A DNA stretch of 38,280 nt. It comes from Candidatus Desulfaltia bathyphila. GTDB taxonomy: Bacteria; Desulfobacterota; Desulfobacteria; Desulfobacterales; ETH-SRB1. Shown here one piece after another: positions 1 through 38,280 of this stretch. Position 1 is the stretch's first letter, and each line of letters begins with the position of its first letter. The translations under genes were made by a program, and so were the position numbers. Below the pieces are notes generated by a model, which saw only the letters and a program-made list of their open reading frames with translations, searched no databases and was not told the origin of the DNA. The stretch is from assembly GCA_014381545.1 (NCBI GenBank), contig JACNLL010000075.1, positions 1-38,280 on the forward strand. Direction: 5' to 3'.

Positions 1-1399
1 CGATTTCATTGCTTAAGGGGTCCCTGATTGCGTTTTCAAGAAAGGTTTTGCACAGAATTCCATTTGTTTTATCTGAAAAAAACTTCTTCTCAAAATCTTT
101 CTGGAAAAAGATCCTTTCCTCTAACTCCCCCTCCTCGTTTTCCACAAGAACGGAATACCCCAGGTCGGACAAAAGCTGCGTAGTGATTTCCGTTCTGGCA
201 TCCACGACAACCGGATTGACCAGAAACCCATCTTTTACCCCATCGACAAGACTGTATCTATAAGTGGGGATTCCGCTGGCACAGCCAAAGGTTATATACG
301 AATCAAGAAGTTGTCTGCGTTCCCATTCCCGCGGGTCTTGCTTGCTGATTTTTTCCGGGTCGATCTTCTTGAGATAATCTTTTGGCGTTGCGGTAAGCCC
401 CAATTTATAGCCAACAAAATACTCAAAAACAGCCCGGCTGTTCCTGCTGATTGAGCGGTGCGCCTCATCAGATATGATCAGATCAAAATCTGTCGGAGAA
501 AACAGGCTTCTATACTTGTTGTTGAACGAAAGGCTCTGTACTGTGGAAACAACAATTTCGGCCTTGCGCCAATCATCGCGATTTTCTTTGTAGATGACGC
601 ATGTGTAGTCATTCTTCAGTGTCCGGACAAGATTCTTCCAGGCCTGGTTTTCCAGCTCGATTCTATCGACCAGGAAAAGGATGCGGTTGGCATTGCCTGT
701 TCTTAAAAAGAGCTTGATAACGGCGGCGGATGCGAGCGTTTTACCGGTGCCTGTGGCCATCTCAAAGAGAAAACGGTTGCTGCCGCTTTTTACAGACTTC
801 TGCAGGGCGTAAATGGCCTTCAACTGATAATGCCTCAAAAACTTCAGATTGTTCTCTTTGATAAAGGCATCGCGCTCATCTGGATTATTCCAGCGGGGAG
901 CCGAACTATACATAGGATCCTGGGTGATAGCAATATAATCGGCTTCGACTTTTTCCTTAACAAGGTTTTCAGGGTTGGGTTTAAAGGTAGTGTACCGGCC
1001 TAATGATTCCTGAGAGGGAATGTCGGTTATAATGGAAGGATTGCCATGCTCCAAGTCCCAGAAATAATGAAGGTTTCCATTGGAAAGAATGATAAAGCGA
1101 ACATTTGACGATTTGGCATACTTGCGGGCCTGCTCCTTTCCGGCCAATGGGTCTAATTTTTCGGATTTTGCTTCAAGCACAGCGCAGGGGAAATTATTGG
1201 CATCGAGCAAGAGATAATCGACAAATCCGTCAACGGTTTTTTCGAAATCATCACCGAATTGGTCGATCTCCTTTTTTTTAATTTTCACATTTGCTTCCAA
1301 AGCAATGTTGGCAGGGCCGTTTTCATCATCAAAAAACCGCCAACCTGCGCGCTTAAGGAGACTATTGATCCTTATTCTTGCTTTAGCTTCTTTTTCCAT
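1..1399 (-). CDS. Type I restriction enzyme R subunit (HsdR-like) helicase, C-terminus outside window
   Basis: This is an ATP-dependent DNA translocase/nuclease subunit of the HsdR type, which cuts unmodified DNA. About 466 residues are visible and the frame runs off the left edge without a stop. The N-terminal nuclease-like domain shows GFVDYLL (D61) and VLEAK (E76, K78), a PD-(D/E)xK pattern. The helicase core shows MATGTGKT (Walker A, about 214-221), LFLVDRIELENQA, SDEAH (motif II, about 310-314) and GLTATP (motif III, about 334-339). I chose the ATG at 1399, which is followed by a continuous frame. The ribosome binding site is weak and an in-frame TGA lies 9 bases upstream. No hsdM or hsdS is visible, so the system type is inferred from this subunit alone. 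A solitary defence helicase of the same superfamily is the alternative. Confidence 0.85.
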   Translation of the reverse strand, partial: MEKEAKARIRINSLLKRAGWRFFDDENGPANIALEANVKIKKKEIDQFGDDFEKTVDGFVDYLLLDANNFPCAVLEAKSEKLDPLAGKEQARKYAKSSNVRFIILSNGNLHYFWDLEHGNPSIITDIPSQESLGRYTTFKPNPENLVKEKVEADYIAITQDPMYSSAPRWNNPDERDAFIKENNLKFLRHYQLKAIYALQKSVKSGSNRFLFEMATGTGKTLASAAVIKLFLRTGNANRILFLVDRIELENQAWKNLVRTLKNDYTCVIYKENRDDWRKAEIVVSTVQSLSFNNKYRSLFSPTDFDLIISDEAHRSISRNSRAVFEYFVGYKLGLTATPKDYLKKIDPEKISKQDPREWERRQLLDSYITFGCASGIPTYRYSLVDGVKDGFLVNPVVVDARTEITTQLLSDLGYSVLVENEEGELEERIFFQKDFEKKFFSDKTNGILCKTFLENAIRDPLSNEI

Positions 1400-1811
1400 A
1401 AGATTGTCTCAAAGAGTAAGCGTAAATGGGTATGTCCATCCGCGAAGTGTCCGGGCTCGTTCAATGTTAAGAGGCATGGCTATTTGCCATTTTCTTTGGG
1501 ATTCCCATATTCAGCTTCAGGCTCATGGACTTCAATTTGGTCTGCCGAAAAAAGCAGCTTTTCAATGTTGTCAAAAATGCGCGGCATTAGAGTATCCTTT
1601 TTGAAGAGTTCCTTACTTACGTCTTTCCGATGTTATTTATAAACTCGTAAAGTGAAAAAATCAATAAGTTAAGTTCTCACTATGCCACGATATTGTCGCG
1701 AAATACCACAAAATCGCTTTTGGGGCTCGGTGTCATCTTGATTAGCACATTAGTGGAAGTAGGATGGCTTCTGGCAACAATTCTGGAAGTCAGCGGAGGG
1801 AGGGGAGACGG
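1400..1811. other. Intergenic stretch with tiny ORFs, possible gene remnant
   Basis: No convincing full gene is present. On the minus strand a 35-codon ORF (1480-1587) begins MPRIFDNIEKLL and ends in TAG. A 22-codon ORF (1409-1477) follows, in frame with the downstream restriction gene but closed by TGA. The first could be the N-terminal stub of a lost gene upstream of the helicase. The bases from 1588 to 1811 contain no RNA or repeat I recognise. The remnant reading is weak. Confidence 0.2.
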
Positions 1812-3017
1812 TTAAAATGGAACAGAAGCCTTATAAAGAGTTGCTTTTCCGTTAATAGTATAATTTTGGACGCTGGCAGGTATAACAACCGATACCCCCC
1901 TGTCAAGATCAATGGCAATATTGTTGTCTATGTCGGTTATAAGCGCCTTTCCATCAGTGCAAAGGATAATTTCAATGCTTCTTTTTACAGAACTCTTATA
2001 AGTTATTCCTTTGTTGCCAGAAATCACGGAAAGAACAAATTCCTCGGCCGGGTTAGGATAGATCATTTCAAAGTCTTTGCATTTTTTTGAAGCTATTATA
2101 TTGATATCCTTTTCTTCAAAATCAAGAACACTTAAAAGCTCCTGCACATCTACATGCTTTGGGGTAAGTCCGCCTCTTAGCACATTGTCTGAGTTTGCCA
2201 TCAATTCAATTCCCACACCATCAAGATAGGCATGAAGCGCCCCTGACGGAATAAACATGGCCTGGCCTGGTTTAAGACAAATCAAATTAAGCAATATAGG
2301 AGAAAAAATTCCTATGTCTGCCTTATATTCATTATAAAGTTTTATCGTCCATTTAAAAAGGTTATCATCTTCTGAAAACCTGTGCGCATTTTTTAGCGCA
2401 TCATCTATGACCTGCTTTTTTCGCTCACGCTCCATAGTTAAAAGAACGCTAAAAAAGTTTTTTAAACCCTGCTTATCCGGCCGATTTCGAAGATCGTCAA
2501 GCTCACCGGCTAAACCCTGCGGGCAGATTTTTTCCATAAGCACTAAAATTTCAGAAACCCTGCGAAATCCGTTCAAAGCCCAAAAAGGGGTAAGCGCGCA
2601 TATACATTCCGGCTTGTGATTATCATCCTTATAATTCCTGCTGGGAGCATTTAGCGGAATCCCGAACCTGTTTTCTTTTTCAAAACCGCTGATTGCCTGC
2701 GTCTTGCTTGGATGAGCCTGTATGGAAAGAGGTTTTGCCGCTGCAAGGACCTTGAACAGATACGGAAGGGTGTTGTTAAATTTTTGCGCCACCTCTCTTC
2801 CAAGAATATCTTTAGGGTTATTCTTAATCAATTCCAACAAGGATATCCATTTGCCGCCATATTTGACCATGGAAGGGGCTTTTGAATGTGCTCCCATCCA
2901 GAATTCGGCCTGGGGTCTGACAGAAGGCGACTTTTTACCTAAAAGCTCGGCAATAGCGGTATGAGACCCCCATGCATATTCCTGAACAGTATTTTTTAGT
3001 ATGCTTATTGTTTTCAT
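1812..3017 (-). CDS. manA: Mannose-6-phosphate isomerase, class I
   Basis: It interconverts mannose-6-phosphate and fructose-6-phosphate in the cytosol, feeding mannose and GDP-mannose metabolism. At 401 residues it matches the usual class I length of about 390. Family motifs are present in order: YAWGSHTAIAELLG near residues 14-27, IQAHPSK (Q100, H102), HKPE (H134, E137), PSGALHAYLDGVGIELMA, and SDNVLRGGLTPKHVDV. The Gln, His and Glu residues are the expected Zn ligands. The cupin-like C-terminal part is complete. The gene stands alone between the restriction remnant and a repeat-filled spacer. The ATG at 3017 begins the canonical N-terminus, so the start is not in doubt. Confidence 0.95.
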   Translation of the reverse strand: MKTISILKNTVQEYAWGSHTAIAELLGKKSPSVRPQAEFWMGAHSKAPSMVKYGGKWISLLELIKNNPKDILGREVAQKFNNTLPYLFKVLAAAKPLSIQAHPSKTQAISGFEKENRFGIPLNAPSRNYKDDNHKPECICALTPFWALNGFRRVSEILVLMEKICPQGLAGELDDLRNRPDKQGLKNFFSVLLTMERERKKQVIDDALKNAHRFSEDDNLFKWTIKLYNEYKADIGIFSPILLNLICLKPGQAMFIPSGALHAYLDGVGIELMANSDNVLRGGLTPKHVDVQELLSVLDFEEKDINIIASKKCKDFEMIYPNPAEEFVLSVISGNKGITYKSSVKRSIEIILCTDGKALITDIDNNIAIDLDRGVSVVIPASVQNYTINGKATLYKASVPF

Positions 3018-3154
3018 TTAGGTTAAGTGTTAGTATTAATTGTTCTATATAAAGTCAACTTACTAATGCGACAATAATTATTTAGACACAGTTTGGTTTA
3101 CAGCTTAATATTATTTTTCACCGCAGAGCCGCTAAGAGCGCAGAGGAAAGATAA

Positions 3155-3189
3155 TTTATGTTTGCCGTTGAGAGGACGGCAAACATAAA
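3155..3189. repeat. Hairpin 1: 14-bp stem, loop TGAGAGG
   Basis: Arms 3155-3168 (TTTATGTTTGCCGT) and 3176-3189 are perfect inverted repeats enclosing the 7-base loop TGAGAGG. No T-run follows on either strand, so it does not look like an intrinsic terminator for manA or queE. Confidence 0.75.
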
Positions 3190-3284
3190 GCTTTAATCCA
3201 CCAAAGACTATACATATCGAAACACTATTGAGAATCATATCCGCCGACAGTAAATGATGTCTATTTTGCCCGAAGGGCTGTTGT

Positions 3285-3319
3285 TTTTCACTTTCTGCCC
3301 TCTCAGCAGAAAGTGAAAA
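3285..3319. repeat. Hairpin 2: 14-bp stem, loop CCTCTCA
   Basis: Arms 3285-3298 (TTTTCACTTTCTGC) and 3306-3319 are perfect inverted repeats around the 7-base loop CCTCTCA. That loop is the exact reverse complement of the loop of the hairpin at 3155-3189. The stem lengths match but the stem sequences are unrelated. Confidence 0.75.
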
Positions 3320-3403
3320 GAAAAAATAACTTTGCGAACTCTGCGACTTGAGCGAAGCGGGCGGTGAATTAATTTCTGCAAGATACAAACCATAAACTAA
3401 ATC

Positions 3404-4048
3404 ATGACTCTTTTAATTAATGAAATATTTTACAGCATTCAGGGTGAATCTTTATATAATGGGCTTCCGTGTGTTTTCGTGAGACTCACCGGATGCAATT
3501 TAAGATGCTCATACTGCGATACCCGCTATGCCTATGAAGAAGGAATGGGAATGGAATTAGCCGAAATCATTCAGAAGGTCGCGACTTATCATTGCCCGCT
3601 CATTGAAATTACAGGCGGGGAACCGTTGCTTCAGGATGATACTCCTCTGCTTATATCAGAACTCCTTGAAAAAGGATATGAGGTTATAATGGAAACAAAC
3701 GGAACCTTTGATATAAGCATGGTTGATAAACGATGCGTAAAAATCGTGGACATCAAATGCCCGACCAGTGGTGAAAGTGACAAAAATGATCTTGAAAACC
3801 TTAAAGGGCTCAATCAAAAAGACCAGGCCAAATTTGTAATCGGAAGCCGTGAGGATTATGAGTATGCCAAAAATATCACAAAGTTGATATCTCGTAAACT
3901 TCCTGAAAAGAATATACTGTTTTCTCCTGTTTTTGGAAAAATTGCCTTTGCCGAACTTGCAAAGTGGATACTTGAAGATAACCTGAACATCAGACTTCAT
4001 CTTCAACTGCATAAAATAATCTGGCCTGATAAACAAAGAAGGGTATAG
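3404..4048 (+). CDS. queE: 7-carboxy-7-deazaguanine synthase (radical SAM)
   Basis: It converts 6-carboxy-tetrahydropterin to 7-carboxy-7-deazaguanine, the ring-contraction step of the queuosine/preQ0 pathway. The protein has 214 residues. It opens with INEIFYSIQGES, the QueE signature for a Mg-dependent radical SAM enzyme. The 4Fe-4S/SAM motif GCNLRCSYCDT carries C31, C35 and C38 (CX3CX2C), and ITGGEP (about 69-74) is the second SAM contact. queC follows on the same strand after a 106-base spacer containing a tandem repeat, and the pair forms consecutive pathway steps. queD and folE-type genes are not in the window. The Shine-Dalgarno match at the ATG is poor, but the N-terminus aligns with the family from this Met. 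Confidence 0.95.
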   Translation: MTLLINEIFYSIQGESLYNGLPCVFVRLTGCNLRCSYCDTRYAYEEGMGMELAEIIQKVATYHCPLIEITGGEPLLQDDTPLLISELLEKGYEVIMETNGTFDISMVDKRCVKIVDIKCPTSGESDKNDLENLKGLNQKDQAKFVIGSREDYEYAKNITKLISRKLPEKNILFSPVFGKIAFAELAKWILEDNLNIRLHLQLHKIIWPDKQRRV

Positions 4049-4076
4049 GGTTCAGGGTTCAGGGTTCAGGGTTCAG
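4048..4076 (+). repeat. Tandem repeat (GGGTTCA)x4
   Basis: Four exact copies of the heptamer GGGTTCA plus one extra G begin at the last base of the queE stop codon and fill the start of the queE-queC spacer. Single or partial copies recur at about 24096-24105, and related TGACCCCTGA units occur near 17153-17181, so the unit is dispersed in this genome. The remaining spacer to 4154 shows no other signal. Confidence 0.9.
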
Positions 4077-4154
4077 TAGTTTATAGATGCTTCTATTTTC
4101 GTGATCTTCGTGAGCTTCGTGGTAAAAAAAGTCAGGTGAAAGATTGAGGGATTT

Positions 4155-4859
4155 ATGATTACAAGAAAAAAAGCGGTTATTCTGTTAAGCGGAGGCCTTG
4201 ATTCAACGACACTTCTTGCCATTGCAAAGCATGAAGGCTTTGAAATACATGGTTTAACCTTTTTCTATGGACAGCGACACGCCATTGAACTGCAGGCAGC
4301 TAAAAAAGTGGCAGACGCCTTTAATGTTGCGAAACATCTTGTAATAAATCTGGATCTTAAAATTATCGGCGCTTCAGCTCTTACCGACAATATTGATGTG
4401 CCAAAGGTAAAAGATATAAAGCAGATAGGAAAACAAATCCCAGTCACTTATGTGCCTGCACGAAATACAATCTTTCTCTCCTATGCCCTTGCTCTGGCAG
4501 AGGTTCTTCTTTCATCAGATATATTTATCGGCATCAACGCTATCGACTACAGCGGATACCCTGACTGCAGGCCTGAATACATAAAAGCTTTTGAACAAAT
4601 GGCAAATCTTGCCACAAAGGCAGGAGTGGAAGGGCTTACAAAAATAAAGATACGAACTCCGTTAATCAATATGACCAAAGCGCAAATTATAAAAAAAGGG
4701 ATCGAACTTGGAGTCGATTATTCCTTAACGCACAGCTGCTACGATCCTTCTCCGGAAAACCTGGCATGCGGAAAGTGTGATAGCTGCACCTTAAGAAAGC
4801 AGGGCTTTAAAAAGGCGGGTATATCGGATCCAACAAGATATGTACTGCAATTAAAGTAA
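4155..4859 (+). CDS. queC: 7-cyano-7-deazaguanine (preQ0) synthase
   Basis: It uses ATP and ammonia to convert 7-carboxy-7-deazaguanine to preQ0, the product then used for queuosine tRNA modification. It has 234 residues, typical of the family. The N-terminal PP-loop SGGLDS lies at 12-17, followed by [11 protein letters not shown]-terminal Zn ligands are C195, C205, C208 and C211 (CGKCDSC). It lies downstream of queE on the same strand. Its 3' end overlaps the convergent ispD by 9 bases, so the two transcripts must terminate inside each other's coding region. Confidence 0.96.
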
Positions 4860-5528
4860 TGCTGTTGCAAAAATAAGATCTTCCCTGTTTGTAATTTTTA
4901 TATTCCGTCTGCTGCCATAAATTATTTTAATATTTCCCCCGAGTCTTTCCACGAGTGATGCATCATCTGTGCCCGCAAAACCTTCCCTCCTTGCATTTTT
5001 ATGGGCTTTGATTATCAGATCATATTGAAAAGCCTGTGGGGTCTGTGCAAGAAATATATCATCTCTTTTAAGTGTGTCGCATATAAAACCGGAGCTGTCC
5101 ACCTGCTTTAAGGTATCGTTTGCAGGAACAGCCGGGATGCATGCACTATACTCTTTTGCGCCGGTTATACATGCCGCTATCTGCGCCTGAGAAACAAAAG
5201 GTCGCACACCATCATGGATGACAACTATTTCCGCGGTATCTTTATCTACTGCCATAAGGCCATTATATGCAGATTCTTGACGTTTCTCTCCGCCAGCCAC
5301 AAGATTGATCTTTTTGTAAAGCTTTAAGGGGCTAACTATATCTTTCCAGCAATAATCGACATCTTTTTTTGGAACAACAAGAATGATGTGATCTATCAAA
5401 TCGCATACATCAAAAGCCAGCAGGCTATAAGCCAAAATCGGACGGCCAGCAAGCACAAGATACTGCTTGCGCAGTTTATCATTCATCCTAATGCCTTTGC
5501 CGGCAGCCACAATAATTGCTGAAATCAT
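4851..5528 (-). CDS. ispD: 2-C-methyl-D-erythritol 4-phosphate cytidylyltransferase
   Basis: It transfers CMP from CTP to methylerythritol phosphate in the non-mevalonate isoprenoid pathway. It is 225 residues long, as expected. The N-terminal nucleotide-binding motif is [11 protein letters not shown] (5-15). [12 protein letters not shown] and AQTPQAF are the conserved catalytic and substrate motifs, and GTDDASLVE is close to the family signature. It is the last gene of a minus-strand run, 5 bases after the HPr-domain gene, so it is probably cotranscribed with sufC, the sufBD-like gene and the HPr gene. ispF, often adjacent, is absent here. Confidence 0.95.
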
Positions 5529-5533
5529 ATTTT

Positions 5534-6838
5534 TTATCTCAAATAATTCAATTCTTCAGGCAGCGGAACCCCTTTTCCCATTGTATCTTCACCATAGTTG
5601 ACGCTGGCAAGCATTTCTATATCCTTTAAAGCACGCGTATCCCCTTCGAATGTAACCTTGTTAATGTTCTCATTCTGTATCTTGCCGCCGGCCCATTGTA
5701 TGTCGAGCACACTACTGGCGTCAAACCTGTCCGATTTTATACATAGTTCTACCTGTCCCCCGTAATGCTGAACAATTTTGGCGACAAGAAGACTGGGTCT
5801 GCTGTGAAAACCAAGTTTTACCGGAATGCCGACAGTAATGGAAGAACGCTCTATATTCTCATTCAGTATATCCCGCGCCAAAGCTTTGCCGGTCATCAGA
5901 AAGTGGCAAACATAATACAGGCCGTAATTAATAATACGGTCAAGGAGGGTTGACGTATCTATAAGGGATGCCAATCGGTCTTGAACCTTTTTGTAAATAT
6001 TTTTGTATCCAGCCTCATACAGGTGTCTTTCATAAAAATGGAGAAGCCTGCCGATCATCTGAAGAAGATGGAATACAACTGAAATATAGCCGCGGAGCTG
6101 CTTAAGCCTCCTGTTGCCAAACCTGAATCCTCCGTGTATCACATATGTATCAAATGAAGATTGAAGGTTGTGCGCAAGCATTTCAAAACGTCTAATCTCA
6201 ACCTCATTGATCTTATCCGGTACAATAGTCAATATTTCTTCCATACTGTATGGTTCATAAAAGCCCAACTGGTCAAAATTTCCTGCAATACTCAAAAATT
6301 CACTGGCAATTTTAACTATATGTTTCTTCTGCTGATCTTTATCCTTATCATCGATATTATAATCGAGCATCTCATCTGTCGGAATAGTCGGGAAATAGGC
6401 GGGCTTAAAAGTATCATCAGGAATGGGGATATTAAGGTGTTTCGCTTCATCAAGTATAATCGGCGCCATTTTCATAATAGAACTTGTCAAAAAATCAAAT
6501 GTAATTTCACCTTCCTTTTCAAAACTCTCTGTGTTCACAAGGTCATAAAATACAAGTCTGTTTGATATATGCTTATACGAATAGCTCGCTATACTTAAAT
6601 GTCTGACAGATGCCGTAAACTCCCTGTAAAGATACCAGTTGCTATTGTTTTTGGCTCCGTGAAAATCAAGAAAGTCCTCTAAAAGCTGGGATGTAGATAT
6701 CAGTTTTGAATAAAGTCTTTTTGTAAAACCATGCTTGTGCGAATCAAAACCAGAAATGTAGTTGCAACACTTCAGGTAATCATGAGAAAATATCCGCACC
6801 TTTTCATCAAAAGTGCTGTCAAAATCAGCTTGTTGCAT
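5534..6838 (-). CDS. HPr-domain protein with large helical N-terminal region
   Basis: This 434-residue protein has a C-terminal HPr-like domain (about 335-434). It contains GFHSRPSLLVAKIVQHYGG, where H345 corresponds to the phosphorylatable histidine of PTS HPr. The region normally holding the regulatory serine motif reads SSVLDIQWAGG. The first 330 or so residues are rich in helix-forming sequence and match no enzyme I know. A phosphocarrier-derived sensor or adaptor role is inference. It sits 17 bases after the sufBD-like gene and 5 bases before ispD, so it belongs to their operon. No PTS enzyme I or IIA is visible in the window. The HPr domain is clear and the function is not. Confidence 0.75.
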   Translation of the reverse strand: MQQADFDSTFDEKVRIFSHDYLKCCNYISGFDSHKHGFTKRLYSKLISTSQLLEDFLDFHGAKNNSNWYLYREFTASVRHLSIASYSYKHISNRLVFYDLVNTESFEKEGEITFDFLTSSIMKMAPIILDEAKHLNIPIPDDTFKPAYFPTIPTDEMLDYNIDDKDKDQQKKHIVKIASEFLSIAGNFDQLGFYEPYSMEEILTIVPDKINEVEIRRFEMLAHNLQSSFDTYVIHGGFRFGNRRLKQLRGYISVVFHLLQMIGRLLHFYERHLYEAGYKNIYKKVQDRLASLIDTSTLLDRIINYGLYYVCHFLMTGKALARDILNENIERSSITVGIPVKLGFHSRPSLLVAKIVQHYGGQVELCIKSDRFDASSVLDIQWAGGKIQNENINKVTFEGDTRALKDIEMLASVNYGEDTMGKGVPLPEELNYLR

Positions 6839-6855
6839 TTAACTTAGCTCTGCTT

Positions 6856-8040
6856 CTATATCATATCTTTCTGAGTTTCGGAGATGATCTTCTCAAGCTT
6901 GTTTTTGAGACCTGGCGGCAATCCTTCTATATCAACATTTAAAAACCCGCGAACAATGGTTGATATTGCCTCATCCTCATCAATGCCCCTTGCCATGAGA
7001 TATTCTATCTCACGCTGATCAATCTTGCCTACCGCAGCCTCATGAGACATCTCAACACCTGGAACATATGCTCGAAGTTCAGGTATAGCGTGCATCAGCC
7101 CATCTTTTAATATTAAACCCTTACATTCAAGATGTGCCTTAATGCCGGAAACTTTGCCGACCAGATCACCACGGGCAATAATTGTTCCTCCGGATGTAAT
7201 TGAGCGAGATATTATCTCTGCCCGTGTGTCAGGAGCATTAAGCACTATTCGTGAACCCACATCCAGGAAATCGCCCTTGTTAGCTACAAGAACGCTGTTG
7301 AAACGCGCAACAGCGCCTTTCCCGTTCAAGTATGTTGTGGGATACATCTGAAGTGACCCTACCGGTCTTAATGATATATAGTTTGAAATAATAAGTCCGC
7401 CTTCTTCTACCCTGGTCACCGTTCTGGGCCGTACATTTATTTTTTCACCCCAGTCATGAATCATGGTAAATATAAGTTTTGCCCCTTTTTTGACATAAAA
7501 TTCCGAAACGCCTACGTGTAGCCCTGAAACCAGATGGGGCGCTGTTGCGCACCCTGTAATAATGTGGAGCTCCGAACCTTCTTCAGCGATCACAACATTG
7601 TGAACATTTTGCGAAAAACCTTCTTTGGCGATATAAAGGCATGACTGTACCGGATGCTCTGTTTTAACCCCTGGAAGGGAGCGTATAAAGTACCCCTCGT
7701 GAGGTTTTTTCTTTGCCTGGGATGTAAATTTGTCGGTATCCGGAGATATATTTTTCCATATATAATCGGAAAGCCACCCATGTTTTTCCTGAGCCTGGGA
7801 TATGCTCATAACCTCAATGCCGTCTTGCATGGTTTTGCAGTGTATTACAGATTTGTCTTTCTGTATGAAGCTACCGACACGATCATTTTCATCGGTATCC
7901 ACACCAACATCTAAAAGCTGGTTTGCATCTGTTGATTTAATTTGTGACAAATTGTCAATATATGCATGGTCTTCAGCATCAACCTTGTAGTTTTCAAGAT
8001 TAACATCTCTGGCATCATCTATAGTGTACATCTGACGCAC
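6856..8040 (-). CDS. SufB/SufD-family Fe-S cluster assembly scaffold subunit
   Basis: This 394-residue protein carries the SufBD beta-helix core, with [32 protein letters not shown], and the C-terminal [20 protein letters not shown] and [12 protein letters not shown] motifs. The SHEAAVGKI stretch holds the histidine expected in scaffold proteins. It partners the ATPase encoded immediately upstream, whose 3' end it overlaps by 22 bases. With one SufBD-type subunit, no SufS, SufE or SufU, and no second SufB/D, the pair resembles the minimal two-gene SufBC-like systems of archaea and anaerobes. Whether it is functionally SufB or SufD cannot be told from this sequence alone. Confidence 0.85.
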
Positions 8041-8789
8041 TCCTTATAGCCGTATTCTCTTATCCATTTTAAAATTTCTCTTGCATTTCTTGAACAGCAC
8101 AGAACTCCGTCATAAAGAACCTGGCCATTATCAGCCGTTATATAATTGAGTATATGACCGGTGTGGGTAATAACAAGGGCGGATTTTGTTCGATCAGAAA
8201 CAATCTCTCTATGAGGTTTTTCCCTGGGATGTTTAATTCCCCTGCGCAAAAGTAAATTGATTGTATCGCCAATAAGGACAATGCTTTCAAGATCTACTCC
8301 TGATTCCGGTTCATCCAGAAGAACAAGATCAGGCTGCTGTGCCATAAGCTGAAGGAGTTCAGAACGCTTTATTTCGCCGCCTGAAAAGTTATTGTTTACA
8401 TCCCGGTCAAGAAAATCGGAAAGATTAAGCTGTTTTGCCAGTTCCTCAACGTCAACAGACCGAGTGCCGGCGCTGATTTCAACAATCGACCTTGTCTTTA
8501 AACCGTTAATAGTCGGAGGTCTCTGAAAGGATACGCCTATACCAAGGCGAGCGCGCTCGTGAATGGGCATGTAGGTAATATCTTCCCCTTTGAAAGTAAT
8601 CTTCCCATGTGTCACATTATAGCCGGAAAACCCCATTAAGGTCATCATCAGGCTGGTCTTACCGGATCCGTTTGGCCCAAAAAGTACGTGGGTTTCCCCT
8701 TCAGGGATTTCCATGTTTACATTTTTAAGTATCGTCTTTCCGCCGACTTCCACTCTAAGCTCTTCAATCTGCAACATATTATTCACCAT
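8019..8789 (-). CDS. sufC: SufC-like ABC ATPase for Fe-S cluster assembly
   Basis: It is a soluble ABC-type ATPase of 256 residues that drives conformational change in the SufB/D-type scaffold. Walker A is GPNGSGKTS (38-46). The signature is [15 protein letters not shown], the form typical of SufC. Walker B is [15 protein letters not shown], and the H-loop is [10 protein letters not shown] short insert with several charged residues lies before the H-loop ([19 protein letters not shown]). It is the first gene of the operon with the sufBD-like gene, the HPr protein and ispD. The upstream spacer contains an inverted-repeat element rather than an Rrf2 gene. Confidence 0.9.
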
Positions 8790-8841
8790 AAAAAGTAATT
8801 GTATTAATTTAGCCTTTTGAAATAAATTAACTTCAAAAGAG

Positions 8842-9039
8842 CTTCAAATGTAATTAAATTTTTTACTGAAAACTGTTTGAGTGGCTTATGGTTCGTTATG
8901 AAAGAACCATAAGCGATTTTATTTAAAGATGAAGCATTTTCTTAAAACAAAAACCTTTATTAATAGTCCGGGCAGGTTCTTTCATTACGAGCCGTTATCC
9001 ATGAGTTTTTTCAGTATAAAATTTAATTACATTTGAAGC
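8842..9039. repeat. Long inverted-repeat (MITE-like) element upstream of sufC
   Basis: Arms 8842-8870 and 9011-9039 match over 29 bases with one mismatch (outer core GCTTCAAATGTAATTAAAT). The complementarity continues inward imperfectly through AATGAAAGAACC-type sequence. An internal 11-bp hairpin (GCTTATGGTTC ... GAACCATAAGC, about 8885-8915) lies inside the left arm. The 321-base gap 8790-9110 holds this element and nothing else I recognise. It may contain or displace the promoter of sufC. Confidence 0.7.
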
Positions 9040-9110
9040 GGTAATATTTTTTGAAAAAGCTAAATTGTTACAAATAATTAATCACAAAAACACAAAAGTA
9101 TGAAAAAAAA

Positions 9111-9498
9111 GGTCGGAGCAGCCTATAAGCCGAATTCTGTACCCTGTTCGGGTTACCCCGGACAGAACAACGATCATTCATCTAAGGATGCCGGTTGCCC
9201 GACATCTCTTGCGACCTACCCTGGAGCTTGGACGGGCCATCCTCAAACACTCCTCTATTTGGTCTTGCACCGGGTGGGGTTTACAAAGCTTCTCCGGTCA
9301 CCCGAAGAACTGGTGCGCTCTTACCGCACCTTTTCACCCTTACCCTTTTTCAGTAATCACTGAAAAAGGGCGGTATACTTTCTGTTGCACTTTCCTTCAC
9401 GTCACCGCGACTCCATGTTATGGAGCACCCTGCCCTCCAGTGTTCGGACTTTCCTCTGAATCAAAAATGATCCAGCGATCGTCTAAACTGCTCCGACC
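9111..9498 (-). ncRNA. rnpB: RNase P RNA, bacterial class A
   Basis: This is the catalytic RNA of RNase P, which matures the 5' ends of tRNAs. The ends pair as P1: minus-strand GGTCGGAGCAG at the 5' end (9498 downward) and TGCTCCGACC at 9111-9120. The conserved block GAGGAAAGTCCGAACACTGG lies near the 5' side, and GAATTCGGCTTATAGGCTGC marks the 3' side. The length of about 388 nt is normal for type A. Immediately 3' of P1 the minus strand runs into eight T's (9103-9110), so P1 plus this run may serve as terminator. The plus-strand ORFs here are antisense artefacts. Confidence 0.95.
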
Positions 9499-9503
9499 GA
9501 TTC

Positions 9504-10211
9504 CTATGGTTGTTCCCAATAAATAATTCTTTGACAATTAGGGCAAAATTTCAAACAGTCACAACGCTGAAGCTCATTATACATTTGCGGAGGAAGATTC
9601 ATATTGCATCCATTACATACGGATTTTTTAACAGAGGCTATTGCAGTTCCTTTAACCCGTTGCTTTACCATCATATACCTTTCCAACAATTCAGGCTTTA
9701 ATCTACTTGAGATGCTGTTCCATTCGGTCTTAAGCTTGGCAAGCCTTTCTTTTCCGTGCTCCACTTCCCGCATTATAGTCTCTTTATCACTACTTACTCT
9801 CTCTTTTAACTTTGAATATTCGTCTTTTTTTACAGAAATATCTTTTTCTGTTTCATCTATACGATCCAGACATAACAACATCTCATCCTCTGCCTGAGAA
9901 TTTTTTGTCTTTAATTCTTCAATTTCCTTTAATAAGGCCTGGTATTCCCTGTTTGTCTTAACAGCTATAAGTTTCCCCTGACTCTTTTTGATTAGGGCAA
10001 GATTAGTCTGAACGTCAGAATCATAGGAGCGATATTTTTTGCTCAAATCATTGAGCAAAGACTTTTTATCAACTATAGACTGTTCAAGCTCCTTGAGTCC
10101 GGCATCAAAAGAATCAAATTTTTTAGAAACACCGCTCAACTTAGATTTAATATCGTCTGATTCTATTTCGATTTTTTGTAGTTTTACCAGAATATCTATC
10201 TGTTCTTTCAT
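9504..10211 (-). CDS. Coiled-coil protein with C-terminal C4 zinc ribbon (CdsZ / DUF164-like)
   Basis: It has 235 residues. Residues 1 to about 175 are strongly charged heptad-rich coiled coil. The C-terminal domain contains VCNGCNMNLPP and LKFCPNCQRIIYW, giving two CxxC knuckles that would bind zinc, plus the extra cysteines RCDC. This layout is the zf-RING_7 / CdsZ family, common beside nif3-type genes in many bacteria. The exact molecular role is unsettled. Here it lies 63 bases after the Nif3-like gene and directly upstream of rnpB on the same strand, a neighbourhood that is probably cotranscribed. The end of the gene is only 5 bases from the rnpB 5' end. Confidence 0.85.
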   Translation of the reverse strand: MKEQIDILVKLQKIEIESDDIKSKLSGVSKKFDSFDAGLKELEQSIVDKKSLLNDLSKKYRSYDSDVQTNLALIKKSQGKLIAVKTNREYQALLKEIEELKTKNSQAEDEMLLCLDRIDETEKDISVKKDEYSKLKERVSSDKETIMREVEHGKERLAKLKTEWNSISSRLKPELLERYMMVKQRVKGTAIASVKKSVCNGCNMNLPPQMYNELQRCDCLKFCPNCQRIIYWEQP

Positions 10212-10274
10212 GTCCTCAACTCGTTAATCGTTATTTATTACCCATAATTATAAAATAGCGTAAACCGTGAACCA

Positions 10275-11408
10275 TTACAAAATAACAAATGGATCGATTT
10301 CAGACTCGCACGCCTCAACTTTAACATCAATTCCGGTTTTAGATATAATCTCTCTGAGCCTCCTGGCAAGTACTTTAACAATTAAATGCTCTGATGCAAA
10401 ATGGCCGATATCAATAATACCTAAATTTGCTGCTTCTGCAGCCCTTGCATCATGATACCGAAAATCCCCGCTAATATATACCTGGGCGCCGGAGGCAAAA
10501 AAATTATTTATCAGGCTTGAACCGCTCCCCGTACATAACGCAGCTTTCTTTACAGGCAGATCCGGTTTCCCTGCGACTTTAATAGAATTAAGATGTAGTT
10601 TTTTCTTAATTTCCAAGGCAAAGGCTAAAAGTTTAGTCTCCACTGCAAGATCTCCAATCCTGCCAAGCCCCTGCTGCCTTCCGGCTAACATGCTATCAGA
10701 CGACTGCAGCTTATAAACATCATATGCCATGGTTTCATAAGGATGATTTGCCCTTACATGCTCAACAACACTCTCCAAATCATCCTTTTGCACAACAGTT
10801 TCCAGTCTGATCTCATCTGCATGAGATATATCATCCGGTTTTCCGATAAAAGGCTTTGACAAAGAACCCGGCCTGAAGGTTGCCCGGCCATTACTTCGGA
10901 AAGAACAGGATGTATATGCGCCTATTCTTCCCGCCTTTGTCTCAAAAAGGGAGGCTAAAACCTTCTGTTCATATTCAACAGGCAGATATATAACGAGCTT
11001 ATAATATTCCGGCTCAATAGGTTTCCCGAGCACTTTTAGATTGTTAAGACCAATCATGCGTGCAAGAATATCATTTAAACCATCCGTTACATTGTCAAGA
11101 TTAGTATGTGCAGCAAATATGGCCATTTTATGCTTAGACGCCATATTTATTATCGTCCCAACCGGAGTGCTGAAATCAACAGAAGTTAAAGGCTTAAATA
11201 TCAACGGATGATGCGTAATTAAAAGATCAACTCTCTCTCTGCAGGCAGCAGCCACAACATTTGGGAGAGGATCCAAAGCAATACGTATGGTTCGTACAGG
11301 CCAGTTCTTTTGCCCGACCTGTAGCCCGATATTGTCCCATTCTTCGGCAAGACAGGATGGGGCGATGTCTTCCATTATCTTAATAATATCGGCTATTATT
11401 GCTGGCAT
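10275..11408 (-). CDS. Nif3-like dinuclear metal-centre protein (long form)
   Basis: This is a Nif3/YbgI/DUF34 family protein of 377 residues, the long form with a central insertion resembling a PII-like domain (about 125-235). Metal-binding motifs are visible: LLITHHPLIF near 61-70, AAHTNLDN near 96-103, and the C-terminal SGDFRYHDARAAEAANLGIIDIGHFASEH. The family has been proposed to act in cyclohydrolase-like or metallochaperone roles, but no settled reaction applies. It precedes the zinc-ribbon coiled-coil gene on the minus strand, a widespread pairing. Confidence 0.88.
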   Translation of the reverse strand: MPAIIADIIKIMEDIAPSCLAEEWDNIGLQVGQKNWPVRTIRIALDPLPNVVAAACRERVDLLITHHPLIFKPLTSVDFSTPVGTIINMASKHKMAIFAAHTNLDNVTDGLNDILARMIGLNNLKVLGKPIEPEYYKLVIYLPVEYEQKVLASLFETKAGRIGAYTSCSFRSNGRATFRPGSLSKPFIGKPDDISHADEIRLETVVQKDDLESVVEHVRANHPYETMAYDVYKLQSSDSMLAGRQQGLGRIGDLAVETKLLAFALEIKKKLHLNSIKVAGKPDLPVKKAALCTGSGSSLINNFFASGAQVYISGDFRYHDARAAEAANLGIIDIGHFASEHLIVKVLARRLREIISKTGIDVKVEACESEIDPFVIL

Positions 11409-11436
11409 ATTATGGTTTTAGCAAAACAACTGATCG

Positions 11437-11469
11437 TAAAAAAAGGCGTGGTGCTCATCCCCACGCCTT
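11437..11469 (-). terminator. Intrinsic terminator 3' of tRNA
   Basis: On the minus strand, arms 11461-11469 and 11443-11451 (AAGGCGTGG / CCACGCCTT) form a 9-bp GC-rich stem with a 9-base loop. A T-run follows at 11444-11438. It lies 17 bases downstream of the tRNA gene and upstream of the Nif3-like gene. Confidence 0.85.
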
Positions 11470-11485
11470 GATCAAAACAGATGTA

Positions 11486-11558
11486 TGGGCCCACCTGGGT
11501 TCGAACCAGGGACCTACCGGTTATGAGCCGGTGGCTCTTCCAGCTGAGCTATGGGCCC
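11486..11558 (-). tRNA. tRNA with anticodon CAU (Met, or Ile2)
   Basis: It folds as a cloverleaf. The acceptor stem is GGGCCCA/TGGGCCC, the D arm is GCTC...GAGC, and the anticodon stem is ACCGG/CCGGT with loop CTCATAA (anticodon CAU, bases 11525-11523). The T arm is CCTGG-TTCGAAC-CCAGG. The discriminator is A and CCA is not encoded. It lacks the initiator features (C1 mismatch, GGG/CCC anticodon stem). Elongator Met is most likely, and a lysidine-modified tRNA-Ile2 cannot be excluded without identity-element scoring. Confidence 0.93.
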
Positions 11559-11618
11559 ACGAATCAACTTAGCAACAAAACAAATTTTTTTACCCTTAGA
11601 AATAAGTTTTGTCAAGAC

Positions 11619-13559
11619 CTAGGTTTCAATAAAGCTTTTCAGTTTACGACTTCTGGTCGGATGTCTCAATTTCCTCAAGGCTTTAGCCTCTATCTGTCTT
11701 ATCCTCTCACGTGTAACGGTAAAATCCTGTCCTACCTCTTCAAGTGTATGATCAGCCTTTTCCCCTATCCCGAATCGCATGCGCAGCACCTTCTCTTCAC
11801 GCGGGGTCAGAGTCGCAAGAACCTTTCTTGTCTGCTCCGCAAGGTTCAGGTTTACAGCGGCATCCGAAGGAAGCACAAATTTTTTATCTTCTATAAAATC
11901 GCCAAGGTGGCTATCCTCTTCTTCTCCAATGGGAGTCTCAAGTGAAATAGGTTCTCTTGCAATCTTTAAAACCTTGCGAACCTTGTCCAGGGGAAGTTCC
12001 ATTTTTTCAGCTATTTCCTCAGGTTTAGGATCTCGTCCCAGCTCCTGAACCAGGGATCTTGAAGTTCGGATAAGCTTATTTATAGTTTCAATCATATGGA
12101 CCGGAATCCGGATTGTTCTAGCCTGATCCGCAATCGCCCGGGTTATAGCCTGTCGTATCCACCATGTGGCATATGTGCTGAATTTATAACCTCGGCGATA
12201 TTCAAATTTATCAACCGCCTTCATAAGACCTATATTTCCTTCCTGAATCAGATCCAGAAATTGCAATCCTCTGTTTGTATATTTCTTGGCAATACTGACG
12301 ACAAGTCGTAAATTCGCCTTTGTCATCTCACTCTTAGCTATTTTAGCCTTACGGCGTCCGGTTTCAACACAGGATAGAACCCTTTTTAAGGTTCGGCTGT
12401 TGGCCTTTATGAGATTTTCGTTCTCATATATCTGATTCAAAACATTCTTCAGTTCCATAAAAAGTAAAACAAGTTCATCTTTCGTCAGATTAATCCGCCG
12501 AAGGCGGACCCATTTAACAAACTTCTTCTGTGTTTTTAAATTGGTACGAAGCTCAGTAACCGTTGAATTAACCTTATCAGCACACATTATTATCTTTTTG
12601 TTCATTGAGTCGAACCAGTCAATATGGCCCCTGATAATTGCTTCTATCTGATCAATTATCCTAACTTCAAAACGGTATTGTTTTAGCAAGTTGAATATTT
12701 TATTGTTCCGTCGTGTGATATTTTTCCTGATCCGACGTTGTTCATCGGCGCTCAGAGCAGATGACATAAGTTTTTCTCGACTAACTATGTTTTTTTCGTC
12801 TATTTTCTTAATACAACTAATCGTGTCTAAAAACTTTTCAACCTGAAACACTTCATCAATATATGTATCTCCTTCGTCAACATCCCTTAGCACATGTTTT
12901 ATACGAAGCTCTTCATTTTCAATGCGGTCTGCAATAGCTAAAATATACTTTACTCCGACTTCCGAATCTATCATCGCTCTTAAAACTTCCTGCTCACCGG
13001 CTTCGATTTTCTTAGCTATTTCAACCTCCCCTTCCCTGCTTAATAGAGTCACAAAACCCATTTCACGCAGATACATTTTAACCGGATCAGCTACCGCGCC
13101 AAAATCTGCCATAGATTTATTATCACTTGCAGTCACCTTTTTCTTTATTTTCTTTTTACTGCCGGATACTCTCCCGTTCTTTTTATCAATAATCTCAATA
13201 TGTAGTTCATCAAACATCATAAGCGTTTCATCAATTTTTTTCGAAGAAAGCATATTATCGGGAATCGCCTCATTGATCTCATCATAAGTTAAGCATCCCT
13301 GTTTTTTACCTTTTAAAATAAGGCTTTTTAATATCTTCTTGTTGACCTTTTCTGATTTTTTTCGCTCTGCATCTGTCTTTTTCGTCAACGTCTTCCTGCC
13401 GGCTCTCTTTATGCTCTTTTGCATTGCATTCGCCTTCTTTGGCAATGCCTTTCTATTGGCCGGCTTTACACTTTTTTGCTTTACATTTGTCTTCTTTGGC
13501 AATGCCTTCCTGCCGGCACTCTTTACACTCTTTTGCTTTACCACTGTTTTTTTTGCCAT
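11619..13559 (-). CDS. rpoD: RNA polymerase primary sigma factor RpoD (sigma-70)
   Basis: This is the housekeeping sigma factor of 646 residues. Region 1.1 (about 73-130) follows an unusual Lys/Ala-rich N-terminal tail. Region 1.2 is [16 protein letters not shown]. Region 2 is [27 protein letters not shown]...[15 protein letters not shown]. Region 3 is [14 protein letters not shown], and region 4 ends [16 protein letters not shown]...[18 protein letters not shown]. The first 65 or so residues contain about three copies of a 22-residue unit ([17 protein letters not shown]-like). A GGAG sits 8 bases before the ATG. It lies 32 bases after dnaG on the same strand, the usual dnaG-rpoD macromolecular-synthesis order. 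Confidence 0.97.
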
Positions 13560-13591
13560 ATATTCCAGTCTCCAATAAACTCAAGGATTTT

Positions 13592-15358
13592 TTATTTTGC
13601 TTTTTTTATCTGCATTTGCTTTTTCTTCAATAAACGTAATGCCAGTTCATAATCATTGCGCTCTTCCGCATCCTTTATTTCCTGCGACAACTTTCTCTCA
13701 TTGCGATATCTACTGGACTCAAATTGCGCAACAAGCTTTAAACAGCCGTCACGATCCCATAAATCATCTCCTATTACCAGAGATGCTATAATACTTTTTT
13801 TATTTTTATCATCAATAATAGTCATGAGTTCTGAAGCCGGCTTACCTGAGCGGTCTAAAATAAACTGTCCAATAGATTTCAAAATATTATCTTCAAAAAG
13901 ATTGAGCAGTCCACGATTATCTACTTCCGGCAATACTTCCGGAAATTGAAGCATCATCGCTATTATCCGCCTCTCAAGCCTGTTGCCATTATTTTGAAGC
14001 ACATAATCCGCAGCAGGTTTAGCAACACCCAATCTTCTTCCCGCAGGCGCTTCTCTCACCTTTTCCAAAACCGCTGTTTCATCAATACCAATGCGCTCAG
14101 CAAGTTCCTTGACATACAATGATCTTGCGACATTATCATTTATAGCCGCTAAAAACACTTTCATGTCAGAAATAATACGTATTTTCCCTTCTGTTGAAAG
14201 CCCATGCTTTTTAACCGCGCAATCTATCAAAAAGGAGATAACCCCTTTTGATTCTGCAGCCAGTTTTGTAAACGGCTCAGCCCCAAATTCTAAAAGATAC
14301 GAATCAGGATCATGCCCGTCAGGCAATACAACAATATGTGCGTCCACATATCCTTTATCAAACACCTCTATAGTTCTCTGAGCAGCCTTTATCCCGGCCA
14401 TGTCCGAATCATAGACAAGCACAATCCTGCCGTTTTTTCCGATAAATCCTCTAAGAATCTGCACATGTTTAGGAGTCAACGACGTTCCAAGGGTTGCAAC
14501 CGAATTCTGAATGCCGTGCTGATGAAGGGCTAAAAGATCAAAATAACCCTCAACAATAAAAACAGTTTCGCTTTCTCTGCATTTTCCTTTGGCCATATGC
14601 AACCCGTAGAGGGAACGGCTCTTGTTGTACACATGTGTTTCCGGAGAATTAAGATATTTCGGCAGAGAATCATCCATTACACGTCCGCCAAAACCGATAA
14701 CCTGCATACTTATATCAAAAATCGGAAAAATGATACGGGATCTAAAACGATCATAGAAACCGCTTTTGCCCTTTCTTGGAATAATCAACCCTGATTTCTC
14801 AACAAGCCCATCCGGTTGTTTATTTTTTGAAAAATAAACTGCAAGATTATCCCAACCTTCAGGCGCATATCCAAGCTTAAAATCATCGATAATCTCTCTG
14901 CTTATCCCCCGTTTCAGCAGATATTCCATTGCCTTTTTCCCTGATGCATTTTCAAGCAAGGCGCGGCAAAAAAAATCCATTGCCTGTCTGTTTATCGCAA
15001 GCACACTTTCTCTTTCGCTAATTCGTTTTTTCTGCTCCGGAGACATTGTTCGAACAGGGATATCAATACCGTATCGCCTGGCCAGCATTCTTGCCGCTTC
15101 AGGAAATGAAATGCCTTCCTGTTTCATAAGAAAGCTGAAAACATTTCCTCCTGCATTACATCCAAAGCAATAGAATATCTGTTTGTCAGGGCTAACGGTA
15201 AAGGAAGGGGTTTTTTCTGAATGAAATGGACAAAGCCCAAGATAGTTTTTGCCGGACTTTTTTAAAACTACCGTTTCTGATATAATGTCAACAATATCGG
15301 CTGAGTTTTTAATGTCATTAATTTTTTCTTCTGGGATATAAACCGCCAAGAAATGCAT
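13592..15358 (-). CDS. dnaG: DNA primase
   Basis: It synthesises RNA primers at the replication fork. It has 588 residues. The N-terminal CHC2 zinc finger has C43, H46, C64 and C67 (CPFH...CFGC). The catalytic core and TOPRIM domain show VFIVEGYFDLLALHQHG and LVYDSDMAGIKAA. The C-terminal DnaB-binding region is less conserved, as usual. The ATG at 15358 is directly preceded by GGAGG with no spacing, so translation may instead begin at the TTG three codons later. Family similarity begins at YIPEEKI in either case. It is followed by rpoD after 32 bases. Confidence 0.96.
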   Translation of the reverse strand: MHFLAVYIPEEKINDIKNSADIVDIISETVVLKKSGKNYLGLCPFHSEKTPSFTVSPDKQIFYCFGCNAGGNVFSFLMKQEGISFPEAARMLARRYGIDIPVRTMSPEQKKRISERESVLAINRQAMDFFCRALLENASGKKAMEYLLKRGISREIIDDFKLGYAPEGWDNLAVYFSKNKQPDGLVEKSGLIIPRKGKSGFYDRFRSRIIFPIFDISMQVIGFGGRVMDDSLPKYLNSPETHVYNKSRSLYGLHMAKGKCRESETVFIVEGYFDLLALHQHGIQNSVATLGTSLTPKHVQILRGFIGKNGRIVLVYDSDMAGIKAAQRTIEVFDKGYVDAHIVVLPDGHDPDSYLLEFGAEPFTKLAAESKGVISFLIDCAVKKHGLSTEGKIRIISDMKVFLAAINDNVARSLYVKELAERIGIDETAVLEKVREAPAGRRLGVAKPAADYVLQNNGNRLERRIIAMMLQFPEVLPEVDNRGLLNLFEDNILKSIGQFILDRSGKPASELMTIIDDKNKKSIIASLVIGDDLWDRDGCLKLVAQFESSRYRNERKLSQEIKDAEERNDYELALRLLKKKQMQIKKAK

Positions 15359-15484
15359 CCTCCATTACCCTTTTTTAAAGGGAAAGAGCATAATTCGGAA
15401 GGTGAGAGCTTCGTTTATTAAATGATTATTTTTAAACTTTTAATATTATTATTTTATATTACATTGTCAAGAAAAAATGTAATA

Positions 15485-15523
15485 GTCGAAGAATCCTGCA
15501 GCAAGCTGCATGGATTCTTCGAC
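15485..15523. terminator. Strong hairpin 3' of hisA (terminator or dispersed repeat)
   Basis: GTCGAAGAATCCTGCAGC (15485-15502) pairs with 15505-15523 except for one bulged T, with only two loop bases. On the minus strand it is followed after about 8 bases by a run of six T's, so it could end the hisA transcript. The rest of the 292-base gap 15359-15650 contains a degenerate sequence (CACAAAGACACGAAGACACA) of a type seen widely as an intergenic repeat, and no gene. Confidence 0.55.
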
Positions 15524-15650
15524 TGTAAGGAATTCTATCAATTTTTTGATTCGCTCTCTGTTGCAGTTCAGCCACAAAGACACGAAGACACAACGGATGA
15601 ATATGATTGATAATACGAAAAAAACCAGAATGGTTTTATTGGAAAAGGTT

Positions 15651-16382
15651 TTAATGATATTTTTTTGACACTTCAATAGCCTCTTTCAGGCTAAGAGTTC
15701 CGCTGTATAATGCTCTGCCGGTTATTACACCGACAACGCCGACCTGCTTCAAAGGAATCAGGTTTATTATATCCTCTATTGTTGAAACACCCCCTGAAGC
15801 AATCACAGGTATGGATACAGCCTCTGCAAGATGTCTGGTTTCAACAATATTCGGACCGGTCTGCATTCCATCCCTCTGGATATCGGTAAAATTTATTGCA
15901 GCTACACCGAAATCTTCAAATTTTTTTGCCAAATCCACGGTCATCATTTTAGTGGTCTGCGCCCAACCCTCTATTGCGACCAGCCCATTGCGCGCATCAA
16001 TTCCCACGATTATCTGTTCCGGGAATAGCCTGCACGCATCCTTTACCAGTTGAGGGTTTTTAACCGCTTCTGTTCCAATAATAACTCTTGTTACCCCAAG
16101 ATCCAAGAATAATTTAATAGTATCAATATTACGGATTCCGCCTCCAACCTGAACAGGCGCTTTTATAGTCTCGATTATTTTCTTTATGGAATGCAGGTTC
16201 TGCGGACTTTTCTCAAAAGCCCCGTCAAGATCAACCACATGAATGATTTCCGCCCCCTCCTTCTCCCACCTCTTGGCCATAGCCGCCGGATCGTCGGAAA
16301 AAACAGTTTCGGTATCCATCTTCCCCTGAAAGAGGCGCACACATCTACCATTTTTTATATCAATCGCAGGTATTATAATCAT
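15651..16382 (-). CDS. hisA: Phosphoribosylformimino-AICAR phosphate isomerase
   Basis: It catalyses the Amadori rearrangement of ProFAR to PRFAR in histidine biosynthesis. It is a (beta-alpha)8 barrel of 243 residues. IIPAIDIKNGRCVRL carries the catalytic Asp (D8). VGGGIRN and the C-terminal IASGGVSTIEDI are the two phosphate-binding motifs, and TDIQRDGM holds the second catalytic Asp. The Asp/Asp pattern fits HisA rather than HisF. It is the last gene of a minus-strand group hisB, lipoprotein, hisA. hisH and hisF are not in the window. Confidence 0.95.
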   Translation of the reverse strand: MIIIPAIDIKNGRCVRLFQGKMDTETVFSDDPAAMAKRWEKEGAEIIHVVDLDGAFEKSPQNLHSIKKIIETIKAPVQVGGGIRNIDTIKLFLDLGVTRVIIGTEAVKNPQLVKDACRLFPEQIIVGIDARNGLVAIEGWAQTTKMMTVDLAKKFEDFGVAAINFTDIQRDGMQTGPNIVETRHLAEAVSIPVIASGGVSTIEDIINLIPLKQVGVVGVITGRALYSGTLSLKEAIEVSKKYH

Positions 16383-16397
16383 GTTACAGTTTGCTCG

Positions 16398-17114
16398 TCA
16401 GCGAGTATTAATTTCGGGGAAAGTTTGAAGCATATCTTCGAGAGCGGAAACAGCCATCTTATCAACGGTAACCCAAGCCCCCTTTCTTTTTAAAAAGGCG
16501 ACGATTTTAAAAAGATTTTCGCTAAGTGAGCGTTGAGTCTCATCAAAACGGCCTGTCCATAATATACGGCTACTGGCCACATCAACAAGATGGACATCAA
16601 ATGCCGCAGAAGCGGGCGAATCAACAGAATATCCGGTGCCGATCCGTTCCTTGAAGCGGTAAACATATCCTGCCATAACTGCGTCGGCGCCCAGAGTGCG
16701 TCCTGTTTCAACTATTTGGTCGCGATCTGACAATCTGTCTTCATCTCTTGATAACATTTCCGACCAGACACCCTGGGCCTGGGCCGAAGGAATTAACTCC
16801 ACCCCTTTACGGCTTTCCATCAAAGAAATCAGACTCTGTGTTAAAAAATCCTCTGCATTATCAATTACCTCTCCGGTCATAAAAACATTACCGCACAAAG
16901 GACATCTGAGACTAACGTTTTCCCCATAGATCCCGGATAGATTTTTAAATGGTAAAATTAGAAGTTTTCCACTGGTCAAAGGGGCTAACGCAGGTTCTGG
17001 AACAGTTACATGTGATCTACAGGCAGACAAAAATATAAGGAAAATAAAAAAAAGCTTAAGCCACACGGCATTAAACGATTTGACCTTTTCTTTGTTGAGT
17101 TTAATTGTATGCAT
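16398..17114 (-). CDS. Predicted lipoprotein with a CxxC pair, CsgG/DUF799-like
   Basis: This 238-residue protein has a hydrophobic signal segment (about 17-30) ending in the lipobox LSAC, making C32 the lipidated residue. The mature part shows LLILPFKNLSG, FLTQSLISLM, GRTLGADAVMAGYVYRF and HLVDVASSRILWTGRFDE. This pattern recurs in CsgG-related and DUF799-type outer-membrane lipoproteins. An extra CPLCG (C71, C74) could hold a metal or disulfide and is not typical of CsgG. It lies between hisB and hisA and ends 15 bases before hisA, so it may be cotranscribed, although a role in histidine synthesis is unlikely. Its exact function is not known to me. Confidence 0.7.
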   Translation of the reverse strand: MHTIKLNKEKVKSFNAVWLKLFFIFLIFLSACRSHVTVPEPALAPLTSGKLLILPFKNLSGIYGENVSLRCPLCGNVFMTGEVIDNAEDFLTQSLISLMESRKGVELIPSAQAQGVWSEMLSRDEDRLSDRDQIVETGRTLGADAVMAGYVYRFKERIGTGYSVDSPASAAFDVHLVDVASSRILWTGRFDETQRSLSENLFKIVAFLKRKGAWVTVDKMAVSALEDMLQTFPEINTR

Positions 17115-17181
17115 ATAAAAATTATACCTTAATTAAGCGAAAAGCTCAATACTGACCCCTGAATACTGATCCCTGACCCCT

Positions 17182-17209
17182 CCCTAATTGAGCATTGGCT
17201 CAATTAGGG
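17182..17209 (-). terminator. Hairpin directly after the hisB stop codon
   Basis: Perfect 12-bp arms CCCTAATTGAGC (17182-17193) and 17198-17209 surround a 4-base loop and abut the hisB stop codon. No T-run follows on the minus strand, so attenuation or mRNA protection is as likely as full termination. The following bases, about 17150-17181, contain decayed TGACCCCTGA direct repeats. Confidence 0.6.
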
Positions 17210-17800
17210 TTACAAGCTGCCTTTGGTTGAACGAACATTTGTTATACGTTCATCAAAAGAGGTAGCCTGATCCAATGCTCTTCCAAAAGCCTTGAAAATC
17301 GATTCAACAACATGATGGTCATTTTCACCGTAAAACACATTTATATGCAGATTCATTCCGCTCCTGGTCGCGAACGCCCTGAAAAATTCCTTGGCAATAT
17401 GAATATCAAAAGAACCTCCACTTGAGCGTGTAATACCAGGAATATTGTAAACGAGAAAAGGACGGTTTGACAAATCCACGGTAACGGAAGTTAAGGCATC
17501 ATCCATCGGCACAACAGCATGACCGTACCGTTTTATACCCTTTCTATCTCCAAGAGCCTTGTGAAAAGCATCCCCCAGGACAAGCCCGACGTCCTCAACA
17601 GTATGATGAAAATCAACTTCAATATCCCCTTTGGCAAATATTGAAACATCAAAAAATCCGTGGACAGCGAAAAGGCTAAGCATATGATCAAAAAATGGAA
17701 TACCTGAGGTAATCTCATGATTGCCGGTTCCGTTTATATCCAATTTGATATTGATCTCCGTTTCTTTTGTTTTTCGCTTAACTTCAGCCATACGTTTCAT
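17210..17800 (-). CDS. hisB: Imidazoleglycerol-phosphate dehydratase
   Basis: It dehydrates imidazole glycerol phosphate in histidine biosynthesis. It is the monofunctional form, about 196 residues. Metal-binding motifs are present: FFDHMLSLFAVHG, DFHHTVEDVG, NLHINVFYGENDHHVVESIFKAFGRAL. I place the start at the ATG at 17800 because GAGGG lies 5 bases upstream, while the in-frame ATG at 17812 has no ribosome binding site and is only 5 bases from a repeat element. The gene heads the minus-strand group with the lipoprotein and hisA. Confidence 0.94.
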   Translation of the reverse strand: MKRMAEVKRKTKETEINIKLDINGTGNHEITSGIPFFDHMLSLFAVHGFFDVSIFAKGDIEVDFHHTVEDVGLVLGDAFHKALGDRKGIKRYGHAVVPMDDALTSVTVDLSNRPFLVYNIPGITRSSGGSFDIHIAKEFFRAFATRSGMNLHINVFYGENDHHVVESIFKAFGRALDQATSFDERITNVRSTKGSL

Positions 17801-17817
17801 GTTTGCCCTCATATCCC

Positions 17818-17959
17818 GAGACCTTTGAAAAACGCCCCCTTTTGCCCAATTACTGCGTCAGGCTCAAATTTTAAGCCTCGAAATACTCAATGTATTCCTA
17901 CGTTTAAAATTTTCGCCTTCCTTGAACTTGAACAAAATTGAGCATTTTTCAAAGGTCTC
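17818..17959. repeat. 142-bp MITE-like element with 15-bp terminal inverted repeats
   Basis: Perfect 15-base termini GAGACCTTTGAAAAA (17818-17832) and the inverse (17945-17959) bound a non-coding element. The terminal similarity extends inward imperfectly. A third AAAGGTCTC end lies at 17981-17989, and another copy of the same end occurs at 38061, so the family is dispersed. The element sits between tRNA-Ala and hisB, 5 bases before the upstream hisB ATG. Confidence 0.85.
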
Positions 17960-17995
17960 GAAGCTTTTAAATGTTTTTTTAAAGGTCTCAAAATA

Positions 17996-18071
17996 TGGTG
18001 GAGATGAGGGGGCTCGAACCCCTGACCTCGGCATTGCGAACGCCACGCTCTCCCAGCTGAGCTACATCCCC
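17996..18071 (-). tRNA. tRNA-Ala, anticodon CGC
   Basis: This is a 76-nt cloverleaf. The acceptor is GGGGATG/CATCTCC with discriminator A, and 3' CCA is encoded (17998-17996). The D arm is GCTC...GAGC. The anticodon loop TTCGCAA gives CGC, which reads GCG alanine codons. The T arm is AGGGG-TTCGAGC-CCCCT. The acceptor stem carries the third-position G-T wobble that is the alanine identity pair. Confidence 0.93.
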
Positions 18072-18238
18072 ACACTTATATTATTTTTATATCAAAGGAT
18101 TAAGCGTTGGTCAATTTAAAACAGGTTTTAAGTTTTATTATTATATGATATAAATTAAAAAAAATATCGCTGTAAGCGCCTCCGGATTTTCTTAAGTTAA
18201 TTACATGATATATAAAATAAGGAAATACAACGAAATCA

Positions 18239-19969
18239 ATGCCAAATAAAATTATATTAAACGACGCATTTAAAGGCTTCACCCTGGATCAGGATAAGAT
18301 AGTGCCTCCTGAAGAAACGGTTAAGCGGTTCAAGAAAAAACTGAAAAGTCTTGACCTTGACATTCTTAAACATACCAAAAGAATAGACAACGGCAGATTG
18401 GGCATACCGGTTTATCTTAGCAGTTGCGGCAAGGATGCATTGTCGGTTATCGGAACAAAAAAACAGATGGGAAAAGGAGCCACCACCCATCAGGCAGAAG
18501 CGAGCGCTGTAATGGAACTGGCTGAACGGTTTAGTTTTTATAGTTTTCGCAACAATGCTGATAACTTTATTGTTGAAAAATATCGCAATCTCAAAGATAA
18601 AGCCATCCCCTTTGAAACAATCGTCCGGTCGGTTCACGATGATTCAAAAGAACTGGAAACAACAACAAAAATATTTGAAAATATACCCTTAAAATGGACA
18701 AAAGCATATAATCTGACACAGGATAAAGAGATCCTTATCCCCTTTGACTGGTTTTTCACAATCAACGAGTTTAATGGAACATCTGTCGGCAACTGTACCG
18801 AAGAAGCTTTAATACAGGGCATCTGCGAGGTTGTGGAAAGGCATACATCATCCATAATCAGTCAAAACAGCCTGAAAACACCCTCAATTAACGCTGATTC
18901 AGTTAGAGAACCACTTGTTGAGGAAATGATTCAAAAGTACAGAAATGCCGGCATAAAGCTTTATATTTCTGATTTTACGCTCGACTTGGGCATCCCCACG
19001 GTCGGAATATTGGCCTATGATCCATCGACCTTCCCGGAAAAAAGCGAAATTGTATGGACCGCGGGAACAACTCCGGATCCGCAAAAAGCCTTGAGCCGCG
19101 CCCTCTCAGAAGTAGCCCAGCTTGCCGGCGATTTTAATACCTGTTCCAATTATGTTGCAAGCGGTCTTCCTAAATTAAAAAAAATCAAAAAAGCTGCGTT
19201 CATAACCAACTCAGAAACTAAAATCAATATAACCGACCTTCCGGACATTTCAGACAATAACATAAAGATTGAGGTTCAAAACTGTGTTTCCATCCTTGCA
19301 AAAAAAAAATTTGAAGTGATTATAGTTAATACAACGCATCCTTTACTGGAAATACCGGCCTTCTATACAATCATACCGGGAGCGCATTTCAGGGAACGCT
19401 CACTGGAAACCAGCGTTGGGATGTTTTCAGCCAAGCTGATATCAAAAAACACAAAGCCGGAAGAGGCTGTTTGCAGCCTAAAAAAGATGGATGATTTGCT
19501 TCCTGGAAAGTATTACGTCAAATTCTATCTTGGATTATGCCACCTGTCTATGAATGACCAAGAAACTGCATTAACCTATTTTAACCAGGCGCTCGAACTT
19601 AACCCGATAAAACAGGATGCGGCAAGCATCTATTCCTATATGGGTGTGTGCCTGAAGAGTATGGGAGAATATAGAAAAGCTCTTGAGGTGTTAAACAAAG
19701 GAGAAAAATCCGACAGCGCAAGAACAGATATTTACAATCTGATGGGTTTTTGTAATTTTTCTCTCAAAGAGTATGAAAAGGCTATAGAGTGTTTCCAGAA
19801 GGTACTTAAACTCGACCCGGGTTCTGCCATCGATTATGCAAATATTGCCTCTAATTATCGTGACATGGGAAAAAGGGGAAAGGCCATCAAGTACTATGAA
19901 ATAGCCTTATCAATAGATCCTGAAATTGATTTTGCAAGAACTAATCTGGAGAAACTGCGCCGGATATAA
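18239..19969 (+). CDS. YcaO-domain protein with C-terminal TPR repeats
   Basis: This 576-residue protein is of the YcaO superfamily, whose members use ATP to activate peptide backbones for azoline, thioamide or amidine formation. The YcaO domain spans about 45-405. Conserved ATP/Mg-binding stretches are THQAEASAVMELAERFS (E87, E93, E96), NCTEEALIQGICEVVERH (E188-E200) and AGTTPDPQKALSRALSEVAQ. From about 424 to 573 it has at least four TPR units (for example YSYMGVCLKSMGEYRKALEV and YNLMGFCNFSLKEYEKAIEC). There is no C-terminal proline-rich tail. No TfuA, E1-like or RiPP dehydrogenase gene is near. The only same-strand neighbour is a 48-residue cysteine protein 157 bases downstream. The family is clear and the substrate is unknown. 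Confidence 0.9.
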   Translation: MPNKIILNDAFKGFTLDQDKIVPPEETVKRFKKKLKSLDLDILKHTKRIDNGRLGIPVYLSSCGKDALSVIGTKKQMGKGATTHQAEASAVMELAERFSFYSFRNNADNFIVEKYRNLKDKAIPFETIVRSVHDDSKELETTTKIFENIPLKWTKAYNLTQDKEILIPFDWFFTINEFNGTSVGNCTEEALIQGICEVVERHTSSIISQNSLKTPSINADSVREPLVEEMIQKYRNAGIKLYISDFTLDLGIPTVGILAYDPSTFPEKSEIVWTAGTTPDPQKALSRALSEVAQLAGDFNTCSNYVASGLPKLKKIKKAAFITNSETKINITDLPDISDNNIKIEVQNCVSILAKKKFEVIIVNTTHPLLEIPAFYTIIPGAHFRERSLETSVGMFSAKLISKNTKPEEAVCSLKKMDDLLPGKYYVKFYLGLCHLSMNDQETALTYFNQALELNPIKQDAASIYSYMGVCLKSMGEYRKALEVLNKGEKSDSARTDIYNLMGFCNFSLKEYEKAIECFQKVLKLDPGSAIDYANIASNYRDMGKRGKAIKYYEIALSIDPEIDFARTNLEKLRRI

Positions 19970-20033
19970 CATGTAAAACAATCCCCGGCTTAATGCCTTG
20001 TAAAATTTAATATTTTGTGTTATATCAAAATAA

Positions 20034-20056
20034 AATCGTCAGTTGATGTGACGATT
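20034..20056 (+). promoter_or_regulatory. Small inverted repeat in the leader of the mini-protein gene
   Basis: AATCGTCA (20034-20041) pairs with TGACGATT (20049-20056) around a 7-base loop. It lies 65 bases after the YcaO stop codon and 70 bases before the mini-protein start. No T-run follows, so a terminator is unlikely. An operator or processing site is possible. Confidence 0.4.
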
Positions 20057-20126
20057 AGTCTCATGTTGGTAATAAGCACAAATTTCTTTCCTAAGGGGGA
20101 AAATTAATCTACGAGGAAATATATTT

Positions 20127-20273
20127 ATGTCAGAAAAAAACCCGGAATGCCCGTTATATAATCCATTAAATTGCAAAGAGTATTACAATCCAAAACTTTG
20201 CGCATTTGTTAGAAAAGACAAGGTTTGTCTTAGAAAAAAGAAGTCTAAGCCAAAAGCAAAAACCAAGAAATAG
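20127..20273 (+). CDS. 48-residue four-cysteine basic mini-protein
   Basis: This short ORF begins MSEKNPECPLYNPLNC and ends with a lysine-rich tail (KKKSKPKAKTKK). Four cysteines at 8, 16, 25 and 34 are almost evenly spaced (CX7CX8CX8C), which suggests a structural zinc site or a clustered modification substrate. ACGAGGAAAT lies 5-14 bases before the ATG and contains a fair ribosome binding site (GAGG). It is the only ORF between the YcaO-TPR gene and the convergent yqgE gene. I do not recognise the family. The even Cys spacing, the ribosome binding site and the basic tail support a real gene. A link to YcaO is only positional. Confidence 0.6.
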   Translation: MSEKNPECPLYNPLNCKEYYNPKLCAFVRKDKVCLRKKKSKPKAKTKK

Positions 20274-20301
20274 ATTAATATGAGGTGTTATTTTATTTTT
20301 A

Positions 20302-20871
20302 TCAGGCATGCCCCGCTATATCTGAAAGCTTACCCGGATCTATTCCCATTTTTTTCACAGCCTCTTCCCACCTATGCTCAACCGGTATCTCAAAAATAAT
20401 CTTTTCAGAAATCGGGCATGTCAGCCATACATTTTCCTTTATCTCCGATTCAAGCTGACCTTCACCCCAGCCGGCACATCCTACGCTTATAATGAAGGCT
20501 TCAGGCCCATTGCCCATTGCTATCGCCTCTACAATATCCTTGCTGTTGCTCATAGCCAGAAAAGGTGTAACCATAAGACAGCTCTCCCAGTTAAATGGAG
20601 GCCCGTGCAGAATAAAAATTTCACCAATATGAACAGGCCCGCCAATATATATCGGTATTGATTCAGAGTCGGAAACATGGTTTATTTTAAACTCATTAAA
20701 AATATCCTTTCCAAGTATGGTGGGATGGGGCCGATTCACAACAATGCCCACAGCGCCTTCCCGGGTATACTCGCAAATACAGGTGACTGTCTGAAAAAAG
20801 TTCGGATCTGTCATAGCCGGCATAGCTATAAGAAACTGCCCTTTTAAAAAAACCTGATGATTATCTTCCAT
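20302..20871 (-). CDS. YqgE/AlgH family protein (DUF179)
   Basis: This is a cytosolic protein of about 189 residues in the YqgE/AlgH family. The N-terminus FLKGQFLIAMPAMTDPNFFQTVTCICEY is characteristic, followed by GAVGIVVNRPHPT, IYIGGPV and SVGCAGWGEGQLESEIKENVWL. The biochemical role of the family is not settled, although AlgH was linked to alginate regulation in Pseudomonas. I take the ATG at 20871 because GGAGG lies 5 bases upstream, while the upstream in-frame ATG (20919) lacks a ribosome binding site. It is transcribed away from the glycerate kinase gene. Confidence 0.9.
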   Translation of the reverse strand: MEDNHQVFLKGQFLIAMPAMTDPNFFQTVTCICEYTREGAVGIVVNRPHPTILGKDIFNEFKINHVSDSESIPIYIGGPVHIGEIFILHGPPFNWESCLMVTPFLAMSNSKDIVEAIAMGNGPEAFIISVGCAGWGEGQLESEIKENVWLTCPISEKIIFEIPVEHRWEEAVKKMGIDPGKLSDIAGHA

Positions 20872-21027
20872 AACCTCCTCCACCCAAGTTTGATGGCTCA
20901 ACCCGTTTACAATCCACAATGTTCACCTTATGATAATATAAAATAATATATCAGATTTTACAAACATCGGCAACATTACAATAGATTACCATCCTGCTTT
21001 TTGTCTTTTGCCATAATACCTATTTCC

Positions 21028-21054
21028 TTGACAAAATATGGCCGTAATCATAAT
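21028..21054 (+). promoter_or_regulatory. Sigma-70-like promoter for glycerate kinase gene
   Basis: TTGACA (21028-21033) and CATAAT (21049-21054) are separated by 15 bases, shorter than the ideal 17. Transcription would begin near 21061, which rules out the in-frame ATG at 21038 as the start codon and would leave a very short or absent leader before the ATG at 21065. Confidence 0.45.
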
Positions 21055-21064
21055 TTTATTTTTG

Positions 21065-22408
21065 ATGAACTATGAATCAAATACTATCGCAAAAATGCGA
21101 AAAGATGCGGAAACTATTTTTTATGCCGGCCTTAAAGCTGTCGAGCCTGGCGCTGCTGTAAAAAGATACTGCAGGATTGAAGATGATCATCTTTTTATAG
21201 GTGATAAGCCCTATGATCTTTCCCGCATAAAAAACATTTTTGTGGTCGGAGCTGGAAAAGCAACAGCCCCCATGGCTGCAGAGATAGAAAACATTCTTGG
21301 GGACAGGGTTACAAAAGGCATCATCAATGTCAAATATGGACATACAAGCAAACTTGGTCGCATCAAACTGATAGAGGCAGGGCACCCTGTTCCGGATAAA
21401 AACGGGCGACAGGGCGCTGAAGCTATTATCGATCTTGTAAATAATGCAGGCAAGAATGACCTGGTTTTATGCCTTATTTCAGGCGGTGGTTCCGCCCTGC
21501 TTCCCCTCCCCTTCCCAGGCCTCACATTAAAAGACAAACAGGATACAATAAAAATACTTCTTTCCTGCGGAGCAGCTATACATGAAATTAATGCATTAAG
21601 AAAGCATATTTCCATGATAAAAGGAGGAAGGCTGGCTCAAGCTGCCCACCCTGCTTCGCTCGTATCGCTGATACTTTCAGACGTTGTCGGTGACAATCCG
21701 GATGTTATCGCATCAGGGCCTACTGTACCGGATTCAAGCGGTTTCGACGATTGCATGAAAATTATTGACAAGTACAATCTCCGAAAAAAGTTGCCAAAAC
21801 CTGTTGTAAGACATATAAAGGACGGAATTTCGGGCAGGGTCCCTGAAACGCCAAAAACAGGCGATCCGGCCTTTGAAAAAGCACAGAATATAATTATCGG
21901 TAGCAATATCGAAGCGATAATGGCCGCAAAACAAAAATCAGAAAGTTTTGCCTATAATACCATCGTTCTCTCTTCCATGATCGAAGGCGACACAACCCAA
22001 ATGGCGCATGTTCACAGCGCCATAGCCAGAGAAATTATTCAAACCGGCAATCCGATCCCCTCGCCTGCGTGCATCCTTTCCGGCGGAGAAACTACTGTAA
22101 CTATCAAGGGAAAAGGGCTTGGGGGAAGAAATCAGGAATTTGCGCTGGCCGCGGCAATAGATATTGCCGGCGCAAAAAATATTGTCATTCTAAGCGGAGG
22201 CACAGACGGCACAGACGGACCCACAGATGCCGCAGGCGCCGTAGCTGATACAAATACATTATCAAGAGCCATGGCCATGGGGCTTAATCCCGGCTATTTT
22301 CTGGAAAACAATGACTCTTATCATTTTTTTCAAAAACTTGGCGATCTGCTGATAACCGGCCCGACAAACACAAATGTTATGGACATAAGAATAATGCTCG
22401 TAACGTAA
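21065..22408 (+). CDS. Glycerate 2-kinase, GckA/TtuD type (MOFRL family)
   Basis: It phosphorylates glycerate to 2-phosphoglycerate with ATP, joining glycerate or serine-cycle intermediates to glycolysis. It has about 447 residues. The N-terminal DUF4147 domain shows VVGAGKATAPMA, EAGHPVPD and LISGGGSALLPLP. The C-terminal MOFRL domain shows LSGGETTVTIKGKGLGGRNQEFAL and SGGTDGTDGPTDAAGA. The start is uncertain: the longer ATG (21038) lies inside a promoter-like sequence, so 21065 or the ATG at 21095 is preferred. Its end abuts the convergent tonB gene. No other glyoxylate or hydroxypyruvate genes are adjacent. Confidence 0.92.
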   Translation: MNYESNTIAKMRKDAETIFYAGLKAVEPGAAVKRYCRIEDDHLFIGDKPYDLSRIKNIFVVGAGKATAPMAAEIENILGDRVTKGIINVKYGHTSKLGRIKLIEAGHPVPDKNGRQGAEAIIDLVNNAGKNDLVLCLISGGGSALLPLPFPGLTLKDKQDTIKILLSCGAAIHEINALRKHISMIKGGRLAQAAHPASLVSLILSDVVGDNPDVIASGPTVPDSSGFDDCMKIIDKYNLRKKLPKPVVRHIKDGISGRVPETPKTGDPAFEKAQNIIIGSNIEAIMAAKQKSESFAYNTIVLSSMIEGDTTQMAHVHSAIAREIIQTGNPIPSPACILSGGETTVTIKGKGLGGRNQEFALAAAIDIAGAKNIVILSGGTDGTDGPTDAAGAVADTNTLSRAMAMGLNPGYFLENNDSYHFFQKLGDLLITGPTNTNVMDIRIMLVT

Positions 22409-23041
22409 CTATTTCAACTCAAAACGGACCGGCACTCTAACCCACATATCAAGCTTTTTATCCCCTTTCATTCCCGGTTCAAACAACCACCCCTTTACAG
22501 AAGCCATTGCCTTCCTGTCTAAAATTGAATAGCCGCTGGAAGTAAATAACCGAAGATCGCCTACCCTTCCATTTTGATCAACCAGAACATCGAGAACTAC
22601 AGTGCCCTGATAACCTCTTTTTCTTGCTATCCTGGGATATTTTGGAGGCGGATTTACTCTGTATAACGGAATCGCCTTTCTCACAACAGGCGCTTTTTTC
22701 TTGATATCGACGGCTACCGCAACATCGATATCTGTAACAATCTCTTCTTGAGTTTCAGATTCTTCAAAGATCACCTTCTCCGGCTTAACAGGAGCCCTGA
22801 GCGTCTTTTTGGATATCAGCGGTTTTTTCTGCGCTTCCGGGCTTAAAACACTCTTAGCGGGAGATTTTTTTACAACTGGTTTTGGCTGTATCATCTGTGG
22901 CTGCAGATATGCCAGCGTCATGGTAATAGCCCTGGTCTCCGGCCTGTGCACATTCTTCTTTTTGTGCCAATCAAACTCCATTCCCAAAAGCAAACCGTGT
23001 ATCCCAATTGCCAGCACAGCAGCAAATATTATTGGTCTCAC
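22409..23041 (-). CDS. tonB: TonB-family energy transducer
   Basis: This 210-residue protein carries energy from the inner-membrane ExbB-ExbD motor to outer-membrane receptors. It has one N-terminal membrane anchor (about 2-20), then a Pro/Lys-rich periplasmic linker with KPVVKK and APVKPEK stretches. The C-terminal TonB domain shows NPPPKYPRIARKRGYQGTVVLDVLV and LDRKAMASVKGWLFEPG. It follows exbD after 2 bases and ends the cobalamin locus, so BtuB of this locus is the likely client. Other receptors cannot be excluded. Confidence 0.93.
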   Translation of the reverse strand: MRPIIFAAVLAIGIHGLLLGMEFDWHKKKNVHRPETRAITMTLAYLQPQMIQPKPVVKKSPAKSVLSPEAQKKPLISKKTLRAPVKPEKVIFEESETQEEIVTDIDVAVAVDIKKKAPVVRKAIPLYRVNPPPKYPRIARKRGYQGTVVLDVLVDQNGRVGDLRLFTSSGYSILDRKAMASVKGWLFEPGMKGDKKLDMWVRVPVRFELK

Positions 23042-23043
23042 AA

Positions 23044-23451
23044 CTATTGGTCCGCCTCCGCCTGCAGAGAAATTTTAGTTATGCCTGCCATTCTGATACA
23101 ATCCATGACCTTAAAAAGTTTCTGGTATGATAGGTCCCGGTCTGCAAAAAGAAGGACGCCAGCCCCATCATCATCTTTGACCGCTTTTTTTAACTCTTCC
23201 GTCAAACCATTCAGAGAAGTCGGTTTTTTGTCAACAAAAACCATGCCGCCTGCTTTAACCGTTATAGACAAAATAGTTGTTTTATCGATCTTTGTGGTAG
23301 AAGATGAAGGAAGAACAACCGGCAAGCCGCGATGCACGGCCATGGATAGCATTGCATATATGAAAAACACCAGAACCAGGAAAACAATATCAATAAGGGG
23401 CAGCATTTCAATGCGAGCCTTTCTGTTTGTTTGAAGGCTGAGCTTCATCAT
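23044..23451 (-). CDS. exbD: ExbD/TolR-family proton-channel subunit
   Basis: It has 135 residues and a single transmembrane helix at about 16-37. The LPLIDIVFLVLVFFI motif carries the catalytic aspartate D21. The periplasmic domain contains VFADRDLSYQKLFKVMDCIRMAGI-like sequence, typical of ExbD/TolR. The start codon overlaps the exbB stop in an ATGA arrangement, indicating translational coupling. It lies between exbB and tonB, favouring ExbD over TolR, since no tolB or pal is near. Confidence 0.94.
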   Translation of the reverse strand: MMKLSLQTNRKARIEMLPLIDIVFLVLVFFIYAMLSMAVHRGLPVVLPSSSTTKIDKTTILSITVKAGGMVFVDKKPTSLNGLTEELKKAVKDDDGAGVLLFADRDLSYQKLFKVMDCIRMAGITKISLQAEADQ

Positions 23452-24077
23452 GCATCTCCCTTTTGTTTGCCGGAATCCTGAATCAGTTTTTCATAGACAA
23501 TCTCCAGACTGGTGGCGTATTTTTCTATGGAAAGGGCGGCATTTTCAACCCGTGAATTAAAGTAGTTGTATGGAAAAACCGAAAGGATAGCAATGCCAAG
23601 CCCTGTTGCAGTTGTAAGCAGTGCCTGAGCTATTCCTGCTGTAACAGCCTCAGGGTGTTCGATACCGGTTGCTCCCAGTACATCAAAGGATGTAATAATC
23701 CCTAAAACCGTGCCGAAAATACCCAGCAGTGGGGCCACGGTAATCATAGTATCTATCACCCCCATATACCTGCGCATACGCTTGATCTCTTCGGCGCCGG
23801 CAGATTCCATAGCTTTGGTCATAGAAAATTCACGATGCAAAATGCCCGTTATAAGAATCCTTACAATATAGTCTTTTGATCCTGTTGTCTTTTCTCTAAC
23901 CGCCTCCCAATCCCCTGTTCTACAAAGTTCAAGGACTTCATCCACAAGAGACTGATTGCTCTGCATATTCACTCTGACCCAGAAGATTATCCTTTCTATA
24001 ATAACGGTCATCACAATAATAGAACAGGCCAAAAGCGGATACATTACCGGCCCGCCGCTTTTAAATATCTCCAGCAT
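23448..24077 (-). CDS. exbB: ExbB/TolQ-family proton-channel subunit
   Basis: It has about 209 residues and three membrane helices, near the N-terminus (YPLLACSIIVMTVIIERIIF), at about 115-140 (PLLGIFGTVLGIITSFDVLG) and at 155-180 (IAQALLTTATGLGIAILSVFPYN). The last two carry the conserved GT(V/A)xG and T-rich motifs of the MotA/TolQ/ExbB channel. I chose the ATG at 24077 because GGAG lies 5 bases upstream. The upstream ATG at 24092 has no such site. It is the first gene of exbB-exbD-tonB, directly downstream of the cob genes. Confidence 0.93.
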   Translation of the reverse strand: MLEIFKSGGPVMYPLLACSIIVMTVIIERIIFWVRVNMQSNQSLVDEVLELCRTGDWEAVREKTTGSKDYIVRILITGILHREFSMTKAMESAGAEEIKRMRRYMGVIDTMITVAPLLGIFGTVLGIITSFDVLGATGIEHPEAVTAGIAQALLTTATGLGIAILSVFPYNYFNSRVENAALSIEKYATSLEIVYEKLIQDSGKQKGDA

Positions 24078-24310
24078 TATCTCTCCAATCAAATTCAGGG
24101 TTCAGGTATCGTTTCTTTATTTTTTCAAACTCTCCGCACGTCATCTTTTTTTCAGGGCATTTTCCAAAACGTATGCACTTCGGGCCTGCTCCATTTAAAC
24201 TTTTCGCTGTCGTCAACCTTTTCCACTAATTCACATTCCGATATATCAAGAAAGCAATGCTGATTAGAGTATTCCCTCCGCCTGATTTCTGCTAACCGCT
24301 CCTTATGCAT
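24061..24310 (-). pseudogene. Frameshifted small ORF between cobO and exbB
   Basis: Two overlapping frames look coding but do not join. One starts at ATG 24310 (MHKERLAEIRRREYS) and continues through HCFLDISECELVEKVDD to a TGA near 24153. The other continues from about 24195 as GPKCIRFGKCPEKKMTC and ends at TAA 24061 inside exbB. One inserted or lost base near 24190 would fuse them into a small cysteine-rich protein. The first 45 bases are a degraded copy of the asparagine-synthetase-like gene start (compare 31679-31765). I do not recognise a family. Confidence 0.35.
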
Positions 24311-24598
24311 GTCTTATTTCTCAATTCCATCCCTTGCCTGCACGCCCTTCTGATAGTAGTGCTTGATCTCCTTCATCTCCGTTACAAGGTCAGCTTCTTC
24401 GATAATCCGCGGGTCTGCCATCCTGCCAGTAATAACCAGCTCGACCTCTTCCGGTCTTGCCCGCATAAAGTCCAGCAGGTCCTCTACGGAAAAAAGATTA
24501 TAATAGGTGGCAATATTGGCCTCATCAAGGATAATCATCTGATACTTGCCGGAACACATGATCTCTTTGACCTCTTTGAGCCCTTCCTGGGCGGCTTG
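24266..24598 (-). repeat. Direct-repeat copy 1 (cobO 3' half plus asnB-like start)
   Basis: This segment matches 31679-32050 in the same orientation, by eye roughly four bases in five. It covers the 3' part of intact cobO, the 3-base GAC spacer after the stop, and the first bases of the asparagine-synthetase-like gene. Here the synthetase part is reduced to a remnant: about 43 bases are missing after the start, and a TAA follows ATACTC. Confidence 0.8.
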
Positions 24599-24829
24599 AA
24601 TATCTTCCTTGTCCGGGTCTTTGTAAATAAAGCAGTTCCTGCCGTATTGTTTTATCGTAATAAACTCTGACAGCTTTGCCAGGCTATTGAGCTCACTGTA
24701 CTTCATCCCCTTGACGAACTGGGCAATATATACCTTAAAGCCGGCGCCGGCGGCACGCAGAGCAAGTCCGAAAGCGGCAGTTGTTTTGCCTTTACCATTG
24801 CCTGTGTAAACGTGGATGTATCCTTTCAT
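24314..24829 (-). CDS. cobO: Cob(I)yrinic acid a,c-diamide adenosyltransferase (intact copy)
   Basis: It transfers the adenosyl group of ATP to cob(I)alamin or precursor corrinoids. It has about 171 residues, a P-loop fold, and Walker A TGNGKGKTT. The motif IILDEAN and the C-terminal LVITGRMADPRIIEEADLVTEMKEIKH are typical of the CobA/CobO/BtuR family. I chose the inner ATG (24829) because GAGG lies 5 bases before it. The extra five upstream codons (from 24844) are possible. The gene follows the cobC-like gene on the minus strand. A diverged, broken copy of its 3' half lies at 31769-32050. Confidence 0.94.
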   Translation of the reverse strand: MKGYIHVYTGNGKGKTTAAFGLALRAAGAGFKVYIAQFVKGMKYSELNSLAKLSEFITIKQYGRNCFIYKDPDKEDIQAAQEGLKEVKEIMCSGKYQMIILDEANIATYYNLFSVEDLLDFMRARPEEVELVITGRMADPRIIEEADLVTEMKEIKHYYQKGVQARDGIEK

Positions 24830-24941
24830 ATTTTCCTCAAACAATTTCTTTTTTTTCCAATCTCATCGATGTAAACGCCGGCGTAGGCTGCCGGTTAGGA
24901 AAAAAGAATTAATAATATCGGAAGAATTTTTATTCTGGGGA

Positions 24942-25550
24942 TTAAAAAGTCTGCCCATTCATCAACTTAACAACGGCGAGTTCGGGAAAGTAATCTATAA
25001 CATTGAGGCAGCCGTAGTTCTGTTCAATGGAATAAAAATTTTCCAAGTCAAGGTTCATGGCATCCGCAAGTATCACGCGATTGACCCCTCCATGGGCAAG
25101 CAGAACAATATTCCCCCCGTGATTTGCACCCAAAATCTTCTTCAGAGCCGGGATGACTCTGCCGGCCAGGTCCCGGATACTTTCCCCTTCCGGTATCCTG
25201 TAATCAATTATCTTTCTTCTCCATTCCTCCAGTGTGCCGGGGAACCGCGTTTCTATCTCCTTAAGGGTCAGCCCTTCCCACAACCCGATATTCAATTCCC
25301 TCAGTGTATGGTGGGATTCAGGAGTAAGGCCATGTTCTGCAGCAACGATCTCTGCCCCCCTTTTTGTCCGGATCAGGTCGCTGCAGTAGATGCCTGCCAG
25401 ATTCTCATTCTTGAGCCCGGCCGCGACAGCTTCCATCTGCCTGACTCCAAGTTCACTTATATCCACGTCATTGTGGCCGTTATATGTTCCCTCCGAAAAG
25501 TTCACCACCTGGCCGTGTCTTATCAAATATAATCTTGTATGGATGTCCAC
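24942..25550 (-). CDS. cobC: Alpha-ribazole phosphatase-like histidine phosphatase
   Basis: It would remove the 5'-phosphate from alpha-ribazole phosphate or adenosylcobalamin phosphate in nucleotide-loop assembly. It is a histidine-phosphatase-fold protein with the catalytic LIRHGQ, SDLIRTKRGAEI, LRELNIGLWEG and LLAHGGVNRVI (second His) motifs. I prefer the GTG at 25550 as start, since GGAG lies 5 bases before it and it places the RHG motif close to the N-terminus. An in-frame ATG at 25604 would add 18 residues. The cobalamin neighbours justify the cobC assignment. From sequence alone it could be another phosphoglycerate-mutase-like phosphatase. Confidence 0.85.
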   Translation of the reverse strand: MDIHTRLYLIRHGQVVNFSEGTYNGHNDVDISELGVRQMEAVAAGLKNENLAGIYCSDLIRTKRGAEIVAAEHGLTPESHHTLRELNIGLWEGLTLKEIETRFPGTLEEWRRKIIDYRIPEGESIRDLAGRVIPALKKILGANHGGNIVLLAHGGVNRVILADAMNLDLENFYSIEQNYGCLNVIDYFPELAVVKLMNGQTF

Positions 25551-25610
25551 AGGTACTCCATATTCTAAATAAAATTGATGGACTGGCAAAAAGTCGGAGT
25601 GCATCAATTT

Positions 25611-26369
25611 TCAAAACACTATTAAATTCATTTTGTATAGTGCACAAATCAAGAGCAAAGTAGTAACTTCGCTCACTTCACATACCGCCCCCATGATGTC
25701 TCCCGTCACTCCCCCGATGCGCTTTTTGAAAAATAGACCGAAAAGAAGTGTTACGGCCAATATGACCAAATATACAACCAGCCCTTTGAGCTGAAACAGT
25801 CCGATCATGACGGCTGCGGTTATGAGCGTGGAGATGACGTATTCCTTTTTGCCGGCAAATTGTGTAAAGACAAGCGCCGTTCCCGGGCCTGATCTGGCAT
25901 AATTAAAGCACGTAGCAAGTTGAACCGTCGACCACCTTCCCAAAACGGGCATTATCAAAAGTGTCCTGTTTTTGATTTCCACGGGCACCTCCATCAGGGC
26001 AAATACCTTCAGTATCAAAAGGAGTATAAGACCGGCTACGGCAAAGGAGCCGATCCGGCTGTCCCTCATGATGGCAAGGATCTCTTCTTTATTTTTTCCT
26101 CCTGCCAGGCCGTCAACCGTATCGGCGAAGCCATCCAGATGAAAGGCGCCTGCAAATATCACCAGCGCCACAATAACAAGTATATCCACGAGAGGTGCGG
26201 GAAGGAGGTAGCTGGAGGCTGTTCTTACGGCCACGAGTATCAGACCTATAAGAAGTCCGACCAGGGGGAAACAGGCCATTGACTTGCCAAGCTTTTCCTC
26301 CGTAACATCAAAGCCTTTTGATATCCTGATTATGGTGAGAAACTGTAATGCAGTAAGAAACCTCTTCAT
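25611..26369 (-). CDS. cobS: Adenosylcobinamide-GDP ribazoletransferase (cobalamin synthase)
   Basis: This integral inner-membrane enzyme of 252 residues joins adenosylcobinamide-GDP to alpha-ribazole to complete the cobalamin loop. Motifs are LTALQFLTIIR at the N-terminus, FPLVGLLIGL, FHLDGFADTVDGLAGG (acidic, Mg-binding) and MRDSRIGSFAV. Several hydrophobic helices follow, and GGVTGDIMGAVCEVSEVTTLL closes the family pattern. It lies two bases after cobT and upstream of the cobC-like gene on the minus strand, a very tight operon. Confidence 0.96.
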   Translation of the reverse strand: MKRFLTALQFLTIIRISKGFDVTEEKLGKSMACFPLVGLLIGLILVAVRTASSYLLPAPLVDILVIVALVIFAGAFHLDGFADTVDGLAGGKNKEEILAIMRDSRIGSFAVAGLILLLILKVFALMEVPVEIKNRTLLIMPVLGRWSTVQLATCFNYARSGPGTALVFTQFAGKKEYVISTLITAAVMIGLFQLKGLVVYLVILAVTLLFGLFFKKRIGGVTGDIMGAVCEVSEVTTLLLICALYKMNLIVF

Positions 26370-26371
26370 TA

Positions 26372-27427
26372 TTACAGAGCCTTATCCACGCCTGCCGATT
26401 CAAAGGTTGCCATCTCGGTCATGATCTTTACGGCGGCCTCGATTATAGACATGGCTATGGCTGCACCCGTTCCCTCACCCAATCTCATATCCAGATCCAG
26501 GATCGGCTTCTGTCCGAGCCTCTCAAGCATTTTTTTATGTCCGGCTTCGGAGGAAAGATGCGAATAGAACAGGTATTCGTTTATCGCGGGGTTCAGCGCA
26601 ACGGCTATCATGGCGCCCGCTGTGGAGATAAAACCATCCACCACCACCGGTATCCGGTGGGAAACGCAGCCGATAATAAGCCCGGCAATGCCACCTATCT
26701 CAAATCCACCAACTTTGGCCAGGACATCTACGGGATCTTCGGAGTCCGGGCGGTTTAAATTTATGGCTTTATCTATAACATCCACTTTTCTCCGGAGCGT
26801 TTCGTCATCGATGCCGGTGCCTCTGCCTGCAACCTCCCCTGCCGGCAGACCGGTAAATACAGAGAGTATTGCACTGGATGGGGTGGTGTTTCCTATGCCC
26901 ATCTCTCCCGTTCCTATGATATCCACGCCCTTTCCGGCATATTCGTCCGCAAGATCAAGTCCGGTCTTTATTGATCGCAGCGCCTCATCATGTGTCATGG
27001 CATGGCCTTTCGCAAAGTTCTTCGTCCCATGACCTATTTTATTGATAACAAGCCCTTCGGCTGGTTCAAAATCATGGGCTACCCCGATGTCCACAACCAC
27101 CACTTCTGCCCCCACATGTCTTGCAAAGACATTTACAGCAGCCCCTCCGGCCAACATATTCAAAACCATCTGTATGGTGACCTCCTTAGGATATGCGCTC
27201 ACGCCCTCATCCACAACACCATGATCACCGGCGAATGTAAATATCACCTTCCTGCCGGCAGGCGGGTTCATGTCCTCTTTGATGGCTGCGTATCTTTGTG
27301 CAATAACTTCAAGCCTGCCGAGGCTTTCGGGTGGTTTTGTAAGGCTGTCAAGTCTTAGCTTTGCCCGCTTCAGATAGTCTTCGTTCAATGGTTGGATGCT
27401 GTTTAGTATTTTCTGTAAATTCTTCAT
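26372..27427 (-). CDS. cobT: Nicotinate-nucleotide:dimethylbenzimidazole phosphoribosyltransferase
   Basis: It activates the lower-ligand base to its alpha-ribotide in cobalamin assembly. It has 351 residues, the usual length. Motifs include LDSLTKPPESLGRLE, FAGDHGVVDEGVSAYPKEVT, GGAAVNVFARHVGA, GEMGIGNTTPSSAI, VVDGFISTAGA and LDLDMRLGEGTGAAIAM, where the Glu (E) is the catalytic base. It follows cobU after 20 bases and abuts cobS. No bluB or bza genes are in the window, so the source and identity of the lower-ligand base cannot be read here. Confidence 0.97.
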   Translation of the reverse strand: MKNLQKILNSIQPLNEDYLKRAKLRLDSLTKPPESLGRLEVIAQRYAAIKEDMNPPAGRKVIFTFAGDHGVVDEGVSAYPKEVTIQMVLNMLAGGAAVNVFARHVGAEVVVVDIGVAHDFEPAEGLVINKIGHGTKNFAKGHAMTHDEALRSIKTGLDLADEYAGKGVDIIGTGEMGIGNTTPSSAILSVFTGLPAGEVAGRGTGIDDETLRRKVDVIDKAINLNRPDSEDPVDVLAKVGGFEIGGIAGLIIGCVSHRIPVVVDGFISTAGAMIAVALNPAINEYLFYSHLSSEAGHKKMLERLGQKPILDLDMRLGEGTGAAIAMSIIEAAVKIMTEMATFESAGVDKAL

Positions 27428-27447
27428 GTTTTCTCCTGATTTTGGCC

Positions 27448-27975
27448 CTACTTTATCCTGACATGGATGCCGGAGAGAAGGGCATAGACCTCATCTGCCG
27501 CCCCGGCCATTTTCTGGTTGAGAAAGCCGAGTTGATCCCTGTATAACCTCGCCAGTTTATTGTCCGGGACTATTCCCATCCCGACCTCATTGGAAACAAT
27601 TATGATCGTTCCGTCAAACTTGTTTATATTCAAGAAAAAGTCGTCCATGATTTCCGATATTTTTTCATCTGAAAATCCCTTTTTTTCTAAAGGGGGGATA
27701 ATGATATTGGACATCCAGAGTGTCAGACAATCGACAAGGATTGTGTTATATGAACCCGCCGCCGCTCTCAATGCCCTTCCAAGATAGATCGGTTCCTCCA
27801 CGGTATCCCACCGGTCACCCCTGTCCTCCCGGTGTTCTTGAATCCTGTGTCTCATTTCTTCGTCAAAGGCCTGAGCAGTGGCCAAAAAGAGCCTCTTACC
27901 CTTCAGCTTCTCCGCCATATCCTGAGCAAAATCACTCTTGCCGCTTCTGGCTCCTCCTGTTACGAAAATGATCAT
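27448..27975 (-). CDS. cobU: Adenosylcobinamide kinase / cobinamide-phosphate guanylyltransferase
   Basis: This bifunctional enzyme has 175 residues. It phosphorylates adenosylcobinamide and then transfers GMP to it. Walker A is VTGGARSGKSDFAQ (7-14). EEMRHRIQEHREDRGDRWDTVEEP, DCLTLWMSNI and VSNEVGMGIVPDNKLARLYRDQLGFLNQ are family motifs. The guanylated histidine (CobU His46) lies in the HRIQEHREDRG stretch. It sits between cobD and cobT on the minus strand. The 136-base gap to cobD is larger than other gaps in the operon and holds short direct repeats. Confidence 0.96.
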   Translation of the reverse strand: MIIFVTGGARSGKSDFAQDMAEKLKGKRLFLATAQAFDEEMRHRIQEHREDRGDRWDTVEEPIYLGRALRAAAGSYNTILVDCLTLWMSNIIIPPLEKKGFSDEKISEIMDDFFLNINKFDGTIIIVSNEVGMGIVPDNKLARLYRDQLGFLNQKMAGAADEVYALLSGIHVRIK

Positions 27976-28017
27976 ATTGCATGTTCTCTTTTAATTGTAT
28001 TCCTTCCTTTAAACCCA

Positions 28018-28052
28018 TCATTCCAACGTTCCAGTATTCCAACATTCCAATT
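28018..28052. repeat. Short degenerate direct repeat in cobD-cobU spacer
   Basis: Five near-copies of ATTCCAAC-like units (TTCCAACGTTCCAGTATTCC and following) lie between cobU and cobD. A ATACAAATTGT / ACAAATTGTAT near-palindrome follows at about 28096-28130, overlapping the 3' end of cobD. Neither is a clear terminator. Confidence 0.4.
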
Positions 28053-28111
28053 GTGAGCGAAGCGAACTAAGTTCTATACTGTCACCCGATTCCATCATTT
28101 TATACAAATTG

Positions 28112-29236
28112 TCAATTGAATTTACAAATTGTATAAAATCTGCCTTGCTTAACCATTTTTTTCAACTTTTCGACAAGAATCATATTCTGCTCATGTTTTT
28201 TGACAGCTACACGAAAATAACGGTCTTCCATGCCATGAAATGTGCTGCAGTCCCTTATCAGTATCCCTTCCGGCATCAATCGGTTTCTGAGTTCCGTAGA
28301 GTTTAATCCGATTCGGCTCTCCATAAAGACAAGAAGATAGTTTGCCGCGCTTTCAAATGCACGCAAACCGTGGATTTTATTTAAGGCATTTTTTAAAAAT
28401 TCCTTTTCGGCGGATATATATTGTCTTGTTTCCCTGATATAATCTTTGTCGAAAAGGGCCTTAACCGCTGCTCCCTGAACCAATGAGTTTACCGTCCAGG
28501 GAGGTTTGTTTTCCCTGATCTTCGCGATACACGATGGAACAGCCAATATATAGCCTAATCTAAGTCCCGGAATGCCAAAAAACTTTGTCATCGATCTAAG
28601 TACTATCAGATTGGAAAACCTGAGAATCTCTTTCTTGACAGACTCTTCCTCTACAAAATCTATGAAGGCCTCGTCTATGACCACAAGCGCACCTGTTTTA
28701 TCCGCACATGCTATAACACGGCACAATTCATCTTTTGATGTAAGGACACCTGTTGGATTAGCGGGATTGCAAAAATAGACAATATCAAAACCTTCCTCCA
28801 GACGTTTGCAAAGGCCGGCAATATCTATGAAAAAATCTTCTTTTTCATCAGTTTGAAAGTATGAAACTTTTGTGCCGGCCAGCCTGAGACCTTTTTCATA
28901 CTCACTGAAAGCAGGTGTAACAATAAGGGCTTTTTCAGGTTTGAATACCATCGGTATCCGGTACATAAATTCCGTGGAACCATTTCCCATAAGGATACAA
29001 TCCCGATCAATGCCATGGTATTCCGACAACCCTGAAACAAGATCAAAAGAATCAATATCAGGATAATTTAATACAGAATCAAAATCTTTTATTATCGCAT
29101 TACGCAGGCCCGGCGGGTAACCCAGAGGGTTTATGCCGGCGCTGAAATCGATAATCCTGTCTTCATCGATTCCGTATATTCTGGAAATTTCACTAACATT
29201 GCCGCCATGATCTCTTTTTATTATTATATCATCCAT
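28112..29236 (-). CDS. cobD: L-threonine-O-3-phosphate decarboxylase
   Basis: This PLP enzyme makes (R)-1-amino-2-propanol phosphate, the linker attached by CbiB. The aminotransferase class I/II fold is about 374 residues. Motifs are FSAGINPLGYP, the cofactor region YFCNPANPTG, VVIDEAFIDF, and VLRSMTKFFGIPGLRLGY with the PLP lysine. I take the ATG at 29236, which overlaps the cbiB stop codon and gives the usual N-terminus. The upstream in-frame ATG at 29293 would lie within cbiB. HisC-type aminotransferases are related, but the cob neighbours and the motif set favour CobD. No pduX threonine kinase is visible. Confidence 0.92.
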   Translation of the reverse strand: MDDIIIKRDHGGNVSEISRIYGIDEDRIIDFSAGINPLGYPPGLRNAIIKDFDSVLNYPDIDSFDLVSGLSEYHGIDRDCILMGNGSTEFMYRIPMVFKPEKALIVTPAFSEYEKGLRLAGTKVSYFQTDEKEDFFIDIAGLCKRLEEGFDIVYFCNPANPTGVLTSKDELCRVIACADKTGALVVIDEAFIDFVEEESVKKEILRFSNLIVLRSMTKFFGIPGLRLGYILAVPSCIAKIRENKPPWTVNSLVQGAAVKALFDKDYIRETRQYISAEKEFLKNALNKIHGLRAFESAANYLLVFMESRIGLNSTELRNRLMPEGILIRDCSTFHGMEDRYFRVAVKKHEQNMILVEKLKKMVKQGRFYTICKFN

Positions 29237-30165
29237 AAGGTTAGCACGCAAACAGCCGCCATCAAAAAAGATGAGATAAACATGACAACCCATACCTTTT
29301 TTACATCATCTCTGTCTATTTCTTTTATCCTGTCGCCAATCGTTGGTTTGTGAGAAATTTTTCCAAAATACTGAATCTTGCCGCCCAATTGTATATTCAG
29401 TGCACCGGCTGTCGCGGCCTCCGGCGTGCCGCTGTTTGGGCTTGAATGGTTTTGACCGTCCCTTCGCATAATTTTCCATGAATCCCGCCAGTTGAGCCTC
29501 AGTATAAAAGAGACGGCCATAATAATGAGCCCGGTGAGTCTTGCGGGTACCCAGTTGAACATATCGTCCATTTTGGCAGAAAACCAACCGATATCCCCAT
29601 ATCTGTCATTTTTGTATCCTACCATTGAGTCAAGGGTGTTGGCCGCCTTATAAGCCATAGCCAGAGGAAGACCGCCGAGAACCAGGTAAAACATGGGCGC
29701 TACAATGCCGTCAGACAGGTTCTCTGATACTGTTTCGATAACAGCCCGGCAAATTTCCTGCTCATCGAGATTTTCCGTATCTCTCCCCACGATCATGGAG
29801 AGCTTTTTCCTTGCTTCCACAATATTTCCGTTGTTCAACGCATCGATCACAGCTTTGCTTTCATCAAAGAGGGATCTTGTCGCCAAGGTCATGGAGGCAA
29901 ATAGAACCGTTATAATTGCACCAAACAAAGCATTTATAAAAAGACACCCTTCCACTATTCCCCAGGTAATGAAAAAAGTGGGAACAACTACGGCAAACCA
30001 CAGGATTATTCCGCCCTTCTTTTTGCCTATAATTGAAGTGCGGCGAATCTTATCCTCCAAAAACCTCACAGACTTCCCGATGATAACCACAGGATGAGGA
30101 AACCAGCGAGGGTCCCCGATTATTATATCAACTATATATGCTCCAAGGAAAACTGCCGGTGTCAT
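29224..30165 (-). CDS. cbiB: Adenosylcobinamide-phosphate synthase
   Basis: This inner-membrane enzyme attaches aminopropanol phosphate to adenosylcobyric acid. It has 313 residues and several membrane segments. Motifs are LGAYIVDIIIGDPRWFPHPVVIIGK at the N-terminus, GRDTENLDEQEICRAVIETVSENLSDGIVAPMFY, and DGQNHSSPNSGTPEAATAGAL, the loop that defines the family. Its start overlaps the Dph6-like gene stop by an ATGA-type arrangement, and its end overlaps the cobD start. Together with CobD it forms the linker-addition step of this operon. Confidence 0.96.
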   Translation of the reverse strand: MTPAVFLGAYIVDIIIGDPRWFPHPVVIIGKSVRFLEDKIRRTSIIGKKKGGIILWFAVVVPTFFITWGIVEGCLFINALFGAIITVLFASMTLATRSLFDESKAVIDALNNGNIVEARKKLSMIVGRDTENLDEQEICRAVIETVSENLSDGIVAPMFYLVLGGLPLAMAYKAANTLDSMVGYKNDRYGDIGWFSAKMDDMFNWVPARLTGLIIMAVSFILRLNWRDSWKIMRRDGQNHSSPNSGTPEAATAGALNIQLGGKIQYFGKISHKPTIGDRIKEIDRDDVKKVWVVMFISSFLMAAVCVLTLWMI

Positions 30166-30836
30166 TGTAGTTCACATTCTGATATATTGAGAAAGGAGTG
30201 TTCTCCACGGCTCACCTTTTCAGATTTCAAGATGTTTATTCTTTTCTTGAATATAGGACCTGATACTACAAAAGTATGATATTCCCCACCTTCGCCGGAA
30301 ATATCAACTCCTTTGATTTTCGAGATATCCCGGACAAAATCATGATCAATCCTGCGCCCCAGCCATTCCGGGCCCAATAAATCTTTTTTGGTAGCCACAA
30401 CAACGGTTTCAAACCCTGCTTCTATCAACTCTTCTATAAGGTTCTCCCTGTTATTCTCCCCCCACAGTGGCAAAACTGCCTCCATCCCCGATTCTTTGCT
30501 GACCCGCTCGACCCATTCCCTGTGTGCATTTAGATCAATGTCTCCAAAGATTCCTATTTCAACTCCCCTCCCCTTCAAACCAGACAAGGCCTTTTTAAAT
30601 TCTGCCTCGTATGTTTCCCAGGAACTTCTCGGCTGAACTATTGTAAGGCCCATCGCCTCGGCCTGTAATCTCAAGATGTCTGTCCTGATACCGTGGGATC
30701 GTGATATCCGACCATCTTCAGCAACCATATTCAAGAGATGGGTAACATGGAAAATCTTCATCGCCCTGTAATAAGACAGAGCCCCATCCTTACCCCCGCT
30801 CCAGGAAACAAAGGCCTTTACTTTACATCTTTCCAT
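30162..30836 (-). CDS. Dph6-like ATP pyrophosphatase (diphthine-ammonia ligase family)
   Basis: This 224-residue member of the PP-loop ATP pyrophosphatase superfamily carries SWSGGKDGALSYY (13-17 SGGKD). HLLNMVAEDGRISRSHGIR, FGDIDLNAHREWVERV, VLPLWGENNRENLI and the C-terminal GVDISGEGGEYHTFV are the Dph6/MJ0570-type motifs. In eukaryotes Dph6 amidates diphthine using ATP and ammonia. Bacteria lack diphthamide, so another amidation or adenylation substrate is likely. It overlaps the 3' end of the asparagine-synthetase-like gene by 19 bases and the cbiB start by 4 bases, so it is firmly inside the cobalamin operon. Its reaction there is unknown. Confidence 0.85.
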   Translation of the reverse strand: MERCKVKAFVSWSGGKDGALSYYRAMKIFHVTHLLNMVAEDGRISRSHGIRTDILRLQAEAMGLTIVQPRSSWETYEAEFKKALSGLKGRGVEIGIFGDIDLNAHREWVERVSKESGMEAVLPLWGENNRENLIEELIEAGFETVVVATKKDLLGPEWLGRRIDHDFVRDISKIKGVDISGEGGEYHTFVVSGPIFKKRINILKSEKVSRGEHSFLNISECELQ

Positions 30837-31765
30837 TCAGTAACATCTCCACAGATTTTGCAGTGAAAGGCATCGAGAGCCATGCCAGAACGGCAACACT
30901 CACATATTTTTTGTCCCTTTTCGGGAGCGGAAATTTCCCCAACCACCTCCCGGTAAATACGGTAATAATAGAAATGTTCTTTATTCCAGAATCTTATTGG
31001 AAATCTCTTCTTTCCCTCTTCAAACTCTTCATCCGATACCTTTGATGCCACAATCTTTCTCAGTTCTGTCATACCGGAACCGTATTCTAACGGTCTTTTA
31101 CTTTGCCATAGTATCTCTTGCGGCAATACGTCTTCAAAAGCTTTACGCAGTATCCACTTTCCCCAGGTTTTCCTGTTTTCTCTTCTGATCTTAAGATCGG
31201 CATCAATACCTTGACTGAAATCCATAAATTCTTTATCCAGAAAAGGCTGTTTTATGTCGATTTCGAAGGCTTCCCCTATCTTGTTGGAGCTGAATTGCAT
31301 GGCTGAATGCATCCGAGCCAAGTATCCTGTTAAATCTTTTATCTCCAGCATAAAATCGTAGCCTGCAAAGATCTCATCACTTCCGTCGCCTGTCATCATG
31401 CTCTTTATACCCATATCTTTCGCACACTTGATCCCCAGGTAGGATGTTACATCGTTAGGGATAACAGGATCAAAGCTCTTGAGTATCTTTATGACTTTTG
31501 GAATTGTAGCAATGGCTTCTTCAATCTTCACAATCTTGTAGCAATGGTCAAGTTCGAGGGATTTTGCTACCTTTTCGGCATAATATCGATCCTCTCCGTA
31601 TGACTCAAGCCCGATCGAGATGGCCTTGCTGTCTTTGGCATAAGCAGCTACGACAGCAGAATCAAGGCCGCCGGAAAAGAGTATTCCCTCCGCCCGATTT
31701 CTGCTGACCGCTTTGGCAAATCTTCTTTTCAGTTCATGAAAAAGAAATTTCTTATCCTTATGCAT
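30818..31765 (-). CDS. Asparagine-synthetase-like protein lacking the glutaminase domain
   Basis: This 315-residue Asn_synthase-domain protein starts with the synthetase core: ILFSGGLDSAVVAAYAKDS (SGGLDS 31-36), SFDPVIPNDVTSYLGIKCAK, MMTGDGSDEIFAGYDF and IKQPFLDKEFMDF. The N-terminal glutamine amidotransferase domain with its catalytic Cys is missing, so an ammonia-dependent ligase or a partner-fed enzyme is implied. The C-terminus has five cysteines in a zinc-like pattern (C288, C290, C291, C302, C305). It is translated just after the broken cobO copy and overlaps the Dph6-like gene by 19 bases. Asparagine is not an obvious product in this context. Confidence 0.85.
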   Translation of the reverse strand: MHKDKKFLFHELKRRFAKAVSRNRAEGILFSGGLDSAVVAAYAKDSKAISIGLESYGEDRYYAEKVAKSLELDHCYKIVKIEEAIATIPKVIKILKSFDPVIPNDVTSYLGIKCAKDMGIKSMMTGDGSDEIFAGYDFMLEIKDLTGYLARMHSAMQFSSNKIGEAFEIDIKQPFLDKEFMDFSQGIDADLKIRRENRKTWGKWILRKAFEDVLPQEILWQSKRPLEYGSGMTELRKIVASKVSDEEFEEGKKRFPIRFWNKEHFYYYRIYREVVGEISAPEKGQKICECCRSGMALDAFHCKICGDVTEWKDVK

Positions 31766-31768
31766 GTC

Positions 31769-32050
31769 TCATTTCTCAATTCCATTCCTTGCCTGCACGC
31801 CCTTCTGATAGCAATGCTTGATCTCCTTCATCTCAGTCAGCAGGTCAGCCGCTTCAATGATTCGCGAATCTGCCGCCCTGCCGGTAATCACCAGTTCGAC
31901 ATCTTCCGGTTTTGCCGGATAAAATCCAGTAAATCATCCACAGAAAAAAGATTGTAATAAGTGGCCATATTGGCTTCATCAAGGATAATCATTTTATATT
32001 CCCCGGAATACATTATCTCCCTGACCTCTTTGAGCCCTTCCCGTGCGGCT
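31769..32050 (-). pseudogene. Truncated, frameshifted second cobO copy
   Basis: It encodes only the CobO C-terminal half, from AAREGLKEVREIM through MIILDEANMATYYNLFSVDDLLDFIR. One base is missing near 31918, after which the shifted frame continues with KPEDVELVITGRAADSRIIEAADLLTEMKEIKH. It ends in TGA three bases before the asparagine-synthetase-like start. The whole Walker A half is missing, and the fragment begins at the btuB stop codon. It can no longer make a functional adenosyltransferase. The intact paralogue lies at 24314-24829. Confidence 0.88.
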
Positions 32051-33921
32051 TAAAAAGTTACCTTGACTCCACCATAAAAACCGATACCAGGTTCGCCATA
32101 TTTATAAATCGATTGATACTTCTTGTCGGTTAGATTTTCCACCCTTCCGAAAATCTTAAGCCATTCCATTACATCATAGGAAGCAACAAGATTATAGAGT
32201 GTATAAGCCGGCATTGATTCGCTGTTGTCTTTCTCACGATATCTTTTTCCCACATATTGCGCGTTGAGGTTAACATTCAGCTTTTCCAGCGGTTTTATGT
32301 TCAGTGAGGCGCCTCCTGTGTGCTGCGTCCGGTATCTCAAATACTTGCCGTTATTTGCATCCGTTTCATCCTCGTTTTTTGCCTCAGTATAGGTATAGTG
32401 GGCATTGAAACTCAACCACGTAACGGGCTTAACAGAAAAACCGGTTTCCCAGCCCTCAGTTTTGACCTTACCAACATTATAATATTTGCTGGTACTACTG
32501 TTATAATCAATCAAATCATCAATCTTGGTATGGAAGTAGGTTGCAGACAGCAATACCTTTTTATCGAACAGCTCCTGGTCTATCCCTGCATCATAACCTT
32601 TACTCTCTTCAGGTTTTAGATTAGGATCCCCATAGCTTGAATAAAGTTGATAAAGCGAAGGGGCACGAAAACCTGTGCCATAGCTTCCCCTTACCTTGGT
32701 TCCTGTTTTCTCATAGAGATAGGCCAGCGCCCCCTTATACGTGTCCTCTCCTCCAAAAGTCTGGTGGTCATCGTGGCGGGCGCCAAGGGTAAAAGAAAGA
32801 GCCTTAAACGGGGTCAGTTTGTTCTGTACAAAGAAACTCTTGGTGTTGACACTCTTGTTTGTGATGTTACCCCACGGACTCTGACTGTCCCCGTTTTCTT
32901 CCTGATAATCAAATCCTGCGGTGATGGTATCTATCTCACCAATAAAGAAATTGTGCTGCCAGGACGCCAGTTTTATTGTTCCGTTATATGTTCCATCAAA
33001 AACACCATTGTTTTTTGTATATTCTCTTTTTGTTTCCGTGATGCCAAACTTGATGATATGCTGCCACCAATCAAAAATATCCTGATTAAAATTTGTAGAA
33101 ATACTGGTAATATCCGTATCCTGAACCTTGTCGGCATCAGTCCCTGAGTCATCATAATCCATAGCCGATTCGGAATGGCGTACTGAAAAACCCACTCCAA
33201 CTGTTTCACTGATCCGACCATCAACCCGGGCGGAGATATTTGTGTCGTTATAATAATCCCTTTCGATATTCCCCAGATCTTCATCCGCCCTTGACACGCG
33301 TTTGACATCCAGACGTGATACAGACGCAGCATAATTAACCTTATCATTCGACCCGCTGACACCTGCTCTTTCCCTGAATGTCTCAAAGGAACCCCCTTCG
33401 GAAGACAGATAAAACTTCGGTTTTCCTTCGCCTTTTTTGGTAATTATATTGATAACACCGCCAATGGCATCAGATCCATATAAAACGCTCTGCGCTCCGC
33501 GGACAATCTCGATCCTTTCGATATTGTCCGTGGATAGATCGGCAATGCTCATTTTTCCATCAGTAGCCATAGGATCGCCCACGCGCACGCCGTCAATCAT
33601 AATCAGGGTGTGGGCATTATTTGTCCCGCGTGTATAAATTGACGAAGAGCCACCAGGTGATCCATTCTGCTTAACAAAAACACCTGGAACATCCCTGAGC
33701 ACATCTATGACAGTTTTCTTTCCTTTTTTTTGAATCTCCTCCCCGGTAACAATGGTCACGGAATCGGGTGAATATTTTAAAGACTCTTCCAACCTGCTTG
33801 CCGTTACCACTGTTTCTTCCATTGTTACAACATCCCCCTCTTCCTGCGCAAAAATCGGCACAGGTAAGCTCAAAAACATAAATACTAATAATACTGCCAC
33901 ACAATTTAACAACTTCTTCAT
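32050..33921 (-). CDS. btuB: TonB-dependent cobalamin receptor BtuB
   Basis: This outer-membrane vitamin B12 receptor has 623 residues. A signal peptide (about 1-25, cut after IFA) is followed by a TonB box-like EETVVTASR (35-43). The plug shows DVLRDVPGVFVKQNGSPGG, IYTRGTNNAHTLIMIDGVRV and IEIVRGAQSVLYGSDAIGGVINIITKKG. The barrel ends in VTF with a terminal Phe, as expected for a beta-barrel. The ribosome binding site GGGGAAAGGAG lies upstream. Two tandem cobalamin riboswitches precede it, giving strong regulatory support for B12. TonB, ExbB and ExbD are encoded at the end of the same locus. No btuFCD ABC transporter is visible. Confidence 0.93.
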   Translation of the reverse strand: MKKLLNCVAVLLVFMFLSLPVPIFAQEEGDVVTMEETVVTASRLEESLKYSPDSVTIVTGEEIQKKGKKTVIDVLRDVPGVFVKQNGSPGGSSSIYTRGTNNAHTLIMIDGVRVGDPMATDGKMSIADLSTDNIERIEIVRGAQSVLYGSDAIGGVINIITKKGEGKPKFYLSSEGGSFETFRERAGVSGSNDKVNYAASVSRLDVKRVSRADEDLGNIERDYYNDTNISARVDGRISETVGVGFSVRHSESAMDYDDSGTDADKVQDTDITSISTNFNQDIFDWWQHIIKFGITETKREYTKNNGVFDGTYNGTIKLASWQHNFFIGEIDTITAGFDYQEENGDSQSPWGNITNKSVNTKSFFVQNKLTPFKALSFTLGARHDDHQTFGGEDTYKGALAYLYEKTGTKVRGSYGTGFRAPSLYQLYSSYGDPNLKPEESKGYDAGIDQELFDKKVLLSATYFHTKIDDLIDYNSSTSKYYNVGKVKTEGWETGFSVKPVTWLSFNAHYTYTEAKNEDETDANNGKYLRYRTQHTGGASLNIKPLEKLNVNLNAQYVGKRYREKDNSESMPAYTLYNLVASYDVMEWLKIFGRVENLTDKKYQSIYKYGEPGIGFYGGVKVTF

Positions 33922-33965
33922 TTTTAATTTCTCCTTTCCCCTCGGTTAGAATTATTGTTTTATCC

Positions 33966-34201
33966 GTCAGATAAGTCTCCTGGCTTGCGGCAATTCCTAC
34001 TCTCCACGCCTTCCCGGAAAAGCAGTTGTCGGTGACCAGTGTTTAGTGGTCAGGAAACAACTATTTAATCCAGTGGCCAGTGTTAGTCGCAGCGCCAGTT
34101 TTTTTACTGGTCACTGTCAACTAATCACTCTTTTATGTGGATTTCGTTCCGCCCACAGTTGCGGGGCAGCGCCGGCATCTGACCGGCTTCCTTAATCTGA
34201 C
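33966..34201 (-). promoter_or_regulatory. Cobalamin riboswitch B, proximal to btuB
   Basis: On the minus strand, outer P1 GTCAGAT (34201-34195 side) pairs with ATCTGAC (33972-33966). The core reads GGAAGCCGGTCAGATGCCGG, CCCCGCAACTGTGGGCGG and GGGAAGGCG, with the closing GCCAGGAGACTTATCTGACG. The B12-box position reads ACAACTG rather than the canonical GCCACTG. The aptamer is about 236 nt and its variable arm is enlarged by CCAGTG/CACTGG-type repeats (about 34035-34125). It ends 44 bases before btuB, so it could control translation initiation. Confidence 0.85.
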
Positions 34202-34208
34202 AAATTCC

Positions 34209-34248
34209 AAAAAAAATCCCCGAACCGATATTAAATCGATCCGGGGAT
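34209..34248 (-). terminator. Intrinsic terminator between the two riboswitches
   Basis: ATCCCCG (34216-34222) pairs with CGGGGAT (34242-34248), and additional pairs form inside. Eight T's follow on the minus strand (34216-34209). It lies after riboswitch A and before riboswitch B, so it is well placed to be the expression platform of A. Confidence 0.85.
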
Positions 34249-34357
34249 ATCCCTTTTTTATCCTCTGATCTTCCGACATGCTTCGGTCCACGAAAGCTAT
34301 GCCTTTAAAAACATTTAAAAAGCCAACTAACAAATGCCTTTTAAAAGTTTTTCCGTA

Positions 34358-34529
34358 CGCTCAGGCAGGTTTTCTGACTCTCCCGCCTCTTTAGCGGCCT
34401 TCCCATCCGTTTTACCAGAACAGTGGCATATAAATGCTAAAAAGGTCCCCTCTCTAAAAAAGGGTGGGATTACAGCGGCGGGCCCGTCCATGATTTACAC
34501 ATGGTTCCCTATTAAGCTCAAGATGAGCG
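34358..34529 (-). promoter_or_regulatory. Cobalamin riboswitch A, distal
   Basis: On the minus strand, P1 CGCTCA (34529-34524) pairs with TGAGCG (34363-34358). The core contains AATAGGGAACCATGTGTAAA, TCATGGACGGGCCCGCCGCTGT, TATGCCACTG (canonical B12 box), GGATGGGAAGGC and GAGTCAGAAAACCTGCCTGA. The length of about 172 nt is compact. It lies upstream of a terminator and a second aptamer, all transcribed toward btuB. Confidence 0.92.
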
Positions 34530-34767
34530 CCTAAACTATATTTTATATTTTTAAACTATTTATATTATGGAGTCAAGAATTTTTATGTTCGGATTATTTT
34601 TTAACATATCTTCGTGAACTTGTCTTAAAATCATCTTAAAGCCTCAACCAGTTAGTGTCAAATCATAACAGGCTCGCTTTAAACCCTTGCCTGCATTTGT
34701 CTAATTTGTCGATGTCGAGGATAGCTCCAAATTTTCTCACAGAATAATGGATAAATGAAAAATTTGC

Positions 34768-34824
34768 TTGACATGGCTTTCCATTATCAAATAAATAAGT
34801 AAGTATTCCTATCTAATAAGTAGG
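34768..34824 (+). promoter_or_regulatory. Candidate tmc promoter and operator region
   Basis: TTGACA (34768-34773) is followed after 17 bases by a weak ATAAAT box (34791-34796). AATAAGTAAG (34794-34803) and AATAAGTAGG (34815-34824) form direct repeats. CCTATCTAATAAGTAGG (34808-34824) is partly palindromic. This could be the tmc promoter with an operator, possibly for the downstream Rrf2 regulator. The rest of the gap 34530-34883 holds no gene I can support. Confidence 0.4.
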
Positions 34825-34883
34825 TCTTTTAAAAAAATGGACAAGGTACAAATAGTTTAGTTTTTTCTATTAAGGGGGGAGCT

Positions 34884-35567
34884 ATGTATGAATTTGTAAG
34901 TGGGCCATTAGCCTTAATTTCATTTGCTATCTTTTTTGTCGGGATTATAATCAGAATTGTTTGGTATGTAAAAGGTCTTGATTGGCAACTCGATAGAGTG
35001 GCCTATTCTGAAAAGCTTGGCGCCGGCATTAAGGGCGCTGCAAGATCTCTTTTTCATTGGCTGCTGCCACTAAATCGCACAACCGCAAACCATCCCGTTT
35101 TTATGGCTGTAACCTATCTTTTCCATATATGCCTTGTCCTAACTCCGATCTTTCTGATGGCTCATGTGGTGCTGATAGAAGAATCGTGGAACATAAGCTG
35201 GGTTACCTTACCCGACAAGGTAGCAGATTATATGACTTTAGCAGTAATTGCAGCGGGAATCTTCTTTTTAATTCGTCGCCTGACTGACCCCAATGTCAAA
35301 ATTTTAACAACTGCGTCGGATTATATTGTTCTGGCTATTGCGTTAGCTCCTTTTATTACAGGTTATATTGCCTATCATCAATGGGAATTGGGGGCAGGAT
35401 ACAAATTCTGGTTAATCATACATATCCTCTGCGGCGAAATTATGCTTATAGCAATTCCTTTTACAAAACTTTCGCATTTTGTTCTTTCCTTTTGTTCCAG
35501 AATCCAACTCGGAATGGACTATGGAATAAAAAGAGGAGGCACGAAAGGCAGAGGAATCGCTTGGTAA
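34884..35567 (+). CDS. tmcC: TmcC-like membrane cytochrome b subunit
   Basis: This 227-residue integral membrane protein is related to the DsrM/NarI-type cytochrome b subunits. About five transmembrane segments are seen (near 10-29, 72-97, 117-131, 147-163, 174-200). Histidines that could bind heme b include H70, H81, H94, H165, H180 and H198. A GGGGGGAG ribosome binding site precedes the ATG. In known Tmc complexes this subunit passes electrons between membrane quinones and cytoplasmic or periplasmic partners. It heads a tmcC-tmcB-tmcA order, the reverse of the Desulfovibrio ABCD order. The name rests mainly on the neighbours. Confidence 0.78.
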   Translation: MYEFVSGPLALISFAIFFVGIIIRIVWYVKGLDWQLDRVAYSEKLGAGIKGAARSLFHWLLPLNRTTANHPVFMAVTYLFHICLVLTPIFLMAHVVLIEESWNISWVTLPDKVADYMTLAVIAAGIFFLIRRLTDPNVKILTTASDYIVLAIALAPFITGYIAYHQWELGAGYKFWLIIHILCGEIMLIAIPFTKLSHFVLSFCSRIQLGMDYGIKRGGTKGRGIAW

Positions 35568-35620
35568 CAGTGGTTCTTTAACGAAATGTTAATAATAATT
35601 TTATTAATGGAGAAATAAAT

Positions 35621-37024
35621 ATGGCACAAGAAGCAAAAAACCAGGACTTACCACCTCTTGTCACCAGAAAAGCTGTAAAGACCAAAAAGGAACTCGATCT
35701 TTTATTGGGAGACAAGGGCGCAAGGTATTATAAGGAGATGGAAGTATTTCCCGTTGACACAGCGGCCTTAAAGAAAACCTTAGATGCTACATGTAAATCC
35801 CGCCTTCGTACCTGGCTTGAAATTTGCGCTCATTGCAGTTTGTGCGCTGACAGCTGTTTCTTTTATCTTGCAAACGATAATGATCCAAAGCAGATACCAT
35901 CTTATAAAATAAAATCCACACTTGGCGAGCTGGTAAAAAGAAAGGGAAATGTAGACACGAAATTCATGATAAATTGTATGGATACAGCATGGGGCAAATG
36001 CACCTGTTGTAATCGTTGCGGGATGTATTGTCCTCATGGCATTGATATGGGTGTCATGTTCGGCTACTTGAGAGGTCTGTGCTTTTCGCAGGGTTTTGTG
36101 CCGCATGAGATGAAAATCGGATCATGTATGCATTGGCTATATAACGCACAGATGGATGTTACTGTAGAAGACTATGTTGAAACCTGTGAGTGGATGGCGG
36201 AAGAAAACGAGGAATATTATCCCGGCCTTGAAATTCCTGTTGATAAAGTGGGGGCGGATATTATGTACGTAGTAAATGCCCGTGAACCAAAACATTATCC
36301 ACAGGATCTTGCAGAGGCTGCAATTTTGTTCCATCTGGCCGGTGAGAGCTGGACAGTCCCCAGCAAAGGCTGGGAAGGAACAAGTTTGGCTATGTTTGCC
36401 GGTGACTGGGCATGTTGCAAACAGCAGGTAGAAGGTGTCTATGCGGCAATGGAAAGGCTAAAAGTAAAGAGATATGTTGGCACAGAATGTGGCCATCAGC
36501 ACCGTGCAACTATTACTGAAGGGCCTTATTGGGCTGGACGAAAAAGCGGTGAGCCACCTGCCCCGGGGCTTCATTACGTTGAGTGGGTATTGGAGGCGCT
36601 GGAAACAGGAAAGCTTAAGCTGGATCCAGCCAAAAAAATCAAAGAACCTGTCACGCTTCAGGATCCGTGCAACTATGTTAGAAATCATGGCTTGACTGAT
36701 GTTACAAGAAAAATCATGTCGTATATAGCAGAAGATTTCCGTGAAATGAGCCCAAACCGTGAACACAATTTTTGCTGCGGCGGCGGTGGCGGCATGAACG
36801 GTATTGGACGTTATAGAGAAGAAAGAAACATAGGCTTGAAAGTCAAACGTGAGCAGATTCTGGCCACCGGAGCAAAATTTGTGGTTTCCGCGTGCCATAA
36901 TTGCTGGGATGCAATCAGGGACCTGGAAGAAGTTTACAAAATTGGAATCAAGTGGAGTTTCCTGAAACCTATTCTTCTAGAGATGGTGATTGTGCCGGAT
37001 CATTTAAAACCAAAAGAAGAATAA
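35621..37024 (+). CDS. tmcB: TmcB-like Fe-S protein with CCG domains
   Basis: This cytosolic electron carrier of 467 residues is related to the HdrD/GlpC family. Two 4Fe-4S motifs are visible: C69-C72-C75-C79 ([11 protein letters not shown]) and C127-C130-C133-C137 ([12 protein letters not shown]). Two cysteine-rich CCG-type regions follow: WACCKQQ...ECGHQH, and [12 protein letters not shown]...CHNCWD. CCG domains bind the non-cubane or second cluster in heterodisulfide-reductase-type enzymes. It lies 53 bases after tmcC and 39 bases before tmcA, probably one operon. In the Tmc complex it is thought to link the cytoplasm to the membrane subunit. A related sulfate-respiration Hdr-like module is the alternative. 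Confidence 0.85.
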
Positions 37025-37063
37025 TTATTATACATGACAATAAAAAATTTGAGGCGGATTGGA

Positions 37064-37450
37064 ATGAAAAAAAATAGGATAGCATTATATGTAGCTATAG
37101 CGGGTTTGGCGTCTCTTTTTATCATCGGCGCTGTATATGCTCAGGATGACATAAAAAGCCTGAAACATGATATCTTTGTGGAGCGTGAAAGGCCTGTAGC
37201 TCTTTTCCCGCATGCACTTCATGCTGATGAAGCAGGGATCGACTGCCTGGAATGTCATCATATATACAAAGATGGCGAAAACGTCTGGGATGAGTCTGAA
37301 GAATCCGACTGCACCGCATGCCATAGACTTAAGGCAGACGGCAAAAAGCAGCCTGCGATGAGAGCATTTCACGCTAATTGCAAGGAGTGCCATGAAAAGG
37401 AAGGTAAAGGTCCGCTTACATGCGGTGAGTGCCATCCCAGAAAAAAGTGA
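37064..37450 (+). CDS. tmcA: Tetraheme cytochrome c3 family protein (TmcA-like)
   Basis: This periplasmic class III cytochrome has about 128 residues including a signal peptide cut after VYA. Four heme-binding motifs are present, CLECH, CTACH, CKECH and CGECH, together with an N-terminal FPHALHADE histidine ligand region. All four are CxxCH; the CX4CH seen in many type I cytochromes c3 is absent. I chose the ATG at 37064, ahead of a typical lysine-rich signal start. A further in-frame ATG lies at 37034. It follows tmcB and probably receives periplasmic electrons for the complex. No tmcD is visible downstream. Confidence 0.9.
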   Translation: MKKNRIALYVAIAGLASLFIIGAVYAQDDIKSLKHDIFVERERPVALFPHALHADEAGIDCLECHHIYKDGENVWDESEESDCTACHRLKADGKKQPAMRAFHANCKECHEKEGKGPLTCGECHPRKK

Positions 37451-37595
37451 TTTAAACCGCATATTGTTAACCTTGACAAGAAGCCACAAAGCTTGTTATT
37501 TTTAAATTTATATGCTTTTGCAGTTCAAATTCCTGTGGTTAATCCGCCTGAGATCGCTTTTCTCAAAAAAAGAAGCAAGAGGGTAAATCTAATAA

Positions 37596-38054
37596 ATGAG
37601 GCTGTCAACTAAATCGCGCTATGGCACCAGGGCTATGTTGGATATAGCTATAAATTATGAAAAAGGCCCTGTTTCCGTAAAAAGTTTGGCCCGACGCCAG
37701 GATATTTCCGTTAAATACATGGAACAACTAATTCCACTATTGAAACTGGCCGGCCTCATCATGAGTGTTCGTGGAGCTGGAGGAGGATATACGCTCAGCA
37801 AAGATGCTGATCAGATTAAGCTGCGTGATATTATCGATGCTCTGGAGGGATCCATGTTTCCGGTAGATTGTGTTGATAATCCTGAGACATGTGATCGAGC
37901 TGAGAAGTGTGTTACCCATGAGCTATGGAAAGAGATACAAGATACAATAAACAATACGCTTGGTTCCTTAACACTTGCCGATATGGTTAAACGCCAGTTT
38001 AAAATTAATAAAAACCTCGCCCCGAAAAACAATTTCTGCAAAACAGGAACGTAG
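37596..38054 (+). CDS. IscR-like Rrf2-family transcription regulator
   Basis: This 152-residue regulator has an N-terminal winged helix (MRLSTKSRYGTRAMLDIA...SLARRQDISVKYMEQLI, 1-60) and GAGGGYTL in the wing. Cysteines C92, C99 and C105 sit where IscR ligates a 2Fe-2S cluster, so it may sense cluster status, sulfur or redox. It is 145 bases after tmcA and precedes another gene that starts at 38251, likely its target. A named function such as IscR or CymR cannot be fixed from this alone. Confidence 0.9.
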   Translation: MRLSTKSRYGTRAMLDIAINYEKGPVSVKSLARRQDISVKYMEQLIPLLKLAGLIMSVRGAGGGYTLSKDADQIKLRDIIDALEGSMFPVDCVDNPETCDRAEKCVTHELWKEIQDTINNTLGSLTLADMVKRQFKINKNLAPKNNFCKTGT

Positions 38055-38060
38055 CAAGGT

Positions 38061-38110
38061 GAGACCTTTGAAAAATGCTTCCCGCTAAAAGCGGATTAAC
38101 CACAGGTCTC
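38061..38110. repeat. Degenerate GAGACCTTTGAAAAA repeat
   Basis: GAGACCTTTGAAAAATG (38061-38077) opens a short palindrome whose other end is AGGTCTC (38104-38110), with an internal CGCTAAAAGCG hairpin. It shares its terminus with the 142-bp element at 17818-17959 and follows the regulator gene. It could act as a transcriptional insulator, but no T-run is seen. Confidence 0.55.
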
Positions 38111-38193
38111 AAGATCGCAACGTGTGATCCCTGCAGGCTAAACAAATATTTTGATCCACTTTATGTGCTGTCTGCACAGCCTGATTTTTATCC

Positions 38194-38223
38194 TTGACAC
38201 AATATAATATTTTAATTTATAAA
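38194..38223 (+). promoter_or_regulatory. Promoter-like sequence before the last gene
   Basis: TTGACA (38194-38199) and TATAAA (38218-38223) are spaced 18 bases apart in very AT-rich DNA. Transcription would start near 38230, just before the ribosome binding site at 38234-38243. The Rrf2 regulator encoded upstream could act here, but no operator is apparent. Confidence 0.45.
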
Positions 38224-38250
38224 AATTTTTTTTGGGGGAGGAAAGATAGA

Positions 38251-38280
38251 GTGAAAAAATATACATACAGTGCGACTCAG
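38251..38280 (+). CDS. Start of a further gene, cut by the window edge
   Basis: A GGGGGAGGAA ribosome binding site (38234-38243) is placed 7 bases before a GTG at 38251. The ten codons that follow read VKKYTYSATQ. This is too short to name a product. The position after an Rrf2 regulator makes a sulfur- or Fe-S-related gene plausible, but this is a guess. Confidence 0.4.
   Translation, partial: MKKYTYSATQ

Follow-up and report, generated by a model that had tools for sequence, protein, structure and literature searches.

The window, a stretch of 38,280 nucleotides from Candidatus Desulfaltia bathyphila, carries a minus-strand series of genes in the order TonB-dependent receptor, ASN, DPH, cbiB, cobD, cobU, cobT, cobS, cobC, cobA and exbB (Table 1), which were named from sequence resemblance and gene order, and in the case of cbiB from a Pfam match. 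The two open reading frames studied here, ASN and DPH, were confirmed on the minus strand with the previously reported overlaps of 19 nt between ASN and DPH (30818-30836) and 4 nt between DPH and cbiB (30162-30165), and the original prediction also proved right in regarding the former as an asparagine-synthetase core devoid of a glutaminase domain (PF00733) and the latter as a Dph6-like protein (PF01902). Three further features had not been part of it, namely two cobalamin riboswitches, a zinc-ribbon-like C-terminus of ASN, and a cobA remnant. The latter matches the 3' half of cobA and contains no open frame; a whole or short cobA gene occurs at or near the same position in the related loci L005, L006, and L133.

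Table 1. Features of the ASN-DPH locus (positions refer to the window).
Feature	Position	Strand	Evidence or remark
ASN, stand-alone asparagine-synthetase core, 315 aa, no GATase domain	30818..31765	-	PF00733, AlphaFold2, fold matches
ASN PP-loop SGGLDS, residues 31-36	31658..31675	-	
ASN Lys223, aligned with essential Lys466 of human ASNS	31097..31099	-	invariant in 33/33
ASN zinc-ribbon-like motif C288, C291, H301, C302, C305	30851..30904	-	predicted; not in AsnB
DPH, DUF71/Dph6-like PP-loop ATPase, 224 aa	30162..30836	-	PF01902, AlphaFold2
DPH motif EGGEYH, residues 182-187; His at Dph6 Glu188	30276..30293	-	
cbiB	29224..30165	-	PF03186, 366.5 bits
cobD-like (Thr-P decarboxylase)	28112..29293	-	resemblance; actual start possibly more downstream
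cobU	27448..27975	-	resemblance
cobT	26372..27427	-	resemblance
cobS	25611..26369	-	resemblance
cobC-like phosphatase	24942..25607	-	resemblance
cobA, intact copy	24314..24844	-	resemblance and comparison with remnant
TonB-dependent receptor, BtuB-like	32050..33921	-	resemblance; riboswitch upstream
Cobalamin riboswitch heading the receptor-ASN-DPH-cbiB stretch	33953..34239	-	RF00174, 66.3 bits
Second cobalamin riboswitch, further upstream	34347..34549	-	RF00174, 84.4 bits
Decayed cobA remnant between receptor gene and ASN	31770..32054	-	83.9% identity over 285 nt

ASN matches PF00733 (2.9e-44) as its sole domain, and its alignment to E. coli AsnB begins at AsnB residue 207, the GATase domain being absent. 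The best fold matches of the AlphaFold2 model (pLDDT 90.3) are AsnB, human ASNS, beta-lactam synthetase, carbapenam synthetase, and the hydroxyamidotransferase TsnB9. In alignment A3, which consists of 33 rows and omits the damaged or cut copies from L170, L213, and L217 as well as those from L003 (G178) and L128 (the same genome as L004), residues S31, G32, G33, D35, and K223 are invariant throughout, as are C288, C291, H301, and C302 of the extra C-terminal motif, which reads C-x2-C...HC-x2-C. ASN shares the PP-loop with human ASNS and retains counterparts of its Lys466, Asp367, and Glu368, with Asp at the position of Glu364; Lys466 and Glu364 are required for ASNS activity (PMC6748925, PMC11615228). 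Arg403, which binds the alpha-carboxylate of aspartyl-AMP (PMC11615228), is replaced by Ser159, a residue conserved in at least 90% of the rows of A3, and Asp400 is replaced by Met156. The retention of the adenylation residues together with these replacements suggests that adenylation has been kept and the aspartate pocket lost, and the residues of ASN fit amide-ligase chemistry on a substrate other than aspartate. That ASN represents an ordinary ammonia-dependent asparagine synthetase riding in the operon, as could be supposed from AsnB being its nearest sequence, appears extremely improbable in view of the replaced equivalents of Arg403 and Asp400, a separate full AsnB with a GATase domain encoded in the same genome, and the fixed linkage to DPH and riboswitches described below. 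ASN also scores below the NCBIfam cut-offs of PRK09431 (174 vs. 499 bits) and TIGR01536 (119.7 vs. 267 bits).

DPH matches PF01902 (3.5e-55) as well as Dph6 from Pyrococcus (3rjz, 1.3e-38), and its AlphaFold2 model reaches a pLDDT of 94.7, but its score of 132.1 bits against the Dph6 profile TIGR03679 stays below the cut-off of 197.3. Instead of the EGGE/DxE motif of Dph6 with Glu188, DPH contains the sequence EGGEYH, and the presence of a His at the position of a Glu near the substrate site of Dph6 suggests that the chemistry of DPH may have changed. The motif fits the pattern E-x-G-E-[YF]-H, and that published for the DUF71-B12 proteins is of the type ENGE[FY]H; its use as a B12 marker was rejected, because the same pattern is present in bacterial DUF71 copies outside B12 clusters. 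PF00733 and PF01902 are the only domains recorded in the pair, and the CbiZ domain PF01955 is absent.

Among the 192 genomes of a class sample, ASN (E<=1e-60) was found in 12 and DPH (E<=1e-20) in 23, which include all 12 genomes with ASN. The 11 DPH-only genomes comprise two (G186 and G112) with DPH in a B12 cluster, one (G155) whose sequence ends inside DPH just before cbiB, one (G175) with a CbiR-like open reading frame nearby, and seven in which the inspected surroundings of DPH contain no corrinoid gene. As judged from the B12 clusters of G186 and G112, which are similar to those of the pair and contain DUF71 without ASN, a DPH-type activity need not depend on ASN. In a quick DPH tree of 50 rows, which omits one duplicate, four partial copies, and the published DUF71-B12 members, the 31 DPHs of the pair stand apart from both of these ASN-less groups; the 31 sequences require at least two label changes, though they may still have a single origin.

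A scan of public genomes returned 583 relatives of ASN, 80 of which were kept; these contained nine orthologues (51-79% identity), and the other AsnB loci among them were used as 71 controls. DPH directly follows ASN in all nine orthologue loci, whereas none of the control loci contains DPH or a specific corrinoid gene of the reference set (the match of L010 in this comparison being BtuF only). Over 37 loci from several lineages, a count that includes contig-edge and damaged loci, DPH follows ASN on the same strand in 35, either adjacent or with genes between, and this pairing, set against its absence from the 71 controls, led us to reject a chance neighborhood. The two exceptions are L209, which lacks DPH, and L217, which ends in ASN; in L213, ASN is interrupted by a stop, with 989 nt before DPH. 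Corrinoid genes are present within 8 kb in 34 of the 37 loci. Of the other three, L007 and L170 are located at contig edges, the copy of L170 being damaged, and L173 is located beside MetE and ExbB. Frequent occurrence of the pair away from corrinoid genes, which had been named in advance as counting against the original prediction, was looked for and not found, and the pair stands as a conserved unit with a firm link to corrinoid genes. CobT (25) and CobU (23) are among the commonest neighbors within these loci, BtuC and BtuD occur in 22 each and CbiB in 20 (within 8 kb), and an RF00174 cobalamin riboswitch was detected in 22 of the 28 loci tested (L131 and L160, which share one contig, were counted once), lying immediately before ASN in L202 and L003.

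The distance matrices of ASN and DPH correlate with r 0.89 over 28 loci, a value reached in 0 of 2000 permutations, and with 0.67 within 12 Omnitrophota loci (2 of 2000 permutations). ASN is encoded in 12 of the 17 genomes of the family f1, one copy being damaged (G196), and in 17 of 384 Omnitrophota genomes; the copies of three order-level relatives (f40) branch inside the Omnitrophota group, suggesting transfer. No pair was present among the plasmid matches listed (20 of 27 DUF71 and 30 of 54 AsnB records), and of seven plasmid DUF71 regions that were opened, two are unannotated and the annotation of the other five names no B12 gene. Altogether, ASN-DPH is a genuine module of corrinoid metabolism that has been conserved and is mostly controlled by cobalamin riboswitches.

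The best reading of this module, to which we assign a probability of roughly 0.4, would be that a carboxylate of a corrinoid is amidated with free ammonia at the expense of ATP. ASN and DPH would then be a co-evolving pair of adenylating amide ligases dedicated to corrinoid metabolism. Each of them would activate a carboxylate to an acyl-AMP in its own PP-loop site, and free ammonia would displace AMP to yield the amide, as no glutaminase is encoded with the pair. We infer amidation as the chemistry, ammonia as the nucleophile, and a corrinoid as the substrate, the most likely target being one of its peripheral carboxylates. In salvagers such as the organism of the window, under-amidated corrinoids imported by BtuB/BtuFCD might be completed or repaired, and in a few de novo producers the pair may take over the work of CbiA and CbiP. 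The organism of the window looks like a corrinoid salvager, because its genome (G000) encodes CbiB and CobD, no CbiP, CbiD, or CbiZ was detected in it, and its sole CbiA-family match adjoins dsrAB-like genes. CbiA-family matches occur in most genomes with the pair; in the three whose context was checked (G000, G071, and G186), their position beside dsrAB-like genes led us to reject them as cobyrinate amidases, and we take them to be DsrN-type siroheme amidases. It counts against amidation that salvagers importing complete cobamides have no known need for amidating side chains.

The strongest hint for amidation is the slot after cbiH, as found in draft genomes. ASN begins within cbiH, 4 nt before its end, in G014 (L129), G071 (L131), and G198 (L172), and cbiH and ASN-DPH are located at the ends of two contigs in G173; in the sister genome G092 (L155), which has no ASN-DPH, cbiH is followed in like fashion by cbiP-cbiA. 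The pair thus occupies the cbiP-cbiA slot in three genomes, or four if G173 is counted across its contigs, and the four corresponding ASN copies form one clade (support 100/99). CbiD was found and CbiP remained undetected in G071, G173, and G198, but as these are drafts of 98%, 89%, and 74% completeness, CbiP-CbiA may simply be unbinned, and G014 carries an intact CbiP-CbiA in addition to the pair. Most of the genomes considered here are drafts. CbiP is present in one of 18 genomes with an intact pair, and the 17 genomes of family f1 divide into one with CbiP and intact pair, ten with the pair only, two with CbiP only, and four with neither (the damaged copy of G196 being counted as no pair); the two are not clearly exclusive in this family, and the sample is too small to carry weight. 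CbiD occurs in four of the 17, all of which have the pair. It seems doubtful that ASN-DPH goes as far as a non-orthologous replacement of both CbiA and CbiP by two unrelated PP-loop ligases using free ammonia, which would make the pair the sole amidases in the de novo pathway of G071, G173, and G198 and allow salvagers to finish or mend corrinoids that had been left under-amidated by other organisms.

A different role was proposed in 2012 for DUF71-B12 proteins, that of a substitute for CbiZ (PMC3541065). Applied to the pair, it would consist of an ATP-using removal of the nucleotide loop or aminopropanol to deliver cobyric acid to CbiB, with ASN as a helper. The proximity of CbiB in 20 of the 37 loci would fit, as would the gene content of the window genome, which has CbiB and CobD without CbiP, CbiD, or CbiZ and so needs some source of cobyric acid. 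CbiZ, present in 70 of the 192 genomes of the class sample, is also scarcer in genomes with the pair (one of 12 vs. 4.4 expected, P(<=1)=0.030, in agreement with PMC3541065), with the P value being inflated by kinship, since nine of the 12 belong to one family. However, the published mutual exclusion with CbiZ in bacteria does not extend to the pair, as BtuF-CbiZ fusions directly precede ASN in L006 and L008 and another is encoded in G071 (L156), and CbiR co-occurs in G148, G071, and G178. Moreover, CbiB was undetected in eight of the 18 genomes with an intact pair, three of which are 92-95% complete (G148, G162, and G199), with a CbiB fragment of G195 below the cut-off counted as present; if CbiB is not simply missing from the drafts, cobyric acid would lead nowhere in these genomes. 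No CbiB was found either in G186 or G112 with their ASN-less DUF71 in a B12 cluster. A hydrolase of the PP-loop type was, in addition, already doubted by a reviewer of the 2012 paper, as recorded with its text (PMC3541065). The presence of CbiZ within the operon, the co-occurrence of CbiR, and the missing CbiB weaken the proposal, which is kept as a rival but is rather unlikely to apply to the pair. The CbiB-less genomes likewise limit an amidation confined to cobyric acid, whereas amidation of loop-bearing corrinoids would still fit.

The same eight genomes make the aminopropanol linker, one of the targets envisaged originally, an unlikely one, and they are hard to square with any linker role. 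This bears on the possibility that the target of the pair is not the corrin ring but the lower ligand base or a precursor of the linker, for which CobT and CobU as two of the commonest neighbors (25 and 23 of 37 loci) would speak. PP-loop enzymes can aminate purines, as exemplified by GMP synthetase, which would offer a chemical precedent. The pair of L010, however, is surrounded only by a TonB receptor and BtuFCD, and a function in lower-ligand or linker synthesis appears very unlikely.

In five Omnitrophota loci (L208, L209, L210, L211, and L215), ASN is followed by CbpA, a peptide, and its radical SAM maturase CbpB, which lie between ASN and DPH in all of them except L209, where CbpA is in frame with the end of ASN. 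CbpB exceeds the cut-off of TIGR04163, as tested on L211, and CbpA-motif peptides exceed that of TIGR04164 in the three cases tested; the family names point to cobalamin, and the basis of this naming was not found in the literature searched. The arrangement raises the possibility that the pair, much as Dph6 modifies EF2, has a polypeptide target in corrinoid handling, for instance the peptide CbpA or a protein that binds corrinoids, and peptide- or lactam-forming AsnB relatives are among the weaker profile and fold matches of ASN. A six-frame scan of the remaining pair loci yielded no match to the CbpA motif, which means that the pair works without CbpA, and L209 with its CbpA lacks DPH, leaving such a target improbable.

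The spread of the pair, whose two enzyme families usually join ammonia to acids, through B12 uptake and assembly operons of several little-known bacterial groups suggests an additional chemical step in making or recycling B12. Since 2012, no reaction has been attached to the predicted role of DUF71 in B12 clusters, and the fixed ligase-like partner, the altered substrate pocket, and the CbiP-CbiA slot now lead to a short list of testable reactions. If amidation holds true, glutamine amidotransferases are not indispensable for making cobyric acid, and some lineages would be misjudged when B12 auxotrophy is called from genomes on the basis of CbiA/CbiP.

Among the systems known already, the DUF71-B12 subgroup (COG2102) described in 2012 by de Crecy-Lagard et al. 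(PMC3541065) is closest to DPH, since its members are bacterial, are encoded beside cbiB and B12 transport genes, and contain a His in the C-terminal motif; DPH differs by its fixed ASN-core partner and by occurring where CbiZ or CbiR is present and CbiB absent. The joint corrinoid role put forward in the original prediction is supported as far as the conserved unit and the amide-ligase residues are concerned, while its DUF71-B12 link had already been published (PMC3541065); the fixed ASN partner was not found in print, in a search that was thin on subscription journals. Fusion proteins of GAT-II, Asn synthetase, and DUF71 are reported from Methanohalophilus and others (PMC3541065), in which both PP-loop domains of the pair are joined within one chain, their order unchanged; unlike ASN-DPH, they are archaeal, possess a glutaminase domain, and are read in that report as Dph6 with an ammonia source. 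AsnB and human ASNS (EC 6.3.5.4) share with ASN the synthetase fold, the PP-loop, and the catalytic Lys and acidic residues, whereas ASN lacks the GATase domain and the equivalents of Arg403 and Asp400, ends in a zinc-ribbon-like tail, and belongs to a B12 context. Dph6, the diphthine-ammonia ligase, is of the same fold family as DPH and has the PP-loop in common with it, but DPH falls short of the TIGR03679 cut-off and has His in place of Glu188, and diphthamide is not known to occur in bacteria. The CbpA/CbpB system (TIGR04164/TIGR04163), found after ASN in some Omnitrophota B12 operons, is an optional addition that is absent from the window and most pair loci. Finally, the CbiA/CbiP amidases, which are glutamine-dependent, belong to families unrelated to ASN and DPH, but occupy the same slot after cbiH in the sister genome and would share the overall chemistry of the pair if the amidation reading holds.

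The BtuF-CbiZ fusions of L156, L006 and L008 carry N-termini that look like signal peptides, and many of the CbiZ domains of the class reside in frames of about 670-740 codons, so that proteins of this type possibly cleave cobamides in the periplasm, ahead of import.

Features in the window and in compared loci (L)
Feature	Position	Strand	Remarks
cobA 3' half, decayed second copy	window 31770-32054	-	83.9% identity to intact cobA 24314-24844
RACo-type reductive activator of corrinoid proteins	L133:5519-7069 (G114)		3' of DPH
CbpA precursor peptide/CbpB radical SAM maturase	L208:9385-9489		B12 salvage operon
CbpA precursor peptide/CbpB radical SAM maturase	L209:7661-8713		B12 salvage operon
BtuF-CbiZ fusion protein	L156:6808-8820		PF01497 + PF01955
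BtuF-CbiZ fusion protein	L006:1677-3716		PF01497 + PF01955
BtuF-CbiZ fusion protein	L008:5214-7277		PF01497 + PF01955
MetE, cobalamin-independent methionine synthase	L173:9352-11631		Pfam
Tetrapyrrole methylase, CobF-like	L155:10542-11324 (G092)		PF00590; 3' of CbiA

The B12 salvage operons of the Omnitrophota loci L208, L209, L210, L211 and L215 include CbpA precursor peptides (motif KCKAxGTGLSHY) and a CbpB radical SAM maturase. In L209 the CbpA peptide and the end of the asparagine-synthetase core (ASN) share one reading frame, and one or two additional short radical SAM proteins follow 3' of the Dph6-like ATPase (DPH) in L208, L210 and L211.

CbiD found no match in G092, a genome lacking the ASN-DPH pair, where the CobF-like methylase may perhaps stand in for it. 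In genus g1 (L173, L128 and L130; identity confirmed by Pfam in L173 only), MetE adjoins the pair or stands near it, as expected for a B12-starvation regulon.
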